Positions 1 to 52,698 of a DNA stretch of 52,698 bases are shown piece by piece. How positions within the stretch are numbered: the first letter of the stretch is position 1; each line of letters starts with the position of its first letter. This DNA is from a virus: positions 1 to 52,698 of the IMG/VR virus record IMGVR_UViG_3300028800_000120. One strand, written 5' to 3'. The notes under the pieces were generated by a model, which was given only the letters and a program-made list of their open reading frames with translations, was not told the origin of the DNA and searched no databases. The position numbers and the translations under genes are program-made.

Positions 1-875
1 CGAACTCCGGGTTTAACGCGCCGGGCTTTTCCGTCTGCTCCGATGACCCACTCCATGCGCTCACGTTCCCGTGGCTGTCCGGAGGCCCCCACTTGTTCGC
101 TCGCGCTGTAGGGTAAAGGGCCAGCTTGCGGATCGCCACCAGCCCCGCACTGTTCCCCGCCTCGTTGTGGCCGTTCTTCGCTGGCGCTAGACTGGTCGGC
201 GTGGGCCATACCATCCTGCCGAGCAGCCCGTTCACTGGCACGTTCTGGCAGGGTGATCCGTCCTTGTGATCGCGCGTCGTCGGTGTCGGCCCGGCCGACG
301 CCGCTTGCTTCAAGGCCAGACCGCCCATGCGCCCCGGCGGCACCTTCGCCCCCGTGCTGTCGTTCGCTCTGGCTGTTGGCCACAATCCAGAATCTGTCTC
401 GCAGGTGGTCCGCACCCGCGCTCGCGGCTTCCATAGGGATTGCCCCCACGGCGTAACCCACGGCTTCCAGATCACTTCGCACAATTCTGAGCCATGCACC
501 CGCTGACGCAACCTGCTCTCCAAAGAAGATTGAAGGGCGTCGCTCGGTGATAAGTCCGAACAGGCTGGGCCAGAGGTGGCGGTCGTCGGCAAACCCTTTT
601 TGCGACCCTGCGAGGCTGAACGGCTGGCAAGGGCAACTACCTGTCCAAACAGGTCTGTCGTCGGCCCATCCTGCGAGGCGCAAGGCGAGGGACCATCCAC
701 CGATGCCTGCGAAGAAGTGGCACTGATCGAAGCCGCGGAGATCGTCTCCGGCAACATCTTTGATGCTTCGTTCATCGACTTCGCCATCTGCGATCAAACC
801 TTCTTTGATAAGTTCGCGGAGCCAGGCGGCCGCGAAAGGGTCAAATTCGTTGTAGTAAGCCGCCACACCGCTCAC
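1..875 (-). CDS. DNA (cytosine-5) methyltransferase, partial at window edge
   Basis: Transfers a methyl group from SAM to C5 of cytosine; in phages this commonly protects DNA from host restriction. Translating the minus strand from GTG at 875 gives 291 open codons running off the left edge. Seen: SAM-binding motif FAGIGGWSLAL (about residues 63-73), the catalytic loop PCQPFS, GEQVAS in place of the usual ENV motif, and RDRFWIVA as the motif VIII equivalent. The start overlaps the stop of the upstream gene as GTGA. The target-recognition domain and C-terminus lie outside the window. A second strand-specific partner is not seen. The family call is firm; specificity cannot be read. Confidence 0.93.
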   Translation of the reverse strand, partial: MSGVAAYYNEFDPFAAAWLRELIKEGLIADGEVDERSIKDVAGDDLRGFDQCHFFAGIGGWSLALRLAGWADDRPVWTGSCPCQPFSLAGSQKGFADDRHLWPSLFGLITERRPSIFFGEQVASAGAWLRIVRSDLEAVGYAVGAIPMEAASAGADHLRDRFWIVANSQSERQHGGEGAAGAHGRSGLEASGVGRADTDDARSQGRITLPERASERAARQDGMAHADQSSASEERPQRGGEQCGAGGDPQAGPLPYSASEQVGASGQPRERERMEWVIGADGKARRVKPGV

Positions 876-1072
876 CCCTGTCCTGTGACGCTGCAGCCGG
901 GGAGGTGGATGCTCTCGCCGTCGTTGTAGGCGCGAAGCACGGCTTCAATGGCCAGCACCTCGTCGTCGCCTTGGCCGTGATCGCTGGGACCGAAGTAGCC
1001 TGCCTCGATTAGGCCTCGGCGCGCAGATTCCAGCCCTGCAATTATTTCCGGCCTTGTAAGTTCTTTCGCCAT
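872..1072 (-). CDS. small hypothetical phage protein (66 aa)
   Basis: Begins MAKELTRPEIIAGLESARR and is mostly helical and acidic in the middle. ATG at 1072 is chosen over a TTG six bases earlier because AGGAG lies 9 bases upstream of the ATG. The stop overlaps the methyltransferase start (GTGA), so the two are probably translationally coupled. No family recognised. Confidence 0.75.
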   Translation of the reverse strand: MAKELTRPEIIAGLESARRGLIEAGYFGPSDHGQGDDEVLAIEAVLRAYNDGESIHLPGCSVTGQG

Positions 1073-1084
1073 GGTCAAACGCTC

Positions 1085-1234
1085 CTATTTCGGATCAAGC
1101 CTACGCGCGTGCATGACCAGATCGGCCAGAGCCTTCTCAAGCTGCTTAGTGCGATCCACCCCGGCACCGATAGGTGCATCCGGCTCTTTCAGTATCCGGG
1201 TGAGCCACCAATCCTTGCTGCGTAAAAACTTCAT
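1085..1234 (-). CDS. small hypothetical protein (49 aa)
   Basis: Starts MKFLRSKDWWLTRILKEP; basic N-terminus, then a helical segment with an EKALADLVMHARR pattern like the short phage coiled-coil proteins in this operon. ATG at 1234 has GGAG about 8 bases upstream. A longer in-frame reading to 1288 has no such site. Function unknown. Confidence 0.6.
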   Translation of the reverse strand: MKFLRSKDWWLTRILKEPDAPIGAGVDRTKQLEKALADLVMHARRLDPK

Positions 1235-1247
1235 CGGAGGCTCCGTT

Positions 1248-1523
1248 TCAGACAGGTTCGTAAGTGACAGAAAAGACTTCTGGCTCACACGGGTATAATT
1301 CGCCCTTCACGCCGCGAATAATCCAATGCCCGACAGGGACGTTTAGCCACTGATCTTCGAGAGGATTGAACACCACGACATTTTCCTTGTCGTTTGGCCC
1401 GCGCTCATCAACGGCATCGGCACGGTTCCAGTTTCGACCGCAGAATGTCTCAAGGCATTTGTAATCGCCGCCCTCCCACAGGATGGCTTCAACCACGACC
1501 GGTTTTTTGCGAAACTTCGGCAT
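1248..1523 (-). CDS. conserved small phage protein, MPKFRKKPVVVEA type (91 aa)
   Basis: The N-terminus MPKFRKKPVVVEAILWEG and the C-terminal stretch GHWIIRGVKGELYPCEP are typical of a small protein widespread in tailed phages and prophages, of unknown function. ATG at 1523 is preferred over the longer start at 1568 because the conserved sequence begins there. It lies two bases after the stop of the upstream gene. Recognition rests on recalled sequence style, not on a search. Confidence 0.8.
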   Translation of the reverse strand: MPKFRKKPVVVEAILWEGGDYKCLETFCGRNWNRADAVDERGPNDKENVVVFNPLEDQWLNVPVGHWIIRGVKGELYPCEPEVFSVTYEPV

Positions 1524-1525
1524 GT

Positions 1526-1717
1526 CTATTCCATTCTTTCGAGGGCTTGAGGTGTGATGTATTGCCATTTTCCGCGATGCGGCAGGAGCGTTCTAAATCT
1601 CGCCAGTGCTGAGAGCATATCGCCGCGTCCCTCAACAGCAGAGCGCCAGGCTTGCCCAATGGTGTGCGCTTCGACGCGGCGCTCTCTCAATTGACCGCAC
1701 TGAATTTCAAATAACAT
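1526..1717 (-). CDS. small hypothetical protein (63 aa)
   Basis: Begins MLFEIQCGQLRERRVEAHT; contains two tryptophans and reads QYITPQALERME at the end. It fits the early operon with only two bases to the next gene. No recognisable family; the ribosome site is weak, so the call rests on frame and packing. Confidence 0.6.
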   Translation of the reverse strand: MLFEIQCGQLRERRVEAHTIGQAWRSAVEGRGDMLSALARFRTLLPHRGKWQYITPQALERME

Positions 1718-1728
1718 CAGCCGCTCGC

Positions 1729-1995
1729 TTATTTTGTGGCGCGGGCAATGATCCCGCCGCCAGGGGTTTCGAGATATTGCTGCCCGGTCTTGGCGTCCGT
1801 CAGGACTTTCATGCCGCAGCGATCCCAGGTGCTACGGTCGCAATCGTCTGTCGGGTGAACCCAGCCGGTACCAGAAATGAGATAGGCGAGCACCATGCTA
1901 GCCACGACCACCACCCAGGCGGCCGTCATGACACCGATGGCGATGTGATAACCGACACCTTGCCAGTGCTTCTTTTCTTCCCTTGTCATGCTCAT
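1729..1995 (-). CDS. single-pass membrane protein (88 aa)
   Basis: A charged N-terminus (MSMTREEKKHW) precedes one hydrophobic helix at about residues 14-41 (IAIGVMTAAWVVVVASMVLA). The following soluble part has two cysteines (DDC, RCG) and ends near GQQYLETPGGGIIARATK. ATG at 1995 has GAGGAG 9-10 bases upstream. The C-terminal part with KTGQQYLETPGGG resembles small phage proteins of unknown role. Probably inner-membrane; function unknown. Confidence 0.75.
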   Translation of the reverse strand: MSMTREEKKHWQGVGYHIAIGVMTAAWVVVVASMVLAYLISGTGWVHPTDDCDRSTWDRCGMKVLTDAKTGQQYLETPGGGIIARATK

Positions 1996-2008
1996 GGGCA
2001 AACGCTCC

Positions 2009-2209
2009 TCAGTTGTGGTCTTTGACTTCGCGGTGGTACTGCAAAGCGAGATTGATGCGTCCCATCCGGTCCATCATGTCTTCCGAGTGTTGGGTGGTGA
2101 GGATGCTGTGCGCAGCGAAGGGTGGCGCCCAAGCCGCATAGCACTCAAGCACCCAAGCCTTTGCATCGGCCAGGGCTGTCTCCAGTTGCTTCTCTCGTTC
2201 AGTCTTCAC
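2009..2209 (-). CDS. small helical hypothetical protein (66 aa)
   Basis: MKTEREKQLETALADAKAWV is a strongly helical N-terminus; the rest is also alpha-helical. GTG at 2209 is chosen because GGAGGG lies just upstream; a TTG three bases earlier is the alternative. The KQLETALADAK pattern echoes the protein at 1085-1234. No function assigned. Confidence 0.7.
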   Translation of the reverse strand: MKTEREKQLETALADAKAWVLECYAAWAPPFAAHSILTTQHSEDMMDRMGRINLALQYHREVKDHN

Positions 2210-2220
2210 CAAGCCCTCCC

Positions 2221-2478
2221 TTACTGCGCCAACATGGCGTCAATTTCCGCGATGCGGTCACGGATACGACCATCTGCAATCGCCCCATGACCGAAAGAAT
2301 TGTTGAGATGATTGCGCTCGCTCTCCAGCCTGGAGCGGCGACCGTGGATCGCGTCATCGTGCGCGGTTAGCTTTCGCTCGCTGACGAACTCAGCCCGGCA
2401 ATATCCGCATGTGAATACCGGCGCCATGCCCTCAATCGCGGTGCGCACCAATTCGTCGTCATCGTTAGGATTTGCCAT
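2221..2478 (-). CDS. small protein with a C2H2 zinc finger (85 aa)
   Basis: Contains C24-x2-C27-x12-H40-x4-H45 (TCGYCRAEFVSERKLTAH then DDAIH), with the hydrophobic spacing of a classical C2H2 zinc finger. The C-terminal half (RLESERNHLNNSF ... RIAEIDAMLAQ) is helical and could dimerise. Likely binds zinc and perhaps nucleic acid or protein. It sits in the middle of the early operon. The motif is visible; the DNA-binding role is inferred. Confidence 0.78.
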   Translation of the reverse strand: MANPNDDDELVRTAIEGMAPVFTCGYCRAEFVSERKLTAHDDAIHGRRSRLESERNHLNNSFGHGAIADGRIRDRIAEIDAMLAQ

Positions 2479-2498
2479 CTGGAAAATTCCCTCCCTTG

Positions 2499-2867
2499 CT
2501 AAGACGCTTTGGCGATACGAAGGGTCTCCGCGTCGCCTGCCGCCTTCTCTCGATCCATCCTGTCAATTTCTGCCACGATCAGCGCGCCGGCCTTGACCAG
2601 CATCCGGCGTTTGCTGCCCGGCTTGAACCAGGCGGCGCCCCACGGCCAGAGGTAAGCGATGATGCTCACGGTGCCGCGTTCGATACCTTGGTCCAGCCTC
2701 TTTTTGTGGAAATCCACTTCGGTGCGGTGGAGTGTCGCCGCATAGGCGTAGGTGGCGGCGGCCAAAGCGATCTCGCCTGTGCCGTGGTTATCATCGTGTG
2801 CTGCAGTCCACTTCTCCTTTTCGATCTGGCGGATGCGCTCGGCAGCAATGTCGTCAATCGCAGACAT
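2499..2867 (-). CDS. conserved phage protein with HDD and PWGAAWFKP motifs (122 aa)
   Basis: The sequence AAERIRQIEKEKWTAAHDDN, an alanine-rich helix, then WPWGAAWFKPGSKRRM and LVKAGALIVAEIDRMDR match in style a protein common in tailed phages, of unknown biochemical role. ATG at 2867 is chosen because AAGGAGGG precedes it by 4 bases; the longer reading starts at a TTG inside that ribosome site. Probably soluble. Confidence 0.8.
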   Translation of the reverse strand: MSAIDDIAAERIRQIEKEKWTAAHDDNHGTGEIALAAATYAYAATLHRTEVDFHKKRLDQGIERGTVSIIAYLWPWGAAWFKPGSKRRMLVKAGALIVAEIDRMDREKAAGDAETLRIAKAS

Positions 2868-2878
2868 ATTTCCCTCCT

Positions 2879-3166
2879 TCAATTTCTCGATCGCAATGCG
2901 ATACGAAGTGAAATGCTATATCTATCCGCTACAGTAATAACTGCCTGGAGCATCGCGCGCTGGAGAATGGAAAGATTTTCCCACCGCGGCCCATCAACAC
3001 CAATGATCTCAAGTGCTGCCATATATTCATAGCGGTATAGCTGGGTTGCTGCAGCTTCTTCGACCCTGGCGCGCTCTGCCGAAAATGTATCCCGTGCCTT
3101 AGCCGGAAGGCTTTGCTTCTTAAGCACAATCTCCGCTATTGGCGCGTGGGCGATGTTTTGGCTCAT
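2879..3166 (-). CDS. hypothetical protein (95 aa)
   Basis: Begins MSQNIAHAPIAEIVLKKQ and is largely helical (KARDTFSAERARVEEAAATQ). The ATG at 3166 overlaps the stop of the upstream gene as ATGA, which decides the start against a longer reading from 3205. No family recognised. Confidence 0.7.
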   Translation of the reverse strand: MSQNIAHAPIAEIVLKKQSLPAKARDTFSAERARVEEAAATQLYRYEYMAALEIIGVDGPRWENLSILQRAMLQAVITVADRYSISLRIALRSRN

Positions 3167-3363
3167 CCCGGATGATCCCCGTCGCACTTGGCCGTCGCAA
3201 GCCATTCGCCAGCGACAAGCGCCTCGGTGATAGCGAGCGCCATTCCCTGCGCGACCCCCTCGTTTCCAACGCGCGGTGTGAGAATTTCCTGGATAATATC
3301 CTTAACTGGATGCACGCTCGCAATGGCCAGCGCGTTGACGCCTTTGTAATACGATTTTGGCAT
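3163..3363 (-). CDS. hypothetical protein (66 aa)
   Basis: Begins MPKSYYKGVNALAIASVHP. The middle is hydrophobic/helical (GVAQGMALAITEALVAGEWL) but not a clear membrane span. The stop overlaps the next start (ATGA); one base separates it from the gene upstream. Function unknown. Confidence 0.7.
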   Translation of the reverse strand: MPKSYYKGVNALAIASVHPVKDIIQEILTPRVGNEGVAQGMALAITEALVAGEWLATAKCDGDHPG

Positions 3364-3364
3364 C

Positions 3365-3565
3365 TCAGACCTTCACCTTCTCAAGACTGTACAGGCTGGA
3401 AAACTGCATGATGGCGATGTCGGCTGCGGCTTCGCTGTCGAATTCTACCGCCTCAGCGCGCACGCCGCGCATTTCGTACTGCGGCCGCCGGCCAGACGCT
3501 TCCTTTCGGCAGACATACTGCTTGATGCCTGGATGCGTCTGCGGGGTCTCGATTATGAAGGCCAT
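3365..3565 (-). CDS. hypothetical protein (66 aa)
   Basis: Begins MAFIIETPQTHPGIKQYVCR; short beta-rich N-terminus, then EAAADIAIMQFSSLYSLEKV. The start codon shares one base with the stop of the upstream gene (TGATG), a coupling arrangement used repeatedly here. No family recognised. Confidence 0.7.
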   Translation of the reverse strand: MAFIIETPQTHPGIKQYVCRKEASGRRPQYEMRGVRAEAVEFDSEAAADIAIMQFSSLYSLEKVKV

Positions 3566-3801
3566 CAGTACATTTCAACTTCAGGCGGTTTGTCCCAGCC
3601 CAAAAGCTTGCGGGCTATTGTCCCGAGGCGCGACCAGTTCGCCGCTGCATCCCGGCAAGCTTGCGGATGCTCTGACTGATCCGCCTGAAAGCGCCGGTTA
3701 CAGGCATCGGTGCCGAAAGCCTTTTCGAGCTCAGCCATCCAATCCTGATCGGCCGTGACCCATGCCTCATAGGCGGCTTGCGCCTCTGGCGTCCTGGTCA
3801 T
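3565..3801 (-). CDS. hypothetical protein (78 aa)
   Basis: Begins MTRTPEAQAAYEAWVTADQD and is mainly helical, with two Cys (DACNRR, AQCRD region). It overlaps both neighbours by a few bases. No recognisable domain. Confidence 0.7.
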   Translation of the reverse strand: MTRTPEAQAAYEAWVTADQDWMAELEKAFGTDACNRRFQADQSEHPQACRDAAANWSRLGTIARKLLGWDKPPEVEMY

Positions 3802-4127
3802 GATCCCTTTGCCTTTCTGAGCGCAAGCTTGAGCGCCCTGATAGCTGCGTGGAGGTCTGGGTCCTGGTCTTTCTTGATCGAAAGCGCCACATGCTGGAGC
3901 TGATCGAGCGCCAGATTACCGGCAGAGACAAGATCGGGCTGGGTATTGTAGCGCCGCACGAAACGCCGCACCGCGCGCTGGGCGCCGCCATCCTGGCAGC
4001 GGCCGAAATTGACCGTGGCGGTTTCGGTGGTTTCCCGCGGCAGCATTGCCACAGCATAGTCCTGGCCGATATGCAGCTCCAGATCCTCAAACCGTGGATC
4101 ACGGCGCTTCCGCTCTGGCAATGTCAT
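3798..4127 (-). CDS. hypothetical protein (109 aa)
   Basis: Begins MTLPERKRRDPRFEDLELHI. The C-terminal half is a long helix with LDQLQHVALSIKK and AIRALKLALRKAKGS. ATG at 4127 overlaps the upstream stop as ATGA. The same frame stays open to 4631, but that extension is antiparallel shadow of two other genes and is rejected. Confidence 0.75.
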   Translation of the reverse strand: MTLPERKRRDPRFEDLELHIGQDYAVAMLPRETTETATVNFGRCQDGGAQRAVRRFVRRYNTQPDLVSAGNLALDQLQHVALSIKKDQDPDLHAAIRALKLALRKAKGS

Positions 4128-4381
4128 GACGCTTTTTTCTCCGGTTTCGGCGTCGAGTTGGCGCAGGCGCGCGCGGCTTCCATCGTCATGAAAGCCCGCC
4201 CGGTGTCTCCGACCGCGTAAAGCAGACCAAAGCGGGAGCCGGCTGTCCGGATGTCGTGGCCGTTGACGGTGCAGACCACCGCGCGCCGCCGGTAAGCGTC
4301 CATCGCCCGATTGTATTCCTCGGGGGTGAGGGACTCGGCGGCCGCAAGCCGCCCTTCTGGCGTGCCCATGTCGTAGTTCAT
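4124..4381 (-). CDS. hypothetical protein (85 aa)
   Basis: Begins MNYDMGTPEGRLAAAESLTP, then RAMDAYRRRAVVCTVNGHDI and RFGLLYAVGDTGRAFMT, which could form a small alpha/beta fold. It overlaps both neighbours by 4 bases in the ATGA style. Function unknown. Confidence 0.72.
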   Translation of the reverse strand: MNYDMGTPEGRLAAAESLTPEEYNRAMDAYRRRAVVCTVNGHDIRTAGSRFGLLYAVGDTGRAFMTMEAARACANSTPKPEKKAS

Positions 4382-4674
4382 ACCGTTGCCTCCGGTTGAT
4401 ATCTGATAGCCGCGTGAATCCGGCCGGCCAGTGTGCCGGGCCCTTTCGGCGCTGGCGCCTCAAGCTTGGCCGCGTGCTGGCCTTCCGCATCGCGGCGCCC
4501 GGCCATGATGTCGAGCATGATCCAGAGAACGCGCTCGGCCATTTCGTCCTGGAGCTTGAGTTGCACCGTTTGGACCAGGTGCGCCTCGCTGTGCCGCTGT
4601 TCGTGGCGTAGCTCGCGCTGCAGCTGTGCAAAGGCGGTCAGCAGCATCAGTCCGTTTTCAGGTTGCGTGCTCAT
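4378..4674 (-). CDS. helical hypothetical protein (98 aa)
   Basis: Begins MSTQPENGLMLLTAFAQLQR. A long amphipathic helix (RHEQRHSEAHLVQTVQLKLQ) suggests a coiled coil. ATG at 4674 is set by the ATGA overlap with the upstream gene; the longer reading to 4719 is rejected. No family recognised. Confidence 0.7.
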   Translation of the reverse strand: MSTQPENGLMLLTAFAQLQRELRHEQRHSEAHLVQTVQLKLQDEMAERVLWIMLDIMAGRRDAEGQHAAKLEAPAPKGPGTLAGRIHAAIRYQPEATV

Positions 4675-4859
4675 GGCTGTTTCTCCAGCGTGTCGAGTTT
4701 TGTGATCGCCCGTTCCCACTGCTTGACGCTTTCGGCGTGCCCGAGATTGGCTGAAACCGCCCGATGCCAGTTGGCCTGCCGCTTGAGTGCGGCGAGCGTT
4801 TCTTCCAGCCCGTTAAGGCCCAGGATGCGGCGCAGCTGTTGTTCGTCGCTGGTGTTCAC
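4671..4859 (-). CDS. small helical hypothetical protein (62 aa)
   Basis: Begins with GTG (MNTSDEQQLRRILGLNGLEE) and is helical throughout, ending AITKLDTLEKQP. The GTG overlaps the stop of a 25-residue membrane peptide upstream (GTGA), which supports both calls. Function unknown. Confidence 0.7.
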   Translation of the reverse strand: MNTSDEQQLRRILGLNGLEETLAALKRQANWHRAVSANLGHAESVKQWERAITKLDTLEKQP

Positions 4860-4933
4860 AGTCGCACCCCGTAAAAAATGATGAGATAAGCAGCTAGACC
4901 GATGACGGCGAGTGTGATCCTGCCGAAGGTCAT
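4856..4933 (-). CDS. 25-aa single-span membrane peptide
   Basis: Reads MTFGRITLAVIGLAAYLIIF then YGVRL. It is one hydrophobic helix with a basic residue at each end, typical of phage membrane micropeptides. It ends in a GTGA overlap with the next gene and follows another micropeptide by 4 bases. Its size is below usual gene-calling limits. Packing and hydrophobicity are the evidence; the role is unknown. Confidence 0.55.
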   Translation of the reverse strand: MTFGRITLAVIGLAAYLIIFYGVRL

Positions 4934-4937
4934 GACT

Positions 4938-5009
4938 CTAAATCCCCCAGATGGCTTGGATGATAAGAAGGGCCAGCATGATGGTGACCCGCGCGGTATG
5001 GTTGGGCAT
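4938..5009 (-). CDS. 23-aa membrane micropeptide
   Basis: Reads MPNHTARVTIMLALLIIQAI then WGI. The hydrophobic segment would just span a membrane. The ATG shares one base with the stop of the upstream gene (TGATG), so it is positioned for coupled translation. Together with the 25-aa peptide below it forms a pair of tandem membrane micropeptides. Confidence 0.5.
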   Translation of the reverse strand: MPNHTARVTIMLALLIIQAIWGI

Positions 5010-5206
5010 CAGTTCGTCTCCCCGGCGGATTCTGCCGCCTCTTCCTTGGTGGGAATGTAGACGCGGACCGTCCCGAGTTTGTGATGGGCCGCCGTGCCGA
5101 AGAAACCGACGAGGGCGGCTTTCTCGCGGATGCGCGCGGCGCGTTCCGCCTGCTGTTCCCGTAACTGGGAAGTCTGGATTTGCGCCCTGCTGAAGCTTCT
5201 GGTCAT
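5009..5206 (-). CDS. first gene of leftward operon, basic hypothetical protein (65 aa)
   Basis: Begins MTRSFSRAQIQTSQLREQQA with a strongly basic, Gln/Arg-rich helix (ERAARIREKAALV), then a small beta-like part (KLGTVRVYIPTKEE) and an acidic tail. AGGAG lies 9 bases before ATG 5206. A longer reading to 5470 lacks a ribosome site and runs over the control region. A nucleic-acid-binding role is possible from charge but not shown. Confidence 0.72.
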   Translation of the reverse strand: MTRSFSRAQIQTSQLREQQAERAARIREKAALVGFFGTAAHHKLGTVRVYIPTKEEAAESAGETN

Positions 5207-5234
5207 TGGCTTTGTCTCCTGTGGTCTCTGCGAA

Positions 5235-5281
5235 AGACCGTCTGTATGACGATATAAAGCCACTAAACAGCCTGACGGTCT
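5235..5281. repeat. inverted repeat AGACCGTC / GACGGTCT
   Basis: A perfect 8-base arm at 5235-5242 pairs with 5274-5281, with a 31-base spacer containing the most AT-rich stretch of the region (GATATAAAG). The spacing suggests two half-sites for a looping or cooperative repressor rather than a hairpin. It lies 30-75 bases upstream of the first leftward gene. Confidence 0.45.
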
Positions 5282-5470
5282 AGCAAAATGTTCTTCCAGC
5301 AGAACGGCAAGAGACCGGGCAGGTAAGGGTTGCGCAGATCGCAGGGCGCCAGCAGTTGAGACCATTGCCGCCGGTTGTGGATCGGGCTTAGGCTCTTTCC
5401 CGGAGCGCGCGGCTTGGGTGAGCCGGGTTGGGCACCGCGCCGCCCGCAGACCGGCCACCGCCTTTCTCAC

Positions 5471-5498
5471 TTTACACCACCAAAATTCTGCCTAGTAT
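5471..5498 (+). promoter_or_regulatory. predicted sigma70-type promoter of the rightward late block
   Basis: TTTACA at 5471-5476 and TAGTAT at 5493-5498 are separated by 16 bases. They match the sigma70 consensus at 5 of 6 and 4 of 6 positions. They lie just upstream of the first rightward gene (ATG 5527, with AGGGG about 11 bases before it). Confidence 0.45.
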
Positions 5499-5526
5499 CG
5501 TTGGCACTGTGTAGGGGCCTTCCACC

Positions 5527-5688
5527 ATGCCAAAATCCATTCCCGCGCCCACCATGCGCCAGTTTGTCGAGATGGCGGCCGGCCGGAAGCTCGCGCCCTG
5601 GCAGGTGGACGCCCTGGCGCGCCAGCAGCGCGGCCGCCTAAAGCTGGTCGAGGGCGGCAAGCCAGCGGCCGAGGCGCCGGCACCATGA
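5527..5688 (+). CDS. first rightward gene, small hypothetical protein (53 aa)
   Basis: Begins MPKSIPAPTMRQFVEMAAGR and continues KLAPWQVDALARQQRGR, a short helical basic protein. The stop overlaps the next gene as ATGA. It falls below usual length cut-offs but has a promoter, a ribosome site and coupling to the next gene. Confidence 0.65.
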   Translation: MPKSIPAPTMRQFVEMAAGRKLAPWQVDALARQQRGRLKLVEGGKPAAEAPAP

Positions 5689-6101
5689 TCGAAACCGGCC
5701 CCCAGGAATTCCTGGAAAAGCGCCTGAAGTTGGACGGCATCACCGCTCTGCCGACCTTGGTCTCGGCCAACCACATCCCCACGCTGCGCGCCGACGGGCG
5801 CCGCGACGACACGGACGCCATGATGGCGCTGATCGAGGGCCGCCCCTTCAAGACCGTTGACGGATTCTGCGGCATGGCCAAGGACGCATGGCTCACCGAT
5901 GCAACTATTCGGATTGATGGCGCCCTCGTTCTGGACTGGGATAGCAGGCTGATCCTGCGCAATTGCAGGATTTTGGCCCGTCACAAGGATCTCGTTCTGG
6001 TGCTGCGGAAAAGCGGAATTGATAAATTTGTCAATACGTCAGTGGATTTAGCTGAACTTCCGCCTGCAGCGAAACCCATGGTTCTGGAAAATAATCCATG
6101 A
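5685..6101 (+). CDS. hypothetical protein (138 aa)
   Basis: Begins MIETGPQEFLEKRLKLDGIT. The middle has IPTLRADGRRDDTDAMMALI, and the C-terminal half looks beta-rich (LTDATIRIDGALVLDWDSRL, ILARHKDLVLVLRKSG), as in a short beta-helix. No family recognised. It overlaps both neighbours in ATGA style. Confidence 0.72.
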   Translation: MIETGPQEFLEKRLKLDGITALPTLVSANHIPTLRADGRRDDTDAMMALIEGRPFKTVDGFCGMAKDAWLTDATIRIDGALVLDWDSRLILRNCRILARHKDLVLVLRKSGIDKFVNTSVDLAELPPAAKPMVLENNP

Positions 6102-6607
6102 CGTCACTGCACTTAGGTCCGCCGCTGGTTTTCGTAAATGTGGAAAACCGGAAAAAATCGATGGCGCAGCCTGAGTTAGTGGCGCACCGGGAGATCGAGG
6201 AGCTTTTCCCGGCCTGGTTGACCGGCCGCATCATCATGGGAATGTGGATCGACAGCATCACTGGCTGGGATCTCGATTTCGTTGATGGCGCGGTGATGAT
6301 TGCTCCGGCTAGCCCTTTTGTAATCCAATACCTTGTTCCGCTGGAAGATTGGGCCCGCGTGCAAGAGATTTTCGCTGAGGTTTTGGGGCTTTACTACCCC
6401 CTGGAAGAGCTGGAAACTTTCCTGGCTGGGGGTCCGATGCGCACGGTGGCGAACCAGATGTCGTTTCAGCATATCCTCTACCTGGTGAGGCAGCGCGAGC
6501 AGGAAATTTTGACCTACCGCAGCTTCAAGGACGCATTGCGCCATTATTTCGGCTTAGCGACGCAGATTACGGTGACCTGCACATTCAACGCTGAGCCGCG
6601 ACCATGA
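6098..6607 (+). CDS. hypothetical protein (169 aa)
   Basis: ATG at 6098 overlaps the previous stop (ATGA). An internal Met (MAQPELVAHREIEELFPAWL) about 20 residues in is an alternative start. The protein is mixed alpha/beta with an aromatic-rich core (ILYLVRQREQEILTYRSFKD). Codon use is less GC-biased than its neighbours, as if more recently acquired. No function assigned. Confidence 0.7.
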   Translation: MTSLHLGPPLVFVNVENRKKSMAQPELVAHREIEELFPAWLTGRIIMGMWIDSITGWDLDFVDGAVMIAPASPFVIQYLVPLEDWARVQEIFAEVLGLYYPLEELETFLAGGPMRTVANQMSFQHILYLVRQREQEILTYRSFKDALRHYFGLATQITVTCTFNAEPRP

Positions 6608-6816
6608 CGGAACTTTCCCGCCGCGCCTTCCTTGCCACCGCCAGCGCCGCCGCTGTCACGCCAGCGCCGGCCATGCCCGATCGCATCGCGCAGACTATTG
6701 AGGCAGTCTTTCTAGTTCTGGAGCCGATGTGTGACGGCGAAAACCGCGCGGCTCTTCAGGAATGGGCGCAGGACTCGCATTGGAACTTTCACTTCGAAAA
6801 CCCGATTGCGAGTTAA
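6604..6816 (+). CDS. small protein with twin-arginine-like leader (70 aa)
   Basis: Starts MTELSRRAFLATASAAAVTP, which matches a Tat signal: S-R-R-A-F-L then an Ala-rich h-region and a possible AMP/APAMP cleavage zone near residue 24. The remaining ~46 residues are helical and acidic. If exported it would be periplasmic. Tat leaders on such small phage proteins are unusual. The start overlaps the upstream stop (ATGA). Confidence 0.68.
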   Translation: MTELSRRAFLATASAAAVTPAPAMPDRIAQTIEAVFLVLEPMCDGENRAALQEWAQDSHWNFHFENPIAS

Positions 6817-6821
6817 GTGCC

Positions 6822-7031
6822 ATGACGTATTTGGAAAAATCGCTCAAATCCGACGAAAACCGCTTCCAGGCGCCATCGCCAGCAGCTGATGCCGCCGCGC
6901 GCGTCGCGCACCTCATCAAGGTTCTGGCCAATGCAGAAGCTGCTGGAGATCCCAGCGCGGAGATTATCCGCGGCCGCCTCGCCACCGAGCAGCGCCGGCT
7001 CGCCGAACTTGAGGGGAGGTGTTTTCCGTGA
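6822..7031 (+). CDS. helical hypothetical protein (69 aa)
   Basis: Begins MTYLEKSLKSDENRFQAPSP, then Ala-rich helices (ADAAARVAHLIKVLANAEAA, IIRGRLATEQRRLAELE). ATG at 6822 follows the preceding stop; an upstream reading from 6762 lies over the previous gene. Function unknown. Confidence 0.65.
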   Translation: MTYLEKSLKSDENRFQAPSPAADAAARVAHLIKVLANAEAAGDPSAEIIRGRLATEQRRLAELEGRCFP

Positions 7032-7201
7032 TCGCACAAGGGATTGAGGCCATAACGGTCGCCGCTTTCATGATCTTGGTTTTCTCCGTCATCATCGGCG
7101 GCTTTGTCATCGCCATCCTGGGCGCCGGCTGGCTCCTGCTCCGCGTGGCCGAAGGCATCTGGAACCGCTTAAAAATTAGCTCTCCGAATAAATTGGTCTA
7201 A
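7028..7201 (+). CDS. single-span membrane protein (57 aa)
   Basis: GTG at 7028 (MIAQGIEAITVAAF) overlaps the previous stop as GTGA and has GGGGAGG about 8 bases upstream. One long hydrophobic region (FMILVFSVIIGGFVIAILGA, GWLLL) precedes a short basic tail. Probably inner membrane; no role assigned. Confidence 0.68.
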   Translation: MIAQGIEAITVAAFMILVFSVIIGGFVIAILGAGWLLLRVAEGIWNRLKISSPNKLV

Positions 7202-7491
7202 TGATCAGCGGCGACGCCCCCGCCATCTGGTCCACAATCCAGGCGGAAAAACTTAACACCAACCGCGCCCGCCTTCTCGCTCATGCCATCCGCTGGGCCC
7301 TTCCCTCCCGCGCGCACCGCGCCGCCTTCGAAGACTGGCTCTCCCACCGTGTCGCCGGCCTGACCGAATGCGCCGTCAATCGCGGGGCCTGGCGCGACCT
7401 CGACAACATCGTCCGCCAATACAATTTTCTTTCCGTGTGGGTAGGAATGGGTAAATCCCTTGACCCGCGCCGCCTTCCGCGCGATGCCTAG
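7201..7491 (+). CDS. hypothetical protein (96 aa)
   Basis: ATG shares its first base with the previous stop (TAATG). The sequence MISGDAPAIWSTIQAEKLNT is followed by Arg/Ala-rich helices (RARLLAHAIRWALPSRAHRA). No domain recognised. Confidence 0.65.
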   Translation: MISGDAPAIWSTIQAEKLNTNRARLLAHAIRWALPSRAHRAAFEDWLSHRVAGLTECAVNRGAWRDLDNIVRQYNFLSVWVGMGKSLDPRRLPRDA

Positions 7492-7520
7492 CACCTCGCA
7501 CCACATCGGGGGCTTTCTGG

Positions 7521-8291
7521 GTGTCACGCCGCCAGCTATTGCGCCTTCCCGACATTTCCACCATCGACGGCCCGCCGCCATCCGAACTACCAAGTAGCGG
7601 CTCCGCCGCCGCCTCAGCACCGCCTCAATACGGTCCCGCGCCGCCGGCGGGCCCGCCCCCAACCGACATCCAGATCAACACCTTCCACGCCAAGCTGGAG
7701 AAACCCGCCCGCCGGCTAGGCCGCGCCCGCATGGCCCATAACATCACAAACGCCGAGCTCGAAGCCCTCGGTCCCGCTCCGCGCGGTCCCCACGCAGACC
7801 CCTTCATCGAAGCCTTCGCTGTCCCCGGCACCATCAGCGGCCGCATGCTTCGCTGGAATAATTCCGGGGAACACCCCCTCACCCAGGCATGGCATTCCGG
7901 CCGAATAGACGACACCCAGTATGCCGCGGGCGAAGCGCTTCGAAACCTTGTCGAGATCACCACCGGTTCCGGCAAGGACAGCACAGAGAAACTTGGCGGT
8001 GCTCCCGGTGGTGCTGGCGGGCCCCGAACACCCTGGACCGACACCCAACGCGACGCAGCCGAAATTCTCGGTCGCATCCAGGCCAGGATGAAGAAAGAAG
8101 ATTACGCCATATGTAGAAAATTTTGTGCCGAGGGCTACACCATGTTGGAGGCGCTAAAGAGCGCGGGCGCCCGGTTCCACAAAAACCACGTCACCTCAAG
8201 AGTTTGTGAAGCGCTCGATTATCTGGCAGGGCGCAAAAAGAAATTCGCGCGTAAACGCCGGAACCGTCGAAAGGCTCCCAGAAGGGTTTGA
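7521..8291 (+). CDS. hypothetical protein, Pro-rich N-terminus and basic C-terminus (256 aa)
   Basis: GTG start gives MSRRQLLRLPDISTIDG; residues 17-50 are Pro/Ser/Ala-rich and probably disordered. The central part holds RIDDTQYAAGEALRNLVEIT and a GSGKDST stretch. The C-terminal part (RMKKEDYAICRKFCAEGYTM) looks like a helix-turn-helix and ends in a very basic tail. It lies just upstream of the terminase genes, as small DNA-binding packaging or regulatory proteins often do. Role inferred only. Confidence 0.72.
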   Translation: MSRRQLLRLPDISTIDGPPPSELPSSGSAAASAPPQYGPAPPAGPPPTDIQINTFHAKLEKPARRLGRARMAHNITNAELEALGPAPRGPHADPFIEAFAVPGTISGRMLRWNNSGEHPLTQAWHSGRIDDTQYAAGEALRNLVEITTGSGKDSTEKLGGAPGGAGGPRTPWTDTQRDAAEILGRIQARMKKEDYAICRKFCAEGYTMLEALKSAGARFHKNHVTSRVCEALDYLAGRKKKFARKRRNRRKAPRRV

Positions 8292-8366
8292 CAGTGCAGG
8301 TAATTTTCCCTATCGAATCTGGCATCCGGTCGAACTGTCGCCGGACTTTTCCTCTACGAATGGGCC

Positions 8367-8852
8367 ATGCCGACCCCGCGCAAGCCTCCCGCTGCTCACA
8401 AACCAAACGGCCGGCCACCCTTCAATCCGACGGCAGACGACCGCGAAAAGGTGAAGCGGTTCTTGGAATGTGGCTACAAGCGCGCCACGATCGCAGCCTA
8501 TTTCGAAATCCACCTGGACACGCTGGAAGAGCACTTCAAGGAAGAGCTTCGCACCGCTCGGATGGACCTGCTTCGCCGCGGCATGTCGAAGTTTCAGCTG
8601 GCGGTGCTGGACGGCGAGGAATGGGCGATCAAGTTTCTGTTGGCGAACACGGCACACGGCAGGGAATTCGATGCCGGGTTTTCCACACGGACAGAATTGA
8701 CCGCTGCTGGCGGCGCCGACCTGTTCCAGAACATGAACCTTTCCAGCTTGAGCGACGCTGATTATGCGGCCCTCAAGGCAATTCTCGCCCGAGCAGGCTT
8801 TGCTGTCAGCGATCCAACTGGAGGATCAGCGGCGGGCGGCGCTTCGGCTTGA
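8367..8852 (+). CDS. putative terminase small subunit (161 aa)
   Basis: Begins MPTPRKPPAAHKPNGRPPFN. An N-terminal helix-turn-helix (KVKRFLECGYKRATIAAYFE, then IHLDTLEEHFKEELRTARMD) is the expected DNA-recognition part. It is followed by a helical stretch (MSKFQLAVLDGEEWAIKFLL) and an acidic tail. Position immediately before, and overlapping by 89 bases, the large terminase supports the role of recognising packaging DNA and presenting it to the motor. Family identity is inferred from position and HTH style. Confidence 0.75.
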   Translation: MPTPRKPPAAHKPNGRPPFNPTADDREKVKRFLECGYKRATIAAYFEIHLDTLEEHFKEELRTARMDLLRRGMSKFQLAVLDGEEWAIKFLLANTAHGREFDAGFSTRTELTAAGGADLFQNMNLSSLSDADYAALKAILARAGFAVSDPTGGSAAGGASA

Positions 8853-10887
8853 GCAGGTAAACCGCAGTCGCGCGGAGCTGATCGAGGCCAGCAAGGCGCG
8901 CTGCAAGACCTTCCTGGGTTTCGTCCGCGAGGCGTGGCATGTGCTGGAGCCCAAGGCCCAGTATGTCCACGGCATGCAGATCGAGGCGATTTGCGAGCAC
9001 CTGGAGGCGGTTACCAACCACCAGATTAACCGGCTGCTGATGAACGTGCCGCCGGGCGCGATGAAATCGCTACTGACATCGGTCTTTTTCCAGGCTTGGG
9101 AATGGGGACCGATGAACCTGGCGAGCAACCGTTTCGTCAGCACGGCCTTCAACGATATCCCGGTCAAGCGCGACAGCCGGAAGTGCCGCAACCTGATCCT
9201 TTCGGACTGGTACATGGAGCGTTGGCCCCATGTGATACTCACCCGCGCGGGCGAGACCAGCTTCGAGAACACGCAGACTGGATTTCGAGAGGGCGTGCCG
9301 TTCGGCTCGCTTACCTCCCAGCGCGGCGACCGCCTTATAATCGATGACCCGCAGTCGGTTAAGACTGCGGAATCGAAGCTGATGCTGCCGCAGACGACGC
9401 TGCTGTTCCGGGAAGGCGCGCTGAACCGCCTGAACGACCAGGTTCTCAGCGCCATGATCATCATCATGCAGCGGCTGGCGGAAAACGACATCAGCCAGGC
9501 GGCCCTGGATGTGGTCGAGGGCATCGTCCATGTGATGATCCCGATGGAGTTCGAGAAGGCGCGGGCCTGCATCACCGCCATTGGCTGGAAAGACTGGCGC
9601 ACCGTCGAAGGCGAACTGATGGAGCCGCTGCGTTTTCCCCAGGAAGTGGTGGACGCGCTGAAGAAAGGCATGGGCGCCCATGCCTTTGCCGGCCAGTATC
9701 AGCAGCGCCCGACCGCCCGCGAAGGCGGCATGTTCCAGCGGGTCTGGTTCGACAACAAGATTTTGGATGTGATGCCCGCCGGCATGTCGCGCGCGGTCCG
9801 ATCCTATGACTTCGCGGCCACCGATGAGACGGCCGGCACCGAACCCGCCTACACCGCCTCGATCAAGATCGAGACAGACGGCCAGATTTTCGTCATCAGT
9901 CACGCAAAGGATTACCGGAAGTCTCCCGGCCAAGTGCACGACGATGTGAAACAGACCGCGGGGCGCGATGGCCCGCTGGTCCACATCGCCATCCCAGAAG
10001 ACCCGGGCCAGGCCGGCAAGGATCAGGTGCGCACGTATGCCGCCGAAAACCCCGGCAATGTGCTGAAGGGCATTCCGGTCTCGGGCGAGAAGACCGTCAA
10101 GGCAGATCCGCTGGCCTCGCAGATCGAAGCCGGCAATGTCTATCTGCTCAAGGGCCCGTGGAACGAGCGCTTCATCGACCAGTGCTGCGCTTTCCCCAAG
10201 GGCTTTATCGACATGGTGGATGCGGCCGCGCAGGGCTACAATTACCTGACCGGCGCCCACCAGCCGTCATTCTTCGACATGCAGAAATTCCTGGTGCGCG
10301 GCTATCCCGTGCCCGCGCCCGAGCGTCTGGATGCAGTGTTTGCGGTTCTGGTCTCGGACGTGAAGAGCGGCAAGGACATCGAAACCGCTGGCGTCGTGTA
10401 TTTCGGCAAGAAGGATGTCGGCGGCTGGCCGCTTACCATCTTGGACTGGAGCGTGAGCCCGGTCACCGGCGGCGTGCTGGATACCTGGTTCACCAGCATC
10501 TTTTCCCGCGTCAGGGAATTGGGCGAGGTGTTGCGGGCCGAGCCGCTGGGCTGCTTCATCAGTCCCAAGGGTGTTGGCAGCGTTCTGCTTTCTCAGGCAA
10601 ACCGGCGGATGCTGCCGGCAGAGCCTATCGATGAGGAACTGGCGAAGCTCGGCATCAACGAGCGCGCGGTCAACGCCTCGACCTATATCGACCGCGAAAT
10701 GGTGAAGATCAGCGCGACCGCCTTCCACAAGCTGATGTGGTCCGGCACGCAGAACCGCAACCATCTGCTGGATGAGATTGCGGTGTTCCGCATCGATGAG
10801 AAGGAAAATTCGAAGGCGGCGCTCGACCTGCTCAGCTGCGTGCTGTTCGGCCTGGCGCTGAACTTCGGAAACGCGGAGGGCCGCTGA
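8764..10887 (+). CDS. terminase large subunit with extra C-terminal RNase H-like domain (707 aa)
   Basis: ATP-driven DNA packaging motor and nuclease. Residues 94-102 NVPPGAMKS form the Walker A-like loop, 190-196 RLIIDDP the Walker B. The nuclease domain starts at SYDFAATDE (347-355), with further acidic residues at IPEDPG (410-415) and FIDMVDAAA (481-489). Canonical terminases of this type end near residue 500; here about 190 more residues follow (VFAVLVSDVKSGKD, LTILDWSV, KAALDLLSC) that look like a second RNase H-like fold. The start at 8764 overlaps the small subunit by 89 bases; its ribosome site is weak. Confidence 0.93.
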   Translation: MRPSRQFSPEQALLSAIQLEDQRRAALRLEQVNRSRAELIEASKARCKTFLGFVREAWHVLEPKAQYVHGMQIEAICEHLEAVTNHQINRLLMNVPPGAMKSLLTSVFFQAWEWGPMNLASNRFVSTAFNDIPVKRDSRKCRNLILSDWYMERWPHVILTRAGETSFENTQTGFREGVPFGSLTSQRGDRLIIDDPQSVKTAESKLMLPQTTLLFREGALNRLNDQVLSAMIIIMQRLAENDISQAALDVVEGIVHVMIPMEFEKARACITAIGWKDWRTVEGELMEPLRFPQEVVDALKKGMGAHAFAGQYQQRPTAREGGMFQRVWFDNKILDVMPAGMSRAVRSYDFAATDETAGTEPAYTASIKIETDGQIFVISHAKDYRKSPGQVHDDVKQTAGRDGPLVHIAIPEDPGQAGKDQVRTYAAENPGNVLKGIPVSGEKTVKADPLASQIEAGNVYLLKGPWNERFIDQCCAFPKGFIDMVDAAAQGYNYLTGAHQPSFFDMQKFLVRGYPVPAPERLDAVFAVLVSDVKSGKDIETAGVVYFGKKDVGGWPLTILDWSVSPVTGGVLDTWFTSIFSRVRELGEVLRAEPLGCFISPKGVGSVLLSQANRRMLPAEPIDEELAKLGINERAVNASTYIDREMVKISATAFHKLMWSGTQNRNHLLDEIAVFRIDEKENSKAALDLLSCVLFGLALNFGNAEGR

Positions 10888-10997
10888 TGGAAGAAGATGA
10901 CGCCTGGAATCAGGTTGGTTTTGCTCTGATGGCCGTCGCCGTCCTTTGTGCCGCGGCATTTTATTTCGGGGTGCTGATCTACAAAGGCTTGGAATGA
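10887..10997 (+). CDS. 36-aa single-span membrane protein
   Basis: Reads MEEDDAWNQVGFALMAVAVL, then CAAAFYFGVLIYKGLE. An acidic head precedes one hydrophobic helix. The ATG shares one base with the terminase stop (TGATG). Too short for common gene finders; position and hydrophobicity support it. Function unknown. Confidence 0.6.
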   Translation: MEEDDAWNQVGFALMAVAVLCAAAFYFGVLIYKGLE

Positions 10998-11006
10998 GGC
11001 TAACGC

Positions 11007-12593
11007 TTGGCAAACGAGATCGACACCCCCACAACACCGAACGATAGCGCCAACATCGGCTTTAACGGCGCCGAGCTCGGCACAGAGCTGACTGATCTGC
11101 TGTGCTGCGACGACATCCAGCCCGGCTCGGAACCGTCGTATCAGGTCTGCAAGACGATCTACCTCTACCACCCGCTGGGCGCGAAGATGGCGGCATCGCC
11201 CATCAAGCTGGCGCAGAGCCAGCCGCGCAACATCCACATCAATGTGGAAAGCGGCCTGGAAGAGAAGCTGAAGAAGCAGTTTTTGGAGACCTGGCGCGCG
11301 CTCGACGCTGACGGGAATATCCTCAACCACAAGTCGCAGTCTCGCGTCTACGGCATCTGCACCATCGTTATGATGGCCGAAGGTGTGCCAGCCGAGCAAC
11401 CCATCGACTACTTCAAGCTTCCCGACCTGGAAGTGACCTTCAACATCTTGGACCCGCTCAACACTGCCGGGTCGATGGTGCTGAACCAGAACCCGAACGC
11501 GGAGGATTTTCAGAAGCCGATCGCAATCGCCGTCGCCGGCAAGCGGTATCACCGCAGCCGCGGCCTGGTGGTGATGAACGAAAAACCGATCTACATCAGC
11601 TACACGTCTTCGGCGTATGGCTTTGTGGGCCGCTCGGTCTATCAGCGCGCGCTCTTCCCGCTGAAGAGCTTCATCAACACCATGGTCACCGACGACATGG
11701 TGACCAAGAAGGCCGGCCTGCTGATCGCGATGATCCAGACGGTTTCGAGCGCGGTGAACCGGCTGCAGGCGGTATTCGGCGCCGTCAAGCGCAACCTGCT
11801 CAAGACCGCTGTGGTCGGCAACGTCTTGCAGGTGGGCGAAAAGGACAAGATCGAAACCCTGAACATGCAGAACCTGGATGGCGCCTTCGGCATGGCCCGC
11901 AAGGACATCCTGGAGAATATCGCCGTCTCGGCCGACATGCCGGCGGTGATGCTGAACAGCGAGACTTTCGCCCAAGGCTTTGCCGACGGCTCGGAAGACG
12001 CAAAGAACGTGGCCCACTATCTCGATCGCATGCGCGAAGAGATGAACCCGCAATACGCCTGGTTCGACCTGATCTGCATGCACAAAGCCTGGTCGCCCGC
12101 CTTCTACAAGACCATCCAGAAGGAATATCCGGACCGCTATGGCAAGGTGGATTACAAGACCGCCTTCCTGGAATGGAAGAACAGCTTCAGCACGTCCTGG
12201 CCGAATTTTCTGACCGAGCCGGACAGCGAGAAGGTCAAGACGGACGAAACCAAGCTGAAGGCCGCGGTGGCTGTGTTCCAGGTGCTGGAGCCGATCTGCG
12301 ATCCGGAGAGCAAGGCGACGCTGGCCACATGGCTCTGCGATACCGTCAACACCAACAAGACGATGTTTCCGGTGCCGCTGAACCTGGACCCGGATTTGCT
12401 CATGGACTATGTGCCGCCCGAACAGCAGGCGATGCTGGAAGAGCCAAAGCCGGCCAAGCCGTTCTCCGCCTCCGATGCCTCAAAGGCCGCGGTCGCAGCA
12501 TGGCTCGGTGCGCCCGGCAAGGATCTCACGCCGCGCCAGTCCATGCGCGCGCTGCTTGAGTATGTGAACAGCAAGGGCCAACCCCTGAATTGA
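11007..12593 (+). CDS. portal protein, DUF1073-like (528 aa)
   Basis: Forms the dodecameric DNA gate at one capsid vertex. Length, position right after the terminase, and sequence features fit the DUF1073 portal family: YQVCKTIYLYHPLGAKM near residue 45, RVYGICTIVMMAEG, VAGKRYHRSRGLVVMNEKP, and NIAVSADMPAVMLN. The start is TTG at 11007 with GAGG about 7 bases upstream; no better start exists near the conserved N-terminus. The stop overlaps the next gene (TTGA). Confidence 0.88.
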   Translation: MANEIDTPTTPNDSANIGFNGAELGTELTDLLCCDDIQPGSEPSYQVCKTIYLYHPLGAKMAASPIKLAQSQPRNIHINVESGLEEKLKKQFLETWRALDADGNILNHKSQSRVYGICTIVMMAEGVPAEQPIDYFKLPDLEVTFNILDPLNTAGSMVLNQNPNAEDFQKPIAIAVAGKRYHRSRGLVVMNEKPIYISYTSSAYGFVGRSVYQRALFPLKSFINTMVTDDMVTKKAGLLIAMIQTVSSAVNRLQAVFGAVKRNLLKTAVVGNVLQVGEKDKIETLNMQNLDGAFGMARKDILENIAVSADMPAVMLNSETFAQGFADGSEDAKNVAHYLDRMREEMNPQYAWFDLICMHKAWSPAFYKTIQKEYPDRYGKVDYKTAFLEWKNSFSTSWPNFLTEPDSEKVKTDETKLKAAVAVFQVLEPICDPESKATLATWLCDTVNTNKTMFPVPLNLDPDLLMDYVPPEQQAMLEEPKPAKPFSASDASKAAVAAWLGAPGKDLTPRQSMRALLEYVNSKGQPLN

Positions 12594-12814
12594 GCCTCCA
12601 GGCCGGGATGCTCGCCAGCCTGAACGAAATGGCCATCACGAAGGCGAATTTCACCGAGGCGCTGCGCATCTATCACCGGGCCTGCGAGGCCAAGGACTGG
12701 CCGGCAGTTGAAACCGCCCGGTTCGGCGTGATATCCGCGCTTGAGGCCAGTATGGACGCGGTGGCGTCCACTTATCGGCTGATGGAAGAGGCGGCCAAGG
12801 GTGGCAACCAGTAA
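12590..12814 (+). CDS. small helical protein between portal and head protein (74 aa)
   Basis: TTG at 12590 overlaps the portal stop; ATG at 12608 (MLASLNEMAITKANFTEALR) is an equally good start. The sequence is alpha-helical (IYHRACEAKDWPAVETARFG). It overlaps the next gene by 14 bases. Function unknown, possibly a portal or head-assembly accessory by position. Confidence 0.62.
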   Translation: MSLQAGMLASLNEMAITKANFTEALRIYHRACEAKDWPAVETARFGVISALEASMDAVASTYRLMEEAAKGGNQ

Positions 12815-13631
12815 GTCTTTCAACGACCTGCTGAACGACGCCATCAACGATATGGTGGAGCACGGCTTCGACAGCGTAGAGCGCGCGGCCTACTGGCAGG
12901 CCCAGCTTTCGGCGGCAGCGGAGCGGGAATTCCGGTCACAGGACGAACTGGATCGCATCATCCGCGAGGCGATGGCGGCGGTTTATCGCCGCCTGATCGA
13001 AAGAGGTGTGATCCTCAAGGACCACCCCGGTGTCGAGCGCTTCACGATTGATATGGTGCGGCCCGCCGCGCGCGCGGAATTGGACAAGCGCATCCTGGCG
13101 GCGGCGGACCTGATCAAGCTCAACCGGGAGGAAATGCGCCGGCTGACCCTGCGCCGCTTTGCGGGCTGGGCCACCAGCATCCCGCCCGGCGGGGTGAGCG
13201 AAAAGGACAAGCGCAAGACCAGCCAGCACATCAAGCAGCCGATGCAGAGCGCGCCGTTCGAAGAGCGCCGCGTCCTGATCGACCAGGGTCACAAGCTGAG
13301 GAATTCGGTTTCCACCGTGATCGCGATGGATGGCCAGGCGCTGGCAGGCATCTGGCGCAGCCACTGGCGGCAGGCCGGCTACAATTACCGGCCCGACCAC
13401 AAGGACCGCGATTTGCTGGTCTACGCGGTCCCGAACAACTGGGCCATCCAAGCCGGGCTGATGAAGAAAGGCCCGAATCCGTATTTCGACCAGATCACGG
13501 CGCCGGCACAGGAGCCTTTCTGCCGCTGCTACTGGACCTGGATTTACAATCTCGACGCGCTGCCGGTGGATATGCTGACGGCGCTCGGCGTCAAAAGACT
13601 TGCGGAAGCCACCGCGCTTCTGAACGCCTGA
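12801..13631 (+). CDS. Mu F-like minor head / head morphogenesis protein (276 aa)
   Basis: The long helical N-terminal half and the C-terminal signature EPFCRCYWTWIYNLD, with RNSVSTVIAMDGQALAGIWR before it, match the SPP1 gp7/Mu F-like head morphogenesis family. Such proteins sit inside the capsid near the portal. The start is GTG at 12801 (MATSKSFNDLL). It lies directly downstream of the portal as in related phages. Confidence 0.82.
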   Translation: MATSKSFNDLLNDAINDMVEHGFDSVERAAYWQAQLSAAAEREFRSQDELDRIIREAMAAVYRRLIERGVILKDHPGVERFTIDMVRPAARAELDKRILAAADLIKLNREEMRRLTLRRFAGWATSIPPGGVSEKDKRKTSQHIKQPMQSAPFEERRVLIDQGHKLRNSVSTVIAMDGQALAGIWRSHWRQAGYNYRPDHKDRDLLVYAVPNNWAIQAGLMKKGPNPYFDQITAPAQEPFCRCYWTWIYNLDALPVDMLTALGVKRLAEATALLNA

Positions 13632-13644
13632 AGGAGGCAGCCGC

Positions 13645-14106
13645 ATGCAGATGGGTGTGATGATCACCGACGGCGGCCCGCATCCGGCCGAAAAGTGGGC
13701 GGTGATGACGGCGCAGCAGATTTTCCCGCTATCCGATGGCCTGAAGGGCGACCGCCACATCCAGGCGACGAAGGTCCAGCTGGCCATCATGGAAGCGCTG
13801 GAGCCGCACCACGCCGATCACCAGACCGCCGAACAGGATGCGCTCGGCGCCGCCGGTGATGACCATCTGGACACGGCGCACAATCCTGGCCCGCGCGCGC
13901 TGCTCGCCCTGGAGACCGTCAAGGCCATCGTGCTCGCGTCCCCATGGGCCGATAAGGTCACGCCCGAATGGGAAGATGCGATCGGCGGCATCCTGGCGTC
14001 GCACTTCGCCACGTCGGCCGACATTGAGCGGCAATGGTTTTGCCACAGAAACCCGAGCGAGAAGGCAAAAGCTTTCCTCGCCTCACGCCACGGGGGAGCG
14101 CACTAA
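13645..14106 (+). CDS. hypothetical virion-region protein (153 aa)
   Basis: Begins MQMGVMITDGGPHPAEKWAV with AAGGAGG about 8 bases before the ATG. Two His-rich stretches (EPHHADHQTAEQ, DDHLDTAH) and a C-terminal helix (IERQWFCHRNPSEKAKAFLA). It opens the cassette of probable decoration genes between head and protease genes. No family recognised. Confidence 0.72.
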   Translation: MQMGVMITDGGPHPAEKWAVMTAQQIFPLSDGLKGDRHIQATKVQLAIMEALEPHHADHQTAEQDALGAAGDDHLDTAHNPGPRALLALETVKAIVLASPWADKVTPEWEDAIGGILASHFATSADIERQWFCHRNPSEKAKAFLASRHGGAH

Positions 14107-14769
14107 ATGTCCGGTTACACAACCGCCATGTGCGGCAGCTTCAAGGCTCAGCTGGCGGCTGCCCAGCACTGCTTCCAGGCCACGGCTTCGGCCGTTGCCT
14201 TCACCACCGCGAACACGAATTTCAACGCGACCGCCGGCACCACGGCCGGCCTCTCGGTCGGCATGGCGATTACCGGCGCGAACATTCCCGCCGGCACGGT
14301 GATTGCGTCGATCACCAGCAGCACCGCCCTGGTGATGTCGCAGGCCGCCACCGGCACCAACCCGGCGGGACTGACTTTCACCGCCGACGCCTTCAAGATC
14401 GCGCTGGGCATCCCGTCTCCGACCGGCACCTATGGCGCCAGCACCACGAACTACAGCAACCTGACCGGAAATTCCGACGAAGTGTCGGGCACGGGCTACA
14501 CCGCCACCGGCCAGGCTTTGGCGAACAATATTTCGCCGTCCAACACCGCCGGCAACGCCTTCTGGCAGTGGAGCGTGAACCCGAGCTGGACAGGCGCGAC
14601 CTTCTCGACGCGAGCGGCATTGGTCTACAACACCTCCAACCGCGGCGCCGGTGCTGGCGCATCGGTCTCCGTCCATGACTTCGGCGGCACCCAGAGCGTC
14701 ACCGCCGGCACCTTCACGCTGGTGCAGCCGTCCAACGCCGCGAGCACGTCGCTCCTGCAGATCAACTGA
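14107..14769 (+). CDS. virion/tail-type structural protein with inserted beta module (220 aa)
   Basis: The N-terminus CGSFKAQLAAAQHCF and, from residue 95, DAFKIALGIPSPTGTYGAST then EVSGTGYTATGQAL and FSTRAALVYNTS follow the pattern of a small phage virion protein seen in many tailed phages. Residues 24-95 interrupt it with a beta-rich module (VGMAITGANIPAGTVIASIT). That kind of insert recurs in other virion genes here. Probably exposed on the particle. The start has GGGGGAG about 10 bases upstream. Confidence 0.72.
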   Translation: MSGYTTAMCGSFKAQLAAAQHCFQATASAVAFTTANTNFNATAGTTAGLSVGMAITGANIPAGTVIASITSSTALVMSQAATGTNPAGLTFTADAFKIALGIPSPTGTYGASTTNYSNLTGNSDEVSGTGYTATGQALANNISPSNTAGNAFWQWSVNPSWTGATFSTRAALVYNTSNRGAGAGASVSVHDFGGTQSVTAGTFTLVQPSNAASTSLLQIN

Positions 14770-14777
14770 GGTAGGCC

Positions 14778-15203
14778 ATGGCAGTCGTGGACGGAAAGCA
14801 GCGCCCGCTGGAAGTCGGCCAGCGCATCACCGTCCCGGCCATCGTGCGCGGAATTGACGGCGATCGCATCGCTATCGAAACCGCGCTCAACACAGACAAT
14901 CGGTCGTGGGAGATTGCCCCTCAGACCTTCTCCATCCCCGATGGCCGGCATGTGCTGCGCTGCGAGGCTGGCGATAACAATGGCCTCGATGACGCTGTGG
15001 TAGCGGACGCTGCAAAGCGCGCCGATGACAACTATGCGGGCGAGATGGAATCTCGCCGCGCAACCCTGGCCGGTCTGGATGCGGAGATCGTCAAGAAAAC
15101 AAATGCCAACAAAGCGCGCATGGCCGGCATGGACGCGGAGTTCGAGACTGCGAAGGCCATCCATGTCGCGCGCATGGCCGTTGTCGATAAACCAAGCGGC
15201 TAG
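14778..15203 (+). CDS. hypothetical protein with helical C-terminal tail (141 aa)
   Basis: The N-terminal half (GQRITVPAIVRGIDGDRIAI) looks like a small beta domain. The C-terminal half is a long charged helix with three ARMA-type turns (NKARMAGMDAEFETAKAIHV). ATG has GAGGTAGG just upstream. It lies in the decoration cassette; a role there is inferred. Confidence 0.68.
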   Translation: MAVVDGKQRPLEVGQRITVPAIVRGIDGDRIAIETALNTDNRSWEIAPQTFSIPDGRHVLRCEAGDNNGLDDAVVADAAKRADDNYAGEMESRRATLAGLDAEIVKKTNANKARMAGMDAEFETAKAIHVARMAVVDKPSG

Positions 15204-15210
15204 TCGCTAA

Positions 15211-15684
15211 ATGGCGACGATCAACGATAAATTCTCTGCGGTAACGGGAATAACAATCTCGTTGAATTCTCTGGCGTCGAGCAACGCCGGGGTTGGCCGT
15301 CAGTCGACGCTTATCGACAACACGTCAAATCTCTATCTGAGCGCGATCATCTCGGTCTCGCTGAAGATGGGCACCACGCCGACGGCGAACAGCGTGGCGT
15401 ATGTATTCCTGATCCGCAGCAACAATGACACGACGCCGATTGCCGATGACGGCGCCGGCACGACCGACGCCGCTATCACGATTGTTCAGTCGAATCTGCT
15501 CGGTGTGATCCTATGCCCCAGCGCCACTACTGGCGCGGTTCTGGCAAAGAATTTCGACACCTTGCCGCTTGGCCTTCCGCTGGGTCCGAAGTGGGGCGTT
15601 GCGGTCGTGAACTCGACGCAAGTTGCGCTTTCCTCTTCCGGTCACACGGTGGACTTCATCGGGCGCACGCAGACGGTGGCGTAA
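15211..15684 (+). CDS. beta-rich virion-type protein (157 aa)
   Basis: Begins MATINDKFSAVTGITISLNS. Ser/Thr/Asn-rich, low-charge beta composition (NLYLSAIISVSLKMGTTPTA, WGVAVVNSTQVALSSSGHT), typical of phage head-fibre or decoration proteins. The stop abuts the next ATG. No exact family recognised. Confidence 0.7.
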   Translation: MATINDKFSAVTGITISLNSLASSNAGVGRQSTLIDNTSNLYLSAIISVSLKMGTTPTANSVAYVFLIRSNNDTTPIADDGAGTTDAAITIVQSNLLGVILCPSATTGAVLAKNFDTLPLGLPLGPKWGVAVVNSTQVALSSSGHTVDFIGRTQTVA

Positions 15685-17565
15685 ATGGCAATCGGCTGGA
15701 ATGAGACAGTCGGGGTAATCCCCCACATTCCGCCAAAGCCTGTTAAGCCTGCTCTGAATGGTGCAAACCCTATTGCGCGCGGCCTGGTGTTCGCCGTGGA
15801 CTATGCTTTCAATATCTCCTCGGGCACGGGAAACCACCTCGACCTGACAGGAAATTCCATCGGTGCCTTTGTAAGCACGCCTGGCCCGACCATGGGTCCG
15901 TTCGGCCAGCAGTGCACTTTCGGAAACAGCACGGCCGACAGCTACACCACGAATGGTCCTGTCAACAGCCTTGCGTCAGGCACTGTCGAATTTTTGGCAA
16001 AGCCGAACGTCAATGACTTTGGCGCCTTCTTCAACAAGGGCACAAACTTCTTTCTGAACATAGGATGGGTGACCGGCGATCTCTTTGTGGACGTGGATTT
16101 TTCCACGACCAACGGAGAATGGCAGACCACCGGCGGCTCGTTCCCGTTCGATCAATTCTGCCATGTGGTCGTAACGTATAACGGAAGTTCGGCTTCGAAC
16201 ACGCCGACCGTTTACATCAATGGCATTCCGAAAACTCTGCAGCTGAACACGGCGCCGGTCGGAACCCGGGTTGCGGATGACACAACACTGTTGGTCGCCA
16301 ATTACCCCGGCATGGACGCCGACATGGTGCCGGATATCGTCTACATGCGGTATTGGAACCGCATTCTTTCGATATCTGAAGCACGCTCGCTTTTCAATGA
16401 TCCCTGGCAGGTCTACGTTCAGGCGCCCCCGCAGACGGCGACGAACCTTCCGAGTTCTGGCACAAATGTAAACCTGACGGCGGTAGTAGGTACCGGCGCC
16501 GCCACGGCCTTCACCCCGACCGTTCAGCCGACCTTCTCTCCGGCCACCGCGGTCGGAACCATTGGCGGCGTAACACCGACCGACAAGCAAACACTGCCCG
16601 CGGTCGCCGGTGCTGGCGCCGTGGCAGGCTTCACGCCAAGCATCAGCATTACGCTGAATCCAGCTGTCGGAACGGGTGTGGCGGCCGGTCTAACGCCTTC
16701 GTCCCAACCTGCGGTCCTAGCGGCAGCAATCGGATTGGGCGCAGTTTCTGGCTTCACGCCGAATGTGCTGAAGACGCTGGCGGCGGCGACCGCAACCGGC
16801 ATAGCCGCCGGCCTGACGCCGCAGCTGCTCATCAGCCTGGCACCGGCCGTCGGTCTTGGACAGATCGGGAATTTCAACCTGCCCGTCCCATTGGGCCAAG
16901 CTATCGGTTTGGGCGCCATTGGCGGGTTCGTCCCGACCATCCTCAAAACCCTTGCAGCGGCCACGGGAACGGGCGTGGCGGCAGGTTTTGTTCCTGGCGT
17001 GCAGCCATCGCTGGCAGCCGCTATCGGTCTTGGCATCGCCGCAGGCTTTACCCCGTCCGGACAGGGCACCCTGCCGCCGGCATCTGGTTTGGGGCAGGTG
17101 GCGGGCTTCGTGCCGTCCATATCGATCGCATTGCTGGCGGCGGCGGGCGTGGGCATTGCGAGACCGTTCACGGCCAACCTCAGCATCCTGCTGGCGCCGG
17201 CCGTCGGCATCGGCACTGTCGCCTCGCTTACCCCGACCAATACCTTGGCCTCGGCCATCGGCATCGGTGTGGCGCTTTCTTTCCTGCCGGCACTGGGCAT
17301 TGCCCTGGTCCCAGTTGTTGGCCTCGGTGTCGCGGGGAATTTCCGCGTCAATATTTTCACGCCGTGCACGGAAACGATCATAGGCATAATCGGGAATCCA
17401 CAGGTGGCGGTGATCATGGAAATGGACGCGCTGCCCGTTGCGATCCAGGGCCAGATGCTCGGCGCGCTGGGTGTGGTGTGCCTGATCAACAATCCGCTGG
17501 TTGCGGCGGTGGCGCCAATCAATCCGCCGGTGGTGGCGATAGAGGGCGATCTTTGCTCGTGCTGA
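15685..17565 (+). CDS. LamG-like domain protein with 15 tandem ~20-aa repeats (626 aa)
   Basis: Residues ~32-246 form a concanavalin/LamG-type jelly roll: LVFAVDYAFNISSGTGNHLD, TVEFLAKPNVNDFGAFFNKG, CHVVVTYNGSS, TVYINGIPKTL and the terminal YMRYWNRILSISEARSLFND. Residues 263-558 are about fifteen ~20-residue repeats of the kind LAAAIGLGIAAGFTPSGQGT. The last ~65 residues are hydrophobic with VAVIMEMDALPVAIQGQ. Likely a surface-exposed carbohydrate- or receptor-binding virion protein; ligand unknown. Confidence 0.82.
   Translation: MAIGWNETVGVIPHIPPKPVKPALNGANPIARGLVFAVDYAFNISSGTGNHLDLTGNSIGAFVSTPGPTMGPFGQQCTFGNSTADSYTTNGPVNSLASGTVEFLAKPNVNDFGAFFNKGTNFFLNIGWVTGDLFVDVDFSTTNGEWQTTGGSFPFDQFCHVVVTYNGSSASNTPTVYINGIPKTLQLNTAPVGTRVADDTTLLVANYPGMDADMVPDIVYMRYWNRILSISEARSLFNDPWQVYVQAPPQTATNLPSSGTNVNLTAVVGTGAATAFTPTVQPTFSPATAVGTIGGVTPTDKQTLPAVAGAGAVAGFTPSISITLNPAVGTGVAAGLTPSSQPAVLAAAIGLGAVSGFTPNVLKTLAAATATGIAAGLTPQLLISLAPAVGLGQIGNFNLPVPLGQAIGLGAIGGFVPTILKTLAAATGTGVAAGFVPGVQPSLAAAIGLGIAAGFTPSGQGTLPPASGLGQVAGFVPSISIALLAAAGVGIARPFTANLSILLAPAVGIGTVASLTPTNTLASAIGIGVALSFLPALGIALVPVVGLGVAGNFRVNIFTPCTETIIGIIGNPQVAVIMEMDALPVAIQGQMLGALGVVCLINNPLVAAVAPINPPVVAIEGDLCSC
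16471..17358 (+). repeat. tandem coding repeats, ~15 units of ~60 bases
   Basis: Within the LamG-like protein, each unit encodes small/hydrophobic residues, G-x-G, then GFTP or GFVP and a polar turn. Units vary (GTGVAAGFVPGVQPSL, GLGIAAGFTPSGQGTL, GLGQVAGFVPSISIAL), so the protein pattern rather than the DNA is conserved. Units 2, 7, 13 and 15 are shortened. Not a CRISPR array: no identical repeats or unique spacers. Confidence 0.85.
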
Positions 17566-17575
17566 GGTGGCACCC

Positions 17576-17908
17576 ATGAACGCGAACGAATATGGGGTCG
17601 TTCTGGGATTTTTTGTCGCCTATGACATAAGCGGCTTTACCGGCGTAAGCATCGAATTCTGGGCGCCCGGTCTTAACCCGCTGTCAGATCCACCGACCTG
17701 GACAAAGACTAGCCCGGACGTAAGCGTACCGAATGTTCCTTTCGTCACGCCCGGCGTGGAGTTTCCGGCAAACCAGTATGCGCAATACACCTCGATCCAA
17801 GGCGATTTTGTGCTGCCCGGCACCTGGAGCGCGCGCGTGATCTATGACGTCACCTCACCGGCGCAGCAGTTGATTTCGAACGTCGGCACCTTTCTAGTCG
17901 GCCCGTAA
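17576..17908 (+). CDS. hypothetical virion-type protein (110 aa)
   Basis: ATG at 17576 has GAGGTGG about 5 bases upstream and is preferred over an earlier in-frame start. Beta-rich (GVVLGFFVAYDISGFTGVSI, GDFVLPGTWSARVIYDVTSP); this resembles small Ig-like phage proteins. It follows the LamG-like gene by 10 bases, suggesting a joint role on the particle. Confidence 0.7.
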   Translation: MNANEYGVVLGFFVAYDISGFTGVSIEFWAPGLNPLSDPPTWTKTSPDVSVPNVPFVTPGVEFPANQYAQYTSIQGDFVLPGTWSARVIYDVTSPAQQLISNVGTFLVGP

Positions 17909-17923
17909 GGAAAGCGAGTCGCC

Positions 17924-18247
17924 ATGACCACCGACACAACCCGCCAGCCCTCACAGGCCATGCCGGTCTACCTGGCGCCCGCCCCCGGCGCCGCCAGCAA
18001 GAACATCACGACCGCCACCACGACCGAGATCAAGGAGTCGGCGGGCTATGTAACAAACATCGCGATCAACACCGGCGTCGCCGCCACAACGCTAAAGCTC
18101 TATGACGGCGATCCGGCAGGCAGCGGCGTGCTGCTGGGCACCTGGTCAACTGCGGCGCAAAACGGCATCCCGGTGAATATCCCGTTTGCCACCGCGCTCT
18201 ATGCGGTCACCAGCGGCCTTGCTGACGTCACGGTGTCCTACGTCTGA
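17924..18247 (+). CDS. small beta-rich virion-type protein (107 aa)
   Basis: Begins MTTDTTRQPSQAMPVYLAPA, then TTTEIKESAGYVTNIAINTG and TLKLYDGDPAGSGVLLGTWS, a pattern of phage head decoration or stabilisation proteins. The stop and the next start share one base (TGATG), coupling it to the protease/scaffold gene. Confidence 0.7.
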   Translation: MTTDTTRQPSQAMPVYLAPAPGAASKNITTATTTEIKESAGYVTNIAINTGVAATTLKLYDGDPAGSGVLLGTWSTAAQNGIPVNIPFATALYAVTSGLADVTVSYV

Positions 18248-20163
18248 TGGCTGAAACCATCCGCGCCGCCGGCATCATGTTCCTGACGGCGGAGCGTCAA
18301 GTTCTGTTTCTGAAAAGGGGTAATGGAGGCGACTTTCCCGGACATTGGTGTTTGCCTGGCGGCAAGCAAGAGCCGGGCGAGACGCTTGAACAGTGCGCCG
18401 TGCGCGAGACAACGGAAGAGGCTGGCGATGTGCCGCCCGGCAAGCGCGAAGAGCTTTGCCGCAGCACGGCTATCGGATTTCCCGCGCCGATCAATGAGGG
18501 ATTGCCGGGCGAGGCCGCGCCTGGGCAGCAGGTGGATTTCACCACCTTCCTGCAGAAGATCGAAAAACCGTTCACGCCCATCCAGGATGATGAGCACACC
18601 GGATATGCCTGGGCGCCGGCCAACCAGCCGCCCGAGCCGCTTCATCCTGGCGTGGCGATCGCACTGCGGCGCATGCGCGGAAACGAGCTCGACATCGCGC
18701 GGATGATGGCCGCGGGCGAGCTGAGCAGCCCGCAGAAGTACCATAACGTCTGGCTCTTTTCGCTGCGCATCACTGGCACCGGCATGGCGGTGCGCAAAGA
18801 GAAGAAGGACAAGAAAACCGGCAAGGTCACGCGCCCCGAGGAATTGGTGTGGCGCAGCTCTGACATTTATTGCAACGACGAATTTCTCGCGCGCTGCAAT
18901 GGCCTGCAGGTTATCTGGGAGCATCCCGAAGGGGCGACGCTCGACAGTCAGGAATTCCAGCAGCGCTCGCTCGGCGCGATCATGCTGCCCTTCATCGGCA
19001 ACGGCAGGGTCGGAGCGCCGGATGAGGTCTGGGGTATCGCGAAGGTCTATGATGAAGGCGCTGCCGTCATCATGGGCAAGATGCAGCTTTCGACATCGCC
19101 CACGGTGGTGCTTGGCGATGAGGAAAATCCGGACCTGGTGCTCAAGACCGAAGACGGTCGGCGCCTGATAATTGAAAGCACACCCAAGCTAGTGGATCAT
19201 GTCGCTATCTGCTGGCAGGGGGTTTGGGACAAAGGCGGCGAGCCGAAAGGCGTTCTTGTTGAAACTCTAGCAGTGGGAGACTCCACAGACATGACGGAAG
19301 AAGAGAAAAAGGCTGCGGCCGATGCGCAGGCGCGCAAGGACGCGGAAGAGAAGGCCGCCAAGGAAAAGGCTGACGCAGAGGCCAAGGAAAAGGCCGATGC
19401 TGCCGAAGACCGCAAGCGCATGGCCGACGCCATGAGCACGATGGCGGACTCCCTGAAGGGCATCCACGAGCGTCTGGACTCGGTGGAGAAGAAGGCGGAC
19501 GCCGCGTGCGCCAAGGCCGACAGCGTGCGCGAAGACGCGCGCAAGGACGGCGAGTCCGAAGAGGACTACAAGGCGCGCATGGACAAGAAGCGCAAGGACT
19601 CCGAGGAGGCCGAAGCCAAGGCGAAAAAAGACGCCGAGGAAAAGGAAGCCAAGGAAAAGGCCGATGCGCAGGCGAAAGCCGATGCCGAAAAGGGCCTCTC
19701 CGAAATCCGCAAGGAGCTCAACGATCTGCGGGCGCTGACCAAGCCCCGCACGCCGGAAGAGCGCAAGGCTTATGCCGATGCGCAGGTGCGCTTCGATGAG
19801 GTCTACAACAAGCTCGGGCGCCAGGCGCCGGCGCCGATGGATGGGGAGGCTCTCCCCGACTATCGCCGCCGTCTTGCCGCGGGCCTGAAGGTCCACAGCC
19901 AAGCCTGGAAGGACACCGATCTCATGACCGTGGCGGACGATGCCCTCTATGGCACCATCGAGGCCCAGATCCTGCAGCAGGCGACCGAGTTCTCTGCCCG
20001 CCCCGACAATACCGAAGTGGGGTTGCGCATGGTCACCAAGCGCGAAGGCGGCCACGAAATCCATGAGTTCTATGGCCAGCCTGCCAACTGGATGGACCTC
20101 TTTGCCGGCGGTCGCCAGCGTGTGACCGGCAAGCTGCAAGGCAACCTCGGGGGTAACCGCTAA
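18247..20163 (+). CDS. Nudix hydrolase fused to DUF2213-like head protease and scaffold-like coiled coil (638 aa)
   Basis: Residues 1-~150 form a Nudix domain: the box runs 39-61, with G39, E45, R53, E54, E57, E58 and G60 present. Residues ~160-335 match the DUF2213 phage family (KYHNVWLFSLRITGTGMAVR, DEFLARCNGLQVIWEHPEG), thought to act in head maturation. Residues ~345-490 are an Ala/Lys/Glu coiled coil. The C-terminal part (490-638) contains the scaffold-like region. An internal ATG at 19291 (residue 349) with GGGAGA upstream could make a separate scaffold. Located just before the decoration and capsid genes. Confidence 0.82.
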   Translation: MAETIRAAGIMFLTAERQVLFLKRGNGGDFPGHWCLPGGKQEPGETLEQCAVRETTEEAGDVPPGKREELCRSTAIGFPAPINEGLPGEAAPGQQVDFTTFLQKIEKPFTPIQDDEHTGYAWAPANQPPEPLHPGVAIALRRMRGNELDIARMMAAGELSSPQKYHNVWLFSLRITGTGMAVRKEKKDKKTGKVTRPEELVWRSSDIYCNDEFLARCNGLQVIWEHPEGATLDSQEFQQRSLGAIMLPFIGNGRVGAPDEVWGIAKVYDEGAAVIMGKMQLSTSPTVVLGDEENPDLVLKTEDGRRLIIESTPKLVDHVAICWQGVWDKGGEPKGVLVETLAVGDSTDMTEEEKKAAADAQARKDAEEKAAKEKADAEAKEKADAAEDRKRMADAMSTMADSLKGIHERLDSVEKKADAACAKADSVREDARKDGESEEDYKARMDKKRKDSEEAEAKAKKDAEEKEAKEKADAQAKADAEKGLSEIRKELNDLRALTKPRTPEERKAYADAQVRFDEVYNKLGRQAPAPMDGEALPDYRRRLAAGLKVHSQAWKDTDLMTVADDALYGTIEAQILQQATEFSARPDNTEVGLRMVTKREGGHEIHEFYGQPANWMDLFAGGRQRVTGKLQGNLGGNR

Positions 20164-21020
20164 TGACTGCATCTCTTCCCTTCAATCCCTTCACCACCAC
20201 GGTGGCGCAGGGCGCCTTCGGCGTCGACTCCGTCGGCTATGTCCAGGGCGACGTGATGCCCGAACCCGCGAAGGTCTATTCGCTGGCGTCCGGCATTCTG
20301 GCCAACGCGGAAACGCAGGTGATGTACGGCGGCGTCGGCATCTACACCGACGTGCCGGGCGGCACCGGCGCTCCGCGCGCAAATCTCGGTCCTGTCGTGG
20401 GCCGCGCCACCAACCTGACCACGCTGCAAGCCTTCAGCACCTGGTCGTATAGCAACGTCAACTGGCCGCAGAACCCGGTGCCCGTCGCCGGCACCAGCCA
20501 GCAGGTGCGTTACTATCGCCTGGGATCTGGCGTGCGCATGGCAGTGGCCTGCGATGCAACGCTCACAAGCCTGCGCGGCGGCGCCACCACGGCTCAGGTA
20601 AGCTGGGACTTCACCAACCAGCTGCTGGTGCCGTATCTGGGTACGCTCACCATTTCGAGCGGCACCTACAACAGCACCACCGGCGCGGTCGTGCTCACGA
20701 TGGCTGCCACCCCGACCTTCGGGCCCGGCGTCTCGCTGCATCTGGCGAGCCTGACCGGCACCGGCGGCTATGCCAGCCTGGATGGCGTGTGGACCGCCAC
20801 CGCTGTCAGCGGCAGCACCGTCAGCTTCACCGGCACCACCGGCCTCGGCTCCACCACCATCACCGGTGGCAATCTGACCGTCGGCGGTGCGGCAAGCCAG
20901 GCGCTGAACGTGCAGGTTCTCGATGTGCAGGCCACAAACTGCATGACCGTGAACTATGCAGGTGCCGGCAGCAACGCAACCTGGAATTACAACGCCGCCG
21001 CGGCGTTGATCCTGCTGTAA
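20163..21020 (+). CDS. head decoration/structural protein with inserted beta module (285 aa)
   Basis: Begins MTASLPFNPFTTTVAQGAFG; the gene sits between the DUF2213 and capsid genes, where related phages encode a capsid-associated protein. Residues 161-240 form a Gly/Ser/Thr-rich insert (GGYASLDGVWTATAVSGSTV) like those in the sheath and baseplate proteins here. The rest reads as a small beta-rich head protein. TAATG overlap with the upstream gene. Confidence 0.72.
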   Translation: MTASLPFNPFTTTVAQGAFGVDSVGYVQGDVMPEPAKVYSLASGILANAETQVMYGGVGIYTDVPGGTGAPRANLGPVVGRATNLTTLQAFSTWSYSNVNWPQNPVPVAGTSQQVRYYRLGSGVRMAVACDATLTSLRGGATTAQVSWDFTNQLLVPYLGTLTISSGTYNSTTGAVVLTMAATPTFGPGVSLHLASLTGTGGYASLDGVWTATAVSGSTVSFTGTTGLGSTTITGGNLTVGGAASQALNVQVLDVQATNCMTVNYAGAGSNATWNYNAAAALILL

Positions 21021-21035
21021 GGAGAAAAAACAGCT

Positions 21036-22061
21036 ATGGGAATTCAAGCTTCTGCCTACCAGCTCGTGCACCCGTCCTTCGTGGAGCCCGAGTTCCTGAC
21101 CCAGATCACCCAGTCTTCAGGTTTTGTAGACCTGATGGCCGACAGCCAGATGCGCGTGCGCCTGGCCGAGGATGATCTGGCCGTCTACATGAAGACCCTG
21201 AACGTCCGCACCAAAGCCGCGGCCGGTCAGACGGGCTTCAACGAGCTGCCCGGCGTCGACATCGCAGCCGCGATGATCTCCACCAGCACCTACCTCATCC
21301 AGCTGGCGGCGCAGTACAACCACCATGACACCCGCGCTGGCGCCAACTGGGGCTTCTCGGTCCCGCAGGCGTACCAGCTGGGTCTGCGTCAGGGTGCCTT
21401 CCTGCTGGCGCGCGATGCCTTCCTCTACGGGATGAACCCGCAGCTGGGTGAGGGCTTGACCAACGCCGCCGGCTCGACTGCGGTCAATCTGCCGCCCGAC
21501 CAGTACGGCAACACCACCGTGCTGACCTACGACAATGGTGCGATGGCCTTCTTCCTGGCTGGTCAGATCCAGGCGCTGAAGACCCGCACCTTCCAGATGG
21601 GCCAGGGTAAGGAATTCACCATCTGCGGCCCGCAGCGCACCCTCGGTCAGTTCGAATACAATGTCGTGCAGCTGACCCAGTTCCAGCGCGAAGGCTCGGG
21701 CACCGAAAGCACCAAGGGCGTCCTGGAGTCCATCCTGATGGACAACAAGGACAAGCTGAACTGGGTGTACGACGACACCCTGATCGGCCAGGGATCGGGC
21801 AGCACCGATCTGGTGCTGCTGTCCATGCCCAAGGTCGACAACCCCAAGAAGATGGGATCGGTCGACACCAACGTGTTCAGCAACATCACCCCGAACAACG
21901 CCACCTGCGTCACCCAGTATGCCGACATGGCGGCGCCGCGCGAAATCCTGTCGCCCGGCCCGCGCGGCATGACCGATGTGCTGCACGAATGGCGCATCAG
22001 CAGCGGGTGGGTGCCGCGCACGCAGGCTCTGACCCAAATTTCGATGGCCTATTCGAGTTAG
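21036..22061 (+). CDS. major capsid protein, DUF2184-like (341 aa)
   Basis: Builds the icosahedral head. Length, position and sequence (PSFVEPEFLTQITQSSGFVD, GFSVPQAYQLGLRQGAFLLA, MNPQLGEGLTNAAG, EFTICGPQRTLGQFEYNV) fit the DUF2184 capsid family with an HK97-like fold. GGAG lies before the ATG. Codon bias is among the strongest in the window, as expected for the most abundant virion protein. Confidence 0.88.
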   Translation: MGIQASAYQLVHPSFVEPEFLTQITQSSGFVDLMADSQMRVRLAEDDLAVYMKTLNVRTKAAAGQTGFNELPGVDIAAAMISTSTYLIQLAAQYNHHDTRAGANWGFSVPQAYQLGLRQGAFLLARDAFLYGMNPQLGEGLTNAAGSTAVNLPPDQYGNTTVLTYDNGAMAFFLAGQIQALKTRTFQMGQGKEFTICGPQRTLGQFEYNVVQLTQFQREGSGTESTKGVLESILMDNKDKLNWVYDDTLIGQGSGSTDLVLLSMPKVDNPKKMGSVDTNVFSNITPNNATCVTQYADMAAPREILSPGPRGMTDVLHEWRISSGWVPRTQALTQISMAYSS

Positions 22062-22104
22062 GCTGGGTAAGTTCGCCATCGAATCTTAGAGGGCAGATCC
22101 CCAC

Positions 22105-22641
22105 ATGCGGCTCTATTTGGCGAACATTTCCAGGCAACGTCAGCGTTTTTTCTACCGCAAAGACCTTGATGCTTCCGGCAACCCGGTGTCCCAGCTGGGG
22201 GTTACCCCCCTGCATGTGGACATCGCGCCGGGACATCAGGAGCAGGTCGGTGGCGATCTGTCTGAAGCGCAGGCAAACTCGATCATCAAGCAGGCGGAAA
22301 TCTATGGCGGCATTCATTGCGATGACGTCAACCGCCTGACCGACAAGACCACATTCCTGTATTCCAAGGATTTGGCGATTTCCAAGGCCAGGATCGAGAA
22401 GTGCCACCAGCACAATCTCGGCGTCCTGACCAAGGAAGGCGCCAAGCGCCGGCAGGCCGCGGCGATCGCATCGGCCACCGTTATCGACAGCGATGAGGTG
22501 AAGGTGACGCTGGAACAGCAGGAAGAAAGCGAAGCCGGCCCGGGCCGCCTGGAAGAGGGCTACACCGTCGACAAGGTGAACGATAAGGGCCGGGGCGGTA
22601 GCAGGCGCGGCGCCCGCGCGCGCACCGAAGCGCGGCCCTAA
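22105..22641 (+). CDS. hypothetical head-region protein (178 aa)
   Basis: The N-terminal part (MRLYLANISRQRQRFFYRKD, GVTPLHVDIAPGHQEQVGGD) resembles phage head proteins near connectors; the tail is charged and disordered (DEVKVTLEQQEESEAGPGR). It lies between capsid and connector genes with a 43-base gap upstream. No firm family. Confidence 0.7.
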   Translation: MRLYLANISRQRQRFFYRKDLDASGNPVSQLGVTPLHVDIAPGHQEQVGGDLSEAQANSIIKQAEIYGGIHCDDVNRLTDKTTFLYSKDLAISKARIEKCHQHNLGVLTKEGAKRRQAAAIASATVIDSDEVKVTLEQQEESEAGPGRLEEGYTVDKVNDKGRGGSRRGARARTEARP

Positions 22642-22644
22642 GCC

Positions 22645-23136
22645 ATGCCCGGCCCGACGCTGGCAGGGTTTCAGCAGTGGGCCCAGCAGGTGATGGGCGT
22701 GACATCAACGGGTTCGTCCGCGATCCTGCCGTCAGCCGACCCGTCATGGACATGGGCCTTTGCCAGCGCGGTGAACCTGGTCGATCCGACCTGGTGCCAG
22801 GTTTCGCCGCTGTCCTACACGCAGATGGTCTATAACGTCGCCGCCAACAACCTGCTCTATTGGGCGCAGGATCCGGCGAGCGCGCCCTATTACAAGAATT
22901 CGCCGGACCAAGGCGAGCTGAAGTTCTTCGCCTATTGGCGGGACAAGTGGAATCTGCTGGGGCCGATCAGCGGCGTCGTCAGCGGCGCCAACGACCAGGG
23001 CAGCGGCAGCACGCTGGAGGTCCCAGACGCGCTCAAGAACCTGACGCTCGAAGACCTTCTTCTGTATAAGACACCGTACGGAAGGGCGTACTTGGCGTAT
23101 GCGCAGCAGCAGGGGTCTTTATGGGGAGTGAGTTGA
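22645..23136 (+). CDS. putative head-tail connector/adaptor, DUF4054-like (163 aa)
   Basis: A helical protein with FASAVNLVDPTWCQVSPLSY, MVYNVAANNLLYWA and FFAYWRDKWNLLGPISGVVS, like the four-helix adaptor proteins that follow DUF2184 capsid genes. It would bridge portal and tail. Ends with ALKNLTLEDLLLYKTPYGRA and GSLWGVS. The exact family name is inferred from gene order. Confidence 0.68.
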   Translation: MPGPTLAGFQQWAQQVMGVTSTGSSAILPSADPSWTWAFASAVNLVDPTWCQVSPLSYTQMVYNVAANNLLYWAQDPASAPYYKNSPDQGELKFFAYWRDKWNLLGPISGVVSGANDQGSGSTLEVPDALKNLTLEDLLLYKTPYGRAYLAYAQQQGSLWGVS

Positions 23137-23216
23137 AATGGGGCTGGAGTCCAAGAGAGCTTTCCAAGGACGCGGAGTATCATAGCCGCGACCAGCTCGG
23201 TCAGGGATTGAACTGA
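23121..23216 (+). CDS. 31-aa small protein overlapping connector genes
   Basis: Reads MGSELKWGWSPRELSKDAEY, then HSRDQLGQGLN. It overlaps the adaptor gene by 16 bases and shares one base with the next start (TGATG). It may simply serve translational coupling. The evidence is position and clean frame only. Confidence 0.4.
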   Translation: MGSELKWGWSPRELSKDAEYHSRDQLGQGLN

Positions 23217-23743
23217 TGCCAATGATCTTGCGCATGGGCGTGATCGACATCCCGTATTCTCATGACCGCGGCGATCAATCCAAGCGGCGTTCCGCGCTGC
23301 GCGGCGATTTGCGGGAGCATCTGAAGAAGGCGGCCCGGCCCGACGGCGAGCCCCAGAACAAGACCACCGGTGATGTCGCGACGATGCTCGAAGCGAAGTA
23401 TCACATCATGGAAAACTTCGCCCATCGCTACCGGCCGGTCATCGTGAAAGAGGTCGAGAATGTGCTGGCGGGCCAGCTGAAGAACCGCATCCTGGGTCAG
23501 CCGACCAACCAGCCGATCAGCTTTGCGCAGGCCGGCTCGGTGATCGAACACCACTTCCGGGCCTTCTTGGACAACCGGGAAATGGATGGTATGCCGGGCG
23601 TGCCCACGGCGGCGGCGGAACGCGGTGTCAGCCATCGCTTCAAGCATCCGTACAAAAAACGCGCGCCCCGCCCGAGCTTCATCGACACGGGCACCTATCA
23701 AGCCTCCTACGTCGCGGAGATAATCCAGAATGAGGCTGTCTAA
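23216..23743 (+). CDS. putative tail-completion / neck protein (175 aa)
   Basis: The C-terminal RPSFIDTGTYQASYVAEI is typical of tail-terminator or tail-completion proteins placed between head connector and sheath genes. The N-terminus (MPMILRMGVIDIPYSHDRG) and middle (LEAKYHIMENFAHRYRPVIV) are helical. It overlaps the next gene by 14 bases. Confidence 0.68.
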   Translation: MPMILRMGVIDIPYSHDRGDQSKRRSALRGDLREHLKKAARPDGEPQNKTTGDVATMLEAKYHIMENFAHRYRPVIVKEVENVLAGQLKNRILGQPTNQPISFAQAGSVIEHHFRAFLDNREMDGMPGVPTAAAERGVSHRFKHPYKKRAPRPSFIDTGTYQASYVAEIIQNEAV

Positions 23744-24041
23744 CCAGAAGCAGGCGCTGGCCCGGCCGACCCACCACGAAAAGCGGCGGGGCGGCGAATG
23801 GATCGACCATGGCAAAGAGCCTGACCTGCCGGCCGGCCCGCAGTCCAAGCCGCCAGTCGTGCCGGCGCCGAACGCCGCGGACGGCTCCAAGCACAATCTG
23901 AAGTCGCCCCAAGGCGCCGAGGTCATCTTGACCTGGCAGCAGAATGTCTGGTGGCCGATCCTGGCCCATCAAGGCCGTCGCGTCGCCTTCTCGCCCGCCT
24001 ATCTGGGCACGGCGGGCTGGATTTACGGCAGCCCCCTGTAA
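23730..24041 (+). CDS. hypothetical neck-region protein (103 aa)
   Basis: A basic, Pro-rich, probably flexible N-terminus (ALARPTHHEKRRGGEWIDHG) leads into a short beta segment (EVILTWQQNVWWPILAHQGR, VAFSPAYLGTAGWIYG). The next gene starts directly after its stop. No family recognised. Confidence 0.66.
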   Translation: MRLSNQKQALARPTHHEKRRGGEWIDHGKEPDLPAGPQSKPPVVPAPNAADGSKHNLKSPQGAEVILTWQQNVWWPILAHQGRRVAFSPAYLGTAGWIYGSPL

Positions 24042-25097
24042 ATGTCGCTTCTGGAAGAAGCCGCCACCGACCAATCTCCGCTGAACGCCGCCCTCAAGCA
24101 GGGCATCGAGTTCATCTCGGAGAACCAGCAGATCACCTTCAACCAGTATGTGCGGATCGTGCTGCCGGTTGATGGGTATGTGTTCTGGGTGCGCGCCGAC
24201 CAGTTGAACCCGAAGGCGCTGGCCAACACCTTCGGCTCAAATGCGGTCACACCGAACCAGGCCGCGAGCATCAAGCAATGGGGACCGCAGATCACGGTGA
24301 CCGGCTCGTTCCACTACTCGGCAACGCGCACTTTCGAGGAAGCCGAAAATTTCACGGTCAACCGCGTGCTCTTCACATCGGAAAAGCCGGTCGAGCCGCT
24401 GAACAGAGTGGGGCCCGGAACGCTCTGGATTGGCGAATTCGACAAGCTGAAGTTCGCCTTCGGATCCCATGCGCTGCTCTATCGCGCCGCCAGCATCTGG
24501 CACTATGCCGGCGATGCGGTCTACCCAGACATGGAGACCCAGCTTTTGGAAGACGTTCGGACGTTTTCCAACAAGCAGATCGTTTCGAACAGCCTGCCGA
24601 TTTGGCTGGCCATGAACAATTTCGTGCCGCAGCCCTGGTGGCCTTTCGCCAACACGGTGACGCTTTATCCGTCTTATGCCGTCCCGGCAAACCTGGAGCC
24701 GCCGTGGGGTGTGGTGCACATCGCGCCCGACAGCACCGAAGCGATCGCAGCGGCGCCTCACCTGGGCAAGATGTACAGCCATCACCAGCTGACACAGGAA
24801 AATGTTCGCGTGACGCTTTGGGGCCTGCGTAACGATCAGGCCCAGGACTTCGCGGACTTCGTACAGCAGCAGGCGCAGACCAACGAGGATTTCGGCATTA
24901 TGAACATGCCGGTGGTGCGCGATGAAAAGCGCTTTCAGTCCGAGCTCGGCGCGCTGGCGCAGAAGAAGGTCATCGATTTCCGGATCAATTATCTCCAGCA
25001 CCGGATCAACAATATCGGGCGACAACTGATCAACGACGCGTTCTTTGAGACGATTTACGTCCAGCCCGGCGCGGAAATTATCGAGTCAACCTCTTAG
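24042..25097 (+). CDS. tail/neck structural protein (351 aa)
   Basis: Begins MSLLEEAATDQSPLNAALKQ; mixed alpha/beta with PQITVTGSFHYSATRTFEEA, LTQENVRVTLWGLRNDQAQD and FRINYLQHRINNIGRQLIND. In phages with DUF3383 sheaths a protein of this size and position lies between tail-completion and sheath genes. Specific function unproven. Confidence 0.72.
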   Translation: MSLLEEAATDQSPLNAALKQGIEFISENQQITFNQYVRIVLPVDGYVFWVRADQLNPKALANTFGSNAVTPNQAASIKQWGPQITVTGSFHYSATRTFEEAENFTVNRVLFTSEKPVEPLNRVGPGTLWIGEFDKLKFAFGSHALLYRAASIWHYAGDAVYPDMETQLLEDVRTFSNKQIVSNSLPIWLAMNNFVPQPWWPFANTVTLYPSYAVPANLEPPWGVVHIAPDSTEAIAAAPHLGKMYSHHQLTQENVRVTLWGLRNDQAQDFADFVQQQAQTNEDFGIMNMPVVRDEKRFQSELGALAQKKVIDFRINYLQHRINNIGRQLINDAFFETIYVQPGAEIIESTS

Positions 25098-25110
25098 GGA
25101 GAATTTTCAC

Positions 25111-25719
25111 ATGAGTCAGAACCTTGCCGCGCAAACTCTTGTAAAGGCTGGCGGCGGTGCCGGTTTCGCGCCTGGCGACAAGCGCGGCCTTCCGTTGGTT
25201 GCGCAGGCGCATGCCGCGAACTTCGAGGCGGTCGCCACCGGCAATGTCGGCATCTGCGCCAACTCTGCGGGCGTGACCACCAGCGTGGCCCTGGCCACAA
25301 CCTATCTCGGCATCTGCCTGTCGAACCCGGCCGGCAGCGGCAAGAACCTGAGCCTGATGCGCGTGACCGCCCAGCTCAATGTGGCGCCCGCCGCCATCAC
25401 ATCTTTCGGCCTGATCGTCGGCTATTCGGCGGCCGGCGTCGTGACCCACACCACCGCCCTGACCCCGCTCAATGCGCTGATCGGCGGCGGCAACACGCTG
25501 GTCGGTCTGGTGGACTCCGCCTGCACCATCGTCGGCACGCCCGCCTGGGGTCGCTGGATCGGCGTTCCCGCCAGCCCCACCGGTGAAATCGGGGTGGATG
25601 AAAATGTTGCCGGCGAACTCCTGATCCCGCCGGGCGGCTATGTGGCGGTCGGCACGCTGATCGCGTCGCCCGCCAGCGGCTTCCTCGGCTCCTTCACCTG
25701 GGAAGAAATCAGCCAGTAA
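25111..25719 (+). CDS. beta-rich virion protein (202 aa)
   Basis: ATG at 25111 has AGGGAGA about 8 bases upstream; an upstream in-frame start over the previous gene is rejected. Gly/Ala-rich beta sequence (GNVGICANSAGVTTSVALAT, MRVTAQLNVAPAAITSFGLI, ELLIPPGGYVAVGTLIASPA) is typical of trimeric decoration or fibre-base proteins. Function unknown. Confidence 0.7.
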   Translation: MSQNLAAQTLVKAGGGAGFAPGDKRGLPLVAQAHAANFEAVATGNVGICANSAGVTTSVALATTYLGICLSNPAGSGKNLSLMRVTAQLNVAPAAITSFGLIVGYSAAGVVTHTTALTPLNALIGGGNTLVGLVDSACTIVGTPAWGRWIGVPASPTGEIGVDENVAGELLIPPGGYVAVGTLIASPASGFLGSFTWEEISQ

Positions 25720-25763
25720 CGCTTGCTGGCGTGAAGGGTTGAAGCCTTGAAGAAGGAACCTGC

Positions 25764-27179
25764 ATGAGCACCGAAATCGTCATTGTCAATGTATCGCAGC
25801 AGCTTGCGCCGCTCCCGGCGACGCTGCAGCAGTGCGGCGCCTTCATCAGCCAGGGCGGTACGACCTTGGCGGCCGGCACCTTCGCGGCGCTGACCACCCA
25901 GGCGACGCTGGCCACGATCCAGCCTGCTGCGCTGGCGGTGACCTCAATCACATGGTCTGCCAATGTGGCGACGGTGACGGCGGCTGCAACGCTATCCCGC
26001 ACCACCGGCGACACTTTCGTGACCACGATCGCAGGCGCGACCCAGGCCGGCTACAACGGCACGGTTCTGGCCACCGTGACCGGCGCCAGCACCTTCACCT
26101 ATCCGCTGACCACGAACCCGGGCACATCGCCCGCCACCGGCACCATCACCTACACCCGCCCGGGCGTGGGCGAAGTCTCGTCCATGAATGCGACCTGGTG
26201 GGCACAGCTGAATGCCGGCAACGTGGCACCCTTCGTGCTGGAAGTGGGCAATGTCGAGGACAGCGCCGCGATCACCGCCTTCCAGACCTATCTGACCAAT
26301 AACCCGAACAGCGCCTATGTCCCCGGCGCCACCGGCTATTTCTACAATTATCTCGTGCCGCGGACCTGGGCCAACGCCACCAGCTTCTACACAACCATGG
26401 TCGCGGCCTATAACTCGCCGACTGCGCGGACCAGCTTCTGGTCCACCATGACCTCGGCCAATTACACGAACTTCAGCCTGCTGGACTCGTGCGTGGTCGG
26501 CCTCGTGGAAGCGCCCGGTCTGCCGCTGACCGAGTTCAGTTTGGCGTCCGGCTTCTTCGTGGCGACCAACTACGCCCCGTCTTCCACCAGCAAGGTGCCT
26601 CCGCTCAACAATGCCTTCGTCTATGGCGTGACGCCGTACCCGGTCTCGGGCACGGCCACCACGCTCAACAATTTCAAGGCGGCCGGCGTGAACTGGATCG
26701 GCACCGGCGCGCAGGGCGGCCTGTCGCTGACCACCTTCGTCTATGGCACCACGATGGACACGGTGTCCTTCAACTGGCGCTATTCCATCGACTGGGCGCA
26801 GATCAACCTCAAGGTCGATCTCGCGAACGCGGTCATCAACGGCTCCAACACCACGATCAATCCGCTCTACTACAACCAGGATGGCATCAACCGCCTCCAG
26901 GCGGTGGCGGGCGGCACGCTGAACCGCGGCATCAGCGCCGGCCTGATCCTTGGCAGCCTGGTGCTGACAGAGCTGGACCCGCAGACCTTCCAGAACAACA
27001 TCAATGCGGGCCTCTATCTGGGCCAGTGCGTGATCAATGCCACGCCGTTCCAGACCTACCTGACGGCCAATCCGTCGAACTACAAGCTGGGCCTATACGG
27101 CGGCTTCCAGGCTGTGATGAGCCCTCAGCTCGGGTTCAACCAGATCGTGTTCAATCTCGAAGCCACCCAGTTCGTGTAA
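25764..27179 (+). CDS. contractile tail sheath protein, DUF3383-like, with inserted module (471 aa)
   Basis: Forms the contractile sheath. The N-terminus (MSTEIVIVNVSQQLAPLPAT), the central part (EDSAAITAFQTYLTNNPNSA, GYFYNYLVPRTWANATSFYT) and the C-terminal GTLNRGISAGLILGSLVLTE fit DUF3383 sheaths. Residues 57-134 carry an extra beta module (TIAGATQAGYNGTVLATVTG, then TFTYPLTTNPG) that replaces a short surface loop. It is followed by the tube gene as expected. Confidence 0.86.
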   Translation: MSTEIVIVNVSQQLAPLPATLQQCGAFISQGGTTLAAGTFAALTTQATLATIQPAALAVTSITWSANVATVTAAATLSRTTGDTFVTTIAGATQAGYNGTVLATVTGASTFTYPLTTNPGTSPATGTITYTRPGVGEVSSMNATWWAQLNAGNVAPFVLEVGNVEDSAAITAFQTYLTNNPNSAYVPGATGYFYNYLVPRTWANATSFYTTMVAAYNSPTARTSFWSTMTSANYTNFSLLDSCVVGLVEAPGLPLTEFSLASGFFVATNYAPSSTSKVPPLNNAFVYGVTPYPVSGTATTLNNFKAAGVNWIGTGAQGGLSLTTFVYGTTMDTVSFNWRYSIDWAQINLKVDLANAVINGSNTTINPLYYNQDGINRLQAVAGGTLNRGISAGLILGSLVLTELDPQTFQNNINAGLYLGQCVINATPFQTYLTANPSNYKLGLYGGFQAVMSPQLGFNQIVFNLEATQFV

Positions 27180-27188
27180 GGAGCACGC

Positions 27189-27635
27189 ATGCCCCTCAAT
27201 CCGAATGTTCCGCAGGGCGTCCTAAATCGGGTCCGCGGCTCGCTCCAGATCAGTCAGAACCAGGATTTGAACGTCACCGCGCCTTACCTCGGGTCCGAAG
27301 GCATGTCCTTCAACCCGACCGGCAACGCGGTCGATTACATCCGGACCCTGACCGGCATGGTGCGCTCGCCCGCCCCTTACATGGGCATGGAAGGCACCAT
27401 CCACCTGCTGCGAACGCAGAGCCTTTCGAACCTGTGGAAGAACACGCTGGAGTCTGACGCCTATCTGGGCCAGCTGACCTTGCGGCCGGACGCGTCCCAG
27501 CTCGGCGCCTTCGTCTTCCAGAATTGTTCGATCGCAGGCATGGAGCCGTTGAAAGTCAATGGCACGGATGCCGGCTTCATGGTAAGGGTCGAGGGCGTCT
27601 ATCCCACGAACGGGTCTCTCTACAACAACGCCTGA
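27189..27635 (+). CDS. tail tube protein (148 aa)
   Basis: Directly downstream of the sheath with AAGGAG before the ATG. Sequence ISQNQDLNVTAPYLGSEGMS, then VDYIRTLTGMVRSPAPYMGM and AFVFQNCSIAGMEPLKVNG, with beta-barrel character, fits small tube proteins of contractile tails. It should polymerise inside the sheath around the tape measure. Confidence 0.8.
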   Translation: MPLNPNVPQGVLNRVRGSLQISQNQDLNVTAPYLGSEGMSFNPTGNAVDYIRTLTGMVRSPAPYMGMEGTIHLLRTQSLSNLWKNTLESDAYLGQLTLRPDASQLGAFVFQNCSIAGMEPLKVNGTDAGFMVRVEGVYPTNGSLYNNA

Positions 27636-27644
27636 TAGGTCTGC

Positions 27645-28211
27645 ATGTCCGTCGCCGTCAGCAAGCGTCTGAGCCTGGTCATCCCCATAGAGGTGGATGA
27701 AAAGACCACGTTTCATGTGCATTCCCAGCCGATCCTGTCGGAGACCTTCAAGCATTACCATTCGGTCCTGGCCAAAGCCTTCAACCAGATCCACAGCGGC
27801 GGATACGGAATCGCCGGTGGCAGCCGCGTCGCCGAGTTCATCCTTCAGGATGTGGCCGAGCGCGATGGCACCTGGGAAGGCCCGGCCGGGGTCAAGAATG
27901 GCCTGCTGACCGAGATCGTCCAGCGCACCAATGTCATGATGCCGGGCGAAACCGGCTGGCAGCTGACGCCGCTCTACGATGTCGAGAAGTCAGACCTGAT
28001 CGACGCGGACGATGTTCAGGCGGTGAGGCACGCCCTCGTTTTTTTTACCTTGCTTTCATGGATGCTGCTCAAGCGGGACTTGCCCGCGGTGATGGTCTTG
28101 GTTCTGCTGAACTGGGGCGGGCAGCTTACACCATTGAATGCTACGGAATTTCGGAATTCGTTGCAGACATCGACCGAGACCGGCAGTACAGCCGAGAAGC
28201 CCCCAGCGTAA
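27645..28211 (+). CDS. tail assembly chaperone, 0-frame product (188 aa)
   Basis: Located between tube and tape measure, where chaperones are always encoded. Begins MSVAVSKRLSLVIPIEVDEK; helical middle (FKHYHSVLAKAFNQIHSGGY). The 0-frame tail after the T8 run reads TLLSWMLLKRDLPAVMVLVL and TPLNATEFRNSLQTSTETGS, which resembles the C-terminus of such chaperones. A T8 tract at 28039-28046 lies near the C-terminus, so a longer -1 product is likely too. Confidence 0.75.
   Translation: MSVAVSKRLSLVIPIEVDEKTTFHVHSQPILSETFKHYHSVLAKAFNQIHSGGYGIAGGSRVAEFILQDVAERDGTWEGPAGVKNGLLTEIVQRTNVMMPGETGWQLTPLYDVEKSDLIDADDVQAVRHALVFFTLLSWMLLKRDLPAVMVLVLLNWGGQLTPLNATEFRNSLQTSTETGSTAEKPPA
28040..28046 (+). promoter_or_regulatory. 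predicted -1 ribosomal slippery heptamer T TTT TTT
   Basis: In the 0 frame the codons are GTT TTT TTT ACC, so the heptamer T-TTT-TTT fits the X-XXY-YYZ rule within a run of eight T (28039-28046). A -1 slip joins the first 134 codons to an open frame that runs to 28351. Long T runs are rare in this GC-rich genome. Confidence 0.7.
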
Positions 28212-28351
28212 TTTCCGACCATCTGGACTGGGCCGCCAACGAAGGCTTCGAGCAGGTCATGCGCTTCTATGACCAGACCCGCTGGAAGACGGCGCACGAA
28301 TTCCGCCAGCGCTATCTGATCGAGGCATCGCTGGCCGGGAAGAGGTGGTGA
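28058..28351 (+). CDS. tail assembly chaperone, -1 frame extension (97 aa from first ATG; 101 aa after slip)
   Basis: The frame entered by -1 slippage encodes YLAFMDAAQAGLARGDGLGS, then EFVADIDRDRQYSREAPSVI and FYDQTRWKTAHEFRQRYLIE. The fusion would be about 235 aa, like gpG-gpGT pairs. ATG 28058 has no ribosome site and the frame overlaps the 0-frame gene by 154 bases, so independent translation is less likely than frameshifting. It ends 4 bases before the tape measure start. Confidence 0.65.
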   Translation: MDAAQAGLARGDGLGSAELGRAAYTIECYGISEFVADIDRDRQYSREAPSVISDHLDWAANEGFEQVMRFYDQTRWKTAHEFRQRYLIEASLAGKRW

Positions 28352-28355
28352 CGCC

Positions 28356-30203
28356 ATGGTCATAAAGCCGATCCTGGATGTCGACATCGACCCAGACGAT
28401 AAGCTCGGGCAGTACGTCAAGAAATATCAGGACTACGAAGAGCGCCTGAAGAAGACGCCCGGCATGTGGAGCCAGGCGGCCGGCGAAGCGCAGCACGCCG
28501 CCGATGCTTTCACCAAGAGTTCAGCCGCGCTGCTGGCAATGTTGGACATGGCCGACAAGCTCGGTGAGAAGACCCGCGCCACCCGCAAGCAGGCCGATGA
28601 CACGGCTTCTGCCTGGGCAAAATCCGCCAAGAACACCGCCGCCTTCGCCGTCAATGTTGGCCGCAGCGTCCTGTCCCTGGCCAAGTGGGTTGGTCTGCTG
28701 GAAGGCGCGGCGGGCCTTGTGGGCTTTGGCAGCTTCCTGGGGCTGGAGAAACTGGCCCGGGATGTCGGTGGCACCCGGCGCAGCAGCCTGGGCCTGGGAA
28801 CGACCTATGGCGAGCAGCTGGCCTTCCAGACCGATCTGGGGCGGCTGGTCGACACCAGGGGCTTTCTGGGCGGGGTCAGCGAATCCCTCGGCGACGTCAC
28901 CAAGCGCCGCTTCCTCTATTCGGCCGGCCTCACACCCGGCCAGATCCAGGGCAAGGACACCTACGGGGTCTCCACCGCCCTTCTGTCGAGCATCAAGACG
29001 CTGGTGGACCACACTAAGGGCGACTATTTGGGCAACCTTCTTTCAGCCCGTGGCCTTGGGCAGTTTGGTCTGACCCTCGAAGACCTGCGACGGCTCAAGG
29101 CCACCCCGCGGTCAGAACTCGACCAATACCTCTCCCAGTCTGAAGAAGACCGGCGCAAATTCGAGGTCGATCCAAAGACCCAGAAGGCGTTCCAGGACTT
29201 CGACCGCATGCTCAATGCGTCGAAGACCCAGATCGAGGGCGCTTTCGTGCGCGGCCTCGCGCCACTGACCCCCGAGCTGACCAAGCTGTCCGGATCGTTC
29301 GCAAATGCCGTTTCGTCTTTCCTGGCAGCGCCGGAAGTGAAGCAGGGCATCCAAGACCTGGCAAAATACATCGGCTCGCCGCAGTTCCGCACCGACCTGA
29401 AGAATTTTGCAACCGATATGGGCTATGCCGCCCACAAGATCGCGGACGGCTTGAAGTGGCTCGGGCTGATCCCAGATCACAGCCCGGAAGCGGAAAAGCA
29501 GAAAACGGCGGAAGATAATCGCCGCCAGAACCTGCTCGACGGCGGCAACCGGCCGACCAGCTATCCGGACAGCTCACTGCGCAATAACGATCCGAACCGG
29601 CCTTCCCGCTGGTGGGATCCAGGCAGCTGGCAGAGTGGCCAGGGCGCGGTGGCGCAGCACAGGATTTCGCTGGTCGAGTGGGACAAGGGCTTGCCCAAGA
29701 ACCTGCTATACGGCGTCTATGGCGCGGAATCGGCTTTCGGCAAGAATGCCGGATATTCGAAAGCCGGCGCACTCGGCGCCTTCCAGATGATGGAAGGCAC
29801 GGCCGCGCGCTATGGCGTCCATGACCGGACAGATTTTGATCAGGAATCGCGCGGTGCCGGGTCGTACCTTGCGGACCTGCTGCGCCGATATAAGGGGGAT
29901 ATAAAAAAGGCCCTTGCCGGCTACAACTGGGGCGAGGGCAATGTCGACAAGGACATCAAGCGCTTCGGTGCTGCCTGGGAACAGCACCTCCCGAAAGAGA
30001 CCGCGGGCTACATAAAGAAGGTCTTGGCCATCATGGCGGCCGGCCCAAAAGCTTCTCCGCGCCCCGGAACGCCAGAAGCCTTGAACGCAGCTGCTGGGCG
30101 GACGGCGAAGGTAAAGGTGGACGCGAAGGTGCATGTGACAGTGCAATCTCAGCCTGGTAGCAATCCGGTTGTGAGCGCTTCGACAGTGGCAGCCGGCGGA
30201 TGA
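28356..30203 (+). CDS. tail tape measure protein with lytic transglycosylase domain (615 aa)
   Basis: Sets tail length and probably opens the cell wall during DNA entry. Helical N-terminal region (1-100), hydrophobic segment ~110-130, long helical middle. Residues ~435-555 are an SLT-type lytic transglycosylase: LLYGVYGAESAFG with catalytic E458, GALGAFQMMEGTAARYG, and LAGYNWGEGNVDK. Short for a tape measure; at about 0.15 nm per residue it would suggest a tail near 90 nm. AGGTGG precedes the ATG. Confidence 0.85.
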   Translation: MVIKPILDVDIDPDDKLGQYVKKYQDYEERLKKTPGMWSQAAGEAQHAADAFTKSSAALLAMLDMADKLGEKTRATRKQADDTASAWAKSAKNTAAFAVNVGRSVLSLAKWVGLLEGAAGLVGFGSFLGLEKLARDVGGTRRSSLGLGTTYGEQLAFQTDLGRLVDTRGFLGGVSESLGDVTKRRFLYSAGLTPGQIQGKDTYGVSTALLSSIKTLVDHTKGDYLGNLLSARGLGQFGLTLEDLRRLKATPRSELDQYLSQSEEDRRKFEVDPKTQKAFQDFDRMLNASKTQIEGAFVRGLAPLTPELTKLSGSFANAVSSFLAAPEVKQGIQDLAKYIGSPQFRTDLKNFATDMGYAAHKIADGLKWLGLIPDHSPEAEKQKTAEDNRRQNLLDGGNRPTSYPDSSLRNNDPNRPSRWWDPGSWQSGQGAVAQHRISLVEWDKGLPKNLLYGVYGAESAFGKNAGYSKAGALGAFQMMEGTAARYGVHDRTDFDQESRGAGSYLADLLRRYKGDIKKALAGYNWGEGNVDKDIKRFGAAWEQHLPKETAGYIKKVLAIMAAGPKASPRPGTPEALNAAAGRTAKVKVDAKVHVTVQSQPGSNPVVSASTVAAGG

Positions 30204-30901
30204 GCCTTTCCGACTTCCAGATGAATTACGAATACTCGCCCATCACCTTGGTGGGCGGGATCGCGGATCAGATGGGCGGCTCGCTGCAGATCCTCTATCT
30301 GCTTCAGCCCGAGCTTTTCCCTGGCGGCCCGACCGGTAGCGCGGACCTGACGCAGAACCAACCGCTGGCGCATTTCTATCCGGAAGCCGGCAGCCGCCTG
30401 ATCTTCAACCAGAGCGCCGAATACACGATCGCAAACCAGCAGGTCGCGGCGAACGCGCAAATCGTCCAGGCGCTTCCGATCGCACTGATCATGCAGTGCC
30501 CGGCCCAGACAGAGGGCGGCTACGAGGCGAAGCTGGGGATGTTCCAAAATCTCCAGTCCCAGCTGCAGCAGCACACCGCGAAGGGCGGCACCTATATCGT
30601 CGCAACGCCGGCCATGATCTGGGACAATTGCCTGCTCGACTACATCGAGGATGCGAATGGTGACGGCGAAGCGCAGGCGCAGGTGGCGTGGCGCTGGGTC
30701 TTCCACCAGCCGCTTCTGACGGTGGCGCAGGCCCAGCAGGCGCAGAGCACACTGTTGAGCAAAATCGGTGACGGCACGCAGGTGAACCAGGACGCCAACG
30801 GCCAAGTGAACTGGACCGACCCAAGCAATCCGGTCAACCAGCCGATCCAGTCATCGCCGAACACGGCGACGATCCCGACAGCGGGGGTGCCCCCGTCGTG
30901 A
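30200..30901 (+). CDS. baseplate-region structural protein (233 aa)
   Basis: Begins MSLSDFQMNYEYSPITLVGG; central QTEGGYEAKLGMFQNLQSQL and TYIVATPAMIWDNCLLDYIE suggest the protein that links tape measure and hub in DUF3383-type phages. The C-terminal 40 residues are Asn/Pro-rich and disordered. ATGA overlap with the upstream gene. Confidence 0.7.
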   Translation: MSLSDFQMNYEYSPITLVGGIADQMGGSLQILYLLQPELFPGGPTGSADLTQNQPLAHFYPEAGSRLIFNQSAEYTIANQQVAANAQIVQALPIALIMQCPAQTEGGYEAKLGMFQNLQSQLQQHTAKGGTYIVATPAMIWDNCLLDYIEDANGDGEAQAQVAWRWVFHQPLLTVAQAQQAQSTLLSKIGDGTQVNQDANGQVNWTDPSNPVNQPIQSSPNTATIPTAGVPPS

Positions 30902-31389
30902 CCACCTATTACGCCTATGTGCGGCCGGTCTCCGGGCCCTTCGTCTTTCAACCGACTTTGGATGGCCAGCAATATGTGGTCTCGGTCTGGTGGAATGTCG
31001 CCGGCCAGAGAAATTTCTTCACGGTCCAGCAGCTCGACACCACGGTGGTGCTGACCGCGGGTCTTGTCGGGTCAGATGTCGGAATGCCAATCCAGTCCCT
31101 GACCTGGGATGCGGGCGAGGTGAGTGTCGACACGGTGAACCCGCACGGCTATGCCATCGGCGCAACCCTGGATCTGACGGTCGCGGGCGCAAGTGTGGCC
31201 GCCTACAACGGGATATGGCGCTGCTTTGTGACCGATCCGAACACGCTGTCCTATGACCTGGCAACGAACCCGGGCGCTTCGGCTGTCAATGGCGTGCTGA
31301 GCTATGACATAAACCTCGTGAAGGGATACTTCACCACCAGCACGCTGGTGTACCGCTCGCCCAATGGCACTTTCGAGGTCTCACCTTGA
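30898..31389 (+). CDS. baseplate plug-like protein (DUF6983-like) with inserted module (163 aa)
   Basis: The ends match a small baseplate plug: FVFQPTLDGQQYVVSVWWNV near the N-terminus and GYFTTSTLVYRSPNGTFEV at the C-terminus. Residues 66-138 are an inserted beta module (SLTWDAGEVSVDTVNPHGYA, TVAGASVAAYNG, DLATNPGAS) closely resembling that in the sheath. GTG start overlaps the upstream stop (GTGA). Family call is moderate. Confidence 0.65.
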   Translation: MTTYYAYVRPVSGPFVFQPTLDGQQYVVSVWWNVAGQRNFFTVQQLDTTVVLTAGLVGSDVGMPIQSLTWDAGEVSVDTVNPHGYAIGATLDLTVAGASVAAYNGIWRCFVTDPNTLSYDLATNPGASAVNGVLSYDINLVKGYFTTSTLVYRSPNGTFEVSP

Positions 31390-32390
31390 GAGGGTATGAG
31401 ATCAGCATCTTCGATAAGGGCGGCGGCTTGTGGACTCCGCCGAACCTCGCCTCGATCAACACGGGCGCGAGCTTTTCGAGCCTCATCAACGGCGACAACA
31501 ATCCGGGCGCGCTCAATGTCGAATTCGACATCTGGACGGCGCCCTATCACCAGACGGGCGGCGCGTCGTGGGTGCGCGTGACCGGCATCGGCCTGAAGGA
31601 AATCGGCGACGCTTCGAACCTGAACGGCTTTTCCATCACGGTGAAGGCCGGCATGCGCAAGGGCCTGCCGCTGGCGACAGCCGCCTTCAATGCCGGCCAG
31701 TATGGGACGTTGGTCAACGCGCAGATTTATCAGGCATTCGGAAACTGGGTCGGGGTCGAGCAGAGTCTGGAGCTGATCCTGCAGCCGCCGACCGGCACCA
31801 ATGACGCGCCGGCAAATCTGGTCTTCAATTGGAAAGCAAACACTTCTCTCGAAACGGGAATTCGGCAGACCCTTTCCACCGCCTATCCGGGCTATTCGAT
31901 CACGATAAATATCGCCAAGACGTTGAAACTGCCGCAGGACCAGCAGGGCTATCATTACACGCTGGAACAGTTTTCGAACTATGTTCAGAAGCTGAGCCAG
32001 AACCTGCTTCAGCAAGAAAATTATACGGGCGTGATCATTTCTGTGCTCGACAAAGAAATCTATGTCGATGACGGCACCGTTCCGGGCGACACAAAAACAG
32101 TCCTTGCCCAAGACCTGATGGGCCAGCCGACCTGGCTGGAAGATGGCCTGATCCAGGTGAAGACGGTTTTGCGCGCCGACATAAAGCCTTTCGATCTGAT
32201 GAAGCTTCCGCAGACGCAGGTGACCACCGGCCCGAACGCGCCAAGCCCCTTCACCAATGCCAAGCTGACCTTCCAGGGCGGCTTTCAGGTGCAGACGATC
32301 CGGAATGTCGCGAATTTCCGCATGGCGACGGGAGATGCTTGGGTGACGATTTACGATTGCGCCGCGACCGGTCTGGTGAGCGCGACCTGA
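31386..32390 (+). CDS. baseplate hub-type protein (334 aa)
   Basis: TTG start overlaps the upstream stop (TTGA). Two beta domains (GALNVEFDIWTAPYHQTGGA; LNGFSITVKAGMRKGLPLA) separated by a helical middle with ITINIAKTLKLPQDQQGYHY are consistent with gp27/gpD-like hubs. It is followed immediately by the spike gene, which normally sits on the hub. Confidence 0.72.
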   Translation: MRGYEISIFDKGGGLWTPPNLASINTGASFSSLINGDNNPGALNVEFDIWTAPYHQTGGASWVRVTGIGLKEIGDASNLNGFSITVKAGMRKGLPLATAAFNAGQYGTLVNAQIYQAFGNWVGVEQSLELILQPPTGTNDAPANLVFNWKANTSLETGIRQTLSTAYPGYSITINIAKTLKLPQDQQGYHYTLEQFSNYVQKLSQNLLQQENYTGVIISVLDKEIYVDDGTVPGDTKTVLAQDLMGQPTWLEDGLIQVKTVLRADIKPFDLMKLPQTQVTTGPNAPSPFTNAKLTFQGGFQVQTIRNVANFRMATGDAWVTIYDCAATGLVSAT

Positions 32391-33022
32391 TGCAGTCTCC
32401 CAGCAATGCCCAAAAAACTCCGTTTTCCATGGCGCTGGAGAAGTTCACCAAGAAGCGCGCGCTGGATGCCTACAATGCGCTGGGCAAGGGCCTGCCGGCA
32501 TCGGTGGTGAGCGTCACCGGCTCCATCGTGACGGTGAAGTTCGAGCTGCAGTCGCCGCCCTTCAATCTGCCGAACGTGAAGGTGCCGATCATCAGTCCGG
32601 AATACATCCGCTACCCGACACAGGTTGGCGATCTCGGCGTGGTGGTGCCTTTCGATGTTCTGCTTGGCGCCATCAGCGGAATAGGGGGCAGCGTCGCGCG
32701 CCTGGATGTGCCGCCGAGCAACCTCGGGGCGCTGGTCTGGACCGCAATATCAAATGTGAACTGGTCTACCGCGCTGGACCCGAACAAGATCGAGCTTTAC
32801 GGTCCAAATGGATTCTACATCCATGACACGGCCGCGAACTGCAGCATCACCGGCGACAAGAATAATTTGACGATTACGGCAAAGACGACGCTGACGTTGC
32901 AGGTGGGGAGCAAGTCAATCGTGATCAATTCGAGCGGCGTGACCATCGACGGAAAGCTGTGGGATACCCACCAGCATACCGGGGTGACTACCGGCGGAAG
33001 CAACACCGGCGGCCCGGCATGA
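32390..33022 (+). CDS. baseplate spike protein, gpV/gp45-like (210 aa)
   Basis: Forms the membrane-piercing tip. An OB-fold-like N-terminal half (ASVVSVTGSIVTVKFELQSP, YPTQVGDLGVVVPFDVLLG) is followed by repeating beta strands (LTITAKTTLTLQVGSKSIVI). The C-terminal tip DTHQHTGVTTGGSNTGGPA carries the HxH motif that binds iron in Mu and P2 spikes. ATG shares one base with the hub stop (TGATG). Confidence 0.85.
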   Translation: MQSPSNAQKTPFSMALEKFTKKRALDAYNALGKGLPASVVSVTGSIVTVKFELQSPPFNLPNVKVPIISPEYIRYPTQVGDLGVVVPFDVLLGAISGIGGSVARLDVPPSNLGALVWTAISNVNWSTALDPNKIELYGPNGFYIHDTAANCSITGDKNNLTITAKTTLTLQVGSKSIVINSSGVTIDGKLWDTHQHTGVTTGGSNTGGPA

Positions 33023-33363
33023 GGGTCTATGGCCGGGTGACAAACCCCGATGGCTCAAAGACCTGGGTGACGGTTCAGACCGCGCCGAACGGCGACAACA
33101 CCGCCGTCTATGTGACCGCGCTGGTCCAGTTCCTGAAGCTGAACATCAACGAGAGCCCGTTCTATGCCAATTGCGGCATCCCGAGCTATCCTTCGGTGCA
33201 CCGGCAGATTCCGCCGGATTTCTATGCGCAGAAGGCCCAACGGCTTTATGCCCAGTATTTCGGGTCTCTGGCGATCACAAAGACGAGCAATAACCCGCCG
33301 ACCTATCAGGTAAGCCTCCTGACAAAACAAGGCGGCCGCCTGTCCTTCCCGGTGGCTGTGTGA
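33019..33363 (+). CDS. small baseplate wedge-type protein (114 aa)
   Basis: ATG at 33019 overlaps the spike stop (ATGA), deciding the start. Contains VTALVQFLKLNINESPFYAN, CGIPSYPSV and IPPDFYAQKAQRLYAQYFGS, in the position and size range of gp25/W-like wedge proteins. Family assignment is by context and helix pattern. Confidence 0.66.
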   Translation: MRVYGRVTNPDGSKTWVTVQTAPNGDNTAVYVTALVQFLKLNINESPFYANCGIPSYPSVHRQIPPDFYAQKAQRLYAQYFGSLAITKTSNNPPTYQVSLLTKQGGRLSFPVAV

Positions 33364-33373
33364 GAGGGCCGGA

Positions 33374-34801
33374 ATGAGCAGTCCAGGAAATCTTCTCCCG
33401 GTAAATTTCGGTCCCGAAGGCCCGCAGCCGACCAGTCCGGCGGCGCTCCAGCAGCAGCTTCTGGCCGGCGTGTCGGCAGAGCAGCCCGGCTACACCGCGG
33501 CTTTGCCGGGCATTCTGATCGAGGACATCTCTTCGACATGCGTCGGCGCGCTGGTGCTGGTGGATGCCTACCGGGTGGAGTTGCTGAACTCGCTCGCCCC
33601 ATTGACGGCAAACCAATTCACCCTGATCCAGCTAGGCAATATCTATGGCGTGACGCAGGTCGGCGCCAGCTTCACATCCGTCTATGTCGTTTTCACCGGG
33701 ACCGTTGGGTTCAACATCGGCGAAGGCTTCTTGGTCGGTGACGGCACCTACCAGTATTCGGTCCAGGATCCGGTGGTGATCCCCGCCAGCGGCACGACTG
33801 GCCCGGTTTTCTGCCTCGCGACAACGCCGGGAATTTGGGCGGTGCCCGTCAATACCGTCACTCAGCTGGCGACGACTCCGCCGAGCACCATAACGCTGAG
33901 CGTGACAAATCCCGCTACCGGCGTGCCGGGCACCGGGTCCGAGACCGTCGAAAGCTTCCAGGCTGGCGTGATGCAGGCGGGCCTTGCCGCCTCGCAGGGC
34001 ATGACGACATATCTGAAAACCCAGCTGCGCAATGTTCCTGGCGTGCAGAGCCGCTTGGTCTCCGCGCGCCAAAACAGCGGCTGGGAAATCCTAGTCGGTG
34101 GCGGCGATCCTTATGCCGTGGCGAATGCGATCTTCGAAAGCCTTTTCAACATCAACGATCTGGTGCCGTCGACCATCCTGGTGACAGGCATAACGCAGGC
34201 CGTCCTTGGCGTCGTAACGACGGCAATAAATCACGGCCTGACCAACGGCCAGAGCAACGTCTTCATCACCGGCGTTGTCGGAATGACCAGCGCAAACGGT
34301 GGCCCCTATACCGTGCAGGTGATCAGCCCGAACTCCTTCACCTTTGGCGTCAACACTTCAGGCTTTGGCGCCTATGTGAGTGGCGGATCGATCACGCCGA
34401 ACGCGCGCAATGTGTCGATCTCGATCCACGATTATCCGGACACCTATGTGATCCCGATTGTCGTTCCGCTGCAACAGACCGTGACGATGACGGTAACCTG
34501 GAACACGAATTCTCCGAATTATGTGAACCCGGCTTCGATCTCGCAGTATGCCGCGCCCGCTCTGGTCAACTATGTCAACAGCATCGCCCCCGGCCAGCCG
34601 ATGAACGTGTTCGTGATGAACACGATATTCCAGGAAGCGGTTGCGCCTGTGCTGGATTCAAGCCTGCTGGACCGGCTGGTGTTCAGCGTCGCGGCCAGTG
34701 GCGTGACGATCAATCCCTCCGCCGGGACCGGCCTCTTGGTCGGTGATCCGGAATCTTATTTCTTCGCCACTGCGGCCGGCATTGTGATCAACCAGGGATG
34801 A
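33374..34801 (+). CDS. baseplate J-like protein with inserted module (475 aa)
   Basis: Central wedge subunit of the baseplate. Typical J features: N-terminal LPGILIEDISSTCVGALVLV, GNIYGVTQVGASFTSVYVVF, an acid turn before the domain TVESFQAGVMQAGLAASQGM, and VPGVQSRLVSARQNSGWEIL. Residues 272-344 are a beta-rich insert (NHGLTNGQSNVFITGVVGMT) related in style to those in the sheath and plug proteins. The C-terminal half returns to the J fold. Near the gp25-like gene as usual. Confidence 0.8.
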   Translation: MSSPGNLLPVNFGPEGPQPTSPAALQQQLLAGVSAEQPGYTAALPGILIEDISSTCVGALVLVDAYRVELLNSLAPLTANQFTLIQLGNIYGVTQVGASFTSVYVVFTGTVGFNIGEGFLVGDGTYQYSVQDPVVIPASGTTGPVFCLATTPGIWAVPVNTVTQLATTPPSTITLSVTNPATGVPGTGSETVESFQAGVMQAGLAASQGMTTYLKTQLRNVPGVQSRLVSARQNSGWEILVGGGDPYAVANAIFESLFNINDLVPSTILVTGITQAVLGVVTTAINHGLTNGQSNVFITGVVGMTSANGGPYTVQVISPNSFTFGVNTSGFGAYVSGGSITPNARNVSISIHDYPDTYVIPIVVPLQQTVTMTVTWNTNSPNYVNPASISQYAAPALVNYVNSIAPGQPMNVFVMNTIFQEAVAPVLDSSLLDRLVFSVAASGVTINPSAGTGLLVGDPESYFFATAAGIVINQG

Positions 34802-35529
34802 GCACCTTTCCTCCGACCGGCCCAACGACAGTCCTGAAGACGATAATCGCGTATCTGTACGAGCAGTATTTCGATGATCAGAACCTTCAGGCATTTGTCG
34901 ACAGCTACAACGCCATCGCCCAGCAATATGTGACCTGGGATGCCTATGTCGAACTTCCGGTTTACACTGGCCTTTCCGGTCCTCTTCTGGATTGGGTGGG
35001 GACCGGTCTTTACGGCTATTCGCGACCGACCATTCCGAGCGGCTTCTACAATCTGCGCGGGCCGATCAACACCTATGGCCCGAACCAGATGCCGATCAAC
35101 GCGATCAAGCGCGTCAACATCGGGAACAATTACTTCACGACCACCGATGATGTGTACCAGCGCTGCCTGACGTGGCACTTCTACAAGGGTGACGGAAAGT
35201 ATTTCACAATCCCTTGGTTGAAGCGGCGCGTCATGCGCTTCCTGACAGGAACGAATGGGACCGCGCCTATCATTTCGCAGACCTATGCAATTAGCGTCTC
35301 GATCGCGACCCCGAATGTCTTCATCAACATTTTGAGCGGGCGGCGCCAGATAACCGGCGGCGCCTTCCCGAATGCCTTTGCGCCGAACACAAAACGTCCG
35401 AATGAACTGGACTCGGTGCTGAACCCGAACCACCAGAGCTTCCCGCTTGCGGCTACCTTCAAGGCGGCACTGGAAGGTGGAGTTTTGGAATTTCCTTTCC
35501 AGTACAACCCAGTGGTCAACATCAAATAG
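34798..35529 (+). CDS. baseplate/tail tip protein, DUF2612 or gpI-like (243 aa)
   Basis: Begins MSTFPPTGPTTVLKTIIAYL; FDDQNLQAFVDSYNAIAQQY, GPLLDWVGTGLYGY and TWHFYKGDGKYFTIPWLKRR follow the pattern of the protein next to J that joins baseplate to fibre. ATGA overlap with the J-like gene. Specific family is inferred from gene order. Confidence 0.68.
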   Translation: MSTFPPTGPTTVLKTIIAYLYEQYFDDQNLQAFVDSYNAIAQQYVTWDAYVELPVYTGLSGPLLDWVGTGLYGYSRPTIPSGFYNLRGPINTYGPNQMPINAIKRVNIGNNYFTTTDDVYQRCLTWHFYKGDGKYFTIPWLKRRVMRFLTGTNGTAPIISQTYAISVSIATPNVFINILSGRRQITGGAFPNAFAPNTKRPNELDSVLNPNHQSFPLAATFKAALEGGVLEFPFQYNPVVNIK

Positions 35530-35541
35530 CCAGGAGATAAA

Positions 35542-36630
35542 ATGGCCCTGCTTTTCCTCTTCGCGAACAATGCGGCTTCGACGCTGGCGGCGAACATCAC
35601 CAACACGGCGACCAGCTGCCAGCTGGCGACCGGTACGGGCACGCTGTTTCCAAACCCGGTTTCCGGATCTCAGCAGTTCGCGCTGACCTTCACCGATGCG
35701 GCGACCGGCCTGATCAACGAGATTGTCTATGTGACGGCGCGAACCGGCGATGTCCTGACCATCGTGCGCGCGCAGGAAGGCACCGCGGCGGTTTCGTGGC
35801 TGGCGGGCGACAACGCCGACAACCTGATCACCGCCGGAAGCCTAGCGGCGTTCACCCAGCCTCCAACCGGTCGCACGAAGCTGACCGCAAACACGAATTT
35901 TTATGTATTGGCGACGGGCAATGACGCGAACAGCGGCCTGGCCAATACCACCAGCGGCGCGTGGCTGACCATTCAGCATGGCATTAGCACCCTGCTTACC
36001 GGTTACGATGTCGGCGGCTTTCAGGCGACAATCAATGTCGGAGCTGGCACCTTCGCCGGCTACAATGTCTATGGGCAGTTGGCGGGCCAGGCTGGTCTGC
36101 CTCTGATTGTTTCCGGCGCTGGCTCCGGAAGTACGACCATCAACAGCACAATAACGGTCGCCTATAGCGCATATCATTTGGCGCAGAATGCGACGATTGG
36201 GTCCGCCTCTAGCAGCGCAGTGGTGGCAACAGAGCTTGGCCGCGTGACAACCGGCGCCAGCCTAATTCTTTCCGGCGCGGCTGGCGGCGGCTCAATTTTG
36301 CAGTCCCAGCTATGCGGCCTGATCCAGATCGGATCAAACCTGACGATTTCCGGAGGCGCCCCATATGCAGTCAATGCACAGACAAACGGGGTGATCTTCT
36401 CCAATGCCGTTACTGTAACCCTCACCGGCACACCGGCATTTTCAAGTGCCTTTGCTAATGCACAGAACAACGGCACGCTTATTGTCGGAAGTCTTAGCTT
36501 CTCTGGCTCCGCAACCGGTGTTCGCTATTTGGCAAACGAGAATGGTGTCATCAATACAAACGGTGGCGGCGCGAACTTTTTCCCTGGAAACTCTGCCGGT
36601 TCGGTTTCGAACGGCGGCGTGTACGTTTAG
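35542..36630 (+). CDS. tail fibre / receptor-binding protein (362 aa)
   Basis: The N-terminal ~110 residues (ALTFTDAATGLINEIVYVTA, IVRAQEGTAAVSWLAGDNAD) are a fibre-attachment type domain. Residues ~125-340 have repeated short Gly/Ser/Thr beta strands (VLATGNDANSGL, GGFQATINVGAGTFAGYN), as in a right-handed beta-helix fibre. The C-terminus ends in NGGGANFFPGNSAGSVSNGG. Good ribosome site CAGGAG. Likely recognises the host surface. Confidence 0.78.
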   Translation: MALLFLFANNAASTLAANITNTATSCQLATGTGTLFPNPVSGSQQFALTFTDAATGLINEIVYVTARTGDVLTIVRAQEGTAAVSWLAGDNADNLITAGSLAAFTQPPTGRTKLTANTNFYVLATGNDANSGLANTTSGAWLTIQHGISTLLTGYDVGGFQATINVGAGTFAGYNVYGQLAGQAGLPLIVSGAGSGSTTINSTITVAYSAYHLAQNATIGSASSSAVVATELGRVTTGASLILSGAAGGGSILQSQLCGLIQIGSNLTISGGAPYAVNAQTNGVIFSNAVTVTLTGTPAFSSAFANAQNNGTLIVGSLSFSGSATGVRYLANENGVINTNGGGANFFPGNSAGSVSNGGVYV

Positions 36631-36639
36631 GAGATCGAA

Positions 36640-37170
36640 ATGGCAGACCTTGCTTGGGGCGCGCGCGTCTCTCCGGAATTCCTCACAACGCTTGTGGCCG
36701 CGTGCGGCCGCCTGAAAATCGCAGATCCATCCTGGCTGATGGCCTGCATGGCTTTCGAGACGGGCGAGACTTTCAGCCCTTCCGTGCTCAACAAGGAAGG
36801 CAGCGGCGCGGTTGGCCTGATCCAGTTCATGCCCCAGACTGCGGCCCAGCTGGGAACGTCAACGGAAATCCTGGCGAGCCTGACGGCGGAGCAGCAGCTG
36901 CAGTTTGTGGAAGGATATTTCACGACCTGGCGCGGCCATCTCCATAACCTTGGCGATGTCTATGGCGCCATCATATGGCCCGGCATGATCGGCCAGCAGG
37001 ACGATTTTGTCGTGTTCAGCAAGGATGATGAACAGCATCCGAAGCGCTATGTCGAAAATGCCGGCCTAGACTTCAACCACGACGGCGAGATCACCCGCGG
37101 CGAGATCGTGGCGCGCGTGCAGCAAGAATTGACGCGCGGGCTGCTGGCGGAAAACGTCGCCACCATTTAA
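36640..37170 (+). CDS. endolysin, lytic transglycosylase with C-terminal EF-hand-like loop (176 aa)
   Basis: Cuts peptidoglycan at lysis. WLMACMAFETGETFSP contains the catalytic E40; GAVGLIQFMPQTAAQLG is the second SLT signature. No signal peptide, so release depends on the holin. Residues 144-155 read D-F-N-H-D-G-E-I-T-R-G-E, a full EF-hand/dockerin-type calcium loop. AGGAG lies 8 bases before ATG. First gene after the fibre. Confidence 0.85.
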   Translation: MADLAWGARVSPEFLTTLVAACGRLKIADPSWLMACMAFETGETFSPSVLNKEGSGAVGLIQFMPQTAAQLGTSTEILASLTAEQQLQFVEGYFTTWRGHLHNLGDVYGAIIWPGMIGQQDDFVVFSKDDEQHPKRYVENAGLDFNHDGEITRGEIVARVQQELTRGLLAENVATI

Positions 37171-37190
37171 CGCTTGTTCCAAGACTGATT

Positions 37191-37282
37191 CGCCTCAGTC
37201 GCGGGTCGCCTGTCACCGTTTCGGTCTTCGTGGGGACATGCTCGGAAACGGTTACGGTGGCAGGCGGCCTTCGCCTGAGGCG
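37191..37282 (+). ncRNA. long hairpin element between endolysin and next gene
   Basis: Positions 37191-37219 pair with 37254-37282: 29 positions with 24 Watson-Crick pairs, 3 G-U and 2 mismatches, around a 34-base loop. An alternative pairing ACCGTTTC (37215-37222) with GAAACGGT (37245-37252) inside the loop competes with the top of the stem. No T run follows, so it is not a simple terminator. It lies in the 147-base gap upstream of the 121-aa gene. Confidence 0.6.
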
Positions 37283-37317
37283 CATTCTGCATCTCGGGAA
37301 ACCCACGGAGAAAACCT

Positions 37318-37683
37318 ATGTCATCAGCTGCACAACAGCCGACGCTTTTGCAGACCATCGAAACCGACCTGAAGGCCGGCGTCTCCTTCCTGGAGGAAGA
37401 GGCCCTGGAAGCCGGTCTCGGCATCTGGAACATCCTCAAGGGCGCGTTCATCGCGCTGGAGCCTGCCGAAGCGCAGATCCTCACCACCGTGCTCGGCCAG
37501 GCGATTGCCGATGCCGGCGCTGGCAAGAGCATCGAGCAGATCGAATCCAGGGCGCTCAACACTGCCAAGGGTGATGAAGCCGCGGTGCTGACCAAGGCCG
37601 GCAGCGGCGTGATCCAGACCGTCATCGCCGGCATCCGGGCCAACACCCCGCCTGCCTCTGGCGGCACGCAGGTAGCGAGTTAA
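37318..37683 (+). CDS. small lysis-region protein (121 aa)
   Basis: ATG at 37318 with GGAG 7 bases upstream. Begins MSSAAQQPTLLQTIETDLKA; a helical protein with IWNILKGAFIALEPAEAQIL and SIEQIESRALNTAKGDEAAV, like small soluble phage proteins found beside holins. No clear membrane span. Function unknown. Confidence 0.72.
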   Translation: MSSAAQQPTLLQTIETDLKAGVSFLEEEALEAGLGIWNILKGAFIALEPAEAQILTTVLGQAIADAGAGKSIEQIESRALNTAKGDEAAVLTKAGSGVIQTVIAGIRANTPPASGGTQVAS

Positions 37684-37706
37684 CAACCGAAGGGGCGGGG
37701 ACCGTC

Positions 37707-38090
37707 ATGAGAAAGCTTGTGCTGGTCTCCGCCCTATGCCTTTCCGGGTGCGCGACACCTTACGATCCGACGCCCGACATCCATGACGTCAGTGATCAGA
37801 AGCAGGTGGCGGCCGATAAGTCAGTCTGCATTCTCTTCGCATCCAGCTATCACCGCCCGTTCGACACGCAAGGTATTGTCGTCGCTGGCGCCGAAGGCAC
37901 CACCAGCAATCTCGGCCTTGGCGCCGGCAGCTGGTTGGCGCCGTTCCTGGGCGGCCTCGGCGGAATCCTGACAAGCACGCTCCAGTATCTCGGCGTGGTC
38001 GATGTCGACACCGCGCGCGCCTACCAGCAGTGTTTGCGCCAGCGTTTCGACCGCGATCACAGCGCGATTCTTGTTGAGCCGCCGTTATAA
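37707..38090 (+). CDS. lipoprotein (127 aa)
   Basis: Signal peptide MRKLVLVSALCLSGC with a lipobox LSGC; cleavage expected before C15. The mature protein has a Gly-rich hydrophobic stretch (LGLGAGSWLAPFLGGLGGIL) and ends RFDRDHSAILVEPPL. As an outer-membrane lipoprotein in a lysis cassette it could be an o-spanin-like component, although it is longer than typical Rz1 proteins. GGGGCGGGG lies upstream of ATG. Confidence 0.74.
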   Translation: MRKLVLVSALCLSGCATPYDPTPDIHDVSDQKQVAADKSVCILFASSYHRPFDTQGIVVAGAEGTTSNLGLGAGSWLAPFLGGLGGILTSTLQYLGVVDVDTARAYQQCLRQRFDRDHSAILVEPPL

Positions 38091-38118
38091 AAAAGCGGCC
38101 CGGATTTCTCCGAGCCGC
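38089..38118 (-). terminator. intrinsic terminator facing left
   Basis: Read on the minus strand it is GCGGC-T-CGGA, loop GAAA, TCCG-G-GCCGC, then TTTTTT: a 10-bp stem with one U-G pair, a GNRA tetraloop and a U6 tail. On the plus strand the same hairpin has a C-A mismatch and no T run. It therefore serves leftward transcripts, which would be antisense to the lysis genes. Confidence 0.75.
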
Positions 38119-38216
38119 CTGAGCCATACCACACAACGACATACCCCGGCGCACCTTACCAAAGCAGACCTCGGCATACCGCAGTGAAAAGACCATATCA
38201 GAAAAAGGAGCTCTCA

Positions 38217-38516
38217 ATGAAATATTCTGTTTTCGCCGACGGCCAGTCCGCAACCGTCGAACTGAACTTTGACGGCAATGGCAACTTTACCGGCGCGATC
38301 CACACCGCCGACGGCCAGCACAATGGCAATCTGTCCGGCACCGGCAATCCGCAGGGTGCGCTATCCGGCAAGGCGCAGATGGACGGCCACAGCGGCACAT
38401 TCCAGGCCAGCATCAGCGGCAAGAGCGTCAGCGGGTCGGTGACCGTGAGCGTCTTCTTCTTCAGCAAGACCGTGAGCTTTACCGGCTCTGAAATCGATAC
38501 GCCCGCCGCCGCCTAA
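38217..38516 (+). CDS. small beta-rich protein (99 aa)
   Basis: ATG at 38217 follows AAAAAGGAG by 5 bases; an upstream start at 38184 lacks one. Repeating Gly/Asn/Asp turns (VELNFDGNGNFTGAIHTADG, LSGTGNPQGALSGKAQMDGH, SISGKSVSGSVTVSVFFF) suggest a small beta-barrel or beta-sandwich. No signal peptide. No family recognised. Confidence 0.7.
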   Translation: MKYSVFADGQSATVELNFDGNGNFTGAIHTADGQHNGNLSGTGNPQGALSGKAQMDGHSGTFQASISGKSVSGSVTVSVFFFSKTVSFTGSEIDTPAAA

Positions 38517-38543
38517 CACCATGCACCCGGGGGAATTTTGAAC

Positions 38544-39002
38544 ATGCCTGATCCTGCAAGCGGGAGCGCGGCGGGGGCCGCGGCCTTGACTGTGACCAGC
38601 GGCTCTCTTTTCGGCTTGGGCGCGCTCATGCCCCCGGGCGCATCTTTCAACGAATTTATCTGGGGCTGCGTCTTTAGCGCGGTCGGCGCAGCCGCTTACC
38701 AGTTCATCTGCGCCCAGGCCGCGCGCCAGCAGGCGGCAGATAAAGGCGTTCCTGTGAATGAGCGCCCAAAAATTGACACCGTGATGCTCGGATATTCCAT
38801 CTTCGGTTCGATGCTCGCGGCGGCCTGCACCACCTATATCGTGCACAAGCTCGGCGGCAGCACCGGATTCGGAGATACGAACTTTGCTCAGTCGTCGGGC
38901 GTTTATATGGTCGGTGGCGCAGCGGGGCCAAAATTGGTGTTCAAGGTGGTAGGCGGTTTTACAGCGTTGATAGGTTCTATCAAGTTTGGAGCCGGCAAAT
39001 GA
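38544..39002 (+). CDS. putative holin, multi-span membrane protein (152 aa)
   Basis: ATG at 38544 follows GGGGGAA. Hydrophobic segments at about residues 12-32 (ALTVTSGSLFGLGALMPPGA), 37-55 (FIWGCVFSAVGAAAYQF) and 80-102 (VMLGYSIFGSMLAAACTTYI), plus a hydrophobic C-terminal region (FKVVGGFTALIGSIKF). Position after the endolysin and before a Rz-like gene suggests it forms the lysis pore. Confidence 0.68.
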   Translation: MPDPASGSAAGAAALTVTSGSLFGLGALMPPGASFNEFIWGCVFSAVGAAAYQFICAQAARQQAADKGVPVNERPKIDTVMLGYSIFGSMLAAACTTYIVHKLGGSTGFGDTNFAQSSGVYMVGGAAGPKLVFKVVGGFTALIGSIKFGAGK

Positions 39003-39364
39003 TCCTTGTCACGCAACATAAGACTTTCGACTGGGTGACGCTGTTGTACGCCCTGAAAAAGGCCGGCCCCTTTGTGGTGGTCTTCGGGATAGGTGGCTGG
39101 ACGAACTCGATCATCAACCACGCCGCCGATCTTCCATACCTGAAGCGCGCGACACACGAGCTACAGCAGGTCCAGAAGGTGGCGGGGCCCGATCCAGTCA
39201 GCACCGTGAAATGCCTGCGCAAGAGCACGCAGGTGGCCAAGGAAACCGCCGGCCAGGCTGTAATCGCCTTGACAAATGAGGCAGTGGCGGCGCCGAGCCT
39301 GGACCGGATCCCAAATTGCCCGCCTCCGCCTGTGGCCAAATCGTCTGATATGGCACTGAAATAA
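38999..39364 (+). CDS. putative Rz-like i-spanin / membrane-anchored lysis protein (121 aa)
   Basis: ATGA overlap with the holin-like gene. One hydrophobic segment at residues ~21-37 (KKAGPFVVVFGIGGWTNSI), then a helical exterior part (LKRATHELQQVQKVAG, STQVAKETAGQAVIALTNEA) and a Pro-rich tail (IPNCPPPPVAKSSD). Size, topology and position fit an inner-membrane spanin; sequence alone does not prove it. Confidence 0.58.
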   Translation: MILVTQHKTFDWVTLLYALKKAGPFVVVFGIGGWTNSIINHAADLPYLKRATHELQQVQKVAGPDPVSTVKCLRKSTQVAKETAGQAVIALTNEAVAAPSLDRIPNCPPPPVAKSSDMALK

Positions 39365-39431
39365 AGTTCCGGTTCGCGCGCTGATTTTCGCCACAATTGC
39401 GTTTCCACACATTGCCGTGCGGGAGCGGGCC

Positions 39432-39500
39432 ATGTGGGGATGTTTTCTGGCTTTGGCGCTGATCGCCTTGCTGTGCTCATTCTGGCCGTGTAGACACTAG
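39432..39500 (+). CDS. 22-aa hydrophobic micropeptide at the end of the lysis cassette
   Basis: Reads MWGCFLALALIALLCSFWPC, then RH. One hydrophobic helix, with GGGAG about 6 bases before the ATG. It resembles small phage toxic or lysis-modulating peptides. It is the last frame before the late terminator. Evidence is ribosome site, hydrophobicity and position. Confidence 0.5.
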   Translation: MWGCFLALALIALLCSFWPCRH

Positions 39501-39532
39501 GCCGTGCTTTAGGCAAGCATCGTTCAACTCCA

Positions 39533-39573
39533 CCCCGCCAGCCCTTCACTGGGCCGGCGGGGTTTTTCTTTTG
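39533..39573 (+). terminator. strong intrinsic terminator of the rightward late block
   Basis: CCCCGCC-A-GCCC (39533-39544), loop TTCACT, GGGC-C-GGCGGGG (39551-39562), then TTTTTCTTTT. Eleven base pairs with one mismatch and a T-rich tail. It lies between the last rightward genes and the convergent leftward genes. Confidence 0.9.
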
Positions 39574-39574
39574 C

Positions 39575-39736
39575 CTATAGGGCCAGGGCGTGCGCCGGCA
39601 GGCGCGAGACAAGCTCCGCCAGCATCCAGAAGAACAGGCCGAGCGCCATCAGATTGATGCTGGACGGATAGCCAATCGCAGCGACCAGCTCCAGCACAAG
39701 ACCGATGATGAGCAGGATAATGACGACGCTGACCAT
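39575..39736 (-). CDS. two-span small membrane protein (53 aa)
   Basis: Reads MVSVVIILLIIGLVLELVAA, then IGYPSSINLMALGLFFWMLA and a short basic-His tail: two hydrophobic spans with a Pro-containing turn. ATG 39736 shares one base with the upstream stop. A longer reading to 39832 covers the DUF3309 gene and is rejected. Role unknown; the pair with DUF3309 looks like an accessory (moron) unit. Confidence 0.7.
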   Translation of the reverse strand: MVSVVIILLIIGLVLELVAAIGYPSSINLMALGLFFWMLAELVSRLPAHALAL

Positions 39737-39891
39737 CAGAGCCTCCCCAGCAAAAGAAGCACGAGGACGATAACCAGCACCAGTGCGAACCCGCCGGATG
39801 GGTAGTAACTCCAGCCGGTGCTGTAGGGCCATGTCGGCGCGGCGCCGAGGATTAAAATGACAAGCAGAACAATGAGAAGTATGCCAAGCAT
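39736..39891 (-). CDS. DUF3309-like membrane protein (51 aa)
   Basis: Reads MLGILLIVLLVILILGAAPT, then WPYSTGWSYYPSGG and a second hydrophobic helix ending LLLLGRL. This is the standard DUF3309 architecture of two helices around a WPYS...YYPSGG turn. The family is common in bacterial chromosomes and unusual in phages. GAGGGAGA precedes the ATG. Function unknown. Confidence 0.88.
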   Translation of the reverse strand: MLGILLIVLLVILILGAAPTWPYSTGWSYYPSGGFALVLVIVLVLLLLGRL

Positions 39892-39943
39892 CGTGAAATC
39901 TCCCTCTTGAGGCAGGGAGAAAACGCGCGGGTTCCAGAAAAGG

Positions 39944-40420
39944 CTAACCGGCGTGGCCCGGCGGAATCCCGTTGGAGCCGACAAAGCCATGCCAGCGGCA
40001 GACCTTACTTTCCGGCGGCGCGCTGGGGTTCAGGGCAATGGATGGCGTCAGAACCAGATCGTCCAGGCCGGTCCCGCTGACAGTCCAGCGCGTCGGCTTG
40101 CCATCGGTGCCACGGCTTCCAGCTTCGTCCGGGATATTACGGCCGGCAAAGCTCACCATGACCATGTGCGTGCCGACTGGGCCATTATTCTTGGCGAAAC
40201 AGAGCGGGCACAGAAAAACGAAGTCATCCGCTTCGGCCAGCGTGTCGACATCCTGGAAGGCATAGCGCGTCGGTGATGGGCTCCAGAAATATCCCTCGCC
40301 ATTCTCATAGCGCCAGACGTACTTGCCTTTGCAGTCGCCTTCCTCGGTCTCAATTTCCGAGCTCGTGATGGCTATGACTTTCTGGAATTGGCCTTCCAGC
40401 TGGCGGAGGGTGTAGGGCAT
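39944..40420 (-). CDS. DUF6527-like zinc-site protein (158 aa)
   Basis: Contains CPLCFAKN in the middle and the C-terminal signature LVLTPSIALNPSAP then CRWHGFVGSNGIPPGH, which match the DUF6527 pattern (two Cys pairs likely binding zinc, TPSI, and C-x-W/S-H). ATG 40420 (MPYTLRQLEGQFQK) is at the conserved start; GTG 40486 with AGGA 9 bases upstream is an alternative adding 22 basic residues. Role unknown. Confidence 0.75.
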   Translation of the reverse strand: MPYTLRQLEGQFQKVIAITSSEIETEEGDCKGKYVWRYENGEGYFWSPSPTRYAFQDVDTLAEADDFVFLCPLCFAKNNGPVGTHMVMVSFAGRNIPDEAGSRGTDGKPTRWTVSGTGLDDLVLTPSIALNPSAPPESKVCRWHGFVGSNGIPPGHAG

Positions 40421-40673
40421 GGGCAACCATACCAAAAAAGGCTTGGGGCGAACACCTCGCGGCGCCCGCCCCTTTGCCTTATTCACCGGGTACGTCCTGA
40501 GTGAATGTTCAGGGGTAACCGAGAAGACTTAACTGACCGTTCTCGCGCAACCGCAGCCTGCGGAGGTCGAGAGGTCTGGCTGTGCCGCCCATGTGGGGCG
40601 GGCTTGGCCGGTAAATTAGGGCATGGCATCCTGTTATAGACGACAAGGAGAATCCCCTGCTTCTTCCCATAGC

Positions 40674-40707
40674 AAAAAGGCAGGCCCACCTTATGGGAAC
40701 CTGCCTT
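40674..40707 (-). terminator. intrinsic terminator of the small gene at 40734-40928
   Basis: On the minus strand: AAGGCAGG, CCCA, loop, TGGG, CCTGCCTT and a TTTTTG tail. Two arms of 8 and 4 bp with a short bulge between. It lies 27 bases past the stop of the upstream leftward gene. The plus strand has a matching A run instead, so the leftward direction is favoured. Confidence 0.7.
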
Positions 40708-40733
40708 AACGCCTTTATACTGTAATGAATCTG

Positions 40734-40928
40734 TTAGCTAGCCGCCGCCTTTTTTTTGGCTTCCACGCGCGCACGCTGGATCTCCCAGGCCGTACGAAAT
40801 ACTACCGGAGTGATCGTCACCGCGCTGTCAGCCGGCATCTTGGGCATACCGTTCTGCTTGCAAAAGCGGAACATATTGCCCTTATTCAACTGCAAACGCC
40901 GGTCGTCCATTAGCTCATTTTCGCGCAT
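40734..40928 (-). CDS. small basic hypothetical protein (64 aa)
   Basis: Begins MRENELMDDRRLQLNKGNMF; later KMPADSAVTITPVVFRTAWE and a Lys/Ala-rich tail. ATG has ACGGGGGA about 8 bases upstream, and a terminator follows. Flanked by AT-richer, gene-poor DNA, so it looks like an independent accessory transcript. No family recognised. Confidence 0.68.
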   Translation of the reverse strand: MRENELMDDRRLQLNKGNMFRFCKQNGMPKMPADSAVTITPVVFRTAWEIQRARVEAKKKAAAS

Positions 40929-41113
40929 GGTGTGGTCCCCCGTAGAGGGTTTCTATTAAGATATAGGCCAGAACTAAACCCCGGCGATGCTATCCCGGTT
41001 AAGAGGTGCTGCGGCAGGTTGTCTCACATGGCGATATCTTGCAACCAAATAATGGATGTTTGGCCCGCCACGGCATGTATGGGGCTAGCGCGCAATAAAA
41101 TTTCGTGTTTGGG

Positions 41114-41551
41114 TTACAGAATTGCGCCGGGAGGCTTGGGGATATTGGGCCAGCGTTCGGCAATCGAGGCGCACGCAGCCTTCATGTCGTTCCAGATATT
41201 GACGCTGTCGCCGGGGGCGACAAAGACCGTTCCGGCGTTCAAGTCGAGTACGCGGCAGAGGGCCTTTTCGGCTTCCTCCCCAGGCTCCAATTCTGACGCC
41301 CGGAGAAATCCAAAGATCGCGGCTGCCTGATAGGCGCCGATATCGTCGGCAACGACCTTGCCCTTGCGGATGAACTGGGCGGCGACCAGCTTGCCTTCAT
41401 TGTACTGGATGAGGCGCATTTTGGCCCTAAACCGACAACTTTGGGCGATGGTTCGCTTTCCGCGCTCAGATGCCGCCATGTACTCCGCAAGGGCTTGCAC
41501 GGAGATTCGCGGTTCTTTAACTTCCGAGTGCGTCGTTGTTTTAGAGCTCAT
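41114..41551 (-). CDS. hypothetical protein of divergent pair (145 aa)
   Basis: Begins MSSKTTTHSEVKEPRISVQA; the segment RISVQALAEYMAASERGKRT reads like a short helical DNA- or protein-binding start seen in some bacterial accessory proteins, then FRAKMRLIQYNEGKLVAAQF, FGFLRASELEPGEEAEKALC, and NIWNDMKAACASIAERWPNI. GGGAGAG precedes ATG. It is divergent from the gene at 41576 with only 24 bases between. No function assigned. Confidence 0.72.
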   Translation of the reverse strand: MSSKTTTHSEVKEPRISVQALAEYMAASERGKRTIAQSCRFRAKMRLIQYNEGKLVAAQFIRKGKVVADDIGAYQAAAIFGFLRASELEPGEEAEKALCRVLDLNAGTVFVAPGDSVNIWNDMKAACASIAERWPNIPKPPGAIL

Positions 41552-41575
41552 GTAGCTCTCCCGCTTGAGGTAAAA

Positions 41576-41800
41576 ATGCTGAACTTCTACTTCTCAGCAA
41601 ATCTGGATAACGACCGAACCTTATGCCTTGCGCCGCTTTGTGACCGATTTCTGGCAACGTCGGGTCAAGAGGTATCTGACCCTAGCGCGTATTTTCTCTA
41701 TGAACGGAGAGCCAGCGACCCCGATTCGGTGCGAATTATAGCTCAGGTCTTATCCGACGAGGCTGCACTGGAGCTTCGCGGAATGCTGAATCTGGCCTAG
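41576..41800 (+). CDS. lone rightward gene in the right arm (74 aa)
   Basis: Reads MLNFYFSANLDNDRTLCLAP, then FLATSGQEVSDPSAYFLYER and VLSDEAALELRGMLNLA. TGAGG lies about 6 bases before the ATG. It is the only plus-strand gene between 39.6 and 52 kb. Its start faces the start of the 145-aa gene, and it ends 7 bases before a convergent gene. No family recognised; probably a small regulated accessory protein. Confidence 0.6.
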   Translation: MLNFYFSANLDNDRTLCLAPLCDRFLATSGQEVSDPSAYFLYERRASDPDSVRIIAQVLSDEAALELRGMLNLA

Positions 41801-41807
41801 TGGTAAA

Positions 41808-41918
41808 TCAGGACAATTTGTCAGCGAGCTTTTGAAGCTGGGCCTGTAGTGATTCAATCTGGGATGCGACCTGGATGCGCTTCTCTTTGAGCGCGGAGAC
41901 GACGTGGGTGTCGGTCAT
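41808..41918 (-). CDS. 36-aa coiled-coil micropeptide
   Basis: Reads MTDTHVVSALKEKRIQVASQ, then IESLQAQLQKLADKLS: an almost perfect heptad helix. The ATG overlaps the stop of the gene upstream as ATGA. Small helical proteins of this kind recur in phage accessory regions. Function unknown. Confidence 0.62.
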   Translation of the reverse strand: MTDTHVVSALKEKRIQVASQIESLQAQLQKLADKLS

Positions 41919-42133
41919 GGCACGGCTTCGTAGGCTACGAGGATTTCGCTGCCATTGTCATGGCGGGTGAGGCGACACTTTACTAAGAGCCCCTTCCAAA
42001 ACTCGACTTCTGCGTCCTCGCCCCGGCAATCCAGTATCCGGTAAATATTGTCTCCGACATGCTCCGCATCGACCGGAGCCCATACGGGCACCGCTTCACG
42101 AGGAAGGTAAACGTAGATCGTTGTGGCGGTCAT
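41915..42133 (-). CDS. small conserved phage/bacterial protein, YVYLPREAVPVWAPVDA type (72 aa)
   Basis: MTATTIYVYLPREAVPVWAP, then NIYRILDCRGEDAEVEFWKG and LVAYEAVP, a pattern seen in a widespread small SH3-like protein family in phage and bacterial genomes. ATG 42133 is chosen by the conserved start; a TTG lies three codons earlier. Role unknown. Confidence 0.72.
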   Translation of the reverse strand: MTATTIYVYLPREAVPVWAPVDAEHVGDNIYRILDCRGEDAEVEFWKGLLVKCRLTRHDNGSEILVAYEAVP

Positions 42134-42224
42134 CTCCGCCAAATTACCCCCGGACCCCCGAAGTTCAAGGGAAGGGCTTTGGAAGCTTGCTACCTAATAC
42201 CGTGGTATTTCATGTGGCCCTCCA

Positions 42225-42398
42225 TCAGCCCAGTAGATCAGTGGTCAGCGCCGCGGCCGCCAGCTTGTCGAAATCCTTCTCCAGCGCCTTACTGCGCGCC
42301 AGCGCCTCGCGACCGCGAAGCTTGAAATATTCCTTCTGTGCCGTGCGCATCTCCACACCCTTTTCGAGCGCGGCCTTCATCTCATCGATCTTGCTCAT
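42225..42398 (-). CDS. small helical protein (57 aa)
   Basis: Reads MSKIDEMKAALEKGVEMRTA, then QKEYFKLRGREALARSKALE and KDFDKLAAAALTTDLLG: charged, helical, probably a coiled coil. ATG overlaps the stop upstream (ATGA). It is just under normal length limits. Confidence 0.65.
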   Translation of the reverse strand: MSKIDEMKAALEKGVEMRTAQKEYFKLRGREALARSKALEKDFDKLAAAALTTDLLG

Positions 42399-42568
42399 CG
42401 CCTTTTACCTCTCTGGATAGCTGTCATGCGCATTACGGTGTCGCCGTCAGTCTCGGTAGGCGTGGCGGCGCGCACGGTAATCTCGCCCTGGCGCGCGAGC
42501 TCGGCCAGAACCCGTAGGGACTCGCAGGAATTGTTCGGATTGTCGAAGCGCAGATCCTGAAGCTTCAT
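42395..42568 (-). CDS. small hypothetical protein (57 aa)
   Basis: Begins MKLQDLRFDNPNNSCESLRV and continues LAELARQGEITVRAATPTET. ATG 42568 overlaps the J-protein stop (ATGA), and its own stop overlaps the next start. The longer frame to 42928 is shadow of the J-protein gene. Function unknown, perhaps linked to the J-protein by coupling. Confidence 0.66.
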   Translation of the reverse strand: MKLQDLRFDNPNNSCESLRVLAELARQGEITVRAATPTETDGDTVMRMTAIQRGKRR

Positions 42569-43245
42569 CCGATTGTGCTCGTGTTGCCGAAGACCTGAAC
42601 GAAAACCTGCATCGGCGATTGCTCTGCCAGGAAGTCGTATTCCGCCAGAAGCCTCTTCGCCATCTGCACGCCCTTTATTTCCTGATCGACCTTCTCGCGA
42701 TTGCGCTCGATGATCACCATCTGATGGCGGATCATGGTGGCAATCTGATTGTCGCCTTCGCCGCGCCGCGCCCACGCCTTCAGAAGGCGACGGTTCAGAA
42801 CGATGGCGTGGCCCATGCCCTTCTTCACCTCTTCCGCCTTGGTGAGCCTGGCCTTGAGGCTTTCCATGGCGAGGATTTGTAGCGCCTGCGTCATCGGGTC
42901 GACATTGGCTTTGCTGCATTCGTCGCATGCCAGATAGATGGCCTGCAGCACCATCTGGAGCGCGATCGCATCCAGGTTGTCCGGCTCGTTGAGGTTCTTG
43001 TTGCCGGTGGCGTCGTACTTCCGGCGCTTGTCTTCGTCGCAGAGAATGACCATCGCCTCGGTCAATTCCTCGAATTCTTCCTTGGTGCCGCCCGCATCAG
43101 GATGGGCCTTGATCACCAGCTTGCGATAGGCCGCGCGGATGGCCGCCTTGGTCGCATCCTTCTTCACGCCCAGAATTTCATAGAGCGTGCGGTCGCCGCC
43201 GATCTTCCGGCCGGAAGGCTTATTCGTCGTCGTCAGCGTGGACAC
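42565..43245 (-). CDS. J-domain (DnaJ-like) protein (226 aa)
   Basis: Residues 20-80 form a J domain: LYEILGVKKDATKAAIRAAY, then KLVIKAHPDAGGTKEEFEEL with the catalytic HPD at 48-50, which stimulates Hsp70/DnaK ATPase. No zinc-finger or G/F region. The C-terminal ~145 residues are helical (LRLTKAEEVKKG-type helices, KGVQMAKRLLAEYDFLAEQ). GTG 43245 is preferred over TTG 43251 because GGGG sits 9 bases before it. It may recruit host DnaK to phage replication or assembly. Confidence 0.86.
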   Translation of the reverse strand: MSTLTTTNKPSGRKIGGDRTLYEILGVKKDATKAAIRAAYRKLVIKAHPDAGGTKEEFEELTEAMVILCDEDKRRKYDATGNKNLNEPDNLDAIALQMVLQAIYLACDECSKANVDPMTQALQILAMESLKARLTKAEEVKKGMGHAIVLNRRLLKAWARRGEGDNQIATMIRHQMVIIERNREKVDQEIKGVQMAKRLLAEYDFLAEQSPMQVFVQVFGNTSTIG

Positions 43246-43465
43246 GCTCAAGCCCCAATTCTCGAAACCATTTCAGCCCACGGCGCCACCAGACATTGGC
43301 CTTGCGGAGGCGCCCAAGCTTTTCCTCGCGTGTCTGGACATCAATCCGCACCGGATCCCAGTTGCCGTTGAGGCGAATCACCATCAGCGTTTCCGGATCG
43401 ATAAAGCTGTGGTGGAAGTTCTGGCGCGCGTGCGCGAGGGCCAGAATGAACCCGTCCTGCCGCAT
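43220..43465 (-). CDS. hypothetical protein (81 aa)
   Basis: Begins MRQDGFILALAHARQNFHHS; contains ETLMVIRLNGNWDPVRIDVQ and RRGLKWFRELGLERVHADDD. It overlaps the J-protein gene by 26 bases and shares one base with its upstream neighbour. No family recognised. Confidence 0.68.
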   Translation of the reverse strand: MRQDGFILALAHARQNFHHSFIDPETLMVIRLNGNWDPVRIDVQTREEKLGRLRKANVWWRRGLKWFRELGLERVHADDDE

Positions 43466-43734
43466 CAGTCTTCGCCGCGGAACTTATGCACCCGGCAGAC
43501 CATCCCGCCCTGGACCACTGGGAAGAGCGTCTGAATGGCTGGGCCCTGCTGCGTCATGACCTGCATCACAGCCGGCGGCGACCCGATGCAGACTTTCTTG
43601 GACCAGTCCATCACAACCCCCTTGTTGTCCATCAGGGGTTTTGTCCACTTGCAGCCCATGCAATCGCGCACGAGCTCAACGCCCTTTGCTGGCGCTTCGG
43701 CAGAAGATGTTACGGCGGGAATTTCGTCAGCCAT
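43465..43734 (-). CDS. small Cys-containing protein (89 aa)
   Basis: Residues ~24-30 have C-M-G-C; two further Cys (KKVCIGS, GGMVCRVHKF) could complete a zinc site. The first 20 residues are Ala/Pro/Thr-rich and flexible. Possibly a zinc-ribbon-like accessory protein. TGATG overlap with the downstream gene. Confidence 0.68.
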   Translation of the reverse strand: MADEIPAVTSSAEAPAKGVELVRDCMGCKWTKPLMDNKGVVMDWSKKVCIGSPPAVMQVMTQQGPAIQTLFPVVQGGMVCRVHKFRGED

Positions 43735-43829
43735 AGGTAAGCTCCAAGAAAAACGAGTGCGGTGTAAAAAAGAAGAACAAGGCAGCCTGGCCGCCGATTA
43801 GGCGGAAACCTTCTCCCCACATCCCGCAT
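43710..43829 (-). CDS. 39-aa single-span membrane protein
   Basis: Reads MRDVGRRFPPNRRPGCLVLL, then FYTALVFLGAYLWLTKFPP: an Arg-rich head then one hydrophobic helix. AGGAG lies 5 bases before ATG 43829, and it overlaps the next gene by 25 bases. Positive-inside charge suggests the N-terminus is cytoplasmic. Confidence 0.58.
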   Translation of the reverse strand: MRDVGRRFPPNRRPGCLVLLFYTALVFLGAYLWLTKFPP

Positions 43830-43922
43830 AGCGTCTCCTGAAAAGATGCAGCGGGCATATGTAACCTCGAACCTTTAACCAAAAATATCGGCGACGCATT
43901 TTATCCCCCAGCTTTACGATGA

Positions 43923-44162
43923 CTAATTGTCGGAAATTTCTTGCACCGGCTGCGGCTCGCTGTTTTCAAGCAAACGGTTCAGCAGCGCGCGCTGGCGATT
44001 ACGGATAGCGTCCAGCGTTATGATTTCGTCGCCCACCAGATCCTTGTCCGGACCCGCCGGCATCGATTTCTCGATGGCCTGCTTGGAGGCTATCAGCAGA
44101 GAAATTGTTCCGATGGTACGGCCGAACTCGGCCTTGACGGATTCGCGCAGTTCTTCATCCAT
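43923..44162 (-). CDS. small helical protein (79 aa)
   Basis: Begins MDEELRESVKAEFGRTIGTI; contains EKSMPAGPDKDLVGDEIITL and RNRQRALLNRLLE. AGGAG sits 7 bases before the ATG at 44162. A longer in-frame start lies over the ATPase stop. It probably forms an operon with the ATPase. Function unknown. Confidence 0.7.
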   Translation of the reverse strand: MDEELRESVKAEFGRTIGTISLLIASKQAIEKSMPAGPDKDLVGDEIITLDAIRNRQRALLNRLLENSEPQPVQEISDN

Positions 44163-44182
44163 GTGCTTCTCCTTCAGCCATA

Positions 44183-45985
44183 TCACTGCACCCAGTCTTG
44201 AAGCTCGACCGTGTCCTCAGCCGGATAGCTGACGATCTCCAGCGCGCTCATTGAGCCGACGATATTTTTCAGGTGCCCAGCCCCCCAGCCAAGCTTCCCG
44301 CCCATGTCCTGCCGGGTCATCACCCGGCCATTTGCGAGCAGTAGGTCTAGCACACTTTGCTGGGTGCCTTTCAGGGTGGACCGGAGGCCGTCGATCAGGC
44401 TGGCGCCCATGTCCGGCTCTGGCGCCGCCGCACGCCCCTGGTCGGTCAGGGCCAGCACGCTGTCCCCAGGATAGCTAATAAGGCCCATCGCGCTGAGAGA
44501 CCCGGCGATGTTCTTCAGGTGGCCCTTTCCCCAGCCGGCCACGGCAGCGACTTGGTTCCGGCTCGGGCGTGGGTGACCCATCGCCTCCCACCACCGGAGG
44601 GTTTTGAGAAGGTGCAGCTGGGAGCCCTTTAGGCCGCCTTCCTGAGGCTCCCGGGCGGGCCCCCGGGCTGCTGGCGCGGGCGGGCGGCTGGCGGGCGCGG
44701 CTGGAGCGGCCTGGACCTGCCGGGCGGCCCTGCGGCTGCCTGTGGCGGGCTGTGGGGCCTTGGCCCGGGCAAGGATGGCCTGGACCCCGGGCGGGGTTTT
44801 CCGGTTTGGAAATTTGAAATCGGTTGGCCCGGTGAAATTACGGACCGCGTACAGGATTTGCCCCCGGCCGAATTCCGCCCCTTCCGCGAAGCTGTGGACA
44901 TGCTGGAGCTCCATCGCTTCGTCCATCGTAATGAGAGCGTGCCGCACGCCTTCCTCGCGCGCTGACGCGAGTGCCTCCGGGTCTGGTTCAACAACCGCTG
45001 GCGGCCGGACTTGAAGCGCCGTGAGATACGTTTTCTTGGATGCCTCCAGCGCCGCCGTGAGCCGAGCAATTTGGCCCTTCAGCCTGGCGGGGTCATTCTC
45101 TTCTGCCTCCTTGACCGCATCCCCGATGATCGCCTTCAATTCTTCCGGGTCCACCGCGGCGGTGGTGACATCGAAGTCATCCGCGTCCTTGTCCGGCGTG
45201 GCCGTGTTGTCGAAAGTCTTGATGGGCGGGAAATGCAGCTTCTTGAAGAAATCGCTTTTCGCGCAGCACACCCATGCGGTGCCGGTCGGCAGGAAAGCGA
45301 GCTCGCCCTGGATGGCCTTCAGCAGATCCTTATCGCGCAGGTTCGCCGTCAGCCAGTCGATCACCGGCTTCTGGTCCGCCGGCAGGGATAGGCTATGCGC
45401 CGTGAGCGCACCGCAGCTTCCGAGCACGGCATTGTGCAGGGCCTGCGTGCGCTGGGTGGCGACGATCAGACGCAAGCCCTTCGTCCGGCTTCCGGTCGCC
45501 AGCCGCTTCGCCCAATAGACCGACATATTCTCTTTGCCGGCACCGACGCGCTCTTTCGGAGCAATCTCGTGGGCCTCTTCGATCACCAGGTACAGCACGC
45601 CCTTGATGTTCTTCCAGAGCGCCTTGGCGAAATCCACGAAGAACGATTGTGGCTCACCCATGTCGAAGTCAGCCATATCGATGATGGAAAGCGGCAGCTT
45701 GCCCTTCGCCACCAGTTCCCCGAGCGCCTTCCCGGCGCCAGCATGCAGCGGGACATGCCCTCGTGGGCCGCCGATGATCCGGAATGGAAGCCCCGCCAGC
45801 TTGCCGCTGGCGCTGGAAATCATCCCCCACCAGTCTGACTTGATGGTGTCCAGCACGCAGACGCGGTGCCCTTCCTCGACCAGATGCTCGACAATAGATT
45901 TTGTGTCGAAGGTTTTGCCCGAACCGGTCTCACCGACAACGGCGATGTGACGGGCCAACACATCATCGGGAACGGGATAGGACAT
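44183..45985 (-). CDS. HerA/FtsK-like ATPase with two C-terminal winged-helix repeats (600 aa)
   Basis: A hexameric DNA translocase-type ATPase. Walker A GETGSGKT (18-25), Walker B region VLYLVIEEAHEIAP (130-143), sensor VATQRT (175-180). The linker (265-330) has a coiled-coil segment; 400-450 is Pro/Ala/Arg-rich. Residues 452-517 and 538-600 are two homologous winged-helix-like units, each with GWGxGHLKNIxGSxSA. The phage has no recognisable replicative helicase in view, so it may drive replication or recombination. TGATG overlap with the gene upstream. Confidence 0.86.
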   Translation of the reverse strand: MSYPVPDDVLARHIAVVGETGSGKTFDTKSIVEHLVEEGHRVCVLDTIKSDWWGMISSASGKLAGLPFRIIGGPRGHVPLHAGAGKALGELVAKGKLPLSIIDMADFDMGEPQSFFVDFAKALWKNIKGVLYLVIEEAHEIAPKERVGAGKENMSVYWAKRLATGSRTKGLRLIVATQRTQALHNAVLGSCGALTAHSLSLPADQKPVIDWLTANLRDKDLLKAIQGELAFLPTGTAWVCCAKSDFFKKLHFPPIKTFDNTATPDKDADDFDVTTAAVDPEELKAIIGDAVKEAEENDPARLKGQIARLTAALEASKKTYLTALQVRPPAVVEPDPEALASAREEGVRHALITMDEAMELQHVHSFAEGAEFGRGQILYAVRNFTGPTDFKFPNRKTPPGVQAILARAKAPQPATGSRRAARQVQAAPAAPASRPPAPAARGPAREPQEGGLKGSQLHLLKTLRWWEAMGHPRPSRNQVAAVAGWGKGHLKNIAGSLSAMGLISYPGDSVLALTDQGRAAAPEPDMGASLIDGLRSTLKGTQQSVLDLLLANGRVMTRQDMGGKLGWGAGHLKNIVGSMSALEIVSYPAEDTVELQDWVQ

Positions 45986-46407
45986 CAGAAATCGTTCTTC
46001 CCATCATCTTCCTCGCGCCCCTCGTCTTCAGGGCCGTATTGCTCAGAAGGATAGCTGTCGATAGGCGATGGCAGCGCCTTTGTGGTGAGCGTCGCGCGGA
46101 TGTTCGCCGGCAGGTAATAGTCCTGCGCGGCCTGGCGCCGGAATGCCACTTCGGCGCTGCACGGCGTCAGCCCATAGATGGCCGATCCGCCATGAAAGAC
46201 CGGCGGCAGAAGCTGGTTCTCGAAGATGACCTCGACGCAGAGCATCTTCGCGCCGAAACGCTCGACCTCTGACACGCGGCCAACCATCTTAGTGTGGCCG
46301 AATAGGTCTACGATCCCGTATTCCCCTGGCGGATATTCAATCGCCAGCTTTGCATCTTGCGCTTCGGCCACCGGCTCTGCCCCTTCGGGAATTTTCGCGT
46401 CATCCAT
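45985..46407 (-). CDS. conserved phage protein with IYGLTPCSAEVA motif (140 aa)
   Basis: Residues ~30-110: YGIVDLFGHTKMVGRVSEVE, then LLPPVFHGGSAIYGLTPCSA and EVAFRR. This resembles a family common in tailed phages near recombination genes, of unknown activity. The N- and C-termini are acidic and disordered. AAGGAG lies 8 bases before the ATG. Upstream HNH ORF overlaps it by 100 bases. Confidence 0.76.
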   Translation of the reverse strand: MDDAKIPEGAEPVAEAQDAKLAIEYPPGEYGIVDLFGHTKMVGRVSEVERFGAKMLCVEVIFENQLLPPVFHGGSAIYGLTPCSAEVAFRRQAAQDYYLPANIRATLTTKALPSPIDSYPSEQYGPEDEGREEDDGKNDF

Positions 46408-46775
46408 TTCGTCTTCTCCTTCGTTTCGCCGCGCGCTTGCTTTTCCCGCTTGCGCTCTTTCTTGATTTTACCCGTATCGTAACCGGCCGTAGTTGCTCCA
46501 AGCCCGTTAGTCTTTTCCTGATGGCATTGCGCGCAGAGGGCATCGATGTGGCGCGGCGAGAGTTGGTGCGGGATGTAGTCGGTCCGTCGCGCATTGACAT
46601 CGCGCAGGCGTAAAGCAGGCTCATGATCAAACCGCGTATCTGTTTTTGGAAGGTGGGAGACCGGAGCACTGTTGCAACGAACGCACATTCCCTTTTGCCT
46701 TTTACAGACCTCTTTCTTGATCCTGACCGGAATGTATTTCCGCGGCGGCCGCTTTTCTTTGTCACCGGATGACAT
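46308..46775 (-). CDS. HNH-type endonuclease-like protein (155 aa)
   Basis: Cys pair C-V-R-C near residue 30, then RFDHEPALRLRD (DHxPALRLR, the H of HNH), and DALCAQCHQEKTNG, the terminal zinc pair and N-H motif. The C-terminal third is Lys/Arg-rich. It overlaps the next gene by 100 bases; the real end could be earlier if a frameshift is present. AAGGA precedes the ATG. Could be a homing-type nuclease or packaging-associated HNH. Confidence 0.76.
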   Translation of the reverse strand: MSSGDKEKRPPRKYIPVRIKKEVCKRQKGMCVRCNSAPVSHLPKTDTRFDHEPALRLRDVNARRTDYIPHQLSPRHIDALCAQCHQEKTNGLGATTAGYDTGKIKKERKREKQARGETKEKTKWMTRKFPKGQSRWPKRKMQSWRLNIRQGNTGS

Positions 46776-46959
46776 CCTTCATTGGCCTTATCAGATATGC
46801 GTGGGCTGGATTTTCCAGGCCACACGTCGTTTGCATCCATGCCCATTGGTTTACCGGCTCAAGCACGGGCGGGCGCGCGTGGGCGGAAGCCGCAAGGATC
46901 GCGATTTCAAAGTCCTGCGGAAGCTTCTGAAGCTCAGCGACGAACTCGCGCACTTTCAC
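46762..46959 (-). CDS. small hypothetical protein (65 aa)
   Basis: GTG at 46959 (MKVREFVAELQKLPQDFEIA) overlaps the XRE stop as GTGA and has AAGGA about 10 bases upstream. A longer frame to 47121 is rejected. Ends AHAYLIRPMKDVIR, with the HNH start inside its last codons. The opening resembles small phage proteins of unknown function. Confidence 0.66.
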   Translation of the reverse strand: MKVREFVAELQKLPQDFEIAILAASAHARPPVLEPVNQWAWMQTTCGLENPAHAYLIRPMKDVIR

Positions 46960-47225
46960 CTTCGCAGATCCTTCGTGAAATCCTGCACCTGACACCCGAG
47001 CGCGCCGGCCATCCGCGCCAGAACTTCGGGAGCTATCGGTGTGTCGCCGGCCAGATAGCGATAGACCTGGCTTTTGTGGGTGCCGATGCGGTCCGCCATC
47101 TGCGTCGGTCCCATGCGACAAAGCTCCATCTGGAGCCGCACGCGCTCGCCGAGCGCTTTGTCATAGGCATTGGGCGCGGGTGCCACCCGCGGCCGTCCGC
47201 CCTTGTTGATCGTCGCCGCCGTCAT
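46956..47225 (-). CDS. XRE-family helix-turn-helix regulator (89 aa)
   Basis: Helix-turn-helix in residues ~30-80: GERVRLQMELCRMGPTQMAD, RIGTHKSQVYRYLAGDTP, IAPEVLARMAGALGCQVQDF, the classical Cro/CI-type fold. A basic, Gly/Arg-rich head (NKGGRPRVAP) may contact DNA. ATGA overlap with the upstream gene places it inside the recombination operon. Confidence 0.86.
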   Translation of the reverse strand: MTAATINKGGRPRVAPAPNAYDKALGERVRLQMELCRMGPTQMADRIGTHKSQVYRYLAGDTPIAPEVLARMAGALGCQVQDFTKDLRR

Positions 47226-48442
47226 TTCTTAAGACGGCTCTTGAAGGCGGCAGCCACCTTGTCGGATGCGGCCTGACAATCGGTTTCCCACTTGGTCTGC
47301 TCTGCCTCCGAAAGGATACCGGCCTCGATCACCTCGTCCCGCAGATTGGTGACATCGCGTACGCTGCGCCCTGCCGCCACCTTTTCCAACTGCCCATAGG
47401 CATCCTTGATAAGGTCCAGCCGTTCCTGTTCAAGGTCCAGCCGTTCCTGTTCGCGGTTTTGTTCAAGAAGATCGCCCTGGCTAGTCTGCTGCTGTTGTGG
47501 ATCGGCGTCTTTCTTTTCCGCCGTCTCGGTCTGCGCCGTTTTGGCAGCGGCCTCTGCCTTTTCCGCTGCTGGCTTATCCGTCTTATCAGCGGCGACCTTG
47601 GTGCGCGTGAACTCGCTCTGGCGTGGGCGCTTCGGCGAAACCTGATCCGGATTCTGCATGTTCTCCAGCGCGAAAATATCTTCGACCTTTTCGCCGCCTT
47701 CCTTGATGCTGTTGTGCACGCCGGCCAGGAACATCAGATGTTCGTAATTGACATCCTCGATCCCCTTGACACCGAGCAGACCGAAAATCTGCTCCTTGTC
47801 CACACCCATCAGCATGAACGCTTTCAGCATGTCCTCGCGCTTCTGGCTGAAGTTTTCGAACTTGCCGACAGAGCATTGCCGCGCCGCCTGATAGCTGGGG
47901 TTCCAGTATGGCTTGGGAATACCCTTCAGGATGGCGTTGCGCAGCGCGATGGAGCCGGCGGCGTTGCCGGTCACCATGATCATGTCGTCGCTGTAGCGCA
48001 CCTTCTGGCCGGTCTTTTCATCGGCCGATGTGATGCGGCGCAAGACCTGGAAGGCCACCGCCATGTTCTTTTCCAGATCCCAGAAAAAGCCCTGTGCGGT
48101 GATGAAATCCTCGCCCACTTCCGTGATCATGGAGCCGGTGCGGACATTGCCCCATGCCTGCATCGCGCTGGCCGCGAAGTTGATGCTGGGGCCTTCGATC
48201 AATTTGCCGCCGCGCTTGTATGCATAGAGGCAGCCCTTTGCGGTCTCTTCATCGAACGTGACCAGCTCGCGCATCTGCTGGCGGAAGCCAGTGATGGATC
48301 GCGGATAGGCGCGCGCGGTCAGAATTTGCCGGTTGACCTCCGCCTCGCTGATCTGCATGAGCGCGCCAGGATTGGCGGAAACTTCCACCGCATCTTCTTC
48401 ATCAATGACGCCTTCGGCTGGTTCGTCAAATCCGGTCTGCAT
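47222..48442 (-). CDS. predicted phage recombination protein, single-strand annealing type (406 aa)
   Basis: Residues ~30-260 match in style a phage protein family placed with recombination genes: EVNRQILTARAYPRSITGFR, KLIEGPSINFAASAMQAWGN, DDMIMVTGNAAGSIALRNAI, and LMFLAGVHNSIKEGGEKVED. The next ~90 residues are Lys/Gln-rich and disordered, and include a perfect 7-aa duplication. ATG 48442 follows AAGGAAAG; 13 extra upstream codons lack a site. RecT/ERF-like annealing is inferred from family and neighbours (exonuclease, HerA ATPase), not proven. Confidence 0.68.
   Translation of the reverse strand: MQTGFDEPAEGVIDEEDAVEVSANPGALMQISEAEVNRQILTARAYPRSITGFRQQMRELVTFDEETAKGCLYAYKRGGKLIEGPSINFAASAMQAWGNVRTGSMITEVGEDFITAQGFFWDLEKNMAVAFQVLRRITSADEKTGQKVRYSDDMIMVTGNAAGSIALRNAILKGIPKPYWNPSYQAARQCSVGKFENFSQKREDMLKAFMLMGVDKEQIFGLLGVKGIEDVNYEHLMFLAGVHNSIKEGGEKVEDIFALENMQNPDQVSPKRPRQSEFTRTKVAADKTDKPAAEKAEAAAKTAQTETAEKKDADPQQQQTSQGDLLEQNREQERLDLEQERLDLIKDAYGQLEKVAAGRSVRDVTNLRDEVIEAGILSEAEQTKWETDCQAASDKVAAAFKSRLKK
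47411..47452 (-). repeat. perfect tandem duplication, 2 x 21 bases
   Basis: Positions 47411-47431 and 47432-47452 are identical and in frame, encoding EQERLDL twice in the disordered tail of the recombination protein. It probably arose by recent slippage. Confidence 0.85.
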
Positions 48443-48546
48443 GTGCTTTCCTTTCCAAAGTTTCAGCGGGGGTCTGTCCAAGTATTGCGCCGCCTACCAC
48501 GCCAGCCCCCGCCCTCGGCTCCCACCAGTTTTGCAGGCGGTGGTCT

Positions 48547-50100
48547 CTATGTTCTGATCTTGGTATCGAGCTCGTACACGAATGAGACGCCGGCCAGCAC
48601 GTCATCGACGCGCTCGCGCTTGGTCCAATTCCGGTAATTCTGCATCATGTATCTGTAGACGGCGCCATTTAAATCGTCAGCCGCTAACAGGGACACGAGG
48701 ATGGCGTACTGCGGGTGATCCAGCTTCATCGATCCCTGGATGGCACCGCGCAGAGCGTCTTCATCGGTTATATAGTGCTTCCAGTGGCGCTGCTGCCCAG
48801 CGGTTGTGAAATCGCCACGCGTGCGGGACAGTTCGGCCTCGGTCGTATTCTCCAGCCGCGTCTCGGCCCGATCAGCCCGGTTCGCCGCGCGGTCCGCCTC
48901 CAGGCCAGCCTTGGCCACACCCTTACCGGCATCGCGCGCCTCGCTCTCACTTTCACGGGCGGACTGGCGTGACTCGCGCGCGGCCTTTTCGGAAGCCTCT
49001 TTCTCCGCCTTAGCCGTGGCAGCTCTGCGTTCTTCTTCCTCGCGTTTTGCCTTGGTCTCTGCAAGCTTGCGGTCTTCCTCTTCCTGCCGGGCCTTGCGCT
49101 CGGCTGCCAGCTTCGCCTCGCGCTCTTCGGCCTCCTTGGCTTCCTTTTCGCGCCGCTTCTGTTCGCGCTTGTTGAACTGTTTGTTGGCCGACTCGCGCAT
49201 TTCATTCAGACGCCCGCGCACCAATTCGATTTCCGTGCGCTGTTCGTCGTCAAGCAGATGCGAACTCGCCACCGGACCGGCCAGCAGGCTGATGGTGCCG
49301 CCGTGGCGGATCAAGCCGTCCAGCAGCTTGAGTTCTTCTTCGCTGGCCTCTTCGGTCTCACTCAGCGCATGGAGTTTTTCCGCATCCTTCAGATACCGGC
49401 GGATGTCGCGCAGCGCCTGGGTGTTCTTTTCCTTTTCGGCGCGGTCGCGGTCTGCCTTTTCTTTCTCAAGCCGCCGCTCTTCAGCCTTCAACTCTTCGGC
49501 GCGACGCTCTGCTTCCTCACGCTCGCGCTTGGCCTTTTCCGCCTTTTCGCGCTCTTCAGCTTCCTTGCGCCTGGCTTCGGCAGCCGCTTCCTCTGCCGCC
49601 TTGCGCTCGTGCTCCAGCCGTTCGGCTTCGGCCCGCTTGGCTTCTTCTTCCTTGCGCTGACGCTCTACCTCTTCCTGCATCTTGCGTTCGCGCTCGGCTT
49701 TGACCTCACCGATATAGGCGTCATGGACAGGCTCCCACTCCGCCAGCATCGTGTCGGCCTTTTCCTGGCCCTTCGTGAAGAAATTGCCGACAACCTTCAG
49801 CAGGGCATTGAGCGGCTTTTTCTCGGCCGCCATGTCGCTCTTGGTCCAGGCGCGGCTAACCTTGTCGATTTGCCCAAGCAAATCCTGCAGCGCCTCGGCC
49901 GTCTCGCTATCCTTCAGCGTGAACTTGGGCAACTCGCCGCCGGATGTGCGGAATGTCTTCAGCGCTGTCTCCCATTCCGTCAGGCGCTGCTCAAGCTCTG
50001 GATAGCGGTGCTTAAGCTCCGCAAGCATTGCCTCTTCGCTCGGCAATTCCAGCGGCGGCTGATTGTGGGTCCGGGTGATGTCTCTAGGCTGGTCGGTCAT
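48547..50100 (-). CDS. large coiled-coil protein of recombination operon (517 aa)
   Basis: Begins MTDQPRDITRTHNQPPLELP; residues ~110-420 are an Ala/Glu/Lys/Arg coiled coil (RKEEEAKRAEAERLEHERKA type) broken by a small helical patch (EEELKLLDGLIRHGGTISLL) near 245-275. The C-terminal 95 residues (TTAGQQRHWKHYITDEDALR) form a small domain. ATG 50100 has CGGAG 8 bases upstream; 36 upstream codons are shadow. Overlaps the exonuclease by 17 bases. A structural or SbcC-like linking role is inference. Confidence 0.74.
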   Translation of the reverse strand: MTDQPRDITRTHNQPPLELPSEEAMLAELKHRYPELEQRLTEWETALKTFRTSGGELPKFTLKDSETAEALQDLLGQIDKVSRAWTKSDMAAEKKPLNALLKVVGNFFTKGQEKADTMLAEWEPVHDAYIGEVKAERERKMQEEVERQRKEEEAKRAEAERLEHERKAAEEAAAEARRKEAEEREKAEKAKREREEAERRAEELKAEERRLEKEKADRDRAEKEKNTQALRDIRRYLKDAEKLHALSETEEASEEELKLLDGLIRHGGTISLLAGPVASSHLLDDEQRTEIELVRGRLNEMRESANKQFNKREQKRREKEAKEAEEREAKLAAERKARQEEEDRKLAETKAKREEEERRAATAKAEKEASEKAARESRQSARESESEARDAGKGVAKAGLEADRAANRADRAETRLENTTEAELSRTRGDFTTAGQQRHWKHYITDEDALRGAIQGSMKLDHPQYAILVSLLAADDLNGAVYRYMMQNYRNWTKRERVDDVLAGVSFVYELDTKIRT

Positions 50101-51439
50101 AGGCACGTCTCCGTTTCGGGGAAGGATTTGTTGGCGCCGGCACCTTGGTGATGTCGGCAACCTTTTTGGGGTCCGCACGCGGGTCGTTCGGGCGCCATTT
50201 CTTGGCATGCGCCAGATCGGCCGTCATGAACCGATAGGTCTTCTCTTCGATGGGGCTCATGGAAAGCCGCGCCCATTCCGAATAGGGATCACAGACCTTG
50301 CCGTTCACCTCGCAGCGCAGTTGGTCCATCCCGGTCGGGGTGCCGTCCAGGTCTTTCTCGGGCGTGCGCCAGATGCGCGCCGGCACGAGGGCGCCGTTCT
50401 TGATCAGGCGCCGCTGGTAGAATCCGCACTGAGGCACGTCCGGCAGTTTCTGGCCCGGATGCTTGAGTTCTTCCTTCCACCACCCCAGCGGATCGTCCAC
50501 CGGCTCGACCTGTCGCACCATCTTCGGGTCGAGACCGAAAACCTCATGAATATATGGCTTTGCCTCCAGCACGCGCAGGATCTCATCGATATGGCTGCGC
50601 ATGATCGGCTCCAGCGCCAGCTTTTCGATGTCCTGATCCAGCTCGACATCCTGCCGCAGCGTGACCAGTTCCATCCATACCCGCAGCCATTCCAGGCCGG
50701 TGCGGGAAACATCGGTGCCGTGCTTGTGCTTGCGCTTCAGATAGGAGCGCACCCCGGGCCAGCGGATTTCGTCGGCATGGGCGATGATGTTGTCCAGATG
50801 GCCGAACCGGCGCACCAGCGCCGCGGCCCGCCGGGGGCCCAGCCCATCGACACCAGGTATCTTGTCGGCGCTATCGCCCGCCAGAGCCTGCACGGTGGTG
50901 ACCAGCGGCGGCGGTACTTCCCAGCGCGCCAAAACGTCCGCTTCCAGAATGCGCCGCTTCTGCAGCGGGTCCACGATCTCGATATGCCCATCCACCACGC
51001 ACTGGGAAAAGTCCTTGTCGCTGGAGACGATAGTCGTGCGCCAGCCGCGCAATCGCGCTTGGGCGGCCAATGTCGAAATCAGATCATCGGCCTCGAAGCC
51101 CAGCTTCTCGATCGCACGCAGGCCCAGCGCGTCCGCCGCCATCCGCATGACCTGCAGCTGGTCTTCCAGTTCGACGTCACGGGCTTCCGCCCGGCCCGCC
51201 TTGTAGGCTGGAAAAATGTCGTGGCGGAAATAGCCACCAGGCGCGTCGAAGATGGCGGCGCCGTGGGTTGGCTTATCGGCTTCGGCCGCGCCCATCATCC
51301 GCCAGATGATTTTCATGAATTGCAAGACCGCGCCGATGGGCTGACCATCCGACGGTCGGTTCACCGGGTTGGCCGTTGCCCATGCCCGGTAGGCGACTCC
51401 GCTGGCGTCGACCAGCAAAAGGTGCGGAATGCTATTCAT
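50084..51439 (-). CDS. 5'-3' exonuclease / FEN-like nuclease with fused phage domain (451 aa)
   Basis: Residues 1-~290 form the FEN/PIN fold: LLLVDASGVAYRAW (D11), AAIFDAPGGYFRHDIFPAYK (D65), GFEADDLISTLA (E116, D118, D119), SSDKDFSQCV (D141, D143), and the helix-3-turn-helix LAGDSADKIPGVDGLGPRRA (D189, D192). All metal ligands are present. Residues ~318-425 (CGFYQRRLIKNGALVPARIW, DLAHAKKWRPNDP) form a domain that many phages encode as a separate protein. AAGGA lies 6 bases before ATG 51439. Confidence 0.86.
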   Translation of the reverse strand: MNSIPHLLLVDASGVAYRAWATANPVNRPSDGQPIGAVLQFMKIIWRMMGAAEADKPTHGAAIFDAPGGYFRHDIFPAYKAGRAEARDVELEDQLQVMRMAADALGLRAIEKLGFEADDLISTLAAQARLRGWRTTIVSSDKDFSQCVVDGHIEIVDPLQKRRILEADVLARWEVPPPLVTTVQALAGDSADKIPGVDGLGPRRAAALVRRFGHLDNIIAHADEIRWPGVRSYLKRKHKHGTDVSRTGLEWLRVWMELVTLRQDVELDQDIEKLALEPIMRSHIDEILRVLEAKPYIHEVFGLDPKMVRQVEPVDDPLGWWKEELKHPGQKLPDVPQCGFYQRRLIKNGALVPARIWRTPEKDLDGTPTGMDQLRCEVNGKVCDPYSEWARLSMSPIEEKTYRFMTADLAHAKKWRPNDPRADPKKVADITKVPAPTNPSPKRRRAYDRPA

Positions 51440-51645
51440 TTGATCCTTATGCGAAAAATACAGCCGGCGACCAGGCTGACGATCTCGGCAAAGCACCAGA
51501 ACGGCCACGCCATCACCAGCCATGGCGACGGGTTCGGATAGCCGGTGGCGGGCAGGAATACCCAGGCCATGCGCCCGCCGACAATCCACAGGAAAAGTGC
51601 GGGCACCAGCAACCAGATCTGAAGCGGGTCGGCGTCAGCGAGCAT
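51436..51645 (-). CDS. two-span membrane protein (69 aa)
   Basis: Reads MLADADPLQIWLLVPALFLW, then GYPNPSPWLVMAWPFWCFAE and IVSLVAGCIFRIRIK: two hydrophobic spans with a basic C-terminus. ATGA overlap with the exonuclease start and an 11-base overlap with the MarR gene upstream. Role unknown. Confidence 0.7.
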   Translation of the reverse strand: MLADADPLQIWLLVPALFLWIVGGRMAWVFLPATGYPNPSPWLVMAWPFWCFAEIVSLVAGCIFRIRIK

Positions 51646-52048
51646 CGGCTATTCCCCGGAGCCCGCGCGTAAATCCCTGCCTGTCATTCAGTGCCACATG
51701 CTTCAGCACGGACTGCTCGGCCTGGGTAAGACACGTCTCGGTCGCCCTCAGCGCTGCCCGGCCGGACCGGGTGATCTGCACCATAATTTCGCGGCTGTCG
51801 CCGTCAGACGGGTTCGGCCGCACCCTGGAAACGAACCCTGCCGCTTGCATGCGCCGCGCCATCTCGCTGATGGTCGAGCGGTCCATGCCGGTCAGGTCGC
51901 GTATGTCGGTTTGGGAATACGCTCGGCCATCTTGCAGCAGCGAAAGCAGGGTCACCTGCCTGAGGGTGAGCTTGGCGCCTTCCTTCGCGAACGCTGCGTT
52001 CATCACCTGATTTGCCCGCCAGAGAAGTCTGAAAAACCTTTGTTCCAT
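51635..52048 (-). CDS. MarR-family transcriptional regulator (137 aa)
   Basis: A winged-helix repressor: MEQRFFRLLWRANQVMNAAF, RQVTLLSLLQDGRAYSQTDI, RDLTGMDRSTISEMARRMQA with the recognition helix, then GDSREIMVQITRSGRAALRA for the wing. Start at ATG 52048 fits family length; ATG 52084 is possible. It faces the Cro/YdaS-like gene across a 150-base region with an operator-like dyad, so it likely controls itself, the leftward operon and perhaps the divergent gene. Confidence 0.87.
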   Translation of the reverse strand: MEQRFFRLLWRANQVMNAAFAKEGAKLTLRQVTLLSLLQDGRAYSQTDIRDLTGMDRSTISEMARRMQAAGFVSRVRPNPSDGDSREIMVQITRSGRAALRATETCLTQAEQSVLKHVALNDRQGFTRGLRGIADAR

Positions 52049-52122
52049 TGCGTTTTCCGCCCCTTTAGCCAAGCCGGTGATCATCTCGGCTGCCAACTAG
52101 CTTTAGCAGGTTTCGCATGCCT

Positions 52123-52139
52123 TTCAAGCGGTGCTTGAA
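52123..52139. promoter_or_regulatory. operator-like dyad TTCAAGC-GGT-GCTTGAA
   Basis: Seven perfect base pairs of dyad with a 3-base centre, in the divergent region between MarR and Cro-like genes. It overlaps a possible rightward -35 (TTGAAT, 52135-52140) that is followed after 17 bases by TTTAAC. This spacing is right for repression by a dimeric regulator such as MarR. Confidence 0.6.
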
Positions 52140-52197
52140 TGATTTTCCGCGTCTTGCTTTAACTGGTTATGGCGACGATTCGCGGGGCATCTAGCGC

Positions 52198-52401
52198 GTG
52201 ACACCGGAAAAGGCACTGGAATTGGCGATTGATCGGGCGGGCGGTATAAAGGCCGTTGCCGGTCTTTTCGACATCACTGTCCAGGCAATTTATGGCTGGG
52301 GCGTATGCCCACCAAAGCGCGTTCTGGCGCTGGAAGAGGCGGCTGGCGGTGCCGTCACCAAGCACCAGCTGCGCCCTGACATCTATGGACCACCCCCCTG
52401 A
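52198..52401 (+). CDS. Cro/YdaS-like repressor (67 aa)
   Basis: GTG start (MTPEKALELAIDRAGGIKAV), then AGLFDITVQAIYGWGVCPPK and VLALEEAAGGAVTKHQLRPD match the short Cro/YdaS helix-turn-helix proteins that use an AI-x2-W motif. Alone, unlike the usual YdaS-YdaT pair. It is divergent from MarR, as in a genetic switch. Its own target is unknown. Confidence 0.85.
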   Translation: MTPEKALELAIDRAGGIKAVAGLFDITVQAIYGWGVCPPKRVLALEEAAGGAVTKHQLRPDIYGPPP

Positions 52402-52484
52402 AACGACTTTTCCACAGACTTCTCGCGTTCGGCCGGGGCGCGCAGCAGTCTACCAACCAGCCGGCAGAACCCACGAGGACCGAA

Positions 52485-52694
52485 ATGGCAGAAAGTTTGA
52501 GTTCAGGCGACGGCGAAAAGGGCAAGCGCCGCAAGCAACGCGAAAATCTTATGGGCGACAACCTGAAGGAAATTCGGGAAGCCGCCGTTCCCTTCCTGGA
52601 GAAATACTTGACGCTCCAGAAGGACATGGACTCCGACATGGCCGGCTATAAGGCCGACATCGACGCCAATTACGAAGAGGCCGCAAGACGCTAA
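52485..52694 (+). CDS. small helical protein (69 aa)
   Basis: Reads MAESLSSGDGEKGKRRKQRE, then LKEIREAAVPFLEKYLTLQK and DMAGYKADIDANYEEAARR: a basic flexible head and two helices. GAGGA lies 6 bases before the ATG. A possible next gene begins with ATG at 52696 and is cut by the window edge. No family recognised. Confidence 0.7.
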   Translation: MAESLSSGDGEKGKRRKQRENLMGDNLKEIREAAVPFLEKYLTLQKDMDSDMAGYKADIDANYEEAARR

Positions 52695-52698
52695 AATG

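Follow-up and report, generated by a model that had tools for sequence, protein, structure and literature searches.

In the window (the whole 52,698-nucleotide stretch of viral DNA that was analysed) the gene of the terminase large subunit (TerL) is located between the genes of a probable small terminase (TerS) and of the portal protein, the latter being the next long gene after terL (Table 1). The probable TerS matches PHROG phrog_12540. Its homologues were found upstream of the other double-nuclease TerLs described below (48% in L188, 36% in L193), and weaker ones beside some single TerLs. The ORF preceding the TerS gene encodes a protein with a basic C-terminus and, among the sampled loci, was conserved only in the three double-nuclease phages. 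No tRNA gene was found in the window.

Table 1. Location of terL, its domains and the neighbouring genes in the window
Feature	Position	Strand	Basis
256-aa ORF upstream of TerS	7521..8291	+	homologues 47-50% identical upstream of double TerLs L188, L193
Probable small terminase (TerS), 161 aa	8367..8852	+	position, kinship to ORFs beside other TerLs; overlaps TerL start
Double-nuclease terminase large subunit, 707 aa	8764..10887	+	
TerL ATPase part, residues 1-325, lineage A	8764..9738	+	Walker residues, fold
Nuclease domain 1, residues 326-497, lineage A	9739..10254	+	Terminase_6C, acids intact
Nuclease domain 2, residues 501-707, lineage B	10264..10884	+	tblastn, AlphaFold2, PDB fold match
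V530, motif I position, end of beta-1 of domain 2	10351..10353	+	
S600-P601, motif II position, after beta-4 of domain 2	10561..10566	+	
I631 of domain 2, K in single-nuclease homologues	10654..10656	+	
D688-L-L-S691, motif III of domain 2: D688 kept, D691 lost	10825..10836	+	
B-lineage portal protein, Phage_portal_3/DUF1073	11007..12593	+	Pfam; phage matches
B-lineage head-module protein adjoining portal	12801..13631	+	co-occurs with B nuclease and portal
B-lineage NUDIX-domain head-module protein	18247..20163	+	Pfam NUDIX; co-occurs with B portal

The main TerL part of the window ORF (here termed lineage A; TerLs homologous to domain 2 are termed lineage B) is a complete TerL comprising residues 1-504. 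In a profile search phrog_38 covered residues 14-502 (E 9.7e-51), and Pfam Terminase_6C was detected at residues 347-494, above the curated cut-off. The ATPase part contains a Walker A (NVPPGAMKS, residues 94-102) and a Walker B motif (LIIDD, residues 191-195), of which G98, K101, S102, D194 and D195 are kept throughout the aligned lineage-A TerLs, and its fold matches the ATPase domains of T4 gp17 and P74-26. When 127 lineage-A TerLs were compared, the acids of nuclease domain 1 (D349, E412/D413, D483 and D486) were found to be present together with K443; D349, D413, K443, D483 and D486 were retained in all three double TerLs. In structural comparison domain 1 (residues 320-499) matched the same terminase nucleases as domain 2, among them that of G20c (Z 16.5).

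The nearest annotated relatives of residues 40-497 belong to alphaproteobacterial phages, e.g. Rhizobium phage RHph_X3_2 (45% identical). The TerL of this phage (phrog_38/Terminase_6C) has intact motifs, like the corresponding window residues, but it is only about 475 amino acids long, stops after the first nuclease and, unlike that of the window, is not accompanied by a B-type portal. No phage record was found that covered 80% of the 707-residue query, and a PDB sequence search with the whole protein gave no match.

Kinship and fold of the C-terminal domain

Residues 510-707 gave no match with Pfam, PHROGs or NCBIfam profiles. By tblastn they aligned over their full length with the nuclease domains of TerLs from 14 phages, at 31-39% identity (best E 1e-35). 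These lineage-B TerLs are ordinary ones of about 424-465 amino acids (about 424-443 in the phage records inspected), and in these records the homologue of domain 2 was always their sole nuclease, located C-terminally to a different ATPase. Shewanella phage vB_Sb_QDWS, Pantoea phage PdC23 (Certevirus), Klebsiella phage Chronis and Rac-SA53 are representatives: their nuclease is homologous to the whole of domain 2, and the same portal and head genes follow downstream as in the window. Their TerL pairs a B-type ATPase with a single nuclease that has its full set of acids, whereas in the window a lineage-A ATPase and nuclease stand in front and the B nuclease is predicted to be dead. Homology to lineage B begins near residue 501 (FFDMQKFL vs. 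LFDMSKWL in PdC23), directly after the B ATPase-nuclease linker. The original prediction had let an additional RNase H-like domain start at 10321; the domain is present, but its boundary lies slightly earlier. No remnant of a B ATPase was found in the window or in the L188 and L193 contig regions, and no conserved in-frame start for a separate domain 2 product was found near the junction among the three doubles.

The AlphaFold2 model of domain 2 (43 sequences; pLDDT 91.7, pTM 0.90) has RNase H topology. Its best fold match in the PDB was the D6E terminase nuclease (Z 16.7, rmsd 3.5, 173 residues aligned), followed by the nucleases of G20c (Z 14.6), T4 gp17 (13.4) and P22 (13.1). Two RNase H folds were also predicted in the full-length TerL (pLDDT 88.2), although the relative arrangement of the domains in this model is uncertain because of its pTM of 0.59. 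The second RNase H-like fold following a complete ATPase-nuclease, as originally proposed, was thus confirmed. Judged by sequence kinship, domain 2 stems from the nuclease of a second TerL lineage (B), not from a resolvase. The suggestion that the protein arose by fusion also proved right, domain 2 being homologous to the nuclease half of a separate TerL lineage.

The phage matches of the portal protein were exactly the same 14 records as those of domain 2 (36-50% identity). In the first scans, in which loci were fetched by B nuclease or lineage-A TerL, nearly all B-nuclease loci also carried the B portal, and the B portal was absent from every lineage-A-only locus. The order of genes from the portal through to the NUDIX protein is shared as well. 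By these criteria of homology the portal and domain 2 are of the same (B) origin. In one locus (L201) a B-type portal was found and no TerL was recognised within 5 kb upstream; its terminase is located elsewhere or is very different. Two lineage-B TerLs (L060, ORF at 2886; L228, ORF at 2517) appear to contain inteins in Walker A (GRRWGK / T).

Loss of active-site residues in a single clade of double TerLs

Scanning with domain 2 alone yielded only contigs near-identical to the window. Two such IMG/VR contigs (99.97-99.98% identical) belong to different metagenome records and have the same join. A portal-centred scan identified two diverged phages with the same TerL design: L188 (double TerL of 712 amino acids, portal 74% identical to that of the window) and L193 (710 amino acids, portal 58% identical). 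There were no double TerLs among the 11 loci of the genome contig scan. The window, L188 and L193 formed one clade in the trees of the lineage-A part (SH-aLRT 99-100), the portal (99) and domain 2 (100). Since the three cluster in all trees, one fusion event is the simplest history. Their sister single TerL, among those sampled, was that of L106. (A mixed MAFFT alignment put B nucleases on domain 1; the placement was correct once double TerLs had been added.) None of the sampled lineage-A TerLs outside this clade carries domain 2, and a search of the open-access literature yielded no description of a terminase with a pair of nuclease domains. The architecture is therefore as unusual as anticipated.

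The active site was compared in 123 distinct B nucleases, 120 from single-nuclease and three from double TerLs. D530, E600, D601 and K631 were present in 120/120 of the single-nuclease homologues and lost in 3/3 of the doubles. The window has V, S, P and I at these positions, and the doubles have V/C/F at 530, S/R/I at 600, P/N/N at 601 and I/V/I at 631. In motif III of the window domain D688 is kept and D691 is replaced by S691. In the predicted model three of the lost active-site positions map to where beta-1 ends or immediately behind beta-4, the sites at which RNase H-fold nucleases hold their metal-binding acids. Among the acids named originally, D561 (in LTILDWSV) and D688 (in ALDLLSC) are indeed conserved family positions and are still present, but the acid of VSDVKSGKD is not the catalytic one, the catalytic position being occupied by V530. 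Loss of acidic residues from the alignment had been named as grounds for rejecting the prediction; such loss was found and speaks against activity, but not against the fold, for which RNase H topology is predicted. The acids were thus lost in domain 2 and kept in domain 1, and decay of the B nuclease coincided exactly with the presence of another nuclease in the protein. Catalytic loss of domain 2 is strongly supported at the level of the residues, and the protein itself has probably lost the activity.

Other parts of the domain have been maintained. A527, K534, Y546, D561, G605, R634, N666, D688 and G702, structural residues, are conserved. Pairwise comparison of the doubles gave 44-49% identity in domain 2, a pN of about 0.35 against a pS of about 0.6, and open frames throughout; dN/dS is only a rough measure here because synonymous sites are near saturation. 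Domain 2 is under purifying selection: its core residues and its reading frame persist. In the window, however, 15 of 44 highly conserved columns are violated vs. at most seven in any single TerL, and the ratio of nuclease to portal distances is 2.0 in the doubles vs. 0.95 in single TerLs. This faster evolution indicated that constraint was relaxed but not gone.

Origin and possible role of the hybrid motor

The data strongly support the conclusion that the window motor is a natural hybrid, in which a lineage-B nuclease was fused to the C-terminus of a lineage-A motor. Earlier work has suggested that TerL domains are exchanged horizontally (PMC10975493, PMC12846349). For the origin and role of domain 2 we favour, with slightly better than even confidence, replacement of the whole motor, in which the resident nuclease was kept as a non-catalytic adaptor that would dock onto the portal. 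The head module of the phage, from the portal onward, is of lineage B. An ancestor would have gained a complete foreign packaging motor, i.e. a lineage-A TerL, probably with its own TerS. The join would have fallen in the linker between the ATPase and the nuclease of the resident B TerL. The B ATPase would thereby have been lost, and the B nuclease would have remained as an in-frame C-terminal extension of the new motor, immediately preceding the B portal gene. DNA would then be translocated by the lineage-A ATPase and cut by domain 1, and the redundant B nuclease would have lost its metal-binding acids while keeping its fold. The fold would have been kept because a non-catalytic job persists, most likely docking of the foreign motor onto the B-type portal; continued attachment of the B nuclease domain would explain how the incoming motor could use this portal.

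There are partial precedents for such a role. The C-terminal segment of lambda TerL binds the portal (PMC4856287, PMC9026076), portal binding was proposed for the C-terminal arm of D6E, and T4 points the same way (PMC5727402). By analogy with lambda gpA, in which a C-terminal element confers portal binding, a similar role of domain 2 is putative, but the portal binder of gpA is a short terminal tether whereas that of the window would be a whole vestigial nuclease domain. The main weakness of the adaptor interpretation is that the linkage between B nuclease and B portal may reflect gene order alone, as the 3' end of terL adjoins the portal gene; by itself it is no proof of docking. The divergence of domain 2 relative to the portal, about twice that in single TerLs, is what relaxed constraint predicts. 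Finally, the HK97 motor shows clear portal contact by one TerL subunit only, and limited contact by a second (PMC10359639).

Domain 2 might instead be a non-catalytic DNA-binding or regulatory element, which grips DNA or controls cleavage by domain 1 at termination and is not mainly an adaptor. The C-terminal domain of phi29 gp16, a vestigial nuclease that still binds DNA (PMC7672431), offers a possible analogy, and K534 and R634 of the nuclease family are retained. We consider this role unlikely, as it leaves the tight association with the B portal unexplained, and three residues of what is presumed to be the active-site cleft (K631, E600, D601) are missing. The resemblance to gp16 would be in kind only: in both cases a dead RNase H-fold domain appears to have been kept on a packaging ATPase, but gp16 has no active nuclease and is pRNA-dependent (PMC7672431), whereas in the window a live nuclease precedes the dead one.

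A little less probable still is that domain 2 is a functionless relic of motor replacement, decaying slowly. The missing active-site residues, the accelerated divergence relative to the portal and the violated conserved columns are what a relic would display. However, the domain is full-length and in frame in three phages that differ at about half of their domain 2 residues, pN is well below pS, the predicted fold is confident and the structural residues are conserved. A single stop codon would easily remove a C-terminal domain, and L262 likewise retains a dead copy, as a separate gene (see below).

Domain 2 is almost certainly not a second active nuclease, as the original prediction had implied. 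Some acids persist that might serve instead of the lost ones (D532, D561, D688), and D540 is kept in L188 and L193, but the motif I and motif II acids were lost in three different ways (V/C/F; SP/RN/IN) and D532 varies among the doubles (D/A/G). The resolvase-like fusion partner proposed earlier can practically be dismissed: RuvC (Z 7.7) and poxvirus resolvases do have an RNase H fold and match domain 2 with Z 7.7-9.5, but terminase nucleases match it far better (Z 12-16.7), and the sequence homology is to TerL nuclease domains. Many of the sequences are metagenomic contigs, but an annotation or assembly artefact joining two genes is hardly credible, given the same join in the two near-identical contigs from other records and in two diverged phages, and the lack of a conserved internal start among the three doubles.

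Related arrangements in other loci

Arrangements at other loci offer independent parallels that speak for the favoured explanation. In several of them a foreign ATPase (of the phrog_38/phrog_4758 or phrog_979 type) precedes an intact B nuclease, the fusion point again being the B ATPase-nuclease linker. Most of these single-nuclease hybrids lie beside a B portal (L054/L057, L084, L226, L235-L237, L241, L243, L244); no B portal was matched at the hybrid TerLs L088 and L269. L269, L270 and L272 had been picked up by the dead-domain pattern, but their B nucleases proved intact and they are not double TerLs. An apparent intein was seen in L224 (ORF at 2595), another TerL that combines a foreign ATPase with a B nuclease.

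Two IMG/VR loci (L325, 1949-4396; L320, 3941-5884) encode a lineage-A TerL followed by the C-terminal nuclease of another TerL family, phrog_5653, 41% identical to the TerL of a Chlorobiaceae phage. In both, the motif II D of the extra nuclease is replaced by N; L325 also has an altered motif III, and the L320 sequence diverges before that motif. These loci represent a second, independent origin of a double-nuclease TerL.

The two parts were also found encoded separately, as the original prediction had advised looking for. In one contig (L262) the end of the gene of a complete, unrelated TerL (phrog_9) is overlapped by a separate gene of a degenerate B nuclease (186 amino acids, 4426-4986; hhalign probability 97.7, E 2.2e-12), which is followed by a B portal.

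It is to us an even call whether tailed phages can, more generally, replace the whole motor and turn the nuclease of the resident TerL into a dead adaptor that still matches the portal, either fused to the incoming motor (the window clade; L325/L320 with another nuclease family) or free-standing (L262). If they can, the nuclease domain would be the seat of portal specificity, and the interface between motor and capsid would form a module able to evolve separately. The portal-reading part of the large terminase is known for few phages. In these natural hybrids the ATPase, or the entire motor, has been exchanged and one domain has stayed portal-matched, so that motor, cutting and docking are separated without engineering. 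A dead nuclease next to a live one also allows a direct test of what the terminase nuclease domain does apart from catalysis. The window domain would add a second kind of vestigial packaging nuclease to that of phi29 gp16. The hybrids also matter for annotation, because trees of whole TerL proteins would mix two histories. In one further locus, that of Podoviridae isolate ct2G2228 (L334, 1459-3091), TerL is annotated as two adjacent genes separated by a 133-base gap.
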